Source: Nitrospirota bacterium (lineage in GTDB: Bacteria; Nitrospirota; Thermodesulfovibrionia; Thermodesulfovibrionales; JdFR-88). Taken from it: a stretch of DNA of 60,586 bases. Under the pieces are notes generated by a model that made no database searches, had not been told where the DNA came from, and worked only from the letters and a program-made list of their open reading frames with translations. The stretch covers positions 1 through 60,586 of the forward strand of contig JAKAKS010000016.1 in the NCBI GenBank assembly GCA_021813405.1, given 5' to 3'. Position numbers and translations under genes: made by a program. This document shows positions 1 through 60,586 of this stretch, piece by piece. Every line of letters starts with the position of its first letter. Position 1 is the first letter of the stretch.

Positions 1-1059
<1,059 letters not shown>

Positions 1060-1063
<4 letters not shown>

Positions 1064-2496
1064 AATGCAGGCCTCCTCTTATGCCAACCGGTGGACTGCT
1101 CATAAGCGTAAGCTGCCTTTATTATTGCTTCCTCATCAAAATGCCTGCCTATCAGCTGCAAACCTATCGGCAGCCCGGATTTTGTGAACCCGCATGGAAG
1201 CGAGATAGCGGGCACGCCCGCAAGATTTATGGAAATAGTGAATATGTCCGAAAGATACATCTGGAGCGGGTCCGCCGTCTTCTCGCCCATTTTGAAGGCC
1301 GCGGTGGGCGAGGTGGGGGTGGCGATAACATCCACTTCCTTTAACGCGTTATCAAAATCCCTTTTTATAAGAGTGCGCACCTGCTGGGCTTTGCCATAAT
1401 AGGCCTCATAATACCCTGCGGACAGGGCATAGGTGCCAAGCATTATCCTGCGTTTTACCTCCGGCCCAAAGCCCCTGGAGCGGGTTTGCATATACATGTC
1501 CAGCAAATCCTTGCCTTCGGCCCTGAAGCCGTACTTTACTCCATCATACCTGGCCAGGTTGGAAGATGCTTCTGAAGTGGCCAATACGTAATAAGTGGCA
1601 ACGGCGTATTGGGTGTTTGGAAGGCTTATCTCAACGGGAATTGCCCCTAAAGATTCAAGCTTCTTTATGGCTTCCCTTACGGCTGTCTCCACCTCAGGGT
1701 CCATACCCTCTATAAAATATTCCTTCGGGATTCCAACCTTAAGCCCTTTTATATCCTTGCCCGCCGCCGCTTCGAAATCGGGGACGGGGATGGGGGCCGA
1801 TGTGGAATCCAACGGGTCCTGCCCGGAAATAGCGTTCATCAGAATGGCCGTATCTTTCACGGTTTTTGTTATCGGCCCTATCTGGTCCAGTGAGGAGGCA
1901 AACGCCACAAGCCCATACCTTGAAACCCTGCCGTAAGTGGGTTTAAGCCCCACTACGCCGCAAAGGGCCGCCGGCTGCCTGATGGAGCCGCCTGTATCGG
2001 AGCCGAGCGCGCCAATGCACTGGCCGGCCGCAACAGCCGCAGCGGAGCCCCCGCTGGAGCCGCCCGGTATCCGCCCGGTGTCCCACGGGTTGCTTGTGGT
2101 CTTGAATGCAGAGTTTTCTGTGGATGAGCCCATCGCAAACTCGTCCAGATTTGTTTTGCCTACAAGCAGGTATCCTGCTTTTATGAGCTTTGAAGTTACC
2201 GTGCTTTCATACACGGGGACGAAATTTTCCAGCATTTTGGAGGAGCAGGTGGTCCGTACTCCCCTGGTGCACATATTGTCCTTTATGGCAAGCGGTATGC
2301 CGTAGAGCGGGGCTTTTTCATCGGCATTTGCAAGCATCCCGCGCGCCTTTTCCGGGGTGAGGGTGTTGTACGCCTTTATCCGCCCCTCCACTTTATCTAT
2401 GCGGGACAGTACGGAATCCAGCGCCTCGGCCGCCGAAACCTCCTTGCGGCTTATGCGCTGCCTGAGTTCTTCTATAGTAAGGTCAAAAATTTCCAA
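1060..2496 (-). CDS. gatA: Asp/Glu-tRNA(Asn/Gln) amidotransferase subunit A
   Basis: GatA is the amidase subunit of GatCAB: it hydrolyses glutamine and feeds ammonia to GatB. At 478 residues it has normal length. The amidase-signature Lys-cisSer-Ser triad is visible as K72 (LAIKDN), S147 (GGSSGGS) and S171 ([10 protein letters not shown]), with the 24-residue Ser-Ser spacing of the family. The start is a TTG at 2494-2496, chosen because GGAG lies about 6 bases upstream and no other start fits the conserved N-terminus. The stop overlaps the gatB ATG by four bases. A likely promoter sits just upstream at 2515-2543. Confidence 0.97.
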
Positions 2497-2514
2497 AAAC
2501 GTCTCCAGTTAAAT

Positions 2515-2543
2515 AGGATAAAATACGGACGGATTAAAGTCAA
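2515..2543 (-). promoter_or_regulatory. Putative sigma70 promoter for gatAB
   Basis: On the minus strand TTGACT (2538-2543) is followed after 17 bases by TATCCT (2515-2520). This is the only good match upstream of gatA and would leave a leader of about 10-15 bases carrying the GGAG site. Spacing and position are seen directly; promoter function is inferred. Confidence 0.5.
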
Positions 2544-2558
2544 AGAAAACATCAAAAT

Positions 2559-2585
2559 GGCGGAGTGCGCGCAAAATTCTCCGCC
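2559..2585. other. Inverted repeat between gatA and the methyltransferase gene
   Basis: GGCGGAG (2559-2565) pairs with CTCCGCC (2579-2585) across a 13-base loop. It lies between two divergent genes, upstream of the gatA promoter on one side and about 30 bases before the methyltransferase start on the other. It could be an operator or a leader hairpin. There is no U-run to make it a terminator. Confidence 0.3.
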
Positions 2586-2614
2586 CGGACATTGAAAAAA
2601 TTGTAAGAAGATGT

Positions 2615-3445
2615 TTGAATAACCCGATGGCAGACGGCTATTTGATGGAGCATCCGGAAGAGGCCCTGAGGCTTGAGATAAAAACGGATATCCGGAGTAT
2701 CAGGGAGCAGGCCCTGTGGGCCGGAATAAAACCGGGGATGCGCGTGGCCGATATTGGGTGCGGCCCGGGCAAGACAACTTCAGTGCTATACGAGCTTGTG
2801 CAGCCGGCAGGCGAAGCGGTGGGGTTTGATGCCTCCAGGCAGCGGATAGAACATGCCTGCCAGAATTATGGCAGCGGCCAAGAGGGCGGCAACGGGATAA
2901 GGTTTGTTCAGGCGGACATCTCCGGCCTGGCACCCGGCCAGTACGGTCTTTTTGATTTCATATGGGTGCGGTTTGTCCTGGAGTATTACCGTTCCGGTAG
3001 TTTTGAAATAGTAAAAAAAGCTTCGGAGCTTCTGCGGCCCGGCGGCGTACTTTGCCTGATTGATCTGGACCATAATTGCCTTAGCCATTATGGCCTGCCG
3101 CCGCGCCTTGAAAACACCCTGTTTAAACTTATCCGTGCGCTGGAGGAGAAGGCGGACTTCGATCCGTATGCGGGGCGTAAGCTCTATTCCTTCCTCTTCG
3201 ACATGGGTTTTAAAGACATAGATGTGAACGTTTCGGCCCATCATCTTATTTTCGGCCAATGGAAGCAGGAGGATTTATACAACTGGTTCAAGAAGATAGA
3301 GGTGGCCACCTCAAAGATAAACTTTCCTTTTGACGAATATGAGGATGGGGGAGAGGGGTTTTTGACCGAGTTTCTGGATTTTTTTAAAGACCCGCGGCGG
3401 TTTATCTACACTCCTCTCATAGCCTGCCGCGGCGTGAAGCCTTAG
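2615..3445 (+). CDS. Class I SAM-dependent methyltransferase
   Basis: A 276-residue Rossmann-fold methyltransferase of unknown substrate. Motif I reads VADIGCGPGKTT at residues 44-55, followed by an acidic strand-2 end (GFDA), a post-II motif (VQADISG) and the motif IV-like FDFIWVRFVLEYY. The arrangement is that of small-molecule or lipid methyltransferases of the UbiE/ubiquinone type, but no substrate can be assigned. TTG at 2615 is preferred because AAGAAG lies about 4 bases upstream; ATG at 2627 is in frame but has no such site. The stop overlaps the HD-GYP gene stop by four bases on the opposite strand. Confidence 0.8.
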   Translation: MNNPMADGYLMEHPEEALRLEIKTDIRSIREQALWAGIKPGMRVADIGCGPGKTTSVLYELVQPAGEAVGFDASRQRIEHACQNYGSGQEGGNGIRFVQADISGLAPGQYGLFDFIWVRFVLEYYRSGSFEIVKKASELLRPGGVLCLIDLDHNCLSHYGLPPRLENTLFKLIRALEEKADFDPYAGRKLYSFLFDMGFKDIDVNVSAHHLIFGQWKQEDLYNWFKKIEVATSKINFPFDEYEDGGEGFLTEFLDFFKDPRRFIYTPLIACRGVKP

Positions 3446-5367
3446 ACGGCGCTGTAAGTTTTAGTGTAATACCTGAAAAATGCCTCGATTACTTCCGGGT
3501 CGTAATGGATCCCGCTTTGTCCCCTGAGCAGCGCAAAACCATCACTGACGCGCATCGGCTCCCTGTAATGCCTCTTTGAAGTCACGGCCTCGAAGAAGTC
3601 TGCCACGGCTATTATACGGGCCCCAAGGGGTATCTCGTCGCCTTTAAGCCCCAGGGGATAGCCCGACCCGTCCAGTTTTTCATGATGATAGGCGGCCACT
3701 TCGGGTACGCCGGCGTATATGCCCTCGAATTTTATCTGCTCCAGGATCTCTTTGGTCTTGATTGCGTGCGTCTTTATCTCTTCGTATTCATCATGAGTAA
3801 GCCGCCCCTCTTTTTTCAGCACGGAATCGCTTACGCCTATCTTGCCGTAATCGTGCAGAAGCGCGGCCACCCGCAACATCTCGGTGAAATCCCTGGATTT
3901 CCCCATTTGGCGGCAGATACCTACGGCATACTCCGTAACTTTTATGGAATGGCCCGCGGTAAGGCTGTCGCGGGCATCGATGCTGGCGGCCAGCAGCTGG
4001 ATAACGGACTTGAACTGCTTTTCCTTGGCCTCGGTTTCAAGCGCGTTGTGTATGCTTACGGCGATCTGGGGGGCAATGCCCATCAGCATATTCACTTCGG
4101 ACTGCAGAAAATGCCGCCTCACGGTTATATTGTCCAGCGCAAGGACCCCTATCGATTCGTTTTCATAAACAATCGGGCAGCAGATGAAGGACTTCACGTT
4201 CATCTGCTCCATAAATTCCCGGCTGTGCTGGGAAAGAAGGAATTTGATCTCCTCGGCGTCGTTTATCAAAAAAGGTTCCTGCTCAAAAAAGCTGGCGGAA
4301 AATACGCCGGAAGATGTTTTTCTGAGGTGGAAGCGTACGCCGTTCAGTATTTCTGACTGCTCCTTGGTGTACCCAAACCCCGCCCGGAAAGCGAGTTCCG
4401 TCTTGTCGGAGTTGGCCAGCAGAATCATCCCCCTGTCGAAATCAAGCCGTTTTTCCAGTATCCGAATAATATTCAGCAGGAGCTTGTCTATACCCGTCTG
4501 TTTGCTTATTACATAACCTATCTCCTGGATAATGAGCGCGTTATTGTACTGGATATCTATCTGGTCCACCAGCTTGTCGGAAGTATTTTTAAAACTCCCC
4601 AGGGCCGTCCGGAGCTCCTTTTTTTCAAGGAAATCAGAGTAGGCGAGCGCTCCGGTAAAGACCAGCATGAACAGAAGTACGTAAAAACCTGTGCTGAAGG
4701 CCCAAGGATTAACTGCGTACGATGCCGGCGCGATGATCATAAACAGAGCGGCGGAGAAGAAGGCGATCTTTTTCAGAGTGGCCGCCTCGGAATTCTTCCA
4801 TGTGATTGTATAGTGGCATACCTTGCCGCCTTTAAAGATGCATTCATCATGCTGGATGTCAGGGATATTGTTATTGAAAATGATGGCGATGGATTCAAAG
4901 TACCCAATCCTGTTCTGGCACTGGAAGGGTTTTTCGGAAACACCCTCTTTGGGGGTAACGGTGATCTCCACCTTGTTATCCCCAATCCGCCTGGACTCGT
5001 AAACCGAGGAGCGGGTGAACTTGGGGGCGAATTTGCCCACCATCTCATACGCCTTGGCAAGATCAACCAGTCCCTGGATGTACTGCAGCATAACCCCTAT
5101 TGCATCGGATGACGCCGCATATCTTCCGGCCTCCCTTGCGATGTTCTTGTTCCCGGTAAGCTGCTCAATTTTCTCATAGAACCGGTCTATCTGCCACTGG
5201 CTGAACCAGTGCCCCTCGTCTTCCACCTGGTACGCTTCCATCCCCGCATATGCGAGCAGCTCATCTATATTAACGTGCCCGTATCTGCTCTTCAGGAATT
5301 TTATGTACGTATTTATGATCCGGCTGTTATACAGCTCGTTTTTATTTGTCTTGATACCGTTTGCCAT
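3442..5367 (-). CDS. Membrane HD-GYP phosphodiesterase with GAF and an unassigned N-terminal domain
   Basis: A 641-residue signalling protein likely to hydrolyse cyclic di-GMP. The C-terminal HD-GYP domain (about 450-625) keeps HDYGKIGVSD and the metal/GYP block HHEKLDGSGYP followed by ADFFEAVTSKRHYR. It is preceded by a GAF domain (about 285-440), a coiled-coil linker and a pair of hydrophobic helices (about 200-250). Residues 1-195 form a separate module ending in a Cys-containing stretch, CIFKGGKVCHYTITW. It resembles sensory N-termini on diguanylate cyclases and phosphodiesterases of Desulfobacterota; that is recall, not a database result. The ATG at 5367 lies 3 bases after the stop of the PilZ gene, so the two are cotranscribed. 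Confidence 0.9.
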   Translation of the reverse strand: MANGIKTNKNELYNSRIINTYIKFLKSRYGHVNIDELLAYAGMEAYQVEDEGHWFSQWQIDRFYEKIEQLTGNKNIAREAGRYAASSDAIGVMLQYIQGLVDLAKAYEMVGKFAPKFTRSSVYESRRIGDNKVEITVTPKEGVSEKPFQCQNRIGYFESIAIIFNNNIPDIQHDECIFKGGKVCHYTITWKNSEAATLKKIAFFSAALFMIIAPASYAVNPWAFSTGFYVLLFMLVFTGALAYSDFLEKKELRTALGSFKNTSDKLVDQIDIQYNNALIIQEIGYVISKQTGIDKLLLNIIRILEKRLDFDRGMILLANSDKTELAFRAGFGYTKEQSEILNGVRFHLRKTSSGVFSASFFEQEPFLINDAEEIKFLLSQHSREFMEQMNVKSFICCPIVYENESIGVLALDNITVRRHFLQSEVNMLMGIAPQIAVSIHNALETEAKEKQFKSVIQLLAASIDARDSLTAGHSIKVTEYAVGICRQMGKSRDFTEMLRVAALLHDYGKIGVSDSVLKKEGRLTHDEYEEIKTHAIKTKEILEQIKFEGIYAGVPEVAAYHHEKLDGSGYPLGLKGDEIPLGARIIAVADFFEAVTSKRHYREPMRVSDGFALLRGQSGIHYDPEVIEAFFRYYTKTYSAV

Positions 5368-5370
5368 GCC

Positions 5371-7416
5371 TTATGCCTCGTCCTTGCGGAACCGGTTCAA
5401 CAGCGGGTTGACGTGCCTGAAGTAGTCATCCATGTTCTGCGTATTCAGGACCCAGAGGGTGTAAACTTTTTCATAATTTATTGCGGCTTTATCAGCATAA
5501 CTTGTTGGGTAAAGGAGAACGGCCGCATCATCGCCGCCGATCTTTTTGGCCAGCATGGACAAGGCTGATACAAGAGCGTCCCGGGGCAGTTCGCGGTCCA
5601 GGACAAAGGCGGTTATCGAATTATTGACGCTGGAGAGGTTCAGCCCCATGTCTGATATATTCAACATAAAGACCGCCCTGGCCAGGCCATCTTTTATCAG
5701 CGCATATACCTTTTTTTCCCGGTTAAACCCGATCCTGGCGTATTCCCAGGCAAGCCCTTCAAGCTCGAAGGAATCAGGGGTGAGGTCCATGGCCCTCAGC
5801 GCAAGCCCGCCGGAGATGCCTTCGTAGAAATCTTCCAATTCCATAATGTCTTCCCTGGTTGCGGGCGCAGGGAGCGCCCATCCCTCAGGCGGCTCTGCCT
5901 GATGTCCAGTTGGAAACGAGAAATACGCGAATGAATCCAGCGAGCAGGCTTTTGGGTTCTTGGCGCTGCGCGCGGAACCGCCGAACACCCTGTCCGGGAA
6001 CCTGTTTTCAGGCCTGAAATAGCACATTACGAAGTCCATACAGGCGGAATGAAGCGAATGGAAGTCGTTTACATAACTGCCAGTCCGGTTTACTACCTCT
6101 ACCCCGGCCCTTGCTGAATTAGCCGCAGCATGGTGCTGGATAAGCCAGGCCCTTTCGTAGAACCTGATCATCGATATGTGGCCAAGCAGCGCCCCCTTGT
6201 CCCTGTAGCCGAAATGCCTGAATATATGTGGATTATCCTCGTAGAGCTTCTTATAAGTCTCCTTGAACGCCTGCTTGTTCTGGAGAATGGAGGCATATTT
6301 TTTGGGGTAGATGAAGCCGGTTTCAAACAGAAGTTCCCAGAGGTCGTCCGGTTCGATTTTCGTGGATACGTGGCTTTTATTATTTCTGGAGTGCTGGAGC
6401 AGATGAGAAAGTTTTGCCTGCTCTTTTATGTCGATATCCAGAAAGGCTATTCCGCACTTGAGGCACTTATCATCTTTGGGCTCATTATAAATCACCTGCC
6501 CCTCTGATGTGATGCTTGATTCCGTTGCAAACTGGATTTCCAGTCTGGGGATTGCAAGCCCGGGAAGCAGAGTAGAGGAGTCCATGAATTCTTCGGTGGA
6601 AAAGCCCAAGCCTGAGATATCGGAGATCTCCAGATTCATTGTCTTTCCGGTAAGCGGGTGCTGGAAAGAGACATTTAGCGGAGGGGATATCTGCACCCTG
6701 GAACTGCGGTACTCCTTTTGCTTGTATCTTTGTATGCGGGTTTTTTCGGGCCTGAGCACAAATACTTTGCTTTCGCGCTCTCCTGACTCCCTGAAGATTT
6801 CACATTGCGCGGAATAGACCAGGCTGCCTCCTTTTTTAAGCAGCAGCATTACAGGTACGTCCTGGTTAATCCATTTCGATTTTTTCAGGGTCTCGCCCTG
6901 CACTGTCACACTGAAAGAATTGGAATTGAAATCCCTGAGCACGCCCTCCAGGCAGGCGGCATTCTGTATGATTTCCGCCCTTATGTCTTCCCCTTCGCAT
7001 TTGAACCGCCTGATTTTCCTTATGTTCAGCTCCAGGCAGGTGTCAGGCAGGATAAAACTTATACCTTCGCCGGTCATCTCTTTTATTGAAGGAATGGCGA
7101 AGAGGTTCTTTTTGCCGCTTTCCAGGATGATATATTGAAACTGCATGGCCTTGATTTTGGGCAGATTAGCCGGTTCGGTCCATAGGCAGTGAAGAGAGTC
7201 CGACAGGACAGGCATTGGCTTGACTCTTACAGAAAAACTGGAGTCGAATTCCGGGTGCTTGAAATAAAGGACGATGTGGCCGCCCTGGAAATTTACAAGG
7301 TTCAGGGCGTTTATTAGCCGTTTCCCGCCCGAAGCCCTGACGTTTGCAGGGAAAGTGACCTCGTCTTTTTTGCTTAGTATCAGCTGGCTGTAATTCTCCA
7401 GGCCGGCCTGTTTCAT
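5371..7416 (-). CDS. PilZ-domain protein with C-terminal acyltransferase-like region
   Basis: A 681-residue protein. A PilZ-type domain lies near residues 235-345. The DxSxxG half of the c-di-GMP signature is present (DISGLGFS), but the RxxxR half reads YRSSR, so the first arginine is missing and ligand binding is uncertain. The N-terminal 230 residues look YcgR-like. Residues 350-680 form a domain with HISMIRFYERAWLIQHHAA and CYFRPENRFPDRVFGG, which I take to be GNAT-like from overall pattern. It is followed 3 bases later by the HD-GYP gene, which suggests an effector/phosphodiesterase pair. No membrane segment or signal peptide is seen. Confidence 0.7.
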   Translation of the reverse strand: MKQAGLENYSQLILSKKDEVTFPANVRASGGKRLINALNLVNFQGGHIVLYFKHPEFDSSFSVRVKPMPVLSDSLHCLWTEPANLPKIKAMQFQYIILESGKKNLFAIPSIKEMTGEGISFILPDTCLELNIRKIRRFKCEGEDIRAEIIQNAACLEGVLRDFNSNSFSVTVQGETLKKSKWINQDVPVMLLLKKGGSLVYSAQCEIFRESGERESKVFVLRPEKTRIQRYKQKEYRSSRVQISPPLNVSFQHPLTGKTMNLEISDISGLGFSTEEFMDSSTLLPGLAIPRLEIQFATESSITSEGQVIYNEPKDDKCLKCGIAFLDIDIKEQAKLSHLLQHSRNNKSHVSTKIEPDDLWELLFETGFIYPKKYASILQNKQAFKETYKKLYEDNPHIFRHFGYRDKGALLGHISMIRFYERAWLIQHHAAANSARAGVEVVNRTGSYVNDFHSLHSACMDFVMCYFRPENRFPDRVFGGSARSAKNPKACSLDSFAYFSFPTGHQAEPPEGWALPAPATREDIMELEDFYEGISGGLALRAMDLTPDSFELEGLAWEYARIGFNREKKVYALIKDGLARAVFMLNISDMGLNLSSVNNSITAFVLDRELPRDALVSALSMLAKKIGGDDAAVLLYPTSYADKAAINYEKVYTLWVLNTQNMDDYFRHVNPLLNRFRKDEA

Positions 7417-7541
7417 TCAGGTCACCCGCATAATATCAGCTGGGAAGCTGGAATAAACTGGCTGGAAGCATAATCGATTCCGGAAAAAGCAGAGCATGTT
7501 TATATATTCTCTACCTTCCCCCCTCCCCAAAATTATTGAAA

Positions 7542-7571
7542 AATATAATATTTTTCATTGAAATAAGTCAA
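7542..7571 (-). promoter_or_regulatory. Putative promoter of the PilZ/HD-GYP pair, with AT-rich palindrome
   Basis: TTGACT (7566-7571) and TATATT (7542-7547) on the minus strand are separated by 18 bases. The -10 region sits inside a perfect palindrome, GAAAAATAT-A-ATATTTTTC (7538-7556), which could be an operator. The predicted transcript would have a leader of about 115 bases. The rest of the 7417-7740 gap holds a purine-rich tract near 7520-7530 (minus strand) and dispersed-repeat copy A; no gene is visible in it. Confidence 0.45.
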
Positions 7572-7664
7572 TAGAATATTTTTGTTTGCCATAGACCTTT
7601 TGAGGAAAACGGAATATAGAGTTGGGTTTACGAAAGAATTTGAGGCATTCTTTCTGCCTCTTTG

Positions 7665-7731
7665 GCGGCATTCGCCGATAGCGCGGATTTTTCTTCCTTA
7701 ACTTTTGCTTTTTTCGCGGGTGCGGTGTTCG
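7665..7731 (+). repeat. Dispersed two-block repeat, copy A
   Basis: Block 1 is GCGGCATTCGCCGATA (7665-7680), an imperfect palindrome. Block 2 is a T-run followed by CGCGGGTGCGGTGTTCG (7709-7731), after a 28-base spacer. The same two blocks, 27-28 bases apart, recur at 13160-13223 and, inverted, at 35609-35674. This copy lies just past the 3' end of the WaaE-like gene. It lacks the left-hand CCGGGTTCCTGTGGG motif of the other two, so it is the shortest. It is not coding: frames differ between copies and contain stops. Confidence 0.75.
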
Positions 7732-7740
7732 TAGGGGAAA

Positions 7741-8502
7741 TCAATGGCTTCTTTGAAGTTCCAATAATTTTGCGTACTTGAAAAACGAGCCGCCGGCCTT
7801 TAACGCGGCTGAGACAAATCCGTCGAAGCCGTCCAGCAAACCCATCTTGACGAAGTAGGTCCTGAAGAACATCCAGGAGGCGTGGGAAAAGGGTGCGATG
7901 GCGCCGGTGCGCTTCCCCCTGGCAAAGAGGTCCTCCGCAATAAGAGTGGAATAATTGTTCAGCGTTTCCAGCATGTCCGCGTAATTTTCAAACGGACGGT
8001 GCTCGATTGGGCAATCCAAGGCGGTTATGCGGCCCGCATCCGGCGCCCATGATTCATGGACTATCGAGTTGAATTTGCCGTGGCCGCGCCTTACAAGCCT
8101 GGTCTGTCTGTCCGGCCAGAAGTCGCCGTGGCGCATCCACCGGCCATGAAGATAGTTTTTCCGGGGGAAAGAGTAAGCGCCCACGCTAGGGCTAATGGGG
8201 TTAATAATGGCGGACGATATGGCATGAGCAGTTTCCGCAGGCAAAACTTCGTCACAGTCTATTATCAGCACCCATTCATTGGAACACTTTTCCACCGCGT
8301 TTTGCTTTTGAGGGCCAAACCCTTTCCAGCGCTCCCGGAATATTTCGCACCCGAACTCCCTGGCGATGGCCTCCGTGGCGTCATTTGTGCGGGTATCCAG
8401 CACTATGACTATCTCGGAAAAGTCCTTTAAGGATTCCAGGCAGGCGCGGATGCGCTTTTCCTCGTTGTAGGCGATGATGGCAACGGAAGCGGGTATCGTC
8501 AT
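7741..8502 (-). CDS. Family 2 glycosyltransferase, WaaE/KdtX-like (lipopolysaccharide core)
   Basis: A 253-residue GT-A glycosyltransferase at the inner membrane face, probably adding a hexose to the inner core of lipopolysaccharide. The N-terminal fold is clear (SVAIIAYNEEKRIRACLESL), followed by a WKGFGPQKQNAVE block, the DCDE metal-binding motif, and HGRWMRHGDFWPDRQTRLVR, a combination typical of the WaaE family. The ATG overlaps the stop of the upstream glycosyltransferase as ATGA, so the two are coupled. Core-sugar specificity is inferred from family resemblance only. Confidence 0.85.
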   Translation of the reverse strand: MTIPASVAIIAYNEEKRIRACLESLKDFSEIVIVLDTRTNDATEAIAREFGCEIFRERWKGFGPQKQNAVEKCSNEWVLIIDCDEVLPAETAHAISSAIINPISPSVGAYSFPRKNYLHGRWMRHGDFWPDRQTRLVRRGHGKFNSIVHESWAPDAGRITALDCPIEHRPFENYADMLETLNNYSTLIAEDLFARGKRTGAIAPFSHASWMFFRTYFVKMGLLDGFDGFVSAALKAGGSFFKYAKLLELQRSH

Positions 8503-9314
8503 TTGTTGCCAGGATCCGCGGTATCCGGTATTTTAAAAATTCCATCCTTGCACCGGTATTCGCTGCCCGCGATGGTCTGTTGAAGTATGGAATCGTTTAT
8601 CGCAAGGCGATCCCTGGAGACTTCTTCGTGCCAGAGATGGAAACAGGCCGCCATAAAGGGGTGTTTTTTCCGCATCAGACCGAATTTAAAGAGACGGGCG
8701 GCCAGTTCCGAGTCCTCCCTGCCCCATCCCACGAAGCCCTCGTTGAAACCGTTAACAGCAAGCAGGTCTTTAACGTACATTCCCATATTACAGGTCTTTA
8801 TGCCTTTTAAGGAGGCGTCCCAGGAAGAAGGCCAAAAAGGCATCCTTATCATATGATGCGCATTCTTTACGCCGCCGCCCGCCAAAAGCCGCAGCATCAT
8901 GGCCCGGCCCTGCGCGGGCTCAAAGCGGTTGGATGCATTCCTGTTAAGCAGGACCCTCTTGCCCTGGAAGAAGAAGCCTTCTTCCGCCAGACAAAGATGG
9001 TCGTCTATAAAATGCCGCTCGGGCACACAGTCCCCGTCCAGGAATATTATATATTCCCCCCTGGCTTTTTTTATCGCCTGGTTCCTTATCCTGGCCGCCC
9101 TGAAACCATCATGCTTCTGCCATAAATGCTCCACATGGAAAAAAGCGCGGGATTTGAACTGCCCAATGGTCTTTTCGGTATCGGCGCCTGAACCATCATC
9201 GGCAATAAGCACCTCGTACGGAAGGGTCCTCTGGAGCATGACCCCGTCCAGTACTTTTTTTAAAAGGAGCGGTTTTTCGAAAGCCGTTATTATCAGTGAA
9301 GCCTGAAGGCTCAG
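8499..9314 (-). CDS. Family 2 glycosyltransferase with probable CTG start
   Basis: A GT-A glycosyltransferase with DDGSG, the metal-binding FLDGDCVP and a C-terminal GWGREDSELAARL acid motif. The first ATG in frame (9239) would drop the first beta strand of the nucleotide-binding fold. Reading upstream restores SLIITAFEKPLLLKKVLDG, a normal start for the family. The only possible start after the in-frame stop is CTG at 9312-9314. It overlaps the upstream gene's TGA as CTGA and has AGGGTGA a few bases before it. From CTG the protein is 271 residues. It probably acts with its neighbour on lipopolysaccharide core or a related glycan. Confidence 0.8.
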   Translation of the reverse strand: MSLQASLIITAFEKPLLLKKVLDGVMLQRTLPYEVLIADDGSGADTEKTIGQFKSRAFFHVEHLWQKHDGFRAARIRNQAIKKARGEYIIFLDGDCVPERHFIDDHLCLAEEGFFFQGKRVLLNRNASNRFEPAQGRAMMLRLLAGGGVKNAHHMIRMPFWPSSWDASLKGIKTCNMGMYVKDLLAVNGFNEGFVGWGREDSELAARLFKFGLMRKKHPFMAACFHLWHEEVSRDRLAINDSILQQTIAGSEYRCKDGIFKIPDTADPGNK

Positions 9315-10042
9315 AAATCACCCTGCTTCAGTATGGCCTTTATGGCCCCGATCTTGGTGCCTGTTTCAAGCATTACCGGCACGCGCTTGTCGTCGTCGGT
9401 AAGCCAGATGTATATCTTGCCTTTTTTGGCGAATATGCCTTCGGATTTAAGGATTGGGTTTACAAGTATTGTATTGAAGGAGCCAACCCACGTGTTGACG
9501 CGCTCTTTCCGGATCACCCTTACCTTAACGTCGTAAACCTTTTTGCTGTCGAATATCTTCACGTATACCGGCCTGCCTATTTCAAGCGGGATGGTCCTCA
9601 GGTAGTAGAAGCTGGAAAGCGGGTCCAAAATGCCGGGCGGCGTGTTGAACGATTCTTTATCCTTGTCCTCGTAATCGATGTAAGTGGTCTTTAACATCTG
9701 GTTTTGCGGGAAGATGTACTCCTTGTTCTTCCTGGTATGGCCCTCGTGTACATTGATATGGTATTCCAGCGGCGTAAGGGAGCCCTTGCGCACAATACTT
9801 ACTGCCCTGTCGTCCACCGTATAAAACAGCGATATGAATTTGGCCGAATGCGCTTCGGATACTATTTTGTATTCAGAGTTACCGGTGTCGGTTATGGTGA
9901 GGCTGGAATCCCCCGCGTGTATCCCGTTCCAGACAAGCTGGTATTGCAGGGTCTCGGGCACCTTGAAGAAAGAGTCCCCCCTGGAAGGATCGGCTATGGC
10001 AACCAGTAAAAAGGAAAGGAGAGCGGCAAGTTTTAATTTCAT
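9311..10042 (-). CDS. DUF3108 domain-containing exported protein
   Basis: A 243-residue protein with a signal peptide (MKLKLAALLSFLLVAIADPS). The body has the DUF3108 pattern: an N-terminal ETLQYQLVWNGIHAGDSSL, a central DPLSSFYYLRT and a C-terminal IWLTDDDKRVPVMLETGTKIG. DUF3108 proteins are periplasmic beta-rich proteins of unknown function, often close to envelope or lipopolysaccharide genes, as here. Its stop is reused in the CTGA overlap with the next glycosyltransferase. The gene is divergent from hisA across a repeat-rich spacer. Confidence 0.85.
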   Translation of the reverse strand: MKLKLAALLSFLLVAIADPSRGDSFFKVPETLQYQLVWNGIHAGDSSLTITDTGNSEYKIVSEAHSAKFISLFYTVDDRAVSIVRKGSLTPLEYHINVHEGHTRKNKEYIFPQNQMLKTTYIDYEDKDKESFNTPPGILDPLSSFYYLRTIPLEIGRPVYVKIFDSKKVYDVKVRVIRKERVNTWVGSFNTILVNPILKSEGIFAKKGKIYIWLTDDDKRVPVMLETGTKIGAIKAILKQGDF

Positions 10043-10057
10043 ATATCAGCACACCTT

Positions 10058-10115
10058 TTCATTACAAACTAATTCATTACAAACTAAAACTGCTCGTTTA
10101 TATTATTATAAACGA
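10058..10115. promoter_or_regulatory. Tandem 15-base repeat and palindrome between DUF3108 and hisA
   Basis: TTCATTACAAACTAA occurs twice in perfect tandem (10058-10072, 10073-10087). It is followed by a perfect inverted repeat, CGTTTATA-TTAT-TATAAACG (10095-10114), ending one base before the hisA ATG. The spacer separates divergent genes, so this is a plausible operator region or a hairpin masking the hisA start. hisA has no obvious Shine-Dalgarno site. TCGTTT-N10-AAACGA in this palindrome recurs as TCGTTT-N8-AAACGA in the hairpin before tilS. Confidence 0.5.
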
Positions 10116-10841
10116 ATGCTGATTATTCCCGCGATAGACCTTAAGGACGGCAGGTGCGTCCGGCTTCTGCAGGGCAGGGCCGAGGACTCCACCGTCTACT
10201 CCGAAGACCCGGCAGGCACTGCCGGAAAATGGGCCGGCATGGGGGCGGAGCTTCTGCACGTTGTGGACCTTGACGGCGCTTTTTCCGGCGCGCAGGCCAA
10301 CCTTGAAGGCATCCGGCAGATAAGAAAAGCCATAGACATCCCCATAGAGGTTGGCGGCGGCATAAGGAATATGGAAGCCATAGACGGGCTTGTTTCCATG
10401 GGAATAGACAGGGTTATTATCGGCACGGCAGCGGTAAAGGACCCCCGCCTGCTTAAGGCCGCATGCGACAAATATCCTGGAAAAGTGCTTGTGGGCATAG
10501 ACGCCAACAACGGCAAAGTGGCCATTAAGGGTTGGGTGGAAACAACCGGGGTGGACGCCCTGGAACTGGCAGGCAGAATGGCTGAAGCCGGGGCCGCCGG
10601 CATAATATACACTGACATAGCAAGGGACGGGATGCTCTCCGGCCCCAATATCGGGGCGATGAAGAAGATGGCCTTGCATGTGAATATTCCGGTTATCGCC
10701 TCTGGCGGAATTTCCAATATAAAAGACGTGGAAAATCTGGTAGCGGCGGGCAATATCTGGGGGGCGATTACCGGCAAGGCAATTTATACCGGCTCACTGG
10801 ATTTAAAAGCTGCGATAGAGATTGCGAAAGGAAAAAGCTGA
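10116..10841 (+). CDS. hisA: ProFAR isomerase (histidine biosynthesis)
   Basis: HisA catalyses the Amadori isomerisation of ProFAR to PRFAR, the fourth step of histidine synthesis. From the ATG at 10116 the protein is 241 residues, the normal size. An upstream extension in the same frame reads through the repeat-rich spacer and is not conserved-looking. The (beta/alpha)8 barrel keeps the catalytic Asp pair D8 (PAIDLKDG) and D129 (LVGIDA), plus T166 in [10 protein letters not shown], and the phosphate loops VGGGIRN and ASGGI. The gene runs two bases ahead of hisF. Other his genes are not in the window. Confidence 0.97.
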
Positions 10842-10843
10842 AA

Positions 10844-11668
10844 ATGCTTGCAAAGCGCATAATCCCGTGCCTGGACGTTAAGGACGGGCGTGTGGTAAAA
10901 GGTGTCAGCTTCGTAAACCTTAGGGACGCTGGCGACCCGGTTGAAAACGCCATTTTTTATGACGAGCAGGGCGCGGACGAACTGGTGTTCCTGGACATCA
11001 CGGCATCGCATGAGAAAAGAAACATCATAATAGACGTGGTGCAGAGGACGGCTGAGCGTGTGTTCATGCCTTTTACCGTGGGCGGCGGCATCAAGGATCT
11101 GGACGATATAAGGACACTGCTTAAGGCCGGAAGTGACAAGGTGTCCATAAATACTTCTGCCGTTAAGGACCCCGAATTCATTCGCGATGCGGCCAGGCGG
11201 TTCGGCTCCCAGTGCATTGTGGTGGCCATAGACGCCAAAAGACATAGGGCAGGCTCGCAGAGGGGCAATCCGCCCGCATGGGCCAACGGCCATCCAAGCC
11301 TGCTTACTGGCGAAGGCGATTCGTGGGAAGTCTATATCCACGGCGGCCGCACTCCGATGGGGCTTGACGCTGTGAAATGGGCCGTTTACATGCAGGAATT
11401 GGGGGCGGGCGAGATACTTTTAACCAGCATGGACCGCGACGGCAGAAAAGACGGCTACGACATAGGGCTTACGCGGGCGGTCTCGGAAGCCGTTTCCATC
11501 CCGGTGATAGCGTCCGGCGGGGCCGGAAACCTGGAGCATCTTTATCATGGGCTGGCCGAGGGGAAAGCGGACGCCGTGCTTGCCGCTTCCATATTCCATT
11601 ACAGGGAATACTCCATCCGCCAGGCCAAGGAATACCTTAGAGACAAGGGCTTACCGGTAAGGCTGTAA
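10844..11668 (+). CDS. hisF: Imidazole glycerol phosphate synthase cyclase subunit, with an insertion
   Basis: HisF uses ammonia from HisH to close the imidazole ring, giving IGP and AICAR. Catalytic residues D11 (CLDVKDG) and D130 (AIDAKR) are present, as are the phosphate loops VGGGI and ASGGAG. The protein is 274 residues against the usual 250-255. The excess lies between AIDAKR and [11 protein letters not shown], residues about 134-160, which are rich in Gly, Pro, Ser and Asn and are encoded by palindromic DNA. This is a surface loop after strand 5, so activity may survive. hisH is not adjacent. Confidence 0.96.
11249..11303. repeat. Palindrome-rich insertion inside hisF
   Basis: GCAGGCT (11249-11255) and AGCCTGC (11297-11303) bracket the extra hisF codons. 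Inside lie two smaller palindromes, GGGC-AATCC-GCCC and GGCC-AAC-GGCC. The nesting and the in-frame position suggest a palindromic element lodged in a tolerant loop, comparable to the in-gene palindromic elements known from Rickettsia. No second copy was found in this window, so mobility is only inferred. Confidence 0.5.
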
Positions 11669-11688
11669 TTAAAGGAAAATACGTGATT

Positions 11689-11720
11689 CGTGATTCGTTT
11701 TTAAAGATAAACGAATCACG
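11689..11720. other. Strong hairpin between hisF and tilS
   Basis: CGTGATTCGTTT (11689-11700) and AAACGAATCACG (11709-11720) form a perfect 12-base-pair stem with an 8-base loop, 20 bases after the hisF stop and 20 before the tilS ATG. There is no U-run after it, so it is more likely an operator, processing site or mRNA end stabiliser than an intrinsic terminator. Confidence 0.6.
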
Positions 11721-11740
11721 ATTGGCGGATCGCGGTACTT

Positions 11741-13120
11741 ATGGACCTTCTCGATCAAATAAAAAAAACAATAGACTCCCATTCAATGCTCTCACGCGAA
11801 GGTGGCAACGGAGTTCTCATTGGACTGTCCGGCGGGGCGGACTCCGCTTGCCTGACGGTTGTGCTCCCCAGGCTTAAAGACGAGTACGGGCTTGAGCTTC
11901 ACGCCGTCTATATAGACCATGGGCTGAGGCCGGATGAAACCCCTGGCGAGGCCGCGTTCGCCAAAAACCTGTGCCAGTCTTTGGGTGTTGAATTCCATAT
12001 AGAGAAGATTGACGTTATCCCGTTTGCCAAAAAAGAGGGGCTTGGCAAACAGGAGGCCGCGCGCGAGCTGAGGTACAAGGCATTTGATTCATGGCTTACA
12101 CGTCTTGGGCTTGCAAAAATAGCCGTAGCGCACAATGCGGACGACCAGGCGGAGACCTTCCTTATGCGTTTTTTAAGAGGCGCCGGCCCTAAAGGCCTGT
12201 CTGCAATTCCGCCGGTTAGAGGAAAGATCATCAGGCCGCTTATAGAAACGCCAAGGGTTGAAATAGAAGAATTCCTTGGCCGCGAAGAGATCGGCTATAT
12301 CACGGACCCCTCCAACCTGAAGGAAGATTACCTTAGAAACAGGATAAGGCTTTCCGTTGTTCCGGTTTTAAAGGAGATAAACCCTTCATTTGTATTAGCT
12401 GCAACAAGGACGGCAAACGTGCTGGCCGAAGAGGAACGTTATTTTGAGTCCATAGTGCTAAAAACCATCATGCGCCTGCTTCACAATAAAGCTGATGGCG
12501 AAGTGGAATTCTTCCTGTCACCGCTTGAATCCCTGGACATTGTGATATTAAGAAGGGTTTTAAGAAAGATGCTGGACATTACCGCCGGGCTAAGGGGCGT
12601 TGAGTTTACACACATAGAGGACATCATAAAACTTGTGAAAAAGGGCGCCCCCGGAGACAGGATAAACCTTCCCCACGGCGTTCGCGCGATAAAGAAATAT
12701 TCCACGTTCCTGATAACCACAAAGGTGCCGTCCAGGGTAGAGCCGGCCACTATGGAAGGGCCGGGCGAACTAGAGGTGCCGGGAACGGGAAAGATAATAA
12801 AAGTGTATTATGCTGAAAAGGGCTTTCAACCGGGAGAACCAAAAAAAATGTACCTGTTCGATGCGGACAGGGTGAGTTTCCCGCTTGTCATAAGGGCCAG
12901 GCAGGACGGAGACTTCTTCTGCCCCGCAGGGCTTGCGGGCAGCCGCAAAAAACTTCAGGATTTCTTTGTGGACGAAAAAACGCCGCGGGACCAGCGGGAT
13001 GCTGTGCCGCTGATAATTTCGGGGGGGGATATTATACTTGTCTGCGGTATGCGTGCCGATGAGCGCTTCAAGCCTACGGACGAAACACGGCGGTTATTGG
13101 TTATTGAATGCAGGGATTAG
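11741..13120 (+). CDS. tilS: tRNA(Ile)-lysidine synthetase
   Basis: TilS attaches lysine to C34 of tRNA(Ile2) so that it reads AUA. The PP-loop ATPase motif SGGADS is at residues 30-35, with the downstream HNADDQAETFLMR and LRGAGPKGLSAIPP blocks of the catalytic domain. A TilS C-terminal domain follows (about 385-459), with IRARQDGDFFCPAG and KLQDFFVDEKTPR. Length 459 is normal for the two-domain form. No clear Shine-Dalgarno site precedes the ATG. The stop is followed after 13 bases by dispersed-repeat copy B. Confidence 0.95.
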   Translation: MDLLDQIKKTIDSHSMLSREGGNGVLIGLSGGADSACLTVVLPRLKDEYGLELHAVYIDHGLRPDETPGEAAFAKNLCQSLGVEFHIEKIDVIPFAKKEGLGKQEAARELRYKAFDSWLTRLGLAKIAVAHNADDQAETFLMRFLRGAGPKGLSAIPPVRGKIIRPLIETPRVEIEEFLGREEIGYITDPSNLKEDYLRNRIRLSVVPVLKEINPSFVLAATRTANVLAEEERYFESIVLKTIMRLLHNKADGEVEFFLSPLESLDIVILRRVLRKMLDITAGLRGVEFTHIEDIIKLVKKGAPGDRINLPHGVRAIKKYSTFLITTKVPSRVEPATMEGPGELEVPGTGKIIKVYYAEKGFQPGEPKKMYLFDADRVSFPLVIRARQDGDFFCPAGLAGSRKKLQDFFVDEKTPRDQRDAVPLIISGGDIILVCGMRADERFKPTDETRRLLVIECRD

Positions 13121-13133
13121 TTTTTGGGCTCTG

Positions 13134-13380
13134 CCGGGTTCCTGTGGGAAAGTTTATTTGCGGCATTCGCCGATAGGCCTGAAATTTTACAGCCGGGTTT
13201 AATTTTTCGCGGGGCGGTGTTCGCCCCGGTCGCGCGGACAACGCGCGAACCAAGGGAAATAGAATTTAAACTATTCTTCTCGTCTCGCTTCCATAAAGAA
13301 AGGTTTGTGCCGCGCGGCTCACATGAATAAGGCAAACGGCCATCGCCCCTTGACTGCCGGCAGGTCCGCTGCGCCCACTT
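13134..13380 (+). repeat. Dispersed two-block repeat, copy B (longest)
   Basis: CCGGGTTCCTGTGGG (13134-13148) leads into block 1, GCGGCATTCGCCGATA (13160-13175), a 27-base spacer, and block 2, TTTTTCGCGGGGCGGTGTTCG less its last base (13203-13222). About 140 bases later CCGCTGCGCCCACT (13366-13379) matches a motif at the far end of copy C. An open frame through this copy would give a 68-residue product, but copy C has stops in the same frame, so the element is not protein-coding. It fills most of the 13121-13464 gap, in which nothing else was recognised. Confidence 0.75.
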
Positions 13381-13464
13381 TGCGAAGCCGCCCGCTTTCC
13401 CTGGTGCGGCAAATCAAAAAAACTAATGATTAAGCGGCGGAAAATTGGATTCACCAACAAAAAA

Positions 13465-14598
13465 TTATTCCGGCACTGCGTAAGCCTTTATCCTTGCAAG
13501 CCTTTTGCCCTTTACCCCAAGTTCCTCAATCCGCCTGATCTTGCCAAAGCCCCTTGCCTCTATTATTTTCTGCGCCGTATCCGGCCCCAGCCCCGGCACT
13601 TTAAGCAGCGCCTCTTTTGTGGCCGTATTTAACCGCACGGGGAAGAACTCCGGGTGATTGTCCGCCCAGACCTCTTTGGGGTCCTTGTCCATACTCAGGC
13701 TGCCATCCGGGCCAAACAGGATATCGCCTTTTTTGAAGCCGTATTTGCGGCAGAGGAAATCGGCCTGATAAAGGCGGTGTTCGCGAACAAGCGCATCGTT
13801 CTTCCGCGAGTGCGAAGCGGGTTTCATCTCGCCTGGTATATCCGGCTCCCCAAGGCCGCGCTGATACGCGGAGAAATAGACCCGTTTGAAATTCATCTCC
13901 CCGTAAAGGCTGTACATGGAGCCCACTATCTCGTAGTCCGTTTCGTCAGACGCGCCCACTATGAACTGCGTGGTGCATTTGACGCGCTGGTACCGCCCGC
14001 CCCGCGCGGTAAGCCCTCCCATAAGACGGATTGGCCTTATTATGTCCGTAAAGTAATCCTTACCGGCCGAAATTTTGTCTGAGTGTTTTTTGCCGGGCGT
14101 TTCGATATTAAGGGAAACGGCTGTGGCAAGCGATAACGAATCCTCTATGGCTGCATCGGAGGCGCCGGGTATCACTTTAAGATGTATGTATCCCTTGAAG
14201 CCGTAATTGTACCTGAGCATCCGTGCGGCGGCGTTTATCCTGTCCATGGTGGCATCGGCGCTGCCCATTATGCCGGAACTGAGGAACAGGCCAAAGGCCA
14301 TCCGCCTCTCGTAATACTGCATGAACACGCGGGCCACTTCATCAGGGGTAAGCGTGCACCTTCTTATGTCAGTTTTGACCCTTAGCGGGCAGTATTTGCA
14401 TCCGCCGGAGCAGGCGTTTGAAAGCAGGGTTTTAAGGAGGATTGTCTGTCCGCCGCCGGGCAAGGCAACAGGGTACAGCCATTTGCCATCCAGCCCGCGC
14501 GTCCGGTGTCCGTATTTTGTTGTGCCGCAGGCGCATGCAAGATCATACTGGGAATCGGCGGAAAGGATTTTAAGCTTCTCTACTGTGTCCATAGGCAA
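13465..14598 (-). CDS. Radical SAM protein with C-terminal helix-hairpin-helix (putative DNA modification/repair)
   Basis: A 377-residue radical SAM protein. The cluster motif CSGGCKYC is at C63, C67 and C70, and the last 60 residues form a helix-hairpin-helix (LLKVPGLGPDTAQKIIEARG) of the DNA-binding kind. This arrangement matches the family annotated as putative DNA modification/repair radical SAM protein, usually encoded beside a uracil-DNA-glycosylase-family partner. No such partner lies here; the neighbours are tilS and a TAXI protein. The reaction is unknown. The upstream 203-base gap to the divergent TAXI gene holds no further gene. Confidence 0.85.
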   Translation of the reverse strand: MPMDTVEKLKILSADSQYDLACACGTTKYGHRTRGLDGKWLYPVALPGGGQTILLKTLLSNACSGGCKYCPLRVKTDIRRCTLTPDEVARVFMQYYERRMAFGLFLSSGIMGSADATMDRINAAARMLRYNYGFKGYIHLKVIPGASDAAIEDSLSLATAVSLNIETPGKKHSDKISAGKDYFTDIIRPIRLMGGLTARGGRYQRVKCTTQFIVGASDETDYEIVGSMYSLYGEMNFKRVYFSAYQRGLGEPDIPGEMKPASHSRKNDALVREHRLYQADFLCRKYGFKKGDILFGPDGSLSMDKDPKEVWADNHPEFFPVRLNTATKEALLKVPGLGPDTAQKIIEARGFGKIRRIEELGVKGKRLARIKAYAVPE

Positions 14599-14801
14599 AA
14601 CCGCGAAGATTATATCATATATGCTGCTGATAAAAAAAAGGCTTTTCAGAGATTCCTGTGGGTATATGGCGTGCCACCAAAGGCAGTCACCAAGGCGAAC
14701 CGGGGCCAGCGCCTTGCTTCTGCCACTCGTGATTCATTTGCCAATAGAACCATAGAAAGAAATGAAGCATATAAGGCCGCATCAATTTATAATAGAATAT
14801 C

Positions 14802-16145
14802 ATGGTAAAAAAGAACGGCGCCAAAGGCTTTAAAAGACTTCATACGGTATTAAATGACCTATTTGGCGTAAACCGCCCCGTTTCAGCTTGCGTAATCGTG
14901 AGCGCCATTGCAATCGCGGTGGCCGCATTCTGGTTTTTCTATTCGGCCCCGCCCACCACTATCGTTATCACCAGCGGTCCAAAGGGCAGCATCTTTGAGA
15001 TGAACGCGGAAAAATACGCGAAGCTGCTTGCAGAAAACGGCGTAAAACTGAAAATCCTGCCCTCGGATGGCTCCGTGGAAAACCTCAACAGGCTGGCGGA
15101 CCCTAAATTCAGGGTGGATGCTGGTTTTGTTCAGGGCGGCCTTGCCAATGGCGTAAATACAGATAACCTGGTTTCACTTGGAAGCGTTTCGTATGCGCCG
15201 CTGCTGGTTTTTTATAAAGCCAGCGGGTCTTTTGACATGCTCTCGGAATTGGAGGGCAGGCGCATATCCATCGGCCAGCCGGGCAGCGGCACCAGGGCGC
15301 TTGCGTTGAACCTGCTTGCTGCAAACGGCATATACCCAGGCGGTGAGACCACACTTCTGGACCTTGATTCCCGGGACGCGGTAAAGGCGCTTATAAATGG
15401 AGACGCCGACGCCGTTTTCATAATGGGGGAGTCCGCACCGCTTAAGACCATACGGCAACTGTTTCTCACCCCCGATATACGGCTGCTGGATTTCTCGCAG
15501 GCCGAAGCATACGCCCGGAAGTTACAGTATTTAAACAAGCTTGATCTTCCAAAGGGGGCTGTGGATTTCGGCATGGATATTCCGGACCATAACATATCGC
15601 TTGTGGCCCCCATGGTGGAACTGGTTGTGCGGAAAAACCTGCATCCGGCCCTGCAAGACCTGCTTATCGAGGCGGCCCAGGAGGTGCACGGAAAAGCAAA
15701 CATCTTGCAGCGGGCAGGGCAGTTTCCGGCCCCCATACAGCATGAGTTCCGGATAAGCACGGAGGCGATGCGGTTCTATAAATCGGGCAAGACATTTCTC
15801 TACCGCAGCCTTCCCTTCAGGCTTGCAAGCATCTCCACCCGGATACTGGCCGTTGTTGTGCCGCTGGTTGTCCTGCTGTTTCCTGGCATGAAGATAATCC
15901 CGGCCGTTTACCAGTGGCGGATAAAGATGCGCATCTACCATTGGTACCGCGAACTGCTTACGCTGGAAAAAGACATGCTGGCGCAGCCTTCACCCCAGGA
16001 GCGCCAGAAATTAATGGCCAGGCTGGAACACATTGGCAAAGAGGTAAACAGGATGAAGCTGCCCGCCTCGTTTGGCGACCAGTTTTACGTGCTGCTGGAG
16101 CATGTGGATTTCGTGCGGGAAAGATTAAAAGAGGGGGCCAGATAA
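14802..16145 (+). CDS. TAXI-family TRAP-type solute-binding protein, membrane-tethered and orphan
   Basis: A 447-residue protein with a TAXI binding domain (about 50-320): the start IVITSGPKGSIFEMNAEKYA, then GFVQGG and ISIGQPGSGTRALALNLL. TAXI proteins bind small organic acids such as glutamate for TRAP transporters. Two things are odd. The N-terminal hydrophobic helix (about 28-47) follows a 27-residue cytoplasmic-type segment with no clear cleavage site. A second membrane helix (about 341-362) precedes a charged, helical C-terminus. No TRAP membrane gene is near. The protein may be a membrane-anchored sensor or may serve a transporter elsewhere. TATAAT at 14788-14793 lies only 8 bases before the ATG. 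Confidence 0.8.
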   Translation: MVKKNGAKGFKRLHTVLNDLFGVNRPVSACVIVSAIAIAVAAFWFFYSAPPTTIVITSGPKGSIFEMNAEKYAKLLAENGVKLKILPSDGSVENLNRLADPKFRVDAGFVQGGLANGVNTDNLVSLGSVSYAPLLVFYKASGSFDMLSELEGRRISIGQPGSGTRALALNLLAANGIYPGGETTLLDLDSRDAVKALINGDADAVFIMGESAPLKTIRQLFLTPDIRLLDFSQAEAYARKLQYLNKLDLPKGAVDFGMDIPDHNISLVAPMVELVVRKNLHPALQDLLIEAAQEVHGKANILQRAGQFPAPIQHEFRISTEAMRFYKSGKTFLYRSLPFRLASISTRILAVVVPLVVLLFPGMKIIPAVYQWRIKMRIYHWYRELLTLEKDMLAQPSPQERQKLMARLEHIGKEVNRMKLPASFGDQFYVLLEHVDFVRERLKEGAR

Positions 16146-16235
16146 CCCTTATATTGTTCCGGACTAATTTGCGCCCTGTCCCTGTATTCTGATATATTTT
16201 ACATTTGACTTTACTTCTTCCGGAGGAAAAAATCT

Positions 16236-17645
16236 TTGGTCAGAGTAAGATTTGCCCCAAGCCCCACCGGGTATCTTCATATAGGCGGCGCAAGAACCGC
16301 CCTTTTCAACTGGCTTTACGCAAGGCATTTAAAAGGCACTTTTGTGCTGAGGATAGAGGACACGGACCGCACCCGCTCCACCGATGAATACATCGAAGCC
16401 ATCATCCAGGGGATGAAATGGCTGAAGCTGGACTGGGATGAGGGCCCGTACCGCCAGACCGACCGGTTTGATATATACAAAAAGCACGTTGATGAGATGC
16501 TTGAAAAAGGCCAGGCATACCGCTGCTACTGCACCCCCGGGGAACTGGAGGACAGAAGGCAGAAGGCGCTTGCCGGGGGGAAACCGCCCAGGTATGACGG
16601 CAGGTGCAGGAACCTGAAAACCCCGCCTCCGGGCAGGGAGGGCAGCGCCTCCGTCAGGTTCCGGATGCCGGAGTCCGGCGAGACGGTAGTGGAGGACCTC
16701 ATCCGCGGCCACGTCCTGTTTGAAAACGCCCAGCTGGACGATTTCATCATCGCCCGTTCCGATGGCACGCCCACATATAATTTTGTTGTGGTGGTGGACG
16801 ATGTGGAGATGAATATAACCCATGTTATCAGGGGGGACGACCACCTCAACAACACCCCCAAGCAGATACATATGTACAGGGCGCTGGGGCATGAGCCGCC
16901 CAAGTTCGCCCACCTGCCAATGATACTGGGTGCGGACAAAACCCGGTTGTCCAAGAGGCACGGGGCCACCTCGGTAATGGCGTACAGGGACATGGGCTAC
17001 CTGCCCGGCGCCCTTGTGAACTATCTTGCCAGGCTTGGATGGTCCCACGGGGACAAGGAAGTTTTTACACGTGAGGAGCTTGTTGATTTCTTCTCGCTTG
17101 AAGACATCGGCAAATCAGCCGCTGTGTTCAATCCCGAAAAACTTCTGTGGCTGAACGGCGAGTATATGCGGGCTACGTCGCCAGCCGCCCTTGCGGACAT
17201 GCTGATGCCTTTTCTGAAAGAAAAGAACTATTACGGCGCGGCCCCGGAAAAGATAGAGCGCGGCTGGCTTGAAAAGGCCGTGGCAACATTGATAGAGCGG
17301 TCCAAGACGCTTGTGGATTTAGCCCAGGCGATGAGCTATTATCTTCAGGAAGAAGTGGAGATGGACCCGCAGGCCAAAACCAAGTTCATAAATACCGATA
17401 CGCTTCCTTACTTAAAGGACGTGCGTGAGGCTCTTTCGGGTCTGGATAAATTCTCTCACGACACGCTGGAAAATGCGTTTAAATCCGTCGTTGAAAAGCA
17501 TAACGCCAAGCTGGCCAGGGTGGCACAGCCGGTAAGGGTGGCGGTAACCGGCGGCACCGTAAGCCCCGGCATCTATGAGGTGCTGGAGATAATCGGCAAA
17601 GAGCGCACGCTTAAAAGGCTGGATAAGGCGATAGGGGCGGCATGA
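16236..17645 (+). CDS. gltX: Glutamyl-tRNA synthetase
   Basis: Charges tRNA(Glu), and in organisms with GatCAB often tRNA(Gln) too, which fits gatAB in this window. The class I signatures are HIGG at residues 15-18 (PTGYLHIGGARTALFNWL) and the KMSKS-type RLSKRHGA. Length 469 is normal and the C-terminal anticodon-binding domain is complete. The start is a TTG at 16236, supported by GGAGG about 9 bases upstream and by immediate conservation (VRVRFAPSPTG). The stop overlaps the gpsA ATG as ATGA. Confidence 0.97.
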   Translation: MVRVRFAPSPTGYLHIGGARTALFNWLYARHLKGTFVLRIEDTDRTRSTDEYIEAIIQGMKWLKLDWDEGPYRQTDRFDIYKKHVDEMLEKGQAYRCYCTPGELEDRRQKALAGGKPPRYDGRCRNLKTPPPGREGSASVRFRMPESGETVVEDLIRGHVLFENAQLDDFIIARSDGTPTYNFVVVVDDVEMNITHVIRGDDHLNNTPKQIHMYRALGHEPPKFAHLPMILGADKTRLSKRHGATSVMAYRDMGYLPGALVNYLARLGWSHGDKEVFTREELVDFFSLEDIGKSAAVFNPEKLLWLNGEYMRATSPAALADMLMPFLKEKNYYGAAPEKIERGWLEKAVATLIERSKTLVDLAQAMSYYLQEEVEMDPQAKTKFINTDTLPYLKDVREALSGLDKFSHDTLENAFKSVVEKHNAKLARVAQPVRVAVTGGTVSPGIYEVLEIIGKERTLKRLDKAIGAA

Positions 17646-18640
17646 GCTACGCGGCGGTAATCGGGGCAGGGAGCTGGGGGACCACGCTGGCAGGGCTTCT
17701 GGCCGGCAAAAACCTGGACGTTACGCTTTGGGCCCTGGAGCAGGAGCTGGCAAGGAAGATAGAGGATACCCGCGAAAACAACCTGTATCTTCCGGGCGTG
17801 ATACTGCCGGATAACCTGAAAGCCACATCGGATTTTGAAAGGGCTGTCAACGGCGCGCGGTTTGTGATAAACGTTGTGCCCACCCAATATATGCGTTCCG
17901 TGCTGGCAGGCGCGCCTAAGTTGCTGGCCAAAGGCGCAATAATTGTAAGCGCATCCAAAGGGATTGAAAGGGAAACCTTCAGACGGCCCTCTGAGATCAT
18001 AAAAGAAATAACCGGGCTGGAGTCCGTGGTTCTGTCCGGCCCAAGCTTTGCAAAGGAAGTGGCCGCTGGCGCGCCTACGGCAGTTGCGGTGGCAGGCCGC
18101 TCCAAAAAGGACCTGCTTCTGGTGCAGGAACTGATGAACACCTCTTTTTTCCGGGTGTATACAAATTACGATGTTACAGGTGTTGAACTGGGCGGGGCCC
18201 TTAAGAACGTGATAGCCATAGCCGCGGGCATTTCAGACGGGCTGGGCCTGGGGCACAACGCCAGGGCCGCGCTTATAACCAGGGGGCTTGCGGAGATGAA
18301 GCGCCTTGGCGCGGCAATGGGCGCAAACGAGCAGACGTTCTCCGGGCTTTCAGGCATAGGCGACCTGGTATTGACCTGCACGGCAAACATGTCCAGAAAC
18401 TATTCGTTTGGCCTCAAGCTGGCAAGCGGCATGTCCGCTGCGGAGATTGCCGGGTCCAGCCGGTCGGTTGCCGAAGGCGTGGAGACCTCGCGGTCCGCTT
18501 ACGGGCTTGCCTCCAAACATAACGTTGAACTGCCGATAACCGAACAGGTTTATAAAGTAATTTTCGAAGGGAAATCACCCAGAGAGGCCGTTACCCTCCT
18601 TATGACGCGCACGCTTAAGGGCGAGTTCAATGCCCAGTGA
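17642..18640 (+). CDS. gpsA: Glycerol-3-phosphate dehydrogenase [NAD(P)+]
   Basis: Reduces dihydroxyacetone phosphate to sn-glycerol 3-phosphate, the phospholipid backbone. The N-terminal dinucleotide motif is VIGAGSWGTTLAGLL (residues 6-20). The conserved LSGPSFAKEVAAGAPTA and GGALKNVIAIAAGISDGLGLG blocks carry the catalytic lysine. It has 332 residues, normal for the family. It overlaps gltX by four bases upstream and larB by 11 bases downstream, so the three form one tightly packed unit. Confidence 0.97.
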   Translation: MSYAAVIGAGSWGTTLAGLLAGKNLDVTLWALEQELARKIEDTRENNLYLPGVILPDNLKATSDFERAVNGARFVINVVPTQYMRSVLAGAPKLLAKGAIIVSASKGIERETFRRPSEIIKEITGLESVVLSGPSFAKEVAAGAPTAVAVAGRSKKDLLLVQELMNTSFFRVYTNYDVTGVELGGALKNVIAIAAGISDGLGLGHNARAALITRGLAEMKRLGAAMGANEQTFSGLSGIGDLVLTCTANMSRNYSFGLKLASGMSAAEIAGSSRSVAEGVETSRSAYGLASKHNVELPITEQVYKVIFEGKSPREAVTLLMTRTLKGEFNAQ

Positions 18641-19376
18641 CCACGCGAAGCTGAAGAGAATACTTTCCAGCCTGTCCAGAAAAGAGATTACCCTTCATGA
18701 GGCCATGGCCGCCCTTAAGCCCATAATCCATTACGAGGACATAGGCGTTGCCAAGGTGGACCACGGCCGGACTATGCGGCAGGGCATCCCGGAAGTTATA
18801 CTTGCCAGGGGCAAGCATATCGACGATGTGGCTGCGGTTGCAAAAAGCATGTTCAGGCAGTCCGGCAAGTTTCTTATTACCAAAGCGGACAAACAGGTTT
18901 ACGATTCCCTGGGCATCAAGCAGGCGCTTTTTTATCCACGCTCCGGCGTCATAATGGCGGGGCAGGGCGGACGGAAGAAGGGTAAGGTGCTTATTGTATC
19001 GGCAGGCACTGCTGACATTTCCGTTGCCGAGGAGGCGGCCCTCACGGCATCCTTCATGGGAAGCGGCACGGAGACGCTTTATGATGCAGGGGTTTCAGGC
19101 CTGCACAGGATACTTATGAACCGGCATTTGCTGGACGGGGCCAGGTGCGTTATAGTAGTGGCCGGGATGGAAGGGGCGCTGCCGTCGGTAGTGGGGGCGC
19201 TTACGGACAAGCCGGTTGTCGCGGTGCCAACGTCTGTTGGCTACGGGGCCAGCTTTGGAGGTATTGCCGCACTTCTTGCCATGCTTAATTCATGCGCGCC
19301 GGGGATAGCGGTTATGAATATAGACAACGGCTTTGGCGCCGGGTGCCTTGCGCACAAGATAAACACAATCGCTTAA
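18630..19376 (+). CDS. larB: LarB, pyridinium-3,5-biscarboxylic acid mononucleotide synthase
   Basis: LarB carboxylates nicotinic acid adenine dinucleotide, the first step to the nickel-pincer cofactor of lactate racemase and related enzymes. At 248 residues it has the expected PurE-like C-terminal domain: VSAGTADISVAEEAA, then VVAGMEGALPSVVGAL and VPTSVGYGASFGGIAALLAML. The N-terminal part (ILSSLSRKEITLHEAM) is also typical. larC, larE and larA are not in the window, so the cofactor pathway must be completed elsewhere. It starts inside the last codons of gpsA. Confidence 0.93.
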   Translation: MPSDHAKLKRILSSLSRKEITLHEAMAALKPIIHYEDIGVAKVDHGRTMRQGIPEVILARGKHIDDVAAVAKSMFRQSGKFLITKADKQVYDSLGIKQALFYPRSGVIMAGQGGRKKGKVLIVSAGTADISVAEEAALTASFMGSGTETLYDAGVSGLHRILMNRHLLDGARCVIVVAGMEGALPSVVGALTDKPVVAVPTSVGYGASFGGIAALLAMLNSCAPGIAVMNIDNGFGAGCLAHKINTIA

Positions 19377-19443
19377 TTCTGACTTCTTCCCACCAAGCCG
19401 TAATCTCGCGGGAAAAAATTATGAGTAAACCGGAGTAGTATGT

Positions 19444-19465
19444 TTGATTTCAAATTTGAAATCAA
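19444..19465. other. 22-base perfect palindrome between larB and trxB ends
   Basis: TTGATTTCAAA and TTTGAAATCAA abut to give a perfect 22-base palindrome, two bases past the trxB stop and 67 past the larB stop. Lying between convergent genes, it is best explained as a two-way terminator-like hairpin, though the loop is short and no long U-run follows. Confidence 0.45.
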
Positions 19466-19466
19466 C

Positions 19467-20414
19467 TCAGCTGCCCCAGTCGTACTTCCTTTTCTTCCTG
19501 TGCGAGATGTATTTTTCCGCCGAAAGGGCGGCAGCGGCCCCGTTGGCTGCGGCTATCACAACCTGCCTTACTTCCACGCAGGTAACGTCGCCCGCGCCGA
19601 AGACGCCGGGGATGGATGTCTCCATCATTCTGTTGGTTACTATGCAGTCCGATTCGGAAAGCTCCACGCCGCCGGCCAGGAAATCCGTTATCGGACGGCT
19701 GCCGTGCAGGTACACAAACACGCCGGACACGTCCAGGTTGGACGTCTGCTTGTCCGGGCCGGCCATGACCACCTTCTCCACGGTATCATTGCCCTCGATG
19801 GCCATAACGGTAGTGCCTTTAATCACCTTAATCACAGCGGACTGAAATGCCGGGCTTTCCCCGTCGCCGGGCAGCTTGTCCTGCGGGCTTATCACGTAAA
19901 CCTCGGAGCACGTCCTGGAAAGATATTCAGCCTCTTTGAACGCCTCTTCGGAGCCGCCGATCACGCATACGCGCTTGCCCTTGAAGAATGCCGCGTCGCA
20001 TACGGCGCAATAGCTTACGCCCCTGCCTAAAAACTCCGCCTCGCCTTTAATGGAGGGCTTCCGGCCCATGGAGCCCGTGGCCAGGATAATAGTTTTGCCG
20101 CTGTAATTCTTGTCCATGGTGAAGGCCTCTTTTACGTTGCCGCCGATATTCACGCCAATAACCTGTGTCTCGATATATTCCGCGCCGAAGCCGATGGCCT
20201 GGTCCCGGAACATATCCAGAAGCTCTTTGCCCGAAAGCGGCTTATTGCACATGCCAGGATAGTTTTCTATCTTGTGGGCAAAGGCCAGCGCGCCAGCTGT
20301 TCTGGATTTATCCAGCACAAGGGTTGAAAGCCCCGCACGCGCCGCGTACTGGGCGGCGGAAAGCCCTGCCGGGCCGCCGCCTATGATAAGCACGTCATAA
20401 AGTTTTTCTTCCAT
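19467..20414 (-). CDS. Thioredoxin reductase-like FAD/disulfide oxidoreductase
   Basis: A 315-residue low-molecular-weight TrxB-type flavoprotein. FAD motif IIGGGPAGLSAAQYAA is at the N-terminus, the redox pair CAVCD sits in the second nucleotide domain, and the C-terminal FAD motif is GVFGAGDVT. The second pyridine-nucleotide motif is unusual: after GGSEEAFKEAEYLS the NADPH-selecting HRRxxxR segment of classical TrxB is replaced by ISPQDKL. NADH or another donor is therefore possible. It follows mqnC by 16 bases and probably shares its transcript. trxA is elsewhere in the window (31.4 kb). Confidence 0.85.
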   Translation of the reverse strand: MEEKLYDVLIIGGGPAGLSAAQYAARAGLSTLVLDKSRTAGALAFAHKIENYPGMCNKPLSGKELLDMFRDQAIGFGAEYIETQVIGVNIGGNVKEAFTMDKNYSGKTIILATGSMGRKPSIKGEAEFLGRGVSYCAVCDAAFFKGKRVCVIGGSEEAFKEAEYLSRTCSEVYVISPQDKLPGDGESPAFQSAVIKVIKGTTVMAIEGNDTVEKVVMAGPDKQTSNLDVSGVFVYLHGSRPITDFLAGGVELSESDCIVTNRMMETSIPGVFGAGDVTCVEVRQVVIAAANGAAAALSAEKYISHRKKRKYDWGS

Positions 20415-20430
20415 CAGCGCTCCCGTATCT

Positions 20431-21462
20431 TTAAAAGTATTTTAGAATATTATACAATGTGTCCCTCTGGGCGGGCCTGAACCCGGCCGCCTTTATGCCG
20501 TATATGATATCGTCCTTGGAAACCCTGTATTTCACGCCCGCGGATGCCACCACGTTCTCCTCTATCATCGTGGAGCCGAAGTCGTTGGCGCCGAACCTCA
20601 GGGCAACCTGCGCCATCTTCAGCCCCTGCGTAACCCATGAGGCCTGGATATTTTTTATGTTGTCCAGGTATATCCGGCATACCGCAAGCACCCGCAGATA
20701 ATCCACACCGGTAGCAGGCGCAATCCCGCCCATTTTAGTATTGCCGGGCTGGAAGCTCCACGGTATAAACGCGGTAAACCCTCCTGTTTCGTCCTGGAGC
20801 GCCCTTACGGCGTCCAGGTGGGTGATTATGTCTTCTGCGGACTCAGACGCGCCAAACATCATGGTGGCTGTGGTCCTCATGCCCGCCCTGTGGGCCTCGC
20901 GCATTACGTTAAGCCATTGCCTGGCGCCTATTTTTCCCGGGCTGATTTTTTTGCGCACCCTGTCCGAAAGTATCTCCGCGCCGCCCCCCGGAACGGAATC
21001 CAGCCCGGCTTCGCGCAGAAGTCCAAGCGCCTCCCGGATGGTTATGTGGTTTTGCCGCGCGATAAACTCGATCTCCGGCGGGGAAAAACCGTGTATGCGC
21101 ATTGATGGGAACGCGCTTTTTATCCCGGCGAGCATGCCGGTGTAAAACCCCATCGGCAACTGCGGATTAAGCCCGCCCTGAAGCAGTATCTGCGTCCCGC
21201 CCAGTGCGATGGTCTCTTCTATCTTGCCAGTAAGTTCTTCTTTGCTGATTACATAACCTTCAGGGCTTCCCTCGGGCCTCCAGAAGGCGCAGAACTTGCA
21301 GCCGTTTATGCAGACATTGGTGTAATTTATGTTCCTGTCCACAACGAACGTAACCACCTTTTTGGGGTGCAGTTTTTTCCGCATCCCGTCCGCCATCCGG
21401 CCAAGCTCCAGCAGGTCTGCGGATTCAAGGAGCTTAAGCGCCTTTTCCTTGTTAATCCTCAT
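20431..21462 (-). CDS. mqnC: Cyclic dehypoxanthine futalosine synthase
   Basis: MqnC is the radical SAM enzyme that converts dehypoxanthine futalosine to its cyclic form in the futalosine route to menaquinone. The ATG at 21462 gives 343 residues starting MRINKEKALKLL; the open frame continues upstream but there it overlaps mqnE coding. The cluster motif CINGCKFC is at C51, C55 and C58 in the context YTNVCINGCKFCAFWR, characteristic of MqnC. GGLNPQLPMGFYTG and VPGGGAEILSDRVR follow. The start overlaps the mqnE stop as ATGA. Confidence 0.94.
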   Translation of the reverse strand: MRINKEKALKLLESADLLELGRMADGMRKKLHPKKVVTFVVDRNINYTNVCINGCKFCAFWRPEGSPEGYVISKEELTGKIEETIALGGTQILLQGGLNPQLPMGFYTGMLAGIKSAFPSMRIHGFSPPEIEFIARQNHITIREALGLLREAGLDSVPGGGAEILSDRVRKKISPGKIGARQWLNVMREAHRAGMRTTATMMFGASESAEDIITHLDAVRALQDETGGFTAFIPWSFQPGNTKMGGIAPATGVDYLRVLAVCRIYLDNIKNIQASWVTQGLKMAQVALRFGANDFGSTMIEENVVASAGVKYRVSKDDIIYGIKAAGFRPAQRDTLYNILKYF

Positions 21463-22520
21463 CTGGCCGTCCTGTTTTTGCTTTTGATTTCCCTGTAAAA
21501 AGAGTCCCGCCGCACCGGGGTTTTGCCGGCCCTTTCTATAACGGTGCGCAGCCTGTCCTCCGCGATGGAGCTTTCGGTGGAGGCCCCCGCGCAGTGGGCT
21601 ATTCTTTCCTCTATCACGGTGCCCTCCAGGTCGTCCGCGCCAAAATAAAGTGCAGTTTGGGAAAGCTTTTCGCCAAGCATTATCCAGTACGCCTTTATAT
21701 GCGGGATGTTGTCCAGAAACAGTCTGCTTACGGCTATGCACTTCAGGTCCTCCGTGCCGGAGGTGTGGTGGCCGCCGATGGACGTCATCGGCTGGTAGGG
21801 CAGGGCCACAAACGCCTGGAATCCGCCAGTTTCGTCCTGGAGCGCCCTTAATTTTTCAAGATGGTTTATCCTGTGCGAGTAATTTTCAAGATGGCCGTAA
21901 AGCATCGTGGCGTTGGTCTTTATGCCCGCATTGTGGGCGGCCCTCATCACCTGAAGCCATCTTGCGCCGGTCAGTTTTTCCGGACAAAGCTTTTTGCGCA
22001 CGGACGGGGCGAATATCTCCGCGCCGCCGCCTGGCATTACATCAAGGCCGCTGTCCTTCAATTCCTGGAAGACGCGCTCAAATGGCAATCCGCTTGTCTG
22101 CTGCATGTAGTCCACCTCGGCCGCGGTAAACGCTTTTATCCCCACGCCCTTGAATTCTTTTTTAATGGACGAAAGAAGCCCGGTGTAATGGGCCAGCGGC
22201 CAGTCCGGATGCAGCCCTCCCACTATGTGCACCTCGTCAAATGGCGGGGCTTTTTTAAGTTTTTTGATTATGTCCTGCACGGTAAGTTCATATGCGCCTT
22301 CCTCGCCCCTGGAGCGCGAGAACGCGCAGAACCTGCACCTGTTTACGCATATATTGGTCGGGTTTATGTGTATGTTGCGGGTATAGAATACCTTTTTGCC
22401 GTTCAGCTGGCCTGAAAGCCTTGCGGCACGCCTTCCAATGGAAAAGATGTCGTCAGAGCGGAACAGCTCCAGCGCTTCTTCGGACGAGATGCGTTTTGAT
22501 TTTTTCAAGATAGCGCGCAC
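21459..22520 (-). CDS. mqnE: Aminodeoxyfutalosine synthase
   Basis: MqnE is the radical SAM enzyme that joins 3-[(1-carboxyvinyl)oxy]benzoate to SAM-derived adenosine, an early step of the futalosine menaquinone pathway. Its 353 residues carry CVNRCRFC (C58, C62, C65) in the context HINPTNICVNRCRFCAFSRS, followed by VHIVGGLHPDWPLAHY and VMPGGGAEIFAPSVR. The start is GTG at 22518-22520. No Shine-Dalgarno site precedes it, and TATAAT lies only 5 bases upstream, so a leaderless message from an internal promoter is possible. It is four bases overlapped with mqnC. Confidence 0.94.
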   Translation of the reverse strand: MRAILKKSKRISSEEALELFRSDDIFSIGRRAARLSGQLNGKKVFYTRNIHINPTNICVNRCRFCAFSRSRGEEGAYELTVQDIIKKLKKAPPFDEVHIVGGLHPDWPLAHYTGLLSSIKKEFKGVGIKAFTAAEVDYMQQTSGLPFERVFQELKDSGLDVMPGGGAEIFAPSVRKKLCPEKLTGARWLQVMRAAHNAGIKTNATMLYGHLENYSHRINHLEKLRALQDETGGFQAFVALPYQPMTSIGGHHTSGTEDLKCIAVSRLFLDNIPHIKAYWIMLGEKLSQTALYFGADDLEGTVIEERIAHCAGASTESSIAEDRLRTVIERAGKTPVRRDSFYREIKSKNRTAR

Positions 22521-22524
22521 ATTA

Positions 22525-22555
22525 GATTATAAACCAAAGAGATGATAAACCAAAG
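22525..22555 (-). promoter_or_regulatory. Tandem 15-base repeat with possible internal mqnE promoter
   Basis: GATTATAAACCAAAG (22525-22539) and GATGATAAACCAAAG (22541-22555) differ by one base and fill the gap between the radical SAM/SPASM stop and mqnE. On the minus strand they supply TTGGTT and, 16 bases on, TATAAT (22526-22531), a possible promoter that would start transcription at or next to the mqnE GTG. Confidence 0.4.
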
Positions 22556-22580
22556 GAAGCCAACGGACAAGGGGTTGAGA

Positions 22581-23726
22581 TCAGCCCCGGGCGGCAATTG
22601 CGTTTTCCGGCTTTTGTGTGCTGGCCGCGCCGGTTTCAAGGAAGCACTGGGGGTCCTCCGAAAGAAAATCCCCGTTGCCCGACATTGCAGACCACGCATA
22701 CGCCACAGCCCTGCATCCCCTGCATGAATCCCACTTTGCGCATGCCGCGCACCTGCCATTATATCTGGACTTGTCTCTCAGGGCCTCAAGGACCGGGGAG
22801 TTGGCCCAAATCTCCCGTATGGAGTCTTTCCTAATATTGCCAAGCGGCACCGGCAAGCGCCTGCACGGGGTAATCGTGCCGTCGGCTTGTATAGTCAGCC
22901 CGAACAACCCGGCAGAGCATCCGCCGGGCAAACAGCACCCCGCGTCTGCAGAAAATTTCATCTGGGATGCAATAGGGTCCCCGGTGACTATCTCCAGCCC
23001 GTCAATTTTAATGGACATCAGTTTTTCATACAGGCTTTTCATCCGTTCCGGCGGGAGCATGTGGTTATGAAGCGCCGCTCCCCTGCCAGAAGGCACCAGC
23101 CTGGCAAACCCAAGCCTCTGCACGCCAATGCTAAGCGCCAGTGAAACCATATCGTTGATGTATTCCGCATTCAGGCCCGAAAGGGTTGCGTTCAGGGTCA
23201 CAACCAGCCCGGCGTCCAGCAGGTTTCTTGCCCCCCATAGCGCCTGAGACAGGCTGCCCCGGCCCCGGATCATGTCATGCACTTCTTCCGGGCCCTCAAC
23301 GCTTACCTGAACCCCCTTTACATTTCCCAGTTCGCCAATGGCCTTTGCGCGTTCCGGGCTGGCCAGCGTGCCGTTGGTAAGCAGGTGCACCGGCCATGAC
23401 CGGCCGGCAAGCTCTTCAAGAACTTTCATCAGGTCACGCCTGATCAGGGGCTCGCCGCCGGAAATATTGAAACTGGGCGCAAACCGCATTCCGCCGGCCT
23501 GCGCCCAGCTATCCAGTGTCTCCGCTATCTCGGCTATCGTTGCCTTGATCTCGCGAAGCGAAAGGTCCTTTTTGGCGGAGCCGTCCTGATAGCAGTGCTT
23601 GCACCGCAGATTGCACTTCTCCGTCAGGTGCCACTGGAAAAAAAAGTCGAACCCGGCCGCCAGACCGGCGGCATCCAGTCCCGCAACTGCGGGATCTAGC
23701 TCTTTCAGCTGCTTCATTTCCGGCAT
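22581..23726 (-). CDS. Radical SAM/SPASM enzyme, candidate peptide maturase
   Basis: A 381-residue protein with the SAM cluster motif CNLRCKHC at C38, C42 and C45 in FFFQWHLTEKCNLRCKHCYQ, and a SAM-binding FNISGGEPL. The C-terminal SPASM region has a Cys-rich GCCLPGGC...TPCRR half and RCAACAKWDSCRGC plus a final DPQC, enough ligands for two auxiliary clusters. SPASM enzymes of this size mostly modify ribosomal peptides or proteins. ATG at 23726 is preferred, with GGTGA about 4 bases upstream and a 13-base overlap with the small upstream gene. ATG at 23717, overlapping as ATGA, is the alternative. No RRE/PqqD-like domain is seen in it or beside it. Confidence 0.85.
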   Translation of the reverse strand: MPEMKQLKELDPAVAGLDAAGLAAGFDFFFQWHLTEKCNLRCKHCYQDGSAKKDLSLREIKATIAEIAETLDSWAQAGGMRFAPSFNISGGEPLIRRDLMKVLEELAGRSWPVHLLTNGTLASPERAKAIGELGNVKGVQVSVEGPEEVHDMIRGRGSLSQALWGARNLLDAGLVVTLNATLSGLNAEYINDMVSLALSIGVQRLGFARLVPSGRGAALHNHMLPPERMKSLYEKLMSIKIDGLEIVTGDPIASQMKFSADAGCCLPGGCSAGLFGLTIQADGTITPCRRLPVPLGNIRKDSIREIWANSPVLEALRDKSRYNGRCAACAKWDSCRGCRAVAYAWSAMSGNGDFLSEDPQCFLETGAASTQKPENAIAARG

Positions 23727-23821
23727 ACTTTCACCGGAGCGCTTTCCACCTTCTTCCTGAGCGCGGCCCAGAGTTCCGCCTCTTTTTCCAGGGTCTTTTT
23801 GTCGTGGATTTTCTTTTTCAT
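23714..23821 (-). CDS. 35-residue peptide, candidate radical-SAM RiPP precursor
   Basis: A short gene read directly from the sequence. ATG at 23819-23821 is preceded by AAAGGAGGTGA, an almost perfect Shine-Dalgarno site, and the stop lies inside the start of the radical SAM/SPASM gene. The peptide begins MKKKIHDKKTLEKEAELW and ends SAPVKVCRK, with one Trp (W18) and one Cys (C33). It is highly charged, has no signal peptide or membrane segment, and is too short for a domain. Size, binding site, overlap and partner together are those of a precursor peptide. The E14-x3-W18 spacing recalls the Glu-x3-Tyr of PqqA, which is suggestive only. It could instead be a leader peptide that controls the enzyme. 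Confidence 0.65.
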   Translation of the reverse strand: MKKKIHDKKTLEKEAELWAALRKKVESAPVKVCRK

Positions 23822-23852
23822 TCCGTTCACCTCCTTTCCGCACATTAGATAC

Positions 23853-23880
23853 ATACTAGCAACTGTCACCGCCCTGTCAA
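23853..23880 (-). promoter_or_regulatory. Putative promoter of the peptide/radical SAM operon
   Basis: TTGACA (23875-23880) is followed after 16 bases by TAGTAT (23853-23858) on the minus strand. Transcription would begin near 23846, giving a leader of about 25 bases that contains the strong ribosome binding site at 23825-23836. The region also separates this operon from the divergent histidine kinase gene. Confidence 0.5.
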
Positions 23881-23958
23881 TATTTTTGCATCCCGGTTTG
23901 TGAATTGCAACACTAGATTCCCGTCCGATACGGCGATATAGTTTAGGTAGTGACGCGT

Positions 23959-24807
23959 ATGAGGCAGACAGACAAGCCCGATAACAGAGGTGGACTGCAA
24001 GAAGGGCAGCGCCCCGGAAACAGCACGGACCAAACCGAGGGGCTGAGGAAGGAGTGCGCGCGCCTGCGGGCGGAGCTTGAAGCCAAAACCATCGAGGCCG
24101 CCGCCCAGCGGGAACAATCCGCGCCGGAAATCCTCCGGTACATAAACATCCTCTCGCATGACCTGCGTTCGCCGCTTTCTGTTTCTTCCAATTTCATAGG
24201 GCTGATACTTGCGAAGTACGGCCTGAATATGGAGCCCAAGATGAAGGAATACCTGGGCTATGCGGCGGAAGGCCTCAGGACAATGGATAGGCTGCTTTCG
24301 GATGCTGTCTTTTACGCAAGGATAGGCACATCGCAGAAACCTCTTGTGGAAACCGACTGCAATAAGGTCCTTGAGAGCGCTGCAACCGCGCTCCGGGGTG
24401 AGATAGAGGCTTCGGGCGCAACTGTGACGGTGCAGGGCGGAGAGGGCAGCCTTCCGGTGGTAATGGGAGACGTGGCGCTGCTGGCCCAGTTATTCAGGAA
24501 CCTGCTTGCAAATGCGCTGAAATATGTTGACCGGACGCCGGAAATTCAAATCTCGGCCGTTGCCCAGAACGGGCAATGGCTATTTGGCTTCAAAGACAAC
24601 GGCCTTGGCATAGCCCCTGAAGACAGGGAGAGGATATTCGAGCCTCTGGAGCGTGCGCACAGGCAGGTTGCGGACAAGGGCGGAAAGGGGACCGGGCTTG
24701 GGCTTGCCATATGCAAAAAGATAGTTGAGAGGCATGGCGGGCGCATCTGGATAGAGTCCGTTTTGGGAGAAGGCTCAATAATTTATTTCACGCTGCCCAA
24801 AGCATGA
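23959..24807 (+). CDS. Soluble sensor histidine kinase
   Basis: A 282-residue kinase without membrane helices or a recognisable input domain. An N-terminal coiled coil leads into the HisKA H-box ILSHDLRSPL (His at about 67), then N-box RNLLANALKY, G1 DNGLGI, F-box-like ERIFEPLERAHR and G2 GTGLGLAI. All catalytic boxes are intact. ATG at 23959 is preferred over GTG at 23950 because AGGT sits 10 bases before it. No response regulator is adjacent. It diverges from the peptide/radical SAM operon, which may or may not be its target. Confidence 0.85.
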   Translation: MRQTDKPDNRGGLQEGQRPGNSTDQTEGLRKECARLRAELEAKTIEAAAQREQSAPEILRYINILSHDLRSPLSVSSNFIGLILAKYGLNMEPKMKEYLGYAAEGLRTMDRLLSDAVFYARIGTSQKPLVETDCNKVLESAATALRGEIEASGATVTVQGGEGSLPVVMGDVALLAQLFRNLLANALKYVDRTPEIQISAVAQNGQWLFGFKDNGLGIAPEDRERIFEPLERAHRQVADKGGKGTGLGLAICKKIVERHGGRIWIESVLGEGSIIYFTLPKA

Positions 24808-24896
24808 CCTTCACCCCCCCGGTTTTTCTTTACCGGTAAATTAATCCCTTTGTATGCTCCACGTGATGCTCATCGTAAAATTTCCGGTTTTGTTTT

Positions 24897-25649
24897 TCAG
24901 TTTTCCTGATTGACAGATTCCGCTACCGTATTAACTATTATCTCCGCAGCCCTTTGAAGCAATTGCCTGTTGAACACCACAGTTTTGCCTCCGCTGGTTA
25001 TTACCCTGGAGCCAAGCGGCGGAACGTGTATGAACCCCCGTGGCGCCATTTTGGCGGAATTCAATCCTGGATTGAACATCAGATTGTAAAAAGTATCATT
25101 GCATAAATAATTACCGGCATCCTGCGATTGCTCCGCCGGTATTCCGGCGGCAAGCAGACGGACCATAATGCCCGGCGCCGGAAGCGTTGTCTCCAGCGTT
25201 TGAGGGGAGCCCACATACACAATGCCCGCCTGGGGCAGCATCCCTTCATTGTCCGGTATCGCCCCTCTCACATTACGGGCCGTTGTTTCCAGCCGGACCG
25301 GGCCTGCCCCTGCCTGTCCGAAGGATATTACCGCGGCGGGCTTATAAAACCTGACAAGCTGGCGGAGTTTTTTTGCTGCCTTGCCCCAAACCACCGGAAG
25401 CCGGGCCGCTACAACAACCGAATTCCCGAAATGCCTGCCGTCGAGGCCTTTAACCGCCTCCCATGAGCCGTTTGTTGCATCGCCCCCGAATGGCTCAAAG
25501 CCGGTTACAAGTATCAGCTTTTCCTGGGCCGCCGGCGCGGCCGCATGCGCGTGTGCAGGCAAAAAAACCAGCGTCAGGGCCAATAAGAGGGCGTTTGGCA
25601 GTACATTCTTAAACTGGCGGCTACGGGCTTGCCGTAAGGAAAAAGGCAT
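24897..25649 (-). CDS. Pyroglutamyl-peptidase I family protein with signal peptide
   Basis: A 250-residue C15 cysteine peptidase, which removes N-terminal pyroglutamate from peptides. The family start VTGFEPFGGDATNGS is at residues 48-62. The catalytic triad fits as E121 (LETTARN), C183 (GNYLCND) and H208 (GFIHVP), spaced as in the Bacillus enzyme. Unusually, about 40 residues precede the domain and include a hydrophobic stretch, LLLALTLVFLPAHAHAAA, that looks like a cleavable signal peptide. The classical enzyme is cytosolic, so this one is probably periplasmic. It faces the histidine kinase gene tail to tail. Confidence 0.85.
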   Translation of the reverse strand: MPFSLRQARSRQFKNVLPNALLLALTLVFLPAHAHAAAPAAQEKLILVTGFEPFGGDATNGSWEAVKGLDGRHFGNSVVVAARLPVVWGKAAKKLRQLVRFYKPAAVISFGQAGAGPVRLETTARNVRGAIPDNEGMLPQAGIVYVGSPQTLETTLPAPGIMVRLLAAGIPAEQSQDAGNYLCNDTFYNLMFNPGLNSAKMAPRGFIHVPPLGSRVITSGGKTVVFNRQLLQRAAEIIVNTVAESVNQEN

Positions 25650-25750
25650 AAATGATTTTAATCAGGCAACTGCCTCCCGGTCTGTAAACCCGGTCACAAT
25701 CTGTTTTGCCGCATTTGCCCGCCAGCCGGAATTTCTGTGATAATAATGAT

Positions 25751-27049
25751 GTGAAAAAGTTTTACGTGCACACGTTTGGCTGCCAGATGAACTTTCACGA
25801 TTCCGAGAGGATGTCCGGGGTGCTGGCCCAAAAGGGCATGCGCGAGGCCTCCGGGGCCGAGGATGCGGACCTTATCATCTTCAATACGTGCAGCATAAGG
25901 GACAAGGCGGAGCATAAATTTTTAAGCGAGCTTGGCCGGATCAAAAAACTGAAAAAGAAAAACCCTGCCCTCCGCGTTGCTGTGGCCGGATGCATAGCCC
26001 AGCGGATGGGGGAGGGGCTTTTCAAGCGCGCCCCGCACGTGGATTTTCTTATAGGCCCCAATAACCTGCATAAGATAGCCGATGTCCAGAACTGGGAGGG
26101 GCGGTCGGCCGCGCTGGAGGAAAACCCGGAGCTTGCCGGAACAGACCTGCCAGCCTTAAGAAAGAAAAAACCCCTGGCCTGGGTATCAATAATGTTTGGC
26201 TGCAACAATTTCTGCTCCTACTGCATAGTGCCCTATACTAGGGGGCGTGAAGTCAGCCGTCCGGAAGAAAATATACTGACTGAAATTGAAGGCCTGGCCG
26301 CCGAGGGGTTTAAAGAGATAACGCTTCTGGGGCAGAATGTGAATTCCTACCGCGGTAAAGACGGGCAAGCCGGCCTGCCGGAACTGCTTGAAAAAATAAA
26401 TGGCGTGCCTGGAATTGAACGCATCAGGTTTGTAACGTCCCACCCCAGGGACTTTTCCGATGCCCTTATATACGCAATGGCCTCGCTTGGCAAGGTTTGC
26501 CGGCACATACACCTGCCAATGCAGTCCGGCTCGGACAGCATTCTGGCCGCCATGAACCGGCGCTATACGGCCGGGCAATATATAGAGAAAGTGGAGAGGC
26601 TCAGGCGTCTGGTTCCGGGGGCGGCCATTACCACAGACCTGATAGCCGGTTTCCCCGGAGAAACCGAAGAGGACCACAAGTCCACGCTAAAGGCCATGGA
26701 AAGCATCAGGTTTGACGGCGTGTTTGCGTTTAAGTATTCCGTGCGCCCCGGCACGGCTGCTGCCAGGATGGAGGGCCAGCTGCCGGAGGGTGTACGAGCC
26801 AGGCGGCTGGATGAGATACTGGCAATGCAGGACGGCATTACGCTTGAAAAGAACAATGCCCTGCTCGGGGCCGAATTGGAAGTGCTTGTGGATGGGCCAA
26901 GCGATCTGGCCCCCGGCAGGCTTACAGGCCGCACCAGCACAAATAAAATCGTAGTTTTTGATTCAACTCCGGCTATCAAACCCGGTGATATTATTGCAAT
27001 AAAGATTACAGTGCCTGGCAAACACTCCCTTTGCGGCAAACCCGTATAA
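25751..27049 (+). CDS. miaB: tRNA-2-methylthio-N6-dimethylallyladenosine synthase
   Basis: MiaB is a radical SAM methylthiotransferase that converts i6A37 to ms2i6A37 in tRNA. The N-terminal domain supplies three Cys (C11 in TFGCQMN, C47 in NTCSIR and the one in AGCIAQ) for the auxiliary cluster. CNNFCSYC binds the SAM cluster, and a TRAM domain ends the protein (LAPGRLTGRTSTNKIVVF). GTG at 25751 gives 432 residues starting at the conserved KKFYVHTFGCQMN. A longer reading from 25706 adds a non-conserved leader. mtaB follows after 6 bases. Confidence 0.95.
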   Translation: MKKFYVHTFGCQMNFHDSERMSGVLAQKGMREASGAEDADLIIFNTCSIRDKAEHKFLSELGRIKKLKKKNPALRVAVAGCIAQRMGEGLFKRAPHVDFLIGPNNLHKIADVQNWEGRSAALEENPELAGTDLPALRKKKPLAWVSIMFGCNNFCSYCIVPYTRGREVSRPEENILTEIEGLAAEGFKEITLLGQNVNSYRGKDGQAGLPELLEKINGVPGIERIRFVTSHPRDFSDALIYAMASLGKVCRHIHLPMQSGSDSILAAMNRRYTAGQYIEKVERLRRLVPGAAITTDLIAGFPGETEEDHKSTLKAMESIRFDGVFAFKYSVRPGTAAARMEGQLPEGVRARRLDEILAMQDGITLEKNNALLGAELEVLVDGPSDLAPGRLTGRTSTNKIVVFDSTPAIKPGDIIAIKITVPGKHSLCGKPV

Positions 27050-27055
27050 CATTTC

Positions 27056-28312
27056 ATGAAAGTTGCTCTGCTCACCCTCGGCTGCAAGGTCAACCAGGCT
27101 GAGACCGCCGCGCTGGAATCCGCCCTCGCCCAAAAAGGTTTTCAGATTACGGGGCTGGACGAAGGCCCGGATTTCTGCGTCATAAATACCTGCACTGTTA
27201 CAGCCAAGAGCGATTACCAGTCCAGACAGCTTATACGCAAGGCCGCCCGCGCAGGGGCCAAAGTAATAGTTACCGGTTGCTACTCCGAGCTGAACCAAAA
27301 GGCCGTAATGGATATGGACGGGGTGGTCGAGGTGATGTCAAATAAGGATAAAGACTGCATTATCAATGTGTTAAATTCAAATTCTTCAAAAAGTAATTTA
27401 TGTTTCATGCCATCGCCAATGACCAGAAAAAGGGCTTTTTTAAAAATACAGGACGGATGCGACCACCTGTGCAGTTATTGCCTTATACGCATAGCCAGGG
27501 GACGGTCAATAAGTATGGAGCCAGGCAGGGTTATAGAAATGGTCCGCAACGCTGCGGAGGAGGGCCATGCGGAGGTAGTTCTGACAGGCATACACCTTGG
27601 CCTTTATGGGGGTGTGGTCGCCGGAAGTGGGAAAGCAGGGCTTGTCTCATTGTTAAAGCGGATTCTCAAGGAAACAGACGTAAGGCGTATCCGGCTGAGC
27701 TCGCTTCAGCCAAACGAGATAGATGAGGGCCTGGTTGAGCTTATGCAGGACAAGCGGATATGCAACCATCTGCATATCCCACTTCAAAGCGGCGATGATA
27801 ACATACTAAAAAGGATGAAGAGACCTTATAATCTTAATGCTTTCTTAAGGAAAATAGAGCTAATTCACCGTAAAATAAGCGATATTGGCATCGGCACAGA
27901 TATAATAGCCGGGTTTCCGGGAGAGGATGAGACCAATTTCAGCAATACCCTGGCCGTGCTTAGAGACCTGCCTTTTTCCTACGCCCATATTTTCCGTTAT
28001 TCTGACAGGCCGGGAACCGCGGCAGCGGATTTGGATGGCAAAGTTCCCGCCGGGGTTAAAAGGGAACGCACAGCAATTCTGAGGGAGATCGCGGAAAACA
28101 AAAAAATATCCTTTATACAATCGCTTACCGGAAAGACGCTGGATGTGCTTATTGAAGGGGAAGCAACCGTAAACGGCGAGCATGGCTTCAAGGGAACCGC
28201 AGGTAATTATATCAAGGTTTTTACGGCTGCTCAAGAGGGAATTTCAGCCGGGAACATTGAAGATATAAGGGTTTGCGGGGGCTATTTGGATATGGCCCTC
28301 GGAGTCCTTTGA
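27056..28312 (+). CDS. mtaB: tRNA t6A37 methylthiotransferase
   Basis: MtaB converts t6A37 to ms2t6A37 and is a paralogue of MiaB. The opening MKVALLTLGCKVNQAET is diagnostic for this branch, followed by NTCTVTAKSDYQSRQLIRKA, TGCYSEL and the SAM cluster motif CDHLCSYCLIRIARG. It has 418 residues. It lies 6 bases after miaB, an uncommon pairing of the two paralogues in one unit. A 7-base-pair hairpin (28326-28343) follows the stop. Confidence 0.94.
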   Translation: MKVALLTLGCKVNQAETAALESALAQKGFQITGLDEGPDFCVINTCTVTAKSDYQSRQLIRKAARAGAKVIVTGCYSELNQKAVMDMDGVVEVMSNKDKDCIINVLNSNSSKSNLCFMPSPMTRKRAFLKIQDGCDHLCSYCLIRIARGRSISMEPGRVIEMVRNAAEEGHAEVVLTGIHLGLYGGVVAGSGKAGLVSLLKRILKETDVRRIRLSSLQPNEIDEGLVELMQDKRICNHLHIPLQSGDDNILKRMKRPYNLNAFLRKIELIHRKISDIGIGTDIIAGFPGEDETNFSNTLAVLRDLPFSYAHIFRYSDRPGTAAADLDGKVPAGVKRERTAILREIAENKKISFIQSLTGKTLDVLIEGEATVNGEHGFKGTAGNYIKVFTAAQEGISAGNIEDIRVCGGYLDMALGVL

Positions 28313-28325
28313 TTTTGGGTGCAAC

Positions 28326-28343
28326 TTACTGTTTTTACAGTAA
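28326..28343 (+). terminator. Weak hairpin after mtaB
   Basis: TTACTGT and ACAGTAA pair across a TTTT loop, 13 bases after the mtaB stop, followed by ATTTAAA rather than a clean U-run. The remaining 28313-28646 gap between convergent genes also holds an 11-base perfect tandem repeat of CCGGATGTCCG (28504-28525) and a larger hairpin (28599-28637). No gene was recognised in the gap. Confidence 0.35.
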
Positions 28344-28598
28344 ATTTAAACCGCTCAAAATCTGACCATCAGTTATAAATTGCTTCGAGTTGCTTGATAT
28401 TGCCGCCTTAGGGGACCCCTTATTAACAATTTACCAACGCGTGTTGTTGATTATAACATCTCGAATGTCTGATAATGTATATTATGTTAAATTCGATAAC
28501 ATTCCGGATGTCCGCCGGATGTCCGGCTGCATCCGCTTGCATTCCGGTTTATTGATAGGTATTTCATAGTTTCCGGCAAATCTGCCTAATAAGACTTT

Positions 28599-28637
28599 GC
28601 AGGGCCAAACCGGCCGGCAATGCCGTTTCAGCCCTGC
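28599..28637 (-). terminator. Hairpin after the hexahaem cytochrome gene
   Basis: GCAGGGC (28599-28605) and GCCCTGC (28631-28637) pair around an inner GC-rich stem-loop, starting 9 bases past the cytochrome stop. No long U-run follows on the minus strand, so it may stabilise the 3' end rather than terminate. Confidence 0.35.
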
Positions 28638-28646
28638 TCAGCCTGT

Positions 28647-29273
28647 TTAGTGCTTGTACGCAAGGTGGCACTGCATGCAGAGGTTATCTACATTTTGCCA
28701 ATTGGAATACGATAACCTGTATTTGTGGCTGCTGTAAGGATCATGACAGGAAAGGCACGTCACCTTGCCGTTCACAATAATTATATGCCTGTCCGGCATG
28801 GGGTTAAGGCCATTTCCCCTATAAGGTATATCCAGCGGATGCTCATCCGGAAAGCCGCCTATAAGCGGTGCCTGGGTGCCGTCATGGCAGCTCCGGCAAT
28901 CCCGGACAGCGGCAGACAGGTCATTGGCGTTGCCCAAATGCGCTCTACCCAGCATGCAGGCCATGCCCTTTTTGCAGTTGTGACAGGTCATGCAGAGCGC
29001 CCTGCCATTCCTTCGCAATTTGCATGTACCGTTTTCACAGGAATGGCATGTAAGGCAAACCATCCTTCCGTTTTTTGCCACTGGCCAGCCAGGCGGCAGT
29101 TTGGACTTATCAACTAAATTGCGCCTGTGTGTGGGCAGCGCAAGCGGATGGCATTTAAGGCATTGTCTTACCGTTACTCCCGGGTTGTGCTGCGGGACAG
29201 TCCAGGCGGCTGCATTGGTTGCCCAGGGAAATGTTATCAGAAGGAGAACGGGAAGAAAATATTGCATTCGCAT
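28647..29273 (-). CDS. Periplasmic six-haem c-type cytochrome
   Basis: A 208-residue exported protein with a signal peptide (MRMQYFLPVLLLITFPWATNA) and six CXXCH haem sites: CLKCH, CLTCH, CMTCH, CRSCH, CLSCH and CMQCH. It belongs to the multihaem electron carriers of anaerobes, but the spacing is not that of NrfH, cytochrome c3 or c7. The second and third sites are each followed at once by an extra Cys pair: CLTCHSCENGTC and CMTCHNCKKGMAC. AGGAGGGG lies 5 bases before the ATG. It stands alone, so the redox partner is unknown. Confidence 0.9.
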   Translation of the reverse strand: MRMQYFLPVLLLITFPWATNAAAWTVPQHNPGVTVRQCLKCHPLALPTHRRNLVDKSKLPPGWPVAKNGRMVCLTCHSCENGTCKLRRNGRALCMTCHNCKKGMACMLGRAHLGNANDLSAAVRDCRSCHDGTQAPLIGGFPDEHPLDIPYRGNGLNPMPDRHIIIVNGKVTCLSCHDPYSSHKYRLSYSNWQNVDNLCMQCHLAYKH

Positions 29274-29293
29274 TTTTACCCCTCCTGATTAAA

Positions 29294-29322
29294 CTTCTAC
29301 CACCATCAGGCGAGTGTGTCAA
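29294..29322 (-). promoter_or_regulatory. Putative promoter of the hexahaem cytochrome gene
   Basis: TTGACA (29317-29322), a 17-base spacer and TAGAAG (29294-29299) on the minus strand, giving a leader of only about 13-15 bases that contains AGGAGGGG. The rest of the gap up to the ffh stop at 29560 shows nothing recognisable. Confidence 0.45.
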
Positions 29323-29559
29323 ATTTATTTCTACTTTAAGTTGTATGTACCTGGCCCTTGTTGGATTGCGCGCTATACAGGTTGAGGTGAAAAAAACATT
29401 GCAAAAAATGAAACTTTGCAGAGAAGGCGGTTTCTTCAAGCAACACTACATTAAATACTAATTTGAGACATGAAAAATAAGGATAATATCTGGATGCGGC
29501 AATTGCTGTAAGCTGTTATTGAATTAAACCGGCCCTGAAACTTGCGTGCTGGAGACAGC

Positions 29560-30882
29560 CTAGAAAGGCATTACCTTGGGGATGCGGAATGGGCCCTTCC
29601 CTCCGCGCATCATCTTGATCATCTTTTTCATTTCAAGGTACTGCTTAATCAGCCTGTTTACATCTGCCACATTGGTGCCGCTGCCTATGGCAATACGTTT
29701 CTTCCTGCTGCCGTTCAACAGGTTATGATTTTTCCGTTCGGCCCTGGTCATGGAATTTATAATTGCCTCAACCCTGCCAAATTCCTTGTCGTCAACCTTA
29801 ACACCCTTCATCCTGCCCATGCCCGGGATCATTGCCAGCAGGTTTTCAAGCGGACCCATGCTGCGCAATTTTTTAAGCTGGTCCCGCAAGTCCTCAAAGG
29901 AAAAGGAATCCGTAAGCAGCCTTTTGCCAAGCTCCTCGGCCTCCTTGACGTTGTAGCCTTCCTGGGCCTTCTCTATCAGGGACAGCACATCGCCCATGCC
30001 AAGCACCCTGGAAGCCACTCTCTCTGGATGGAACGGCTCCAGCATGTCCAGCTTCTCGCCCATGCCTATAAACTTCACAGGCTTTCCGGTAACGGACTTT
30101 ATCGACAGCGCGGCCCCGCCTCTGGCGTCACCGTCCATCTTGGTAAGTATCACGCCGTCCACGCCTATCTGCTCGTCAAACGATTTTGCTATGTTTACCG
30201 CTTCCTGGCCGGTCATTGCATCGGCCACAAACAGCGTTTCATGCGGGGGAACGGCCTTTTTTATGTCGCCAAGCTCCGCCATCAGGGCCTCGTCTATGTG
30301 CAGACGGCCGGCGGTGTCCAGTATTACAATGTCCCTTGCTTCAAGCTTCGCCCTCTTCAGCGCTTCAGCGGCAAGCGCTGCCGGCGTTATCTTTTCCCTG
30401 GTGGAGTGCACCGGCACATCCAGCTGGCCTCCAAGTGTTATAAGCTGGTCTATGGCGGCAGGCCTTTGCAGGTCCGCGGCCACAAGCATAGGCCGCCTGC
30501 CCTCCTTTTTGAAGATGCGCGCAAGCTTTGCGGAGGTGGTTGTCTTGCCGGAGCCCTGCAGGCCTATCATCATTATTACAGTTGGAGGATTGGCGGCAAG
30601 CTTTATCTTGCTTTCGGCCCCACCCAGCAGATTGCAGAGCTCTGAATAAACAATCTTTACCACATGCTGGCCTGGGGTAAGGCTCTCAAGCACTTCCCTG
30701 CCAAGGGCCCTGTCCTTCACGCCCTGTATGAAATCCTTTACAACCTTGAAATTGACGTCCGCTTCAAGAAGAGCCATCCGCACTTCCTTAAGCGCAAGAT
30801 CAATATCCTGCTCTTTCAGAAGGCCCCTGCCCTTCAGCTTCTTGAATATGGAATCTAATTTATTGCTTAAATTATCAAGCAT
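29560..30882 (-). CDS. ffh: Signal recognition particle GTPase
   Basis: Ffh binds signal sequences on nascent membrane proteins and, with 4.5S RNA and FtsY, targets them to the translocon. The NG domain has the P-loop GLQGSGKTTTSAKLA, DTAGRLHIDEALM and TKMDGDARGGAAL. The methionine-rich M domain begins after KRLLTDSFSFEDLRDQLKKL and ends in GRKGPFRIPKVMPF-like residues. It has 440 residues. The ATG overlaps the upstream tlpA stop by one base, so ffh here is the last gene of a thioredoxin-fold operon. Confidence 0.97.
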   Translation of the reverse strand: MLDNLSNKLDSIFKKLKGRGLLKEQDIDLALKEVRMALLEADVNFKVVKDFIQGVKDRALGREVLESLTPGQHVVKIVYSELCNLLGGAESKIKLAANPPTVIMMIGLQGSGKTTTSAKLARIFKKEGRRPMLVAADLQRPAAIDQLITLGGQLDVPVHSTREKITPAALAAEALKRAKLEARDIVILDTAGRLHIDEALMAELGDIKKAVPPHETLFVADAMTGQEAVNIAKSFDEQIGVDGVILTKMDGDARGGAALSIKSVTGKPVKFIGMGEKLDMLEPFHPERVASRVLGMGDVLSLIEKAQEGYNVKEAEELGKRLLTDSFSFEDLRDQLKKLRSMGPLENLLAMIPGMGRMKGVKVDDKEFGRVEAIINSMTRAERKNHNLLNGSRKKRIAIGSGTNVADVNRLIKQYLEMKKMIKMMRGGKGPFRIPKVMPF

Positions 30883-31433
30883 TACTTTAAAAGTTGATTA
30901 ATATCCCCTTGTAAGATTGGGAAAATATCCGGACTGAATCCGAAAAACCTCTGGGCAATCCGGCCGTCTTTGGCAACCAGGAAGCTGGCCGGTATGCTGT
31001 CTATCTGATATGTGTTTTCCAGTGCGTCATTACCGGCCAGGAACACATAGTTTACCTTGTTTTGCCGCCAGAACTTTTTTATCTGGCTGAGCACGTCGTT
31101 GCCTTCATCCACTGATATGCCAAGTATAACAAACGGCTTGCCCTTGTACTGCGCGGCAAGCTTCATCAGCTCCGGGATGGATTCCCTGCATGGCGGGCAC
31201 CAGGTGGCCCAGAAATCAACAAGCACCACCTTGCCCCTCAGCTTGGAAAGCGTGTACGTCCTGCCGTCCACCCCGGGCAACGTGAAATCCGGCGCAATCG
31301 CGCCAATTACAGGCCCGCCCATGCCGGACGTGCCCTCTCCGCCCTGTGTTGTCTGCGGCTGGTTCTTATGGCAGCCTGCAATTATTGAAATAAGCGCCAG
31401 CGCCAGGACCGCCATTACAAAAAGCTTCTTCAA
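30882..31433 (-). CDS. TlpA/ResA-like thiol-disulfide oxidoreductase lipoprotein
   Basis: A 183-residue exported thioredoxin-fold protein. The signal sequence ends in a lipobox, ISIIAGC, so it is probably lipid-anchored. The active site is WATWCPPC, the usual motif of ResA/TlpA proteins that reduce apocytochrome c cysteines before haem attachment. This would suit an organism with the hexahaem cytochrome next door. It lies between trxA (11 bases away) and ffh (one-base overlap). Confidence 0.88.
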   Translation of the reverse strand: MKKLFVMAVLALALISIIAGCHKNQPQTTQGGEGTSGMGGPVIGAIAPDFTLPGVDGRTYTLSKLRGKVVLVDFWATWCPPCRESIPELMKLAAQYKGKPFVILGISVDEGNDVLSQIKKFWRQNKVNYVFLAGNDALENTYQIDSIPASFLVAKDGRIAQRFFGFSPDIFPILQGDINQLLK

Positions 31434-31444
31434 GTCAAAACCCC

Positions 31445-31777
31445 TTACGAAGCCAGCAGTGTGTCCACTTTGGATTTAAGCTGCGGCTTTGGCACAGCTC
31501 CGACAACCTGGTCCACCTTCTCCCCGTTTTTAAAGAATATGAGAGTGGGGATGCCCATTATCTTGTACTTGCTTGCGATGTCCGGATTCTCGTCCGTATT
31601 GAGTTTCATCACCTTCAGCTTGCCGGCATACTCCCTGGCAATCTCTTCAACGGTGGGCGCGATTATCCGGCATGGTCCGCACCAGGCGGCCCAGAAGTCT
31701 ACCATCACCAGGCCGTCAGCCTTCAAAATCTCCTTATCCCAACTGCCCGTGTTTACTTCCGCTGCCGCATCAGACAT
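31445..31777 (-). CDS. trxA: Thioredoxin
   Basis: A 110-residue cytosolic thioredoxin with the classical WCGPC active site in [16 protein letters not shown], the cis-proline [13 protein letters not shown] and no signal peptide. GAGGAGGTT lies 5 bases before the ATG, a strong binding site. It starts a minus-strand run of trxA, tlpA-like gene and ffh. The only TrxB-like reductase in the window is at 19.5 kb and has an atypical nucleotide-binding segment. Confidence 0.95.
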
Positions 31778-31903
31778 TTGAACCTCCTCAAGGACATTGT
31801 GAATTTTCTTTAATTATGGGAACAACAACCATTATTATAATATAAATTAAAAAACTTGCGCCTTTTTAAAGCAACTTTTTTTAATGCGGAGGAGCCATAC
31901 ATC

Positions 31904-33592
31904 ATGAGATTTGGAGAGACTTTAATACCTACGCTCAGGGAAGCCCCGGCAGATGCCGTGGCGGAAAGCCATAAATTACTGCTTAGGGCCGGTTACGTAA
32001 GGCAGTTGGCCGCGGGGCTGTATATCTACCTGCCCCTGGGCTGGAAGGTGCTTGGGAAAATAAACAGGATTTTACGGGAGGAGATGGACGCGATAGGGGC
32101 GCAGGAGGTTTCAATGCCCGTGTTGCAGCCCGCCGAGCCCTGGCAGCAGACAGGCCGGTGGCAGGCCATAAAGGAGGAGATGTTCCGCCTTAAGGACCGC
32201 CCCGGGCGCGACATGTGCCTTGGCATGACCCACGAGGAGATAATGACCTGGCTTGCCGCAAGGGAGATACGCTCTTACAGGCAGCTGCCCCAGATGTGGT
32301 ACCAGATACAAACAAAATTGCGGGACGAGGCCAGGCCCAAGAGCGGGATATTAAGGACGCGCGAGTTCCTGATGAAAGACAGTTACAGCTTCGATGCCAC
32401 CCATGAGGGCCTGCTGCGCAGCTACAAGCTGCATGAAGAGGCTTACCACCGCATATTCAGAAGGTGCGGGCTGGAGTTCCGCCAGGTGGAGTCCGACACC
32501 GGGATGATGGGCGGGGCTGTCGCGCACGAGTTCATGGCCCCAAGCCCTGCCGGCGAGGACGAGATTCTGGTATGCCCTTCCTGCGGCTACACCGCCAATG
32601 TGGAGGTGGCAGGCTCTGTGCCGCCTGCGGCGGAGTTTTTTATGGAAGACGCATCCGAAGAGGTCCATACCCCGGACAAAAGAACTGTTGAAGAGGTTTC
32701 ATCTTTTCTTAAGAGAAAGCCCTCCGGTTTCATTAAAAGCATCCTTGTGATTACGGACAAAGGCCCCGTGCTTGCGCTTGTACGCGGGGACCAGCAGATG
32801 CACGAAAAGAAACTCTTGAAACTTACAGGCCCATTCCGTCCTGCAACAAAGCCGGAGGTGCAGGAGATCCTTGGCGTAGAGGCCGGGTTCATCGGCCCCG
32901 CCGGGCTCAATAAAGAACTGCGGATTATCGCGGACCACGCATTGCAGACCGGCGTTTATGTAACAGGGGCAAATAAAAAGGACTACCACAAAAAAGGCGT
33001 GCGCCCCGGAACGGATTTCAAGCCGGAATGGCACGATATCCACACGGCATCCGCCGGGGATGGCTGCCCCAAATGCTCCGCTGCCCTTGCAGCCGAAAAG
33101 GCCATAGAGATTGGCAACATATTCCAGCTTGGCACAAAGTATTCCGCGCCGCTTGAGGCCAATTACCTGGATGAAAACGGCAGGGAGATACCGCTTGTAA
33201 TGGGAAGCTACGGTATAGGCCCGGCCAGGATAGCCGCCGCCCTCGTGGAGCAGAACCATGACAAAAACGGCATAATCTGGCCGGAAAGCGTTGCGCCCTT
33301 TGATGTGGAGATAATCCCGCTTGCCTCCGGCAAGGCCACCGAGGCCGCGGAAGAGTTCTACGCACGTTGCCGCAGCAACGGCATAGATGCCCTGATGGAC
33401 GACCGCGATGAGAGCCCCGGCGTAAAGTTCAAGGACGCGGACTTGATTGGAATCCCCAAACACGTAATCATCGGCGAAAAGGGGCTGAAGGATGGCGTGT
33501 TCGAGTTCAAGGACAGGCTCACCGGCCAGGTGGAAAAACTGCCTCCCGGAGATGTCTGGGAAAAGGTCAAGTGGAGAAAGCCGATCTCCTGA
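31904..33592 (+). CDS. proS: Prolyl-tRNA synthetase (bacterial type, with editing domain)
   Basis: Class IIa synthetase that charges tRNA(Pro). ATG at 31904 is chosen because GGAGGAG lies about 9 bases upstream and the conserved opening MRFGETLIPTLREAPADA begins there. Class II motif 2 is visible around QMWYQIQTKLRDEARPKSG with REFLMKDSYSF, and motif 3 at VMGSYGIGPARIAAALVEQ. About 180 residues between motifs 2 and 3 form the deacylating insertion domain of bacterial ProRS. At 562 residues it is full length. The next gene starts inside its last codons. Confidence 0.97.
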   Translation: MRFGETLIPTLREAPADAVAESHKLLLRAGYVRQLAAGLYIYLPLGWKVLGKINRILREEMDAIGAQEVSMPVLQPAEPWQQTGRWQAIKEEMFRLKDRPGRDMCLGMTHEEIMTWLAAREIRSYRQLPQMWYQIQTKLRDEARPKSGILRTREFLMKDSYSFDATHEGLLRSYKLHEEAYHRIFRRCGLEFRQVESDTGMMGGAVAHEFMAPSPAGEDEILVCPSCGYTANVEVAGSVPPAAEFFMEDASEEVHTPDKRTVEEVSSFLKRKPSGFIKSILVITDKGPVLALVRGDQQMHEKKLLKLTGPFRPATKPEVQEILGVEAGFIGPAGLNKELRIIADHALQTGVYVTGANKKDYHKKGVRPGTDFKPEWHDIHTASAGDGCPKCSAALAAEKAIEIGNIFQLGTKYSAPLEANYLDENGREIPLVMGSYGIGPARIAAALVEQNHDKNGIIWPESVAPFDVEIIPLASGKATEAAEEFYARCRSNGIDALMDDRDESPGVKFKDADLIGIPKHVIIGEKGLKDGVFEFKDRLTGQVEKLPPGDVWEKVKWRKPIS

Positions 33593-34902
33593 TCCTTGCG
33601 GACCATGTTATAACCGCAACGAACGAATCTCCGGTTATTCAAAACGGCGCCGTTGCGGTCAAAGGCCCGCTTATACTGGACGTTGGCCCTGCCGCTGATA
33701 TCACCCGCAGGTATCAGGCCGCAAGGACCATTTCGCCCGGCGGCAAAAGGGCGCTTATGCCGGGGTTTGTAAACGCGCATACTCACGCGGCCATGGTGTA
33801 TCTGCGCGGCATCGCGGGCGACCTTCCGCTTAAGGACTGGCTGGAAAATCATATCTGGCCGATAGAGTCCAGATGGCTGGGCCCTGAATTTGTCCGGGAT
33901 GCAACCGGGCTTGCCTGCCTGGAGATGCTGAAGGCGGGCGTTACCACTTACAGCGACATGTATTTCTACGAAGCGGAGTCCGCCGAGGCCGCCAAAAACC
34001 TTGGCATGAGGGCCGTCCTTGGCGCGGGCATCGTGGATTTTCCCACAAAAACCGGCTCCGGCCCTGATGAATACCTGGCCAAGGCGGAGAATTTCATTAA
34101 AAAAATAGCCTCCCTTGGCGAGGGGCTTGTTACCCCGGCGGTAGCGCCCCACTCTCTTTACACATGCAGTCCGGATACGCTCAAAAAAACCCGCAAGCTG
34201 GCCGATAAGTACGGCGTGCCAATGCACCTGCACCTTTCCGAAACCGAGTGGGAAGTGCAGGAGGTGATGAAGAACTGCGGCCAGAGGCCGGTAAAGTTCT
34301 TTCACTCAATCGGCTGCCTTACGGAAAACACCACGGCGGCCCATTGCGTTTGGGTGGATGATGAGGAGATAGAGCTGCTTGCCCAGAGCAAGGCCGGCGT
34401 GGCCCACTGCCCGGAAAGCAATCTCAAGCTGGCCTCCGGGTTTGCCCCGGTTGCAAAGATGCTGAAGGCGGGCGTGCGCGTTGCGCTTGGCACGGACGGC
34501 GCGGCAAGCAATAACGATTTAAATGTAATGGGCGATATGGGTACCGCCGCAAAATTGCATAAAGCCTTGTCTGGAGACCCTTCGGTCCTTGATGCCCTTA
34601 CGGCAATAAAGATGGCCACATCCGAAGGGGCCGCCGCTATCGGCCTGGGCGGAAAAACCGGCTCAATAAAAAAAGGCCTTGCCGCGGATATGATAATACT
34701 GGACATGAACAAGCCCCACCTTACCCCTCTTCACAACGTGCTTGCCCATATCGTCTACTCCGCGCTCCCCTCGGACGTGGAATCTGTTTTCGTAAACGGC
34801 AAACAGGTGGTAGAAAATGGAAAGCTGATTTCAGCCTCGGAGGAAGAAATCATGCAAAAGGCGGAAGAATGGGGGAGAAGGATAAGAGAGGAAAGAGAGT
34901 AG
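33571..34902 (+). CDS. Amidohydrolase of the MTA/SAH deaminase family
   Basis: A 443-residue zinc deaminase of the amidohydrolase superfamily. Metal ligands are HTH in PGFVNAHTHAAMVYLRG, the His in APHSLYTCSP, HLHLSETEWEV and the Asp in ALGTDGAASNNDLN. The family deaminates methylthioadenosine or S-adenosylhomocysteine; some members deaminate aminodeoxyfutalosine in the menaquinone route. Since mqnE and mqnC are 10 kb away, the latter is possible, but residues alone do not decide. The start is GTG at 33571, overlapping proS by 22 bases. Confidence 0.88.
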   Translation: MEKADLLILADHVITATNESPVIQNGAVAVKGPLILDVGPAADITRRYQAARTISPGGKRALMPGFVNAHTHAAMVYLRGIAGDLPLKDWLENHIWPIESRWLGPEFVRDATGLACLEMLKAGVTTYSDMYFYEAESAEAAKNLGMRAVLGAGIVDFPTKTGSGPDEYLAKAENFIKKIASLGEGLVTPAVAPHSLYTCSPDTLKKTRKLADKYGVPMHLHLSETEWEVQEVMKNCGQRPVKFFHSIGCLTENTTAAHCVWVDDEEIELLAQSKAGVAHCPESNLKLASGFAPVAKMLKAGVRVALGTDGAASNNDLNVMGDMGTAAKLHKALSGDPSVLDALTAIKMATSEGAAAIGLGGKTGSIKKGLAADMIILDMNKPHLTPLHNVLAHIVYSALPSDVESVFVNGKQVVENGKLISASEEEIMQKAEEWGRRIREERE

Positions 34903-35217
34903 ATGCGGATAACCAGCATTGATACAATATCGCAGCCTTTATTTTTACGGCGAAATATATATGAGGGGTGCCATTTCCCGTTCTCTAAATAACTGGTAGA
35001 AAGCCTCTCAGCGTTTGCGCACCCTTGTCCTCCCCAAAAATATGACATCCTTTCCATTGACAATGTCATGATCTCCCGCGTTAAGATGGCAAGGTATGGG
35101 GAGTAACCCGCCCCGGCCTTGGGCCATCCCTCTTGGGCGGGCACAAAGTGGTGGGTGTTCCATGCTCTTTGAAAAGACGGACTGGCGGCAGATTTAAAAG
35201 AAAAGGATAAAGACTAA

Positions 35218-35267
35218 AAAGCCTTAAAAAACAGCCTGTTATATATTGGAACAGGATTGCGGGCTTT
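35218..35267 (+). other. Nested inverted repeats in the mtaD-glnA gap, possible structured RNA
   Basis: An outer pair, AAAGCC (35218-35223) and GGCTTT (35262-35267), encloses an inner pair, CCTGTT (35235-35240) and AACAGG (35250-35255). A T-rich tract follows (35274-35285). It lies just before a possible small gene at 35315. The first part of the 34903-35781 gap (34903-35217) shows only a short TGACA-A-TGTCA palindrome near 35059 and no convincing gene. Confidence 0.3.
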
Positions 35268-35314
35268 AAATATCGGCTTCTTTTTAAATCAAATACTCAG
35301 CTGATGGGGGTTAT

Positions 35315-35470
35315 ATGAAAAATATTGAACAGATGGAACAAAAATTTGGCCCTAACTGTTTGAAATTAAATCATAATCCCGAAATGGCCGGAACATATAA
35401 AAAAAAGGGCTCATCAGGCTTTCTGCGGGTAAAAAGGGCCCTTGTATCAGCCGTTTGGGTTTGTCTTTGA
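35315..35470 (+). CDS. Possible 51-residue basic small protein
   Basis: ATG at 35315 is preceded by TGGGGG at about 5 bases. The product starts MKNIEQMEQKFGPNCLKL and ends RALVSAVWVCL, with a central run of lysines. No family is recognised and no membrane segment or signal peptide is evident, though the last 10 residues are hydrophobic. It stands alone between mtaD-like and glnA genes, so it may be a chance frame. Confidence 0.3.
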   Translation: MKNIEQMEQKFGPNCLKLNHNPEMAGTYKKKGSSGFLRVKRALVSAVWVCL

Positions 35471-35495
35471 AGTACCTGGCTATGCGGGAGCGGTT

Positions 35496-35722
35496 AGTGA
35501 GCGCAGCGGGCCGCGCGTGCGTGCGTCTGCAAGTGCCTTGCCAGAAACAGCTCCGGCGCGGGTAATGCCGCAAGGCTTGTATAACGTGAGACGCGGCCCA
35601 AACGGAGACGAACACCGCCCCGCGAAAAAAGTAAAACCGGCTATTTAAGATTCAGGCATATCGGCGAACGCCGCAAATAAACAGCTAGGGCGCTTCACCC
35701 CTACCCACAGGAAACCCGGTAA
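35496..35722 (-). repeat. Dispersed two-block repeat, copy C (inverted)
   Basis: Read on the minus strand: CCGGGTTTCCTGTGGG (35704-35719), block 1 GCGGCGTTCGCCGATA (35659-35674), a 28-base spacer, block 2 TTTTTTCGCGGGGCGGTG and TTCG (35609-35630), and about 100 bases later CCGCTGCGCTCACT (35496-35509). All four motifs match copy B in order. The copy begins 5 bases beyond the glnA terminator. As with copies A and B, it sits at a gene's 3' side. Confidence 0.75.
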
Positions 35723-35726
35723 AGCC

Positions 35727-35760
35727 AAAAAAAGAGGGCAGGCTTTTGGGCCTGCCCTCT
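35727..35760 (-). terminator. Intrinsic terminator of glnA
   Basis: AGAGGGCAGGC (35733-35743) and GCCTGCCCTCT (35750-35760) form an 11-base-pair GC-rich stem with a 6-base loop. On the minus strand a run of seven T follows (35727-35733). It lies 21 bases after the glnA stop and is the clearest rho-independent terminator in the window. Confidence 0.9.
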
Positions 35761-35781
35761 TTCGAAGAACCTCAAACGCTC

Positions 35782-37194
35782 CTAGATATCGTAGTACAGC
35801 ATGAACTCGTACGGGTGCGGACGAAGCCTGAGCGCGTCCACTTCGTTCTTCCTCTTGTATTCCATCCAGGTAGAGAGTGCGTCTTCAGTGAACACTCCGC
35901 CTTCCAGAAGGAACTTGTGGTCCTTTTCCAGGTTGTCCATCGCCTGGTCCAGGCTGCCTGGCATCTGAGGCACCTTCTTCAGCTCGGCCGCGGACATTTC
36001 GAAAATGTCCTTGTCCAGGCTGTTGCCTGGGTTGATCTTGTTCTTTATGCCGTCCAGGCCGGCCATCAGCATGGCGGAGAAGGCCAGGTACGGGTTGCAG
36101 GACGGGTCTGGGAATCTGACCTCCACCCTCTTTGCTTTCGGGTTGTCGGAGTACATCGGTATCCTGACCGCGGCGGAGCGGTTTCTGGCGGAGTAAGCCA
36201 GGTTCACAGGGGCCTCATAGCCAGGCACCAGCCTCTTGTAGGAGTTGGTGGTGGGGTTGGTGATGGCCGCAAGGGCCTGGGCGTGCTTGAGTATGCCGCC
36301 GATATAGTGAAGCGCCATCTCGCTAAGCCCGGCGTATTCCTTGCCGGCAAAGAGGGGCTTGCCGCCCTTCCAGAGGCTCTGGTGAACGTGCATGCCGGAG
36401 CCGTTGTCGCCGAAGATGGGCTTGGGCATAAAGGTTGCCGTTTTACCGTTCTTTACGGCCACGTTCTTGATTATGTACTTGAACAGGAGGAGGTTGTCGG
36501 CCATCTTAACAATCGGGCTGAAACGCATGTCGATCTCGCCCTGCCCGGCTGTGGCAACCTCGTGATGCTGGGCTTCCACCTGGATGCCGCACTGCTGCAT
36601 CATGGCAACCATCTCGGCCCTCAGGTCCTCCTGGCTGTCGGTGGGAGGCACCGGGAAGTAGCCTTCCTTGTACCTGGGCTTGTAGCCAAGGTTCGGGTTC
36701 TCTTCCCTGCCGGAGTTCCAGATGCCTTCCTTGGAATCCACAAAGTAATAGCCGCTGTGCTGGTTCTGGTCGTACCGGACATCGTCAAATATGAAGAACT
36801 CAGCCTCCGGGCCGAAGAACGCGGTATCGGCAATGCCGGTGGACTTGAGGTAAGCTGCGGCTTTTTTAGCTATGAAGCGCGGGTCCCTGGTGTAAGGCTC
36901 CTTGGTAACCGGGTCTATTATGTCGCAGATCATGCTCAGTGTTGGATATTTGCGGAACGGGTCCATCATTGTGGTATCCGGGTCCGGAACGATGAGCATG
37001 TCCGAAGCGTGAATGGCCTGCCAGCCCCTTATCGAAGAGCCGTCAAAACCGAGGCCGTTTTCAAACGTCTTCTCATCGATTTCCGATACCGGCACGGAAA
37101 AATGCTGCCAGATGCCGGGGAAGTCGATGAACTTCAGGTCCACAAGCATAGTCTTGTTCTGTTTCGCGAAAGCCAATGCTTCCTTTGGCGTCAT
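35782..37194 (-). CDS. glnA: Type I glutamine synthetase
   Basis: Makes glutamine from glutamate, ammonia and ATP as a dodecamer. At 470 residues it shows the beta-grasp start, [14 protein letters not shown] (46-59), [12 protein letters not shown], the ATP-site [20 protein letters not shown] (256-275), [17 protein letters not shown] and the [17 protein letters not shown] block. In enterobacterial GlnA the adenylylated tyrosine (Tyr397) lies in DKNLYDL; here the segment reads DKDIFEM with Phe398. Control by GlnE adenylylation therefore looks lost. A strong promoter, a short leader hairpin and GGAGGAG precede the ATG; a strong terminator follows. Confidence 0.97.
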
Positions 37195-37261
37195 AAGAAC
37201 TCCTCCATTGAAAAATATATTTCAGCATACCGCCGAAATGATTTAAGCTTTTTGGGGCAAA

Positions 37262-37313
37262 CGGCAAACCATTGCCGATTGGGTAGTATAAAAAAACACC
37301 TCTACCCTGTCAA
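37262..37313 (-). promoter_or_regulatory. Strong sigma70-type promoter and leader hairpin of glnA
   Basis: TTGACA (37308-37313), exactly 17 bases, and TATACT (37285-37290) on the minus strand make a near-consensus promoter, with transcription starting near 37278. The transcript would open with a hairpin, CGGCAA-N4-TTGCCG (37262-37277), and carry a leader of about 84 bases. No sigma54 GG-N10-GC element was seen. The leader shows no recognisable glutamine riboswitch. Confidence 0.75.
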
Positions 37314-37365
37314 GGCAAAATTTTTGTCGGATGCCTCTATTTTTGTTGGCTTTTTCAGCCGTTTT

Positions 37366-38826
37366 CTACTTCACTCCGGCGGCAAGGAATTCAATGAGCA
37401 GCCGCACGCCAATGCCGGTTGCGCCCTTTGGGCTGTAGGGGCGGTCCTTGTCCGTCCACGCGGTGCTTGCGATGTCCAGGTGCGCCCAGGACAAGCCGTT
37501 TGCGAACTCCTTCAGGAAGTACCCCGCGGTAACAAGCGAGCCGCTCCGGCCGCCGGAATTCTTCAGGTCCGCAACATCGCTTTTTATGTAGTCCTTGTAC
37601 TCGTCAAAAAGCGGCATGTGCCAGGTGCGCTCGCCTGTTTTTCCGGATGCGTCCTGTATCCGGGCGATAAGGTTTTCATCATTCCCCATAAGGGCAACGG
37701 CTTCGCCGCCAAGGGCGATGTCACATGCGCCGGTAAGCGTGGCGATGTCTATAACGGCAGCGGGTTCGTATTTTTTGGCATATCCCAGGGCATCGGCCAG
37801 CACAAGCCTGCCCTCGGCATCGGTATTTATTATCTCGATGGTCTTGCCGCCGATGGTTTTGGCTATATCGCCGGGCCTTGTTGCCGTGCCGCCAGGCAGG
37901 TTCTCGGTGGCAGGCAGTATCCCGATTACATGCAGCGGGAGCTTCATCCCCGATATCGCCTTGAACACCCCAAGCACCGCGCCGCCCCCGGCCATGTCGT
38001 ATTTCATCTTCTCCATGCCCTCGCTGGGTTTTATGGAGATGCCGCCGCTGTCGAAGGTTATGGATTTTCCTATAAGGACAACCGGCTTTTTATCCACGCC
38101 GCCTTTATATTCCAGGATGATGAACTTAGGCGGCTCCATGGAGCCTTTGGAAACAGCTATGAAGGCCCCCATGCCAAGCTTTATGGCTTCGTTTTTTTCT
38201 ATAACCTGCACCGATACGCCGGAGCCAATGGACCTGGCAGCCTCGGCAAGCGCCGTAGGGGTCATGTCATTTGCGGGCGTGTTTATGAGGTTGCGTGTGA
38301 AACCAACCGCATCCGCGATTATCTCCGCCTTCTTTACCGGGGCGGCAAGTTCTTTTTCTTTTTTGGACAGGACGGCAAGGCTTTCAAGCCCTTTCTTGTC
38401 TTCCTCTTTTTTGTAAGCGCCAAAGCGGTAGTGGGCAAGAAGCATGCCCTGGATAAAATCCGCGGGAGACGCTTCCTGCCCATCAAATGTCCGGGTGGAA
38501 AGCGCCGCGTTTGCCAGCCTGGTATTTTTAAGGTAGCTTGCCGCGGCCCCGCCTGCCTGCCGGATGGTCTCCGGGGTGGATTTATCGCGCGGGCCAAGCC
38601 CGGCAAGCAGCACCGCCGATGCCGCGATTTTCCCGTAGGTGAAAAGTAGCATAGTCTCTTTGTGCTGCGCCTTGAAATCGCCTTTTTTTATTAAGTCCAG
38701 CGGAAGCCCGCCAAGGGCCTCGTTGATATCACCAAACGGGCCGGCTTCGGTTGACTCAAACAGCGGCAGTATGAGGACGTCACCTTGCGTTTTAATCTCA
38801 TCGGTGTCTTTGATATTTATTTGCAT
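37366..38826 (-). CDS. pepA: Cytosolic leucyl aminopeptidase (M17)
   Basis: A two-metal aminopeptidase that removes N-terminal residues from peptides; PepA proteins can also bind DNA. The catalytic domain starts at about residue 170. Signatures are VLIGKSITFDSGGISIKP (Lys and Asp ligands), KYDMAGGGAVLG and the family motif NTDAEGRLVLADAL. It has 486 residues, within the normal range, and no signal peptide. GAAGG lies about 8 bases before the ATG. glnA, downstream, has its own promoter, so the two are likely separate units. Confidence 0.95.
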   Translation of the reverse strand: MQINIKDTDEIKTQGDVLILPLFESTEAGPFGDINEALGGLPLDLIKKGDFKAQHKETMLLFTYGKIAASAVLLAGLGPRDKSTPETIRQAGGAAASYLKNTRLANAALSTRTFDGQEASPADFIQGMLLAHYRFGAYKKEEDKKGLESLAVLSKKEKELAAPVKKAEIIADAVGFTRNLINTPANDMTPTALAEAARSIGSGVSVQVIEKNEAIKLGMGAFIAVSKGSMEPPKFIILEYKGGVDKKPVVLIGKSITFDSGGISIKPSEGMEKMKYDMAGGGAVLGVFKAISGMKLPLHVIGILPATENLPGGTATRPGDIAKTIGGKTIEIINTDAEGRLVLADALGYAKKYEPAAVIDIATLTGACDIALGGEAVALMGNDENLIARIQDASGKTGERTWHMPLFDEYKDYIKSDVADLKNSGGRSGSLVTAGYFLKEFANGLSWAHLDIASTAWTDKDRPYSPKGATGIGVRLLIEFLAAGVK

Positions 38827-38939
38827 ATAGTCTTCCCTTCTTTTTTGTTATGGGAATAAGAGTAGCACAAATAAGCGGGGTACGGAATTCGCCGTTTGTG
38901 GGCATTGCCTTGCGGCACTTTTCCTGTTATATAACTCAT

Positions 38940-39434
38940 ATGAGGATTCTTAGAATTATTCCCCTTGCCTCTCTGGCTTTAATTCTGCTGGGCTGCGCAC
39001 CGGCAGTGATTACAAGGCAGGCGCTTCAGGGCGCGTCGAAAGTTCCTTTCAGCGAAGCGGTAAAGCACCCGGACCGCTATGCCGGCCAGAATTTCGTGTG
39101 GGGCGGGACAATCGTAAGGACTTACCGTATGGGAAGCGGGTCCGAGGTGGAGATGGTCCAGAACCCGGTTGACGGCAGAGGGTACATTACAAACCCGGAT
39201 GTTTCGGATGGCAGGTTCATCGTGGCCTCAAGAAGATTTCTGGACCCTTACGTATTTAAACCCGGATTGCTTATGACAGTTGCAGGCCGCCTCACGGGCG
39301 GCAGGGCCGCGATGTTCGGTGATACCGAGTATCTGTTCCCGGTTATCCAGGCAGCCGAGATACACCTTTTCTCACCAAGGCGCGTCCCGGCTTTTTTCCC
39401 ATCTATCTCAGTGGGTGTGGGTGTGGGCTTTTAA
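38940..39434 (+). CDS. Slp-family outer-membrane lipoprotein
   Basis: A 164-residue lipoprotein. The ATG at 38940 begins a signal sequence ending in the lipobox LILLGC, which rules out the longer upstream reading. The mature part has the Slp pattern: PFSEAVKHPDRYAGQNFVWGGTIV, then GYITNPDVSDGRFIVASRRFLDPYVFKPG and VAGRLTGG. Slp proteins are induced by starvation or acid in enterobacteria; their molecular role is unknown. It converges on the bactofilin gene with a 6-base gap. Confidence 0.88.
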   Translation: MRILRIIPLASLALILLGCAPAVITRQALQGASKVPFSEAVKHPDRYAGQNFVWGGTIVRTYRMGSGSEVEMVQNPVDGRGYITNPDVSDGRFIVASRRFLDPYVFKPGLLMTVAGRLTGGRAAMFGDTEYLFPVIQAAEIHLFSPRRVPAFFPSISVGVGVGF

Positions 39435-39440
39435 TCCCGG

Positions 39441-39812
39441 TTACTGCGCCTGCTTAAGCTCCACTACTTTTGATTCGCCTTCTCCCATAGTGGCGCGTCC
39501 GTTAAGCTGGCCGCCCTCGTGCACCGAGAGCCTGGCCGTCCTGATATCACCCTCAATACGGCCTTTCCTTTCCAGTTCCAGGCTTTCGGATGCCGAGACG
39601 TTCCCCTCTATCTTTCCGCCTATGATTACTGATTTGGCGGAGATGTTTCCCTTTATGACGCCCTTTTCGCCAAGGATAAGCCAGTCTGTCTCTATATCGC
39701 CCTCAAGCACTCCGTCCACCCGGAGCGTGCCTTTTACCGTTAAATTGCCCCTGAAGGCGCTGTTTGCGCCCAGAAGCGCGTCCATCTTGCGTTCGCCTTT
39801 GGAAGAGAACAT
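39441..39812 (-). CDS. Bactofilin
   Basis: A 123-residue polymer-forming cytoskeletal protein. The core is the right-handed beta-helix of repeated six-residue turns: FRGNLTVKGTLRVDGVLEGDIE, then IKGNISAKSVIIGGKIEGNVSASESLELERKGRIEGDI in short units. Bactofilins form membrane-associated filaments that place cell-wall enzymes. The gene follows an M23 peptidase by 9 bases, a pairing seen in several phyla where both shape the wall. Confidence 0.93.
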   Translation of the reverse strand: MFSSKGERKMDALLGANSAFRGNLTVKGTLRVDGVLEGDIETDWLILGEKGVIKGNISAKSVIIGGKIEGNVSASESLELERKGRIEGDIRTARLSVHEGGQLNGRATMGEGESKVVELKQAQ

Positions 39813-39821
39813 AATGCCTCC

Positions 39822-40658
39822 TTAAGCCTTTCCCAGCACGTACGGCAGAGGATTTACAGGTTTATTGTTTAAGTGCACCTCGTAATGCACGTGAGGGCCG
39901 GTAGAGTGCCCGGTGGACCCGCTGTAAGATATTATCTGGCCGCGCTTTACCACCTGGCCAACATGTACCATTACCCTGGTGTTATGGGCATAGAAGGTCT
40001 GGTATCCATGCCCGTCGGCTATGCCCACCAGGTTGCCATTCCCGCCAACCCAGCCAGCCACTATCACTACGCCGTCCGCCGTTGCATGGACGGGGGTATC
40101 AACGTTCGCCTGTATATCCAGGCCAGTGTGGAACCCGGATTTCCCGTTTATGGGGTCTACCCTGGGCCCGAACGGCGAGGTGATCTCGCCCACAACGGGC
40201 CAGCCCCTGGGTGTTGCATCATACAGGCTTTTTTCATCAGCAAGGTACTGCTTTATCTGGACAACCGTCTGCATCGATTCATCTATCTTGCTTTGCAGCG
40301 CGTTAAGGTCTATGTTGCCGGCGTCCGTGACTTTGTAATTTTTCAGAACGTCATTTTTGGTTTTCAGGCCGAAGAGTTTGCTGAACTCCTCCTGGGATTT
40401 TTGAAGCGCCGTAAACGTGCCCTGCATCTGAATGAACCGGCCGGTGTAGTAATCCAGCTTGCTCTTCATCTGGCTATACTCTGTAGCATTTACCGAGACC
40501 TTTGTGGTGTATCCGGCAGCGGCCAGCGCAATGGCGACTGCGAATATAAGGCCTATGGAAGGGAGTTTGAAGCTGTACGGTTTTGAGCAGCCGTGAGGAA
40601 TCAGCATCACGGTTACCGGGGTGAACAGTTTTTTTATTAGCGCCTTCGATCTTCTCAT
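39822..40658 (-). CDS. M23 (LytM-type) peptidoglycan endopeptidase
   Basis: A 278-residue membrane-anchored peptidase. A single N-terminal helix (about 34-50) is followed by a coiled coil (about 60-145) and the LytM domain. The zinc-site motifs are present: GFHTGLDIQA (HxxxD) and GPHVHYEV (HxH), so it should be active. It is cotranscribed with the bactofilin gene, which probably localises it. A promoter candidate lies at 40692-40720. Confidence 0.92.
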   Translation of the reverse strand: MRRSKALIKKLFTPVTVMLIPHGCSKPYSFKLPSIGLIFAVAIALAAAGYTTKVSVNATEYSQMKSKLDYYTGRFIQMQGTFTALQKSQEEFSKLFGLKTKNDVLKNYKVTDAGNIDLNALQSKIDESMQTVVQIKQYLADEKSLYDATPRGWPVVGEITSPFGPRVDPINGKSGFHTGLDIQANVDTPVHATADGVVIVAGWVGGNGNLVGIADGHGYQTFYAHNTRVMVHVGQVVKRGQIISYSGSTGHSTGPHVHYEVHLNNKPVNPLPYVLGKA

Positions 40659-40691
40659 TGGGTTACCTGAGGTACTTGGAAACCGGGGTTA

Positions 40692-40720
40692 ATTTAGCTC
40701 AACAGGCTATCGCATGTCAA
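40692..40720 (-). promoter_or_regulatory. Putative promoter of the M23/bactofilin pair
   Basis: TTGACA (40715-40720) and CTAAAT (40692-40697) are separated by 17 bases on the minus strand; the -10 element is poor. Upstream in the same gap, ACCTT-TCGG-AAGGT (40787-40800) is a hairpin followed by T on the plus strand only, where no gene ends. Confidence 0.35.
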
Positions 40721-40860
40721 CCATTTTTTAAACTAAATCCTTTTTAATCAGCCGGTTTCACAGCGCCATCTGGTGAGATAGCTTCCACCTTTCGGAAGGT
40801 TTTTTCCGTGACGGGAGACACAAACGCATTTTTGGGGGAATGGTTTAGGAGCGGAAGGGT

Positions 40861-41916
40861 TTATTTATACCTGACTGCGCCGCGGCCTTTCACGGCCTGT
40901 CCGATAACGAATGCCGGGCAACCGGCCCTTGCCAGCAATGAGACCGTCCTGCCAGCATCGCCCGGCGCTACCGCCATTGCGAAGCCTATACCCATATTGA
41001 ATGTTTTTCTCATTTCGCCGGGCGGCACGCCTCCGGCCTCTTCTATAAGCCTGAATACCGGCGGTACGTCCCATGCTCCGGCATCCACAAGCGCGTCAAT
41101 ATTTTCCGGCAGCATGCGGTTAAGATTGCCGGGTATGCCGCCCCCGGTTATGTGCGCCATCCCCTTTATTTTCACCTTGCCCGCTACCGCTTTGAACGCC
41201 TTTACATATATCCTGGTTGGGGTGAGCAGCACTTCCGCCAGGGTTTTATTTCCAGCCTCCATTATCTTCCTGCGCAGTTTCATGCGCACAGGGGGCTTGT
41301 CCCCCTCCAGCAGGGCTTTCCTTGCCAGCGAGTAACCGTTTGAGTGCAAGCCGGAAGATGCCAGCCCAATTATCGCGTCACCGGGTTTGATGCCGCTTCC
41401 GTCTATAATTCTGCCGCGCTCCACGGCGCCCACGGCAAACCCGGCCAGGTCGTACTCATCATTCTGATAGAAGCCCGGCATCTCGGCGGTCTCGCCGCCT
41501 ATAAGCGTGCAGCCCGCTTCATTGCACCCGGCCGCTATGCCCTCAATCACCTTCAATGCCTTTTCCGCCCTGAGCTTGCCGGTTGCGAAATAATCCAGGA
41601 AGAAGAGCGGCTCCGCCCCGGAGGTGAGTATGTCGTTTACGCACATGGCCACAAGGTCTATCCCAACCGTGTCATGCCTGCCGGCCAGGAAAGCAACTTT
41701 AAGCTTGGTGCCTACGCCATCAGTGCCGGATACCAGAACGGGGTCCTTGTACTTTTTTGTGTCCAGCCTGAAGAGCGCGCCAAACGGGCCTATGCCCGTA
41801 AGCACCTCCTTGCGCATCGTCTTTTTGGCGATTGGCGCAATCAGCCTTACAAACCTGTCGCCCTCGGCTATGTCCACGCCGGCTTTCTTATAAGTTGTTT
41901 TTTCTTTTCTTGCCAT
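40861..41916 (-). CDS. purM: Phosphoribosylformylglycinamidine cyclo-ligase (AIR synthetase)
   Basis: PurM closes the imidazole ring of FGAM to AIR in purine synthesis. It has 351 residues with the family features DPVLVSGTDGVGTKLKVA, DLVAMCVNDILTSGAEPLFFLDY, LIGGETAEMPGFY and MAHITGGGIPGNLNR. It follows the DHH/CBS/nucleotidyltransferase gene by 20 bases and probably shares its message. No other pur gene is near. Confidence 0.96.
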   Translation of the reverse strand: MARKEKTTYKKAGVDIAEGDRFVRLIAPIAKKTMRKEVLTGIGPFGALFRLDTKKYKDPVLVSGTDGVGTKLKVAFLAGRHDTVGIDLVAMCVNDILTSGAEPLFFLDYFATGKLRAEKALKVIEGIAAGCNEAGCTLIGGETAEMPGFYQNDEYDLAGFAVGAVERGRIIDGSGIKPGDAIIGLASSGLHSNGYSLARKALLEGDKPPVRMKLRRKIMEAGNKTLAEVLLTPTRIYVKAFKAVAGKVKIKGMAHITGGGIPGNLNRMLPENIDALVDAGAWDVPPVFRLIEEAGGVPPGEMRKTFNMGIGFAMAVAPGDAGRTVSLLARAGCPAFVIGQAVKGRGAVRYK

Positions 41917-41936
41917 CGCAGGGTTTATATTTTGCC

Positions 41937-44579
41937 TTAAACGGGAAAATTTTTCATTACGAACAGTTCTTCATCCTTACGTGTCTTTATCCTGCCTCTT
42001 AAACGTTCTTTTAAAAGCGCGGATAATATGGCTGAATAAACCGGCCCCGGGGCGATGCCCATGGCCTGCAAGTCATGTCCGTTCATTACCGGTTTTTCAC
42101 GTGAAAGTTCAAGTATGAACCTTGTAACATCCTTCTTCCTGCGCTCGTCCGGGGCAATGGCCAATGTAAGCAGCAGCCCTTCTAGTGATAACCCATGCAG
42201 AGCGTCATAAAGCCCCGCGGGGTCCTGGAATTCTTTCCCGGCCATCCTGGCCAGCGCGGCCTCTGCCCCGGTGATGTCCTTAAGTATCTCATCTTTTATT
42301 CTGGGAGACACCGCAAGCCGCGCAAGGGCCTGGGTGATATCCGCTGGCGGCAGCCCGCACAGGATTGCCATGAGGAACAGGAGCTTCCTGTCCGGCTTTT
42401 CGCCTTCGATATTGGAAAGGCCAAACCAAAGCAGGCTCTCCTTTACCGCGGCAACCGCGTCAAGCGCCTTTGAAGGCTCTATTGCAGGGTGGATAACGCC
42501 AAGCAGGCCGTAGCCGCCAAGCCGGGATACAGACTCGTAAGGATCGGTCTCTTCCAGCATAAGGCAAAGCTCCTCGTACATCCGCGTTCCTGATAGCCTG
42601 TCGAACAGGCCCAGCCTCACCGCGGATTTAAGCAGCGCCTCCGTGTGCCTGGAAAGCTTGAACCCGAACCTCACGGCAAAGCGCACGGCCCGGAACGCGC
42701 GCGTGGGGTCCTCCACAAAGCTTAAATCATGCAGCACCCGTATTGTTTTTTCGCGCAGGTCCCGCCTGCCGCCGAAGAAGTCTATCAGGGCGCCGAATTC
42801 CGGATGGTTTAGTTTCACCGCCAGCGTATTTATGGTAAAGTCCCGCCGTTGCAGGTCCTTTTTTATCGAGGACACCTCCACCGTCGGAAGGGCCGCAGGC
42901 ATTTCGTAATATTCAGTACGGGCCGTTGCCAGATCCACGCTTAGCCTGTCCAGCAATATCCTGGCTGTGCCGAACCGCTCATGCGTTTTAAGCTTGCCGC
43001 CAAGCCTGGCGGCCAGCCCTCGGGCAAATCCGATTGCATCCCCCTCCACCACTATGTCTATGTCCAGGTTCTCCCTGCCTCTCAGCAAGTCCCTTACAGA
43101 GCCGCCAACCATGTAAACGCCCACCCCGGCTTCATCACCGGCCGCGCCCGCAAGTCTCAGGAATTGTTTTACGTTTTCAGGGAAATGTGATTCTATGGAG
43201 CGTGCCAGGTTTCTTTCGTGCCGGAGCCGTTCTGCGCTTTCCGCCGGGATTGGCATTTCCTCCGGGGGTATCTGGCTTCTTTTCAGATAGTCTTCATACA
43301 GCACTCGCATTATGTCCGTGCGCGTAATGGCCCCGGATATCCCGCCCTTTTTGTCCAGCACAGGCATGAACCGCTGGTTCCTCTCCATCATCATGGATTC
43401 CACTTCCGTTATCGGCGTCTCCGGAGTTGCAGTAACAGCATCGGTAGAGGCGAACTCGGTTACCTTGCTCTTTGCAAAGCCGTGGAAGATGGCCCTCTCT
43501 ACAGCCTCCCTGGATATCAGGCCGGCATACGCTCCGTTTTTTACAACCGGCAGCACGTTTACCCCATAGCGCGTCATCATCTTGCCCGCCTCGGATATGC
43601 TTGCATCGGCACCCGCGGATATAACGGGCCTTGTCATAACTTCCGATGCTGTTGTAACAGATTTAGCGGCAAGGCGGATAGTCTCTTTTATCTGCCCGGC
43701 AAGCTCTTCCAGCGGGACCTCCTGGAAAGTGGCGCTGGCCGCAGCCCAATGCCCTCCTCCGCCAAATTTTTCAAGCACCCTGGCAATGTCTATCTCCGGC
43801 ACGCGGCTCCTGCCAACTATGAGGGACTTGCCATCCATGGAGAGCATCATCAATAGCGCATCTATTTTCTCCGAGTCCATAATGGTGTGGGCAAGCAGGG
43901 CCGCGTCCCCGGCATAACCGCTTGCTTCGGCCATGGCAATTTTCACCCTGAACCCGCTTATAACAAGGTCCTCGGCGTTATTAAGCAGCTCGCTCATCAG
44001 GGCCAGTTCCTGCCTGCCAAGCTCGTTCTTCAAATAAAGTGATGCCGCCTTCAGGCTGGCGCCGCACTTTAGAAGCCATGCCACGGCAAGTGCGTCCCGC
44101 TCGGTTGTGGAAGGGAAAAGCAGATTGCCGGTCTCCTCGTAAATACCAAGGCACATAAGCGTGGCCAGGGCCGGGTCCGGCTTCAGCTCTTTTGCCCTGA
44201 GCTTTTCGGCAAATATTGTTGCGCAAGCGCCAACGGGTTCTATAATCTCAAGCTGCCCATGGATGTCCTGAGGGCCGTGGGGGTGATGGTCGTACACGTG
44301 CACTTCCATTGCCGGCGCGGAGAGCAGGTTTGAAAGGATGCCCAGCCGGCCAGGAGATTTGGCGTCCACTATTATCAGCCTTTTAATCTCACCGGAGTGC
44401 TTTTCGATTTCCCTTAGCTTCTTTGCATCGGGCAGGGCATACGATTCCAGGAACTCCCTTACCCGCCTCTCCTGCGAGCCGGGGAATACAAGTAATGCCT
44501 GGGGGTACAGCCTTTTTGCAGCCGCCATCGAGGCAAGCGAATCGAAATCCGCGTTCAGATGGCAGGTGATAATTTCCAT
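41937..44579 (-). CDS. DHH/DHHA1-CBS-poly(A) polymerase-type tRNA nucleotidyltransferase fusion
   Basis: An 880-residue multidomain protein. Residues 1-150 are a DHH phosphoesterase domain (HLNADFDSLAS, VDAKSPGR, YDHHPHG). DHHA1 follows with GGGGHWAAASAT near 280. Two CBS domains span about 315-440. A class II nucleotidyltransferase head with VGGSVRDLLRG and the catalytic DIDIVVEG begins near 490 and runs into the RNA-binding body (RRDFTINTLAV, RAFRAVRFAVRFGF). Such fusions are known in Aquifex and Desulfobacterota, where the head adds A or CCA to tRNA ends. The DHH part may degrade nucleotides or short RNA. Confidence 0.9.
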   Translation of the reverse strand: MEIITCHLNADFDSLASMAAAKRLYPQALLVFPGSQERRVREFLESYALPDAKKLREIEKHSGEIKRLIIVDAKSPGRLGILSNLLSAPAMEVHVYDHHPHGPQDIHGQLEIIEPVGACATIFAEKLRAKELKPDPALATLMCLGIYEETGNLLFPSTTERDALAVAWLLKCGASLKAASLYLKNELGRQELALMSELLNNAEDLVISGFRVKIAMAEASGYAGDAALLAHTIMDSEKIDALLMMLSMDGKSLIVGRSRVPEIDIARVLEKFGGGGHWAAASATFQEVPLEELAGQIKETIRLAAKSVTTASEVMTRPVISAGADASISEAGKMMTRYGVNVLPVVKNGAYAGLISREAVERAIFHGFAKSKVTEFASTDAVTATPETPITEVESMMMERNQRFMPVLDKKGGISGAITRTDIMRVLYEDYLKRSQIPPEEMPIPAESAERLRHERNLARSIESHFPENVKQFLRLAGAAGDEAGVGVYMVGGSVRDLLRGRENLDIDIVVEGDAIGFARGLAARLGGKLKTHERFGTARILLDRLSVDLATARTEYYEMPAALPTVEVSSIKKDLQRRDFTINTLAVKLNHPEFGALIDFFGGRRDLREKTIRVLHDLSFVEDPTRAFRAVRFAVRFGFKLSRHTEALLKSAVRLGLFDRLSGTRMYEELCLMLEETDPYESVSRLGGYGLLGVIHPAIEPSKALDAVAAVKESLLWFGLSNIEGEKPDRKLLFLMAILCGLPPADITQALARLAVSPRIKDEILKDITGAEAALARMAGKEFQDPAGLYDALHGLSLEGLLLTLAIAPDERRKKDVTRFILELSREKPVMNGHDLQAMGIAPGPVYSAILSALLKERLRGRIKTRKDEELFVMKNFPV

Positions 44580-44692
44580 CCTAGAATTAAATCAGATGCG
44601 CGCCGTTTAATCAATGCGGGAATCAATGAGGGGGCTTTTTGCAGCATGGCAACGCAGGCAAATGCGCCGCAATCACGGGTAAAAAATTTTTA

Positions 44693-45739
44693 TCAGCTTA
44701 CCTTCAATTCAACAAGGTAATCATTAGGGGAATTATTGTTATCAATGCTCCCTAATAAAACAGTATTGAAAAAGTTGTCTATTCTTTCCAATTCCCTCTT
44801 CCGTTTTAAATAGTTGAATACCGGCCGGCCCGCGTAATGCCGCATGAAAACCAGCGCCAATGCGGCCGCCCTGGAACCGTTTGGCATTTCCCTGTAGCCA
44901 TAATTCCGGCTTTCCGCAAACTTCCTAAGCTCACTTAGATGGGGCAGCGTGCATTCAAGATGCTCTTTGGCCCAGTCCGCTCCGGTAATCTCCACCAGCA
45001 GTTTCAACCGCTCCAAATCCTGCTGCATGGGATCTGCAACCGGGTTCAACAGAAGGACGTACTTTTTTGCCTTGGAGCAAAGGCTGTCCAGAAAAGCAGT
45101 CCGGCCCTCTGGCGGAACATGCTCCAGCACATGGCAGGATACAACCGCGTCGAAAAATTTTCCGGCAAACGGGAGTTTTTCTCCTGAAATGCCGTTTACA
45201 GATGGCTCTGCAAGCACATATCTGGATTCCGGCAGGAAGAGAGAGAGTGCCCCGTTTCCGCCGCCAACATCAAGGACCGAAAAGCCGGGGCCTTCAAACA
45301 AACCGGACAAATGCTGCGCAAGGGCGTGCATCCTTGAATAGGTTGTAGCAGTCAGGAAGGTAAGCGGTTTTGATCCAGTCGCTTTTGCCTTGCCTGTTAT
45401 TTTTTTGGCCTCCGGAGCAAATTCACTTTGCCCCTCATCCAATACCTGCCTGCATTTTGCCATGGCAAGCTCAACCTGGCCCGAACCAAGGTAAGCCCTG
45501 GCAAGCGAAAGGCGCACCCGCCCGCTGTTGTTTCCAAGCGATTCGCTGGTGCGATATTCGGCAATCGCCTCAAACCACTTGCCTAAAGCCGAATACCCCT
45601 GCCCCAGTTCTTCATGCCAGAGCGGGTCAAGTATGGAGGCGGCTGGTCTGTTTTTAATCTTGTTTCTGAGCAAGCGGCCATGTAACGAAAGCGCGTATCT
45701 CGCTTTAATATCGCGAGCAAAGGCAATGAAATTTCCCAT
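44693..45739 (-). CDS. TPR-containing class I methyltransferase
   Basis: A 348-residue protein. An N-terminal helical repeat region has TPR-like pairs (GQGYSALGKWFEAIAEYRTS, LARAYLGSGQVELAMAKC). The SAM domain starts at about 155, with motif I VLDVGGGNGALSLFL and a motif IV-like FDAVVSCHVLEHVPP. The substrate is unknown; the form resembles methyltransferases of envelope or lipopolysaccharide loci. It stands between the nucleotidyltransferase fusion and a beta-propeller gene, with gaps of about 110 and 80 bases. Confidence 0.78.
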   Translation of the reverse strand: MGNFIAFARDIKARYALSLHGRLLRNKIKNRPAASILDPLWHEELGQGYSALGKWFEAIAEYRTSESLGNNSGRVRLSLARAYLGSGQVELAMAKCRQVLDEGQSEFAPEAKKITGKAKATGSKPLTFLTATTYSRMHALAQHLSGLFEGPGFSVLDVGGGNGALSLFLPESRYVLAEPSVNGISGEKLPFAGKFFDAVVSCHVLEHVPPEGRTAFLDSLCSKAKKYVLLLNPVADPMQQDLERLKLLVEITGADWAKEHLECTLPHLSELRKFAESRNYGYREMPNGSRAAALALVFMRHYAGRPVFNYLKRKRELERIDNFFNTVLLGSIDNNNSPNDYLVELKVS

Positions 45740-45819
45740 ATGGTTTTTTGATTATAGGTACGGGTTTATCTTAAGTCAACGGAAGCCAGACAAAAAGCAG
45801 CCGGGCTGGATGAGTTTTT

Positions 45820-47091
45820 TTAATTGCCAGCCATCAAGCCGGAGTAGTTTCTTTCCCTTAATGTAAAAACATCAAGCTTTCCGGAGGTGTAGTCGGCCAC
45901 CCATGCCTCCAGCCTGTTGCTTCGCTGGTAAACGCTTACTCCAACGGGATGAGCCATGGAAACCCAGCTGCCAAGCAAACTCAGATTGTCCGCTGAAAAG
46001 GCCTGCACCCGGTCTCCGCGGTAGCAGGTAACAAACACAATCCTGCCGTCACCGGACATGGCTATGGTCCTTGGATAATCGCCTGTGCGGACTTTTTTGA
46101 CCACCCGGCCCTTCCTTAAATCCACCTTCACCAGTTCCGATGCCTTATTCAAAGAAACGTACATGTACCTGCCGTCCATCACTATGTGCCTCGGATTTAC
46201 GCCAACGCCGATAGCGCGCACTTTTTTCATTTGGGGTATCTTCACAACCTGCACCGCGCTGCCGCCCATCTGCGCCACATACAGATAACGCGAGTCTGGC
46301 GAAGCCGCCAGCCCCCTTGGGATAACAAGCCCCTTTAAATCCTTCACCTTAACCCAATTTACGGGCCTGGGGGAAGCAATGCTTATCTCGCTTACAGTAC
46401 CGGAATGCCAGTTTGCCACAAATAAATATTTACCATCCGGGGTGGATGTTATTACCTTGGGAATACTCCCGGTCTTTATAAAAAGCAGCCTGACCTTTCT
46501 TTTTTCAAATTTTGCCGTGGCTGCATTTGCGGCACCGTCAGATGGGATGCCGGCCATTCCGGCGTCAGGCATGTTTGCAACGTCTTTACTGGCGCCCGTG
46601 CGGGCGGGCAGCCGCTGGTAAACCCATGCCTCTTTGTAAGGCCTGCCTTTTACATATGTGTCCCCGCCCCGCAGGTCCCATGCTACAACGCCGCCGGCGT
46701 TATGAAGCGATATCCACAGGTAGCGTCCCCCTTTTGTAAGGCGGGCCTCAACCGGCTTCTCCTGATATGAATCTTCTATCCATTTATGCCTTGCATAATC
46801 GTAGCCCCTGCCCTTGTGCGGAACAAATACCAGTTTTCTCTTCAGCTCTCTTGTTTTTCTGTCGAAATCAAATACGCTCATGCCCTCCAGGTTCATCGAA
46901 TATACATTCGAGGAATCCGCATCCATGACGACGGACTTAACTCCGTAGGCGGCTGGCAAAATCTCTTTTTTAATCAGGGTAAGTTCCGGATGGGTTACAC
47001 TCTCTGGCCCCTGTGCGCGTACAAATCCGCATAAAAGAAGAACGACAGGTAAAACGGCCAAAAGGGCGGTTAACAGAGGCTTTCTCATCAT
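45820..47091 (-). CDS. Exported YncE-like beta-propeller protein
   Basis: A 423-residue periplasmic protein with a signal peptide (about 1-26, ending VRAQG). Repeats of the seven-bladed YVTN/YncE type are visible in the second half: PDGKYLFVANWHSGTVSEI, PDSRYLYVAQMGGSAVQVV, DGRYMYVSLNKASELVKVDL and GDGRIVFVTCYRGDRVQAF. The 60 residues around 165-205 are low in repeat signal and rich in Ala, an insertion between blades. YncE-like proteins bind DNA or act as scaffolds; no role can be assigned here. Confidence 0.8.
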   Translation of the reverse strand: MMRKPLLTALLAVLPVVLLLCGFVRAQGPESVTHPELTLIKKEILPAAYGVKSVVMDADSSNVYSMNLEGMSVFDFDRKTRELKRKLVFVPHKGRGYDYARHKWIEDSYQEKPVEARLTKGGRYLWISLHNAGGVVAWDLRGGDTYVKGRPYKEAWVYQRLPARTGASKDVANMPDAGMAGIPSDGAANAATAKFEKRKVRLLFIKTGSIPKVITSTPDGKYLFVANWHSGTVSEISIASPRPVNWVKVKDLKGLVIPRGLAASPDSRYLYVAQMGGSAVQVVKIPQMKKVRAIGVGVNPRHIVMDGRYMYVSLNKASELVKVDLRKGRVVKKVRTGDYPRTIAMSGDGRIVFVTCYRGDRVQAFSADNLSLLGSWVSMAHPVGVSVYQRSNRLEAWVADYTSGKLDVFTLRERNYSGLMAGN

Positions 47092-47166
47092 TTGTACAAT
47101 TGCAGGTAGTTTAAGAGCAGGTTGCGGAGTTTGTCAAGAAAAATCAATTAATTATGCCTTTTATTG

Positions 47167-47973
47167 TCACTTCATCAGCTCAAGGGGCCCTTTCATCTTT
47201 TGCCTGTTCTTCCTGATAATCACTGGAAGCAAAATTACCAGTGCTATAAGTACGTAAGCGGCTATTACCCTAAGGCTGTATAAATCACTTGCGGACTTGA
47301 TAGTGCCAAGCTGTCTTCCTGCATATGTGAAAGCAACGGAGCCAGGCAGCATACCCAATGAGGTTGTCCACACTATCGTCCGCAGGCGTATATTTGTGAG
47401 CCCTGCCAGATAATTCACCATAAAAAACGGCAGTATCGGGGATATCCTCAGGAATATCAGATAGATATGGCCGTTTTTCGCCAACTCCCTGTTGAATCTT
47501 GCCAGTTTATCGCCGTATTTCTCCTGAATTTTTTTGCCAGCCGCGTGCCTTGCAAGAAGAAAAGCAAGGCTGGCCCCCGCCACAGACGAAATATTTATAA
47601 GCACCACTGCCGGGATTACGCCAAATACAAACCCGCCGACAAGCGTAAGCGGCATAGCAGCTGGAAGGAAAAATGCGCTGGTGAACATAAGGCCCATATA
47701 AATCAGCGACGCCAGCAGAAAATGCTTTTTGGCAAAATTCAGGAAAACCCGCCTGTTTACCCGGACATCGCCGATGCTCACATGTTTAAACAAACCAATG
47801 TAGGCAATACCGAATTTTATTGCCAGGACGGCGGCTACCACTGCCACAACAGAGGCCAGGTGCAGTTTCTTAAATTTTTTTCTTCCGGCCATAGCCGATT
47901 TTAGCGCGTCTGCGGGCCCGTTGCCAGAAGCTGTTTGAGATTCAGGGTATTGAGGGCGGCGGGAAGGCGTCAT
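47167..47973 (-). CDS. TVP38/TMEM64-family (VTT domain) membrane protein
   Basis: A 268-residue integral membrane protein of the VTT/DedA superfamily. After a 36-residue polar N-terminus there are hydrophobic segments near 40-60, 85-135 and 165-260. The VTT core includes LVGGFVFGVIPAVVLINISSV, LARHAAGKKI and FLRISPILPFFMVNYLAG. The family has lipid-scramblase and envelope-homeostasis roles. It is divergent from the nuclease and phospholipase D genes, with which VTT proteins are often linked or fused. Confidence 0.88.
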   Translation of the reverse strand: MTPSRRPQYPESQTASGNGPADALKSAMAGRKKFKKLHLASVVAVVAAVLAIKFGIAYIGLFKHVSIGDVRVNRRVFLNFAKKHFLLASLIYMGLMFTSAFFLPAAMPLTLVGGFVFGVIPAVVLINISSVAGASLAFLLARHAAGKKIQEKYGDKLARFNRELAKNGHIYLIFLRISPILPFFMVNYLAGLTNIRLRTIVWTTSLGMLPGSVAFTYAGRQLGTIKSASDLYSLRVIAAYVLIALVILLPVIIRKNRQKMKGPLELMK

Positions 47974-48034
47974 ATAATTTCAAGAAAGCACCATGTAAAT
48001 CTTTGGAAGAACCAAAAGACGCAGCCGGTATCCT

Positions 48035-48793
48035 ATGAAACCAAGCGAAAGATTCAGGATAATGACATATAACGTCCATGGATGCATCGGGCGTGACGGC
48101 CAGGCATCGCCATACAGGATTTCGGAGGTCATCGCAACTTTTTCCCCCGATGTAGCAGCCCTGCAGGAACTGGACGTAAATAGGATCAGGACCGGCGTAG
48201 TGGATCAGCCGCGGGTTATTGCCGGGGATTTGAACATGTACTTCCATTTTAACCCCTCATTCGGGCTTGAAGAAGAGCAGTACGGAAACGCCGTGCTCAG
48301 CAGGTATCCGGTAAAGCTTATAAAGGCCGGCGCCCTTCCCTCCTTGCCCAACAGGTCCGGCCTGGAGACAAGGAGCGTGCTGTGGGTGTCTGTTGAGATA
48401 TACGGAACGGATGTGCAGATCATGAACACGCACCTTGGCCTCAACCGCAGCGAAAGGCTTGCCCAGATGGAAGCCATAACCGGGCTGGAATGGATGAAGG
48501 CGCCAGGGTTCAGACCGCCGTTTATTATTTGCGGGGACCTTAACTGCGGGCAGGGTTCGCGCGTGTATAAAACCCTGGCCGCGCTTTTAAGGGATGTGCA
48601 ATGCCCCTTGCACGGAAGGCCGCGCAAAACATGGCCAAGCATGCTGCCGCTGACCAGGCTGGACCATATATTTGCAAGCGGCGATTTGAACGTGCTGGAC
48701 TGCCATGTGCCGCACGGAAAAATGCTCAGGTACGCTTCGGACCATCTGCCGCTGATTGCAGAGCTGGGCATCACAAGCAAGGGGGGGGCTTGA
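48035..48793 (+). CDS. Endonuclease/exonuclease/phosphatase family protein
   Basis: A 252-residue metal-dependent phosphoesterase. The fold's signatures are present in order: MTYNVHGCIGRDG (N-terminal Asn), ALQELDVNR (catalytic Glu), NTHLGLNRSERLAQ, ICGDLNCGQGS and the final SDHLPLIAEL. Targets may be DNA, RNA or phospholipid head groups; the phospholipase D neighbour favours lipids, but this is inference. Its TGA overlaps the next start as TTGA. Confidence 0.88.
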   Translation: MKPSERFRIMTYNVHGCIGRDGQASPYRISEVIATFSPDVAALQELDVNRIRTGVVDQPRVIAGDLNMYFHFNPSFGLEEEQYGNAVLSRYPVKLIKAGALPSLPNRSGLETRSVLWVSVEIYGTDVQIMNTHLGLNRSERLAQMEAITGLEWMKAPGFRPPFIICGDLNCGQGSRVYKTLAALLRDVQCPLHGRPRKTWPSMLPLTRLDHIFASGDLNVLDCHVPHGKMLRYASDHLPLIAELGITSKGGA

Positions 48794-50385
48794 TCTCCGC
48801 GGCCAAGACGGACATATTGAAATCCGGCCATAACTGCTGGCAGATAAAGCCTGTGACGGAGTCGGGCGTGCTGATAGACGGGCGGGACTATTACAGGGCT
48901 TTTTACAGGGCTGCGGCAAACGCCAGCAGATACATCCTGATGTCCGGGTGGCAGTTCGACAGCGAGGTAATCCTTTTGCGCGGGCGGGATTCAAGAGAGT
49001 CGATTGGCGAAACACGCCTTCTGCCATTTTTAAAAAGCCTGTGCGGCAGGAACCCTGAACTCCGCATATATATGCTGGCCTGGGATTTCAGCTGGCTTTT
49101 TGCGCTTGAGCGCGAGTGGTTCCAGAAATGGATATTCGACTGGTCCTCCAGCCCCGGCATGAAGTTCCGTTTCGACAGCAGCCACCCTGTGTGGGCCAGC
49201 TATCACCAGAAATTCGTGGTGATTGACGGCCACACTGCGTTCATAGGCGGTATGGACATATGCTCGTCCCGATGGGATGACCGCCGCCATGAAGCAGACA
49301 ACCCGCATCGTACCGGCCCGGACAGCGGCCCATACGGCCCTTATCACGACGTGCAGGCGTTTGTGCGAGGGGAAGCAGTTGACGTTTTAACCGGGCTGTT
49401 CCAGTACAGATGGATTGAAACCGGCGGAGACCCCATCGAGTTTCCGCCGCTTTCCACACGGCATGAGAATTCCAGCCTTTATGCCATTCCAGGCCTGTCG
49501 CTGCCCATCAAAAATGTGGCATTCAGCCGCACCCAGGGGAGGCTTTCAGCGTCTTCACCGGCGGTGCTGGAAATACAAAGGCAATACGTGGATGCAATTA
49601 TGGCGGCCAGGGAAACAATATATCTGGAAAACCAGTATTTCACTTCGGAGATTGTGACCCGGGCGCTTGCAGACCGCATGGGGCAAGGCGGGCCTCCGAT
49701 CGAGATAATCATGGTCCTCCCGAAGGGACCGGAGGACTTCCTGGAACAGGCCGTTCTGGGCGCCGCACAAGCCAGGCTGGTAGGACGGCTAAGGAGCATT
49801 GCCCGTTTCACTGGCCATTCCATCGGCATTTATTATCCGATGTCCAAAATTTACGGACCGGACGGGATGCAGAAACCGGTTTATATTCATTCAAAACTGC
49901 TGATAATTGACGACCGGTTTTTGATGGTGGGTTCGGCCAACACCACAAACAGGAGCCTTGGGGTTGACATGGAGCTGAACATATCCTGGGAGGCGCCGGC
50001 GGGCGACCGGGAGGCGGCTTCCGCAATCAGAAGGCTAAGGACGGGCCTGATAGGCGAACATGCAGGGCTCCGCTCCTGCGCAGGGCGAAGAGAACTTTTG
50101 CAAAATAAAAAAACGGTAGAGGTGCTGGACCGGCTGGCGTCTGCGCCCTCCGGCACGCTCATGCACGTCCCTGAAAACAATGTGCCGCTGGAAAGCAAAA
50201 TAAGCCATGCCATTTCACTTGAAAGCTTTTTTGACCCTTCTAAGGCAGGGCTGGAAGAGGCCTTTTACGAGGCAATATCCACGCTTGCAAACGGGTCTTT
50301 TACAAAAGGCATAACACGGCTTTGGCGCGTTATCTCCGGCGCGGAAAAAGGCCAGCAGGCCCCCAAAAAAACCTTTTTACCCTGA
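48790..50385 (+). CDS. Phospholipase D/cardiolipin synthase-family protein
   Basis: A 531-residue protein with two HKD motifs: YHQKFVVIDGHTAFIGGMD in the first half and YIHSKLLIIDDRFLMVGSANTTNRSLG in the second, so both halves of the PLD active site are intact. There are no clear membrane helices, as in soluble PLD-like transphosphatidylases. The start is taken as TTG at 48790, which overlaps the upstream stop as TTGA and is preceded by a run of G. The open frame extends 63 codons further upstream, but that part overlaps the nuclease gene and has no family features. Confidence 0.85.
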   Translation: MISAAKTDILKSGHNCWQIKPVTESGVLIDGRDYYRAFYRAAANASRYILMSGWQFDSEVILLRGRDSRESIGETRLLPFLKSLCGRNPELRIYMLAWDFSWLFALEREWFQKWIFDWSSSPGMKFRFDSSHPVWASYHQKFVVIDGHTAFIGGMDICSSRWDDRRHEADNPHRTGPDSGPYGPYHDVQAFVRGEAVDVLTGLFQYRWIETGGDPIEFPPLSTRHENSSLYAIPGLSLPIKNVAFSRTQGRLSASSPAVLEIQRQYVDAIMAARETIYLENQYFTSEIVTRALADRMGQGGPPIEIIMVLPKGPEDFLEQAVLGAAQARLVGRLRSIARFTGHSIGIYYPMSKIYGPDGMQKPVYIHSKLLIIDDRFLMVGSANTTNRSLGVDMELNISWEAPAGDREAASAIRRLRTGLIGEHAGLRSCAGRRELLQNKKTVEVLDRLASAPSGTLMHVPENNVPLESKISHAISLESFFDPSKAGLEEAFYEAISTLANGSFTKGITRLWRVISGAEKGQQAPKKTFLP

Positions 50386-50395
50386 CCTTTTTGCC

Positions 50396-50424
50396 TTGAC
50401 AATGTTTTGAACGATTGATATAAA
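50396..50424 (+). promoter_or_regulatory. Near-consensus promoter of the sugar cluster
   Basis: TTGACA (50396-50401), exactly 17 bases, then TATAAA (50419-50424), placed 60 bases before the first epimerase-type gene. It is among the best sigma70 matches in the window and suggests that the following genes form a separately controlled unit. Confidence 0.7.
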
Positions 50425-50484
50425 GGAATTAACCATCGGTTGTGTTTCACTTTCCAAAAATCCTTGCCAAGACAGGAAAAAACC

Positions 50485-51543
50485 ATGAAGAACCTCAAGG
50501 GAAAGCGTATTTTAATTACTGGCGGCGCCGGTTTTCTGGGCTCGCATCTCTGTGAAAAACTGCTTTCGCACGGGCACGACGTGCTATGCGCGGACAACTT
50601 TTTTACCGGCCGCAAGTCCAATATAGCGCACCTGATGGACGCGCCCTTTTTCGAGGTTATCAGGCATGACGTCTGCTTCCCGCTTTACGTTGAAGTGGAC
50701 GAAATATATAACCTGGCGTGCCCGGCCTCGCCGGTGCATTACCAGACGGACCCGGTGCAGACTGTAAAAACTGCGGTGCTTGGGGCCATAAACATGCTTG
50801 GGTTGGCAAAACGGCTGAAAATCAGGATATTGCAGGCCTCCACCTCCGAGGTGTACGGATGCCCGGAGGCCCATCCGCAGCCGGAGGCATATTGGGGGCA
50901 CGTTAATCCAATCGGTATCCGGTCGTGCTACGACGAAGGCAAGAGGTGCGCCGAAACCCTTTTTTTCGACTATCACAGGCAGCACAGCCTGAGCATAAAG
51001 GTTGCCAGGATATTCAATACGTACGGCCCAAGAATGCACCCCAATGACGGCAGAGTGATAAGCAATTTCATAACGCAGGCCCTCCTCAATATGGACATGA
51101 CCATCTACGGCGACGGCATGCAGACCCGCAGCTTCTGCTATGTAGATGATCTGATAAACGGCCTTGTTGCGCTGATGGACAGCCCGGACGACATCGCCGG
51201 CCCGGTGAATCTGGGCAACCCCCGGGAGATAACAATGGTCACACTGGCGCAAACGATCAAGGATCTGGCCGGTTCAAAATCCAGGATAGTGTTCAAAAAG
51301 CGCCCCGCGGACGACCCCGTGAGAAGGCGGCCCGATATCACGATGGCAAGGGAAAAACTGGGGTGGGCCCCAACGGCCACTCTTGAGCAGGGGCTTAAAT
51401 TTACAATCCTCTACTTCGAGCAGGTCATGAGGAAAAACCGCAAAAATGCCGCGCTGGATGAAAAAGACGGCATTAAGCCCGCCGTTTCTTCCGTGCACGC
51501 TGGCGATGAATACATGCGCCCCCTGGCAAGCCGGCTGCGTTGA
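50485..51543 (+). CDS. UDP-glucuronate decarboxylase-like SDR (UDP-xylose synthase)
   Basis: A 352-residue extended short-chain dehydrogenase. It likely oxidises and decarboxylates UDP-glucuronate to UDP-xylose. NAD motif [16 protein letters not shown] starts at residue 11. Family-typical blocks are [44 protein letters not shown] (the YxxxK-type catalytic segment) and [21 protein letters not shown]. The ATG at 50485 has AGGAAA upstream. It is the first gene of the cluster. Confidence 0.88.
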
Positions 51544-51606
51544 CAAGCACCCGTGATTTTGATAAAAGGAAAGAAGGTGCCTGCCTGCAAAAAAGACAGG
51601 CGGCAA

Positions 51607-51654
51607 GGGACAGGTAAAAGGCAAAACGGCCTGAGTGTTTTCTCTTGCTGTCCC
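51607..51654 (+). other. Structured intergenic segment before the second epimerase
   Basis: GGGACAG (51607-51613) and CTGTCCC (51648-51654) enclose a smaller AGGC/GCCT stem. It occupies the only sizeable gap (142 bases) inside the sugar cluster and may be a processing or attenuation site. Confidence 0.3.
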
Positions 51655-51685
51655 AGGTTTATTCCCCGGCCTTAACCAAAAACAA

Positions 51686-52804
51686 ATGACAAAAAAAGTG
51701 CTAATTACCGGCGGGGCCGGATTCATAGCTTCTCATTTGGCCGACGAACTTCTGGCGCACGGATATGCCGTGAAGGCCCTGGACAACCTTTCCCCCCAGG
51801 TGCACGGGCATGCGGCCAGAAGGCCCTCGTACCTTGACAACGATGTGGAACTGCACACCGGTGACGTAAGGGACCGCCAGGCGGTAATAAAGGCGCTGGA
51901 AGGTGTTGACGCCGTATTTCATTTTGCAGCGGCCGTAGGCGTGGGCCAGAGCATGTACAGGATAGCCGAGTACACGGAAGTAAACAATATGGGCACGGCG
52001 GTGCTGCTGGAGTGTCTGTCGGCCCATCCGGTGCAAAAGTTGGTTGTGGCTTCCAGCATGAGCATCTATGGAGAGGGGCTCTATAAAACCCCGGACGGCA
52101 GGCTGCTTGAAAACGCGGAGCGCACACTTGAGGACATCAAGGCCGGGTTCTGGGAGCCAAGGACCGCCGCGGGGCAACCGCTTACACCCGTACCCACACC
52201 GGAGGGCAAGCGCCCCAACCTGGCCTCGGTTTACGCGCTTTCGAAATACGATCAGGAAGTGATGTGCCTGATGGTGGGTAAGGCATACGGCATCCCCGCC
52301 ACGGCCCTCAGGTTTTTTAACGTATACGGCCCAAGGCAGGCGCTTTCCAATCCGTACACGGGCGTGCTTACCATCTTTGCCTCCAGGCTGCTCAACGGAA
52401 ATCCCCCGATAGTATACGAAGACGGCATGCAGCAGCGGGACTTTGTTAGTGTTCACGACGTGGCAAGGGCGTGCAGGCTGGCGCTTGAGTCCGAAGAGGC
52501 TGGCGGCATGGCTTTCAATATCGGCAGCGGCACCCCGCAAAGCATTATTGCCACAGCCGGAAAACTGTCTGCGTTAATAGGGCGCCCCGGGCTGGGACCG
52601 CAGATTACAGGCAAATACAGGATGGGTGACATCCGCCACTGTTTCGCGGACATATCACTTGCAAAAGAGAAACTGGGGTATAACCCGGTGGTTTCGTTTG
52701 AGCATGGCATGACGGAACTGGCCCAATGGCTGGAGGGCGCAGCCGCACTGGACAAACTGGAAGAGGCCCAGCAGGAGCTGGCCGAAAGGGGCCTGGTGGT
52801 CTAG
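51686..52804 (+). CDS. NDP-sugar epimerase (extended SDR)
   Basis: A 372-residue NAD-dependent epimerase/dehydratase. The NAD motif is ITGGAGFIASHLADELL, the catalytic region SSMSIYGEG with YALSKYDQEVM, and the substrate region FNVYGPRQALSNPYTGV. About 40 residues are inserted between YGEG and the YxxxK segment, including WEPRTAAGQPLTPVPTPEG, as in some dTDP-L-rhamnose 4-epimerase-like enzymes. Substrate is unknown; UDP-xylose from the upstream enzyme is one candidate. ATG at 51686 directly precedes the dinucleotide fold. Confidence 0.82.
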   Translation: MTKKVLITGGAGFIASHLADELLAHGYAVKALDNLSPQVHGHAARRPSYLDNDVELHTGDVRDRQAVIKALEGVDAVFHFAAAVGVGQSMYRIAEYTEVNNMGTAVLLECLSAHPVQKLVVASSMSIYGEGLYKTPDGRLLENAERTLEDIKAGFWEPRTAAGQPLTPVPTPEGKRPNLASVYALSKYDQEVMCLMVGKAYGIPATALRFFNVYGPRQALSNPYTGVLTIFASRLLNGNPPIVYEDGMQQRDFVSVHDVARACRLALESEEAGGMAFNIGSGTPQSIIATAGKLSALIGRPGLGPQITGKYRMGDIRHCFADISLAKEKLGYNPVVSFEHGMTELAQWLEGAAALDKLEEAQQELAERGLVV

Positions 52805-52812
52805 GCGGAAAA

Positions 52813-53913
52813 ATGGAAGACACATACGTATTGATAACTGGCGGCGCCGGCTTCATCGGCTCCAATCTGGCGGAAAAATTCCTCTCCATGGGACGCCAGG
52901 TGCGCATTTTCGATAATTTATCCAGGGCAGGCGTTGAAAGAAACTTGCTCCAGCTCAAGGAAAAATATGGCGGGCTTTTGGGGGTTGATATCGCGGACTT
53001 GAGAAACTTCAACTCCTTAAGACGCGCCGCAAGCAGGGCCGAGGCTGTCTTCCATCTCGCTGCGCAGGTAGCCGTTACCACAAGCCTCACAGACCCGTTG
53101 ATGGATTTTGAGGTGAACGCCAGGGGCACGCTTAATCTGCTGGAGGCGGTGCGGTCGGCCGCTCAGGTTTCAAAAAAGCCCGCTCCGCCAATCATATTCA
53201 CATCCACCAATAAAGTATATGGCACGCTGGAAGACATGCACCTGGCCGCAAACCGCACAAGGTATTTGCCTGAATCTCCGGAGGTGCTTGCCTTTGGTGT
53301 AAACGAAAAAAGGCCGCTTGCTTTCCACAGCCCCTATGGTTGCTCAAAAGGGGCGGCGGACCAGTATGTGCTGGATTATGCCAAGACCTTCGGACTTACG
53401 GCGTCCGTTTTCCGCATGAGTTGCATATACGGGCCGCACCAGATGGGCACGGAGGACCAGGGCTGGGTCGCGCATTTTCTGATAAGCGCAATAGAGGGAC
53501 GCGCCATAACAATATACGGAGACGGAAAGCAAGTAAGGGACGTGCTGTTTGTGGGCGACCTGGTGGACGCCTTTCTGCTTGGGCTGAAGCACATTGAAAA
53601 GATAACCGGCAGGGCCTTTAATATCGGGGGCGGGCCTGGAAACTCCATGAGCATACTTGAATTCCTGGATCTCATAGAGGAGGTGCGTGGCGAAAGGCCC
53701 GAGGTCTTTTTTGCTGGATGGCGGCGCGCGGACCAGAAATATTTCATATCGGACACCCGGAGTTTTACCAGCGCAACCGGCTGGGCGCCCAGAACGGACG
53801 TAATAACCGGGGTGGACCGCCTGCTCGACTGGCTTATGGACAGCCGTGATCATGGCAGCGCCATATTCGTTGAAAAAACGGCAGGGGGCATTTCGGCAGG
53901 GACGGGGCCGTAA
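52813..53913 (+). CDS. CDP-paratose 2-epimerase-like NDP-sugar epimerase
   Basis: A 366-residue extended SDR. NAD motif ITGGAGFIGSNLAEKF begins at residue 8. FTSTNKVYGTLED, FHSPYGCSKGAADQYVLDYA and RMSCIYGPHQMGTEDQGW are the features of the CDP-tyvelose (paratose 2-) epimerase branch, which inverts C2 rather than C4. Whether the substrate is a CDP-dideoxyhexose is unknown, since no CDP-sugar synthesis gene is present here. The ATG lies 8 bases after the previous stop, with AGGCGG upstream. Confidence 0.82.
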   Translation: MEDTYVLITGGAGFIGSNLAEKFLSMGRQVRIFDNLSRAGVERNLLQLKEKYGGLLGVDIADLRNFNSLRRAASRAEAVFHLAAQVAVTTSLTDPLMDFEVNARGTLNLLEAVRSAAQVSKKPAPPIIFTSTNKVYGTLEDMHLAANRTRYLPESPEVLAFGVNEKRPLAFHSPYGCSKGAADQYVLDYAKTFGLTASVFRMSCIYGPHQMGTEDQGWVAHFLISAIEGRAITIYGDGKQVRDVLFVGDLVDAFLLGLKHIEKITGRAFNIGGGPGNSMSILEFLDLIEEVRGERPEVFFAGWRRADQKYFISDTRSFTSATGWAPRTDVITGVDRLLDWLMDSRDHGSAIFVEKTAGGISAGTGP

Positions 53914-53917
53914 CCAT

Positions 53918-55210
53918 ATGAGATTTGCCCTGATAAACCCAAACTGGAAATTCGATGGCAGCGTGTATTTTGGCTGTCGCGAGCCTCACCTTCCGCTTGA
54001 ACTAGCGTACGCAAAGGCCGCCCTTGAAGAAAAAGGGCATGAGGCCATACTTGTTGACGGCCACATGGAAAGGCTTGGCCCGGTTGAAACAAGGGACCGC
54101 ATAAGGGATTTCAAGCCTGATTTTACCGTTCTTGAGACCGCTCCCACATACCTGTTCTGGAGATGCCCGCAGCCGGAGCTTAGCGTGCCCCTGCAACTGG
54201 CCAGGGACATCCGGAAGTATGCGGGAACACTGGTTATAGTCGGGCCGCACGCATCAGCAACGCCCGCGGCTGTTGTGCGCAAATTACAAGCAGATGCCGC
54301 TTTGCTGGGTGAGTTCGAGGATTCACTTTCTCTTCTCTGCGACGGGCCGGACGCCCTGCCCTATTTTTTTGACGCAGCCAACCCGGGGCTTTTTGTGGCT
54401 GGCAGTGCCGTCCCGCACGAGGCGGACATCCGGCTTCTTCCACCACTGGACTGGCCGGGAAAAACCATTGCCGCGCATAAGCACCACCATCACAGGTTCG
54501 ATACTCCCGTTCCGGAAGGCCCGGCGGCGGAGATAGAGGCCTCCAGGGGTTGCCCTTTCAAATGCCTTTTCTGCGCCAAGGAGAATTTCAGGAACTCTTA
54601 CAGAAAACGCCCGTTTGAAAACGTGCTGGCAGAGATAAACAACCTGGCATCAAAAGGAGCGGCATACTTCTATTTCATAGATGAGATATTCCTGCCGGAC
54701 AACGCCCTGCTGGGCGCCCTTTCGCAAACAGGGCTGAAATTCGGCATACAGACCAGGATAGACCTGTGGAGCGAGGGCCAGCTTGAGACGCTGGGCAAGG
54801 CGGGGTGCGTTTCGATAGAGGCCGGGGTGGAAAGCATAACCGAAGCGGGCAGGATGTCGCTTGGCAAGCGATGCCACGCTTCCGGAGAGCGGATATTTGC
54901 GCTTTTAACCGCGGCAAAAAGGCATGTGCCTTTTGTTCAGGCAAACCTTGTGAAATCGAAGGACGACAACCCGGAAGCCGTAGATGCCTGGCGGCGTGAA
55001 CTTTTAAGGCACGGCGTATGGGCAAACGACCCGGTACCTGTATTCCCATATCCGGGCTCCCCTGCGTACAAAAAGCTTTGGGGGGCGCCGGACGACTGGG
55101 CGTGGGAGCGCGCCCACGGCCATTATCTGTGCATTTCGCAAAGGGAAGGGTTAAGCGAGATACAGGAGAAAAACCCGGTTGGGCTGGATAAGCTGGAAGC
55201 CAGCCGGTAA
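53918..55210 (+). CDS. B12-binding domain radical SAM protein of a glycan cluster
   Basis: A 430-residue class B-type radical SAM protein. Residues 1-140 form a cobalamin-binding Rossmann domain (LELAYAKAALEEKGHEAILVDGH, then VIVGPHASATP). The SAM cluster motif is CPFKCLFC in EASRGCPFKCLFCAKENF. B12-radical SAM enzymes methylate unactivated carbon or phosphorus or rearrange rings. Homologues inside glycan clusters are known, but their reaction is not. It starts 4 bases after the epimerase stop, so it belongs to the unit and may modify a sugar or lipid made by its neighbours. Confidence 0.85.
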   Translation: MRFALINPNWKFDGSVYFGCREPHLPLELAYAKAALEEKGHEAILVDGHMERLGPVETRDRIRDFKPDFTVLETAPTYLFWRCPQPELSVPLQLARDIRKYAGTLVIVGPHASATPAAVVRKLQADAALLGEFEDSLSLLCDGPDALPYFFDAANPGLFVAGSAVPHEADIRLLPPLDWPGKTIAAHKHHHHRFDTPVPEGPAAEIEASRGCPFKCLFCAKENFRNSYRKRPFENVLAEINNLASKGAAYFYFIDEIFLPDNALLGALSQTGLKFGIQTRIDLWSEGQLETLGKAGCVSIEAGVESITEAGRMSLGKRCHASGERIFALLTAAKRHVPFVQANLVKSKDDNPEAVDAWRRELLRHGVWANDPVPVFPYPGSPAYKKLWGAPDDWAWERAHGHYLCISQREGLSEIQEKNPVGLDKLEASR

Positions 55211-55242
55211 AACAATTGCATTGAATGGAGGGTTTTAAAAGA

Positions 55243-56412
55243 ATGTCTTTTCGTGTCCTGATGACGGCCGACACAGTTGGTGGGGTCTGGGTATATGCGC
55301 TGGAGCTTGCACGCGGCCTTGAGAAAAAAGGCGTTGAAGTTATCATGGCACTGATGGGCGGGCACATGTCGCCATCGCAGAAGCTGGAGGCTGCGGAGAT
55401 ACCAGGCCTGCGGGTGTTTGAAAGCGATTACAAACTTGAATGGATGGAAGCCCCATGGCATGATGTTGAGCAGGCGGGCGATTGGCTTCTGGAACTGGAG
55501 ACCTTCTTCCAGCCCGATATAATACATCTGAACGGTTTTGCGCACGGCCCGCTGCCATGGAAGGCCCCTGTGTTCATGGCCGGCCATTCCTGCGTGCTTT
55601 CATGGTGGCAAGCTGTGAAAAAAACTCCGCTTCCAGGCCAATGGAGCATATATGAATCCAGGGTGAAAAACGGGCTTATGTCAGCTGACATGATAGCGGC
55701 CCCTTCACAGGCCATGCTGGATAATTTGCACCGTCACTATGGGCCTCTGCCAAACGGCAGGGTGATCCTGAACGGACGAGACCCGGATTGCTTTTCGCCC
55801 GGAGCCAAGGAGCAGTTTATAATCACTGCCGGCAGGCTTTGGGACGAGGCAAAAAATATCCGTGTTCTGGCCAGGGCGGCGCGAAATACAGACTGGCCGG
55901 TATGCGTAGCCGGGGAGACCCGCCATCCAGACATGGGCATCTCGTCTGAAAACACACAGGCAGCACACCTTTCAGGCGATTTCACGGACCTGCACCAGAT
56001 AGGCTATGTGACACAGCCGCTGATGGCCAGATGGCTTTCCAAGGCATCCATCTATGCATCGCCGGCTTTATATGAGCCGTTTGGCCTTACAGTGCTGGAG
56101 GCAGCGTTGTCCGGATGCGCGCTGGTGCTGTCGGAAATCCCAAGCCTGAGGGAGCTGTGGGAGGGCGCGGCACTGTTTGCCAACCCGGAATCCCCGGAAG
56201 AGTTCGCTGCGGGCCTGAATAAAATGGCCGGTAATGCCGCATACAGGCAGAAGATGGCCGCGTTTGCCCGCAAAAGGGCACTGGAGGCCTACTCGCCCGG
56301 CAGAATGGCCGATGAATATCTTGCCTGTTACACGGAGCTTGCCGGGGCCAGGGAAAAGGTTTTTACCAAGCCATGCTCAACGGGTGCGTCCCGCTGGACG
56401 GAAACCGCTTGA
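55243..56412 (+). CDS. Family 4 glycosyltransferase (GT-B)
   Basis: A 389-residue retaining GT-B transferase. The N-terminal half opens MTADTVGGVWVYALELARGL. The C-terminal half has AGRLWDEAKNIRVLARA and the donor-site ALYEPFGLTVLEAALSGCALVLSEIPSL (EPFG, E-x7-E). ATG at 55243 is preferred because GGAGGG lies 10 bases before it; ATG at 55225 adds six residues. The stop overlaps the next gene's TTG start as TTGA. Confidence 0.87.
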   Translation: MSFRVLMTADTVGGVWVYALELARGLEKKGVEVIMALMGGHMSPSQKLEAAEIPGLRVFESDYKLEWMEAPWHDVEQAGDWLLELETFFQPDIIHLNGFAHGPLPWKAPVFMAGHSCVLSWWQAVKKTPLPGQWSIYESRVKNGLMSADMIAAPSQAMLDNLHRHYGPLPNGRVILNGRDPDCFSPGAKEQFIITAGRLWDEAKNIRVLARAARNTDWPVCVAGETRHPDMGISSENTQAAHLSGDFTDLHQIGYVTQPLMARWLSKASIYASPALYEPFGLTVLEAALSGCALVLSEIPSLRELWEGAALFANPESPEEFAAGLNKMAGNAAYRQKMAAFARKRALEAYSPGRMADEYLACYTELAGAREKVFTKPCSTGASRWTETA

Positions 56413-57527
56413 AGATAGTACTTTTTTATCACTCGCTGGTTTCGGACTGGAACCACGGGAATGCGCATTTTCTGCGGGGCGTGGCTTCGGAGCTTTTAAG
56501 CCGCGGGCACCTGGTGGATATATATGAACCGGCAAACGGGTGGAGTTATTCAAACCTTGTGCGGGAATCCGGCCATCAGGCAGTAGATAAATTCCACCTG
56601 GCGTTCCCGAACCTGAAGAGCGTTTATTATCATCCGCAGGAACTGGATGTTTCCAAGGCGCTGGATGGGGCCGGGCTTGTTATCGTGCATGAATGGACGC
56701 CACCTTCCGCCATATCCTCAATCGGCCGCGCCAGAAAACTGGGGGCAGGGTTCAGGCTTTTCTTCCACGACACGCACCACAGGCTGCTTACCGACCCCGG
56801 TTTTGAGGCTATCGACCTCTCAGGCTATGATGGCGTACTGGCATTTGGAGAGGCGCTCAGGCGCATGTACCTGGAGAAAGGCCTGGCCGCAAACGCATGG
56901 ACCTGGCATGAGGCTGCGGATACCCGCGTATTCAAACCAATTAAGCCGGAGCCCGGAGCGCCCATGGAGGACCTGGTGTTTATAGGCAACTGGGGAGACG
57001 GCGAACGGAAAAAGGAAATGCGCGAGTATTTCGTAAAACCATCGTCCGCGCTGCAACTGAAAACAGCCGTTTACGGGGTGCGATACCCCGCAAGGGCGCT
57101 TAAAACGCTTTTTGCCGCAGGCATAGACTACAGGGGCTGGGCGCCAAATTACGAGGTGCCGGAAATCTTCAGCCGCTTCAGGGCTACGGTGCACGTGCCA
57201 AGAAGCCCCTACTCCTCCGTGCTTGAAGGCATACCAACAATCCGCGTTTTCGAGGCCCTGGCGTGCGGGATTCCGCTTGTGTGCGCACCATGGACAGATT
57301 CCGAAAATCTGTTTACCTCCGGGCGCGATTTCCTGCTGGCCGCAAACCCGTCGCAAATGAAAAGCCATTTAAAGGATGTACTGAACAGCGCTTCCCTTGC
57401 CAGCCGGCTTTCGGAAAACGGGCTTGCCGCAATAAGGCAAAGGCATACGTGCGTGCACAGGGTGGACGAACTTTTATCAATCTGCAATTCTTTAAATGGG
57501 ATAAAGGAATATGCTGGACAGGCCTGA
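56409..57527 (+). CDS. CgeB-like glycosyltransferase, first copy
   Basis: A 372-residue GT-B-like protein of the CgeB group. It begins KIVLFYHSLVSDWNHGNAHF, has FIGNWGDGERKKEM at the start of the second half and a donor-site block IPTIRVFEALACGIPLVCAPW. CgeB of Bacillus is a spore-coat glycosylation protein; most members have unknown acceptors. TTG at 56409 overlaps the preceding stop as TTGA; ATG at 56373 would extend it by 12 unlikely residues. The next gene begins 17 bases before its end. Confidence 0.78.
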   Translation: MKIVLFYHSLVSDWNHGNAHFLRGVASELLSRGHLVDIYEPANGWSYSNLVRESGHQAVDKFHLAFPNLKSVYYHPQELDVSKALDGAGLVIVHEWTPPSAISSIGRARKLGAGFRLFFHDTHHRLLTDPGFEAIDLSGYDGVLAFGEALRRMYLEKGLAANAWTWHEAADTRVFKPIKPEPGAPMEDLVFIGNWGDGERKKEMREYFVKPSSALQLKTAVYGVRYPARALKTLFAAGIDYRGWAPNYEVPEIFSRFRATVHVPRSPYSSVLEGIPTIRVFEALACGIPLVCAPWTDSENLFTSGRDFLLAANPSQMKSHLKDVLNSASLASRLSENGLAAIRQRHTCVHRVDELLSICNSLNGIKEYAGQA

Positions 57528-58584
57528 GATTGCCTTCTTCGGATCCAGCCTGCTTTCTGCCTACTGGAACGGGGCCGCAACATATTACCGCGGCATCATA
57601 TCCGCTCTGAACGCCATAGGATACAAAACAACATTTTTCGAGCCGGACGCCTATGACAGGCAGAGGCACCTGGACATTGCCCCGCCAGACTGGGCCCAGG
57701 TAGTAGTGTACAAAGGCGAGGACGGGCTTTCAAAATCTCTTGAGCAGGCAAAAAAATACGGCCTTGTAATAAAGGCCAGCGGCGTTGGCGTATACGATGA
57801 CATCCTTGAAAAAGAGATAGCCGCGCTTGGCTCATCCTCCAGGATGGTTGCTTTCTGGGACGTTGACGCGCCCGCAACCCTGCAACGTATTAGTCTGGAT
57901 GCGTCCGATTACTTCAGGCCTCTGATCCCAAAATACGATATGGTATTTACTTATGGCGGCGGGCATCCTGTTGTAACCGCGTACAAGTCCTTCGGCGCAC
58001 GCGACTGCTTTCCCATTTATAATGCGCTGGACCCTTCCACCCATTACCCCGAGCCGGTTCGGGAGGAGTTCGCCTGCCGCCTCTGCTTTCTTGGCAACAG
58101 GCTGCCGGACAGGGAAACGCGGGTGGAGGAATTCTTTTTAAAGCCTGCCTCCGCACTGCCGCAATACCCGTTTATTCTTGGGGGCAACGGCTGGCACAAC
58201 AAGCCCGTGCCGCCTAACGTAAAACTGCTTGGCCACGTGTACACGAAGGACCATAACGCACTCAATTCATCCAGCATGGCGGTGCTGAATATCGAGAGGC
58301 AGAGCATGGCCGAAAACGGATTTTCGCCCCCCACTAGGGTATTCGAGGCGGCCGGGGCCGCGGCCTGCCTTATAACGGACCAGTGGGAAGGCATCGGCAT
58401 GTTCCTGGAGCCGGGCCGTGAGGCGCTTACGGCCAGTAACGGCGATGAGGTTGCGCAAATCGTAAGCTCGCTTACGCAACAGGAGGCCCGGAAGATCGGG
58501 CAGGCCGCAAGGAAGCGTGTTTTAAGCGAGCACACTTACAGACACCGCGCTCTCCAGTTCGATGCTATCGTAAGGGCCAGATGA
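57511..58584 (+). CDS. CgeB-like glycosyltransferase, second copy
   Basis: A 357-residue member of the same group. It opens IAFFGSSLLSAYWNGAATYYRG and has a DVDAPATLQR motif, CFLGNRLPDRETRVEEFF and the donor-site block PPTRVFEAAGAAACLITDQWEG. The two neighbouring CgeB-like proteins share this plan but differ throughout, so the copies are old. It overlaps both neighbours (17 and 4 bases), which implies coupled translation. Confidence 0.8.
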   Translation: MLDRPEIAFFGSSLLSAYWNGAATYYRGIISALNAIGYKTTFFEPDAYDRQRHLDIAPPDWAQVVVYKGEDGLSKSLEQAKKYGLVIKASGVGVYDDILEKEIAALGSSSRMVAFWDVDAPATLQRISLDASDYFRPLIPKYDMVFTYGGGHPVVTAYKSFGARDCFPIYNALDPSTHYPEPVREEFACRLCFLGNRLPDRETRVEEFFLKPASALPQYPFILGGNGWHNKPVPPNVKLLGHVYTKDHNALNSSSMAVLNIERQSMAENGFSPPTRVFEAAGAAACLITDQWEGIGMFLEPGREALTASNGDEVAQIVSSLTQQEARKIGQAARKRVLSEHTYRHRALQFDAIVRAR

Positions 58585-59756
58585 AACTCCATAAGCTAAA
58601 TATCGTTTTTTTGGGCCTGTCCATAACTTCCTCCTGGGGCAACGGGCATGCCACCACGTACCGCGCGCTTATCAAGGAACTTTTTCAAAAAGGCCACCAG
58701 GTAACCTTTATTGAAAAAGACGTCCCCTGGTATGCCGGCAACCGCGATCTGCAATCCCCGCCCTGGTGCCGGATCATCATGTACGGCGGCATTGATGAGC
58801 TTGTGGATTGTTGCGCGGCTGAAATCCGCGCGGCAGACGTTGTTATAATAGGCTCTTACGTGCCGGACGGTGTTGCAGTATGCAGACGGGTTTTTTCACT
58901 GCGTAAAAAGGATGGGCTTACCGCATTTTACGATATAGACACCCCCGTTACGCTTGCCGGGCTTGCAAGCGATAATTGCCGCTACATAAGCCCGGAGCTT
59001 GTATCACTATTCGATATCTATCTCTCTTTTACAGGCGGGCCTGTGCTGGCGCATATCAAGGGCGCGTACGGGGCAAGCATGCCGGTGCCGCTGTACTGCT
59101 CCGCAGACCCGGCCCTGTATCAGCCGTCAAGCGTCAAAAAGGAGTGGGACCTTGGGTATATGGGTACCTTCAGTGAGGACAGGCAACCCGGGCTGGAGCG
59201 GTTTATATTCGGGCCGGCGCTAAAATGGCCCGGGGGGAAGTTCTTTGTTGCCGGGCCGCAATATCCTGAAAATATAATATGGCCTGGGAATGTGGAGCGA
59301 ACATCCCATATCCCGCCGCACCGCCATGCCGGCTTCTATAACAGCCAGAGGTTTACGCTGAATATCACCAGGGCGGATATGATAAGGGCCGGGTATTCGC
59401 CAAGCGTAAGGCTGTTTGAGGCGGCGGCCTGCCAGACGCCCGTGATAAGCGATTACTGGCAAGGGCTGGGAGTTTTTTTTACACCCGGAAAAGAAATACT
59501 GATTACCCGCAGCGGCGGACAGACGCTTAAATTTCTGTGCAGCATGCCCGAAGAAGAGCGCGCCGCCATCGGGGAGCGCGCAAGGCTCCGGGTGCTAAGG
59601 GAGCACACCCCTGCCCACAGGGCCGCCGCGCTGGAAGATTATATAACCACGGCTTTTGAAGCAAAGGCCCGCGCATCAGCAAGCGGCCGCAAAAAGACGG
59701 CATCCTCCGTTTATTCCACCCCACCTTCGGCGTATCCGCGAAAGAACCTGGCATAA
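58581..59756 (+). CDS. CgeB-like glycosyltransferase, third copy
   Basis: A 391-residue protein closest in plan to the second copy: NIVFLGLSITSSWGNGHATTY at the start, FYDIDTPVTLAGL, LGYMGTFSEDRQPGLERF and SPSVRLFEAAACQTPVISDYW. The last 30 residues are basic and low in complexity and overlap the convergent MFS gene by 46 bases. The ATG overlaps the preceding stop as ATGA. It probably adds another residue to the same acceptor. Confidence 0.8.
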   Translation: MKLHKLNIVFLGLSITSSWGNGHATTYRALIKELFQKGHQVTFIEKDVPWYAGNRDLQSPPWCRIIMYGGIDELVDCCAAEIRAADVVIIGSYVPDGVAVCRRVFSLRKKDGLTAFYDIDTPVTLAGLASDNCRYISPELVSLFDIYLSFTGGPVLAHIKGAYGASMPVPLYCSADPALYQPSSVKKEWDLGYMGTFSEDRQPGLERFIFGPALKWPGGKFFVAGPQYPENIIWPGNVERTSHIPPHRHAGFYNSQRFTLNITRADMIRAGYSPSVRLFEAAACQTPVISDYWQGLGVFFTPGKEILITRSGGQTLKFLCSMPEEERAAIGERARLRVLREHTPAHRAAALEDYITTAFEAKARASASGRKKTASSVYSTPPSAYPRKNLA

Positions 59757-60586
59757 AGCCCAACATATGCCAGTTGCAGAAAAGCCGCTATGAAAAAAGG
59801 CAATTTCAGCATGCCCGCGTGCAGCATAAAACCGGAGATAAGCGGCCCAACAGCGCGCGGGACCTGGATGGACACGTTTTGCAGGCTGGCCGCCAGGCCG
59901 CGCCTCTCCCGCGTCAGGCCGGCAACAAGCGCCTGCCGAACACCAGCTGTGCCCTGATTTACGCCGGTGCGCACTGCAAACAGGGCTGCGGACAACCCGA
60001 ACTGCGGCATCAGCGGCACCAGAAGCAGAAGAACAAAACCAATGCCGCGCAGAATGATCACCGGGCGTATCAGCCCGTAGCGCTGTGCCAGCCTGGCAAC
60101 CAAAACCGAGCCGGTCCCGCCCAGCAAAAAACTGGCCGAAAGCGCCGGGCCGATGGAACCAGGCCCGTGCTGGAACCTCAGTGCAAACCAGTAGGCTATC
60201 AGCGGGGCTATCATCCCGATGCCCATTCCGTTAACGGTGTTTGCTATAACCAGGCGCGCAAGCATCCGGTTTTCCTGGCGGCGCTCGCGGTATTCCACCG
60301 GGCGGCTGCCGGTTAAAACGACAGGGGGCGTCTCATGCAGTCCGGCAATCATCCAGAAAGCCGATACAGAACCGGCAAAAGAGACCAGAAACAACGGCCT
60401 GTAGGCAAGCGTGTTACCCAGCGGCGATATAAGGAAGTGCACGCCCCCTGTAATAAACGCCCCTGCCGCCATGCCCAAAAAACCTATTGCCGCATTAAGG
60501 CTGAATACCGCGCCGCGTTTATGGGCTGGCAGGGCATTGGCCAGCCACGCCTGCTCCAGCGGGGCAAACGGCCCGGCACTGCCCCC
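59711..60586 (-). CDS. MFS transporter (5' end cut by window)
   Basis: A multi-helix membrane protein, open to the right edge of the window; 291 residues are visible. At the edge the frame reads FAPLEQAWLANALPAHKRGAV, the loop after an early helix, so the N-terminus lies outside. The repeated short loops with Arg (LAQRYGLIRPVIILRGIGFV, VAGLTRERRGLAASLQN) and about eight hydrophobic segments fit the major facilitator superfamily, drug or sugar efflux type. It faces the sugar cluster tail to tail and could export a product, which is inference. Confidence 0.82.
   Translation of the reverse strand, partial: GGSAGPFAPLEQAWLANALPAHKRGAVFSLNAAIGFLGMAAGAFITGGVHFLISPLGNTLAYRPLFLVSFAGSVSAFWMIAGLHETPPVVLTGSRPVEYRERRQENRMLARLVIANTVNGMGIGMIAPLIAYWFALRFQHGPGSIGPALSASFLLGGTGSVLVARLAQRYGLIRPVIILRGIGFVLLLLVPLMPQFGLSAALFAVRTGVNQGTAGVRQALVAGLTRERRGLAASLQNVSIQVPRAVGPLISGFMLHAGMLKLPFFIAAFLQLAYVGLYARFFRGYAEGGVE

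Follow-up and report, generated by a model that had tools for sequence, protein, structure and literature searches.

The window analyzed here, a stretch of 60,586 nucleotides from a Nitrospirota bacterium, carries on its reverse strand a short open reading frame (23821..23714) whose table 11 translation is MKKKIHDKKTLEKEAELWAALRKKVESAPVKVCRK. Read with the standard code, this frame has 35 residues, ends at a TGA (23716-23714) and overlaps by 13 bases with the ORF of a SPASM radical SAM enzyme of 381 residues (22581..23726, same strand). The first-pass annotation took the 35-residue product to be the complete peptide and saw in the two genes a candidate RiPP precursor/maturase pair. If TGA is translated as selenocysteine (U), the frame passes UGA codons 36 and 39 and yields 41 residues with the tail C-R-K-U-S-S-U-K-S, followed by a TAG (23698-23696). 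Given this translation, the homologues and their pN/pS ratios, the 35-residue peptide is very probably an incomplete version of a selenopeptide of 41 residues, two of them selenocysteine, MKKKIHDKKTLEKEAELWAALRKKVESAPVKVCRKUSSUKS, whose gene, including the TAG, occupies 23696..23821 on the minus strand. UGA 1, the stop assumed previously, would specify Sec36 (23714..23716, minus strand), and UGA 2 would specify Sec39 (23705..23707, minus strand). The reported 13-base overlap with the enzyme ATG is correct for the standard-code ORF but not for the extended gene, where it comes to 31 bases once the frame runs to the TAG.

The gene starts at ATG 23821, 3' of the Shine-Dalgarno sequence AAAGGAGGTGA (23827..23837, minus strand), which had been recognized as its ribosome binding site and is kept in homologues. 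The promoter candidate also holds as a consensus match: a single TTGACA-16-TAGTAT site, with a TG before the second hexamer, was found on the minus strand at 23853..23880 (read from 23880 to 23853) compared to 0.2 expected from shuffles. The peptide is made up of a short charged N-terminal segment with an invariant E-x-x-[FYL]-W, then C-x-K-U-x-x-U-K-S. Its E14-x3-W18 spacing, pointed out previously, is invariant in 92/92 distinct homologues. The selenopeptide has no match in NCBIfam at E<=10 and likewise none in Pfam.

Comparison of homologues indicates that the gene very probably encodes a di-selenocysteine peptide. A first search of 61 related genomes with the enzyme as query gave 18 close orthologous loci, all but one of which have the small gene upstream of the enzyme (consensus MKKxLSKKALxKEAAFWxxLKKxxKENPGKVC[HR]K); reading past the first TGA, 17 of 17 loci continue in frame with U-[SK]-[SG]-U-[KR]-S and then stop. 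Strong peptide matches were found in 59 of 396 Nitrospirota genomes (most of the genomes sampled being metagenome assemblies), and all 59 have exactly two in-frame TGA codons and match to the end of the tail. Both UGA positions are TGA in every Nitrospirota homologue found and, with the single exception of a TGC at the first, throughout 100 loci from two phyla; in about 100 loci from Nitrospirota and Desulfobacterota UGA 1 is never TAA or TAG. The terminal stop of the 100 loci varies (TGA 42, TAA 41, TAG 17), some tails have extra residues before it, and the last Ser is encoded by AGC, AGT, TCT, TCC or TCG, i.e. by both Ser codon boxes. The pN/pS ratio is 0.12 for the codons after UGA 1 and 0.33 for codons 1-34, with 1.2 and 1.1 in the other two frames; the Cys/Sec tail is therefore more constrained than the rest of the peptide. 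Kept across two phyla and with a ratio of 0.33 in its own frame, the small gene is real, and the ratio near 1 that the first-pass annotation had named as evidence against it is not seen, the peptide frame being under purifying selection. An in-frame UGA is thus followed by coding sequence under selection, as is characteristic of bacterial selenoproteins.

Three divergent Desulfobacterota copies vary at the UGA positions. Two of them (L192 and L195) have TGC (Cys) at UGA 1, a Sec/Cys exchange; the third (L194) keeps UGA 1 and has TAA at the second position. Four weak matches to the peptide profile (G290, G397, G357 and G105; E 0.003-0.01) were set aside as unlikely relatives. We also rejected a second peptide in the 'MPQVKELKEL' frame outside the window's family, as its C-terminus diverges at once; the similarity in that frame arises because the UGA/hairpin region is being read in another frame.

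Bacterial SECIS elements have a G in the first two loop bases, a stem of 4-16 bp and a loop 16-37 nt from the UGA (PMC13188914), and hairpins following these rules are present in most homologues. With a search that itself required GG at the start of the loop, a hairpin of at least 5 bp was found after UGA 2 in 94 of 100 loci, and in 92 the loop begins with GGU. The 34 distinct hairpins are paired in 201 of 204 cells, compared to a shuffle maximum of 175, and include compensatory changes. In 91 of the 94 hairpins 15-26 nt separate UGA 2 from the loop, most often 16-18, which corresponds to 25-27 after UGA 1. In the window this ancestral SECIS-type hairpin is recognizable as GCCGCC-GGUCU-GGCGGC (23656..23672, minus strand; -12.4 kcal/mol) but is displaced: throughout the window genus it is 38 nt from UGA 2 and 47 nt from UGA 1, outside the usual 16-37 nt. 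Here only a nearer hairpin, UCCCGC-AGUU-GCGGGA (23679..23694, minus strand; -10.8 kcal/mol), with its apical loop 16 nt after UGA 2 and 25 nt after UGA 1, fits the published rules (PMC13188914), and because the GGUC hairpin is beyond the usual range the AGUU hairpin has to be invoked as a candidate SECIS particular to the window genus. Within the window's family the GGUC loop lies progressively farther from UGA 2 (17, 23, 26 and 38 nt); the increments are multiples of three and so keep the enzyme frame open, which suggests that the enzyme frame through the hairpin region is translated in this family. Outside the window's family, a terminator-like hairpin follows the SECIS hairpin in 51 of 77 loci and would ensure an excess of peptide over enzyme. 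An Rfam scan of the region gave nothing beyond a single chance match (E 1.2).

The machinery for selenocysteine insertion is represented in the window's own genome by SelB (356 bits) and tRNA-Sec (69.6 bits), and both are also present in nearly all relatives. One relative, G041, has tRNA-Sec, with the enzyme and peptide on separate contigs, and no SelB above the cut-off, perhaps owing to an assembly gap. Insertion of a different amino acid at the UGA codons, or generic readthrough, is extremely improbable: in-frame TGA codons alone cannot tell Sec from Trp, but TGA is not reassigned in this genome since it also terminates the neighboring enzyme gene (22583-22581), relatives have Cys as the replacement and the hairpin has SECIS geometry.

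It is also very improbable that the first TGA is the true stop, such that the peptide has 35 residues and the remainder is an RNA element or the enzyme N-terminus. This is the standard-code reading, the enzyme ORF does overlap in the window's family and, as a matter of conjecture, the ATGA at UGA 1 would allow the enzyme to restart after termination, i.e. translational coupling. In the window's own family, moreover, UGA conservation could partly reflect the overlapping enzyme frame. In most families outside the window's own, however, the enzyme starts about 100-200 bases downstream, and the conservation of the tail is therefore not due to the overlap; when loci having an overlapping enzyme frame were left out (53 sequences), pN/pS after UGA 1 was still 0.12. 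A true stop is also difficult to reconcile with (i) the lack of TAA or TAG at UGA 1, (ii) the natural Cys replacement at this position, (iii) the compensatory changes in the SECIS-type hairpin and (iv) the presence of SelB and tRNA-Sec.

The enzyme has Pfam Radical_SAM and SPASM domains above cut-off, and its description as a full SPASM enzyme was borne out: neither the CX3CX2C motif nor the seven SPASM cysteines vary among 13 orthologues. The first 25 or so residues result from translating the SECIS region in another frame (MPEMKQLKELDPAVAGLDAAGLAAG...) and are without equivalent in most other families; residues 1-26 have a pLDDT below 50 in a structural model whose mean is 74. In most families the enzyme begins only a few residues before the radical SAM barrel, and we found no RRE in or beside it. 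The enzyme reaches no NCBIfam cut-off; its scores against the respective cut-offs are 168/400 bits for GeoRSP (TIGR04303), 163/500 for NirJ2, 163/500 for AhbD, 129/350 for SbtM (TIGR04082), 89/381 for PqqE (TIGR02109) and 65/300 for SkfB. The closest solved folds to the model are those of SkfB, SuiB, PqqE, anSME and CteB, all peptide-modifying SPASM enzymes.

Peptide and enzyme occur together almost without exception. Counting only the high-scoring enzyme clade (at least 510 bits), 59 of the 396 Nitrospirota genomes have the enzyme, 59 have the peptide and 58 have both, with one genome having only the enzyme and one only the peptide (Fisher p about 1e-67); the corresponding numbers for 395 genomes of the second phylum are 17, 15 and 14 (p about 5e-22), although both p-values overstate independence because the genomes are related. 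In this clade, SPASM homologues lacking the small gene, which the first-pass annotation had proposed as a test of the pairing, are accordingly rare, the peptide being present in 58 of 59 enzyme-bearing Nitrospirota genomes. No peptide was found in one enzyme-bearing genome, G064. In the second phylum three genomes have only the enzyme and one only the peptide; two of the three do carry divergent peptides immediately upstream of the enzyme, and the third has its enzyme at a contig start. Among the named genomes the peptide is just upstream in 70 of 80 enzyme loci, and among the other ten, nine genomes were tested and seven have it elsewhere. Such conserved co-occurrence of a short peptide and a modifying enzyme is what characterizes RiPP pairs, and its near one-to-one nature makes a precursor/maturase pair likely. 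The earlier proposal of such a pair thus stands as far as the association and the purifying selection on the small gene are concerned; what it missed is the Sec tail. More distant enzymes (L020-L024, 36-42% identity) have no peptide and seem to belong to another system. In several of these loci, ORFs upstream of the enzyme-like gene encode membrane proteins whose tails are Gly/Ser/Cys-rich, and these may represent a different substrate system.

Other neighbors of the pair vary with the lineage. The first-pass annotation had noted that no RRE, protease or exporter is adjacent. PqqD-like proteins are absent from five of ten genomes tested, which indicates that a PqqD-type RRE is not required, and neither an exporter nor a protease is consistently adjacent. 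In 16 loci, drawn from both phyla (including L056, L066, L068, L087 and L090), the gene immediately downstream of the enzyme encodes a YceI-domain protein; of nine loci in which peptide and enzyme are separated, three (L153, L154 and L162) have a YceI gene next to the peptide. The YceI protein is a possible third component. In ten loci (L042, L049, L051, L058, L060, L061, L069, L074, L078 and L081) the enzyme gene is followed at once, and often overlapped, by one for a PEMT/ICMT-like membrane methyltransferase, and in six loci of the window's family mqnE-type genes occupy this position. In the window itself, an mqnE gene and an mqnC-looking radical SAM gene (20431-22520, minus strand) follow the enzyme on the same strand, an arrangement confined to the window's family. 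A secreted-looking ORF resembling pyroglutamyl peptidase (24897-25649, minus strand) is one gene away from the selenopeptide, with a histidine kinase on the other strand between them.

There is precedent for a short precursor with two Sec residues adjoining a SPASM radical SAM enzyme. SbtA/SbtM (TIGR04081/TIGR04082) is a thio(seleno)oxazole system (Lewis et al. 2021, as covered in PMC11002830 and PMC13188914), and through the action of SbtM, Cys or Sec substrates lose four hydrogens (PMC11002830). With its two Sec residues in the tail, the system in the window resembles SbtA/SbtM in kind, not in sequence. The window enzyme is without the first ~195 positions of SbtM and is far from the SbtM cut-off, and whereas SbtA-like peptides are hydrophobic in an N-terminal stretch and contain SGUG-like repeats, the window peptide has a short charged segment and the motif CxKUxxUKS and does not match TIGR04081. 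Moreover, three of ten genomes tested also have true SbtM (566-669 bits), encoded by a gene of its own with SbtA-like peptides upstream. At L167 and L168, SbtM-type enzymes have upstream SbtA-like peptides with two in-frame UGA codons each (SSUTG/SSUSG and GSGUG/GSGUG). SkfB is the closest solved sequence and fold to the window enzyme, and both SkfB and CteB act on Cys-containing peptides, which is a further likeness; unlike them, the window enzyme is without an RRE-like N-terminal domain, and their substrates carry no Sec. GeoRSP is the best-scoring curated model, yet falls well short of its cut-off, and we know of no Sec peptide described for it. NirJ2 and AhbD, for which the scores are similar to those of the other best models but far below the cut-offs, act on tetrapyrroles and are not known to have a partner peptide. 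The 119 prokaryotic selenoprotein families of PMC13188914 include no CxKUxxUKS family, and a literature search of incomplete coverage turned up no paper with this peptide and none joining selenoprotein, YceI and radical SAM.

PqqA/PqqE, where a short peptide with an E-x3-aromatic spacing is likewise paired with a SPASM enzyme, suggests another scenario, which we regard as improbable: the enzyme would cross-link Glu and Trp of E14-x3-W18, possibly as one step in making a small excised cofactor, and the Sec tail would serve as a redox handle or recognition element. The invariance of the E-x3-W spacing and the presence of PqqE among the closest solved folds are consistent with this scenario, and the former leaves room for a Glu-Trp bond. 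However, the Cys/Sec tail, which PqqA does not have, is under more constraint than the remaining peptide, PqqD-like proteins are missing from half of the ten genomes and the score against the PqqE model is less than a quarter of the required bits.

A second scenario, unlikely but less so, is that the di-Sec peptide is not a substrate but acts in its own right as a small selenoprotein with a redox or metal-binding CxxUxxU and assists or protects the enzyme, for example as an electron donor, while the enzyme acts on something else. CxxU is a typical redox motif of selenoproteins (PMC13188914), the enzyme scores as highly with the heme-modifying NirJ2 and AhbD as with peptide maturases, and in some genomes the two genes are unlinked. 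Our reasoning for preferring a substrate is that the peptide is tiny and has a conserved leader-like E-x-x-[FYL]-W segment, that the strong Shine-Dalgarno sequence and the terminator-like hairpins are as expected of an abundant precursor, and that the peptide is paired nearly one-to-one with a single SPASM subfamily.

We consider it probable, then, that the gene specifies a short selenocysteine precursor peptide that is modified by the neighboring SPASM enzyme at the Cys/Sec core. In this working model, the hairpin just downstream would direct SelB and tRNA-Sec to insert Sec at UGA 36 and UGA 39, giving a precursor with a charged N-terminal segment containing E-x-x-[FYL]-W and a C-terminal core, C-x-K-U-x-x-U-K-S, at which the enzyme would then act. 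Sec coding, conservation, co-occurrence with the enzyme and the seven invariant SPASM cysteines are supported at the sequence level. That the peptide is the substrate of the enzyme is quite probable given their association; that the modification is at the Cys/Sec tail is somewhat favored, since the tail is the most constrained part of the peptide and SbtM offers an analogy. The specific bond or product is inferred; it may be a Se/S-to-carbon bond or a seleno/thio-oxazole. As to function, we would suggest only tentatively that the lineage-wide, perhaps housekeeping product is a selenium cofactor or seleno-metal-binding peptide made from the di-Sec precursor via the radical SAM enzyme, and that it acts together with a YceI-type carrier protein or in redox metabolism related to quinones, as opposed to being a bacteriocin.

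The pair is a strong candidate, on sequence evidence, for a new family of enzyme-modified selenium peptides. To our knowledge, SbtA/SbtM is the one described system in which a radical SAM enzyme is paired with selenocysteine peptides. Because gene finders take TGA as a stop and so cut off the Sec tail, members of the family would be missed or truncated in annotations. The window genus is atypical of the family and shows a SECIS region embedded in an overlapping gene. If our interpretation is correct, these peptides would be a second, unrelated Sec-peptide family with a different Sec motif, present in two phyla and associated with a single enzyme subfamily, and would provide a compact, directly testable substrate for discovering new selenium chemistry.
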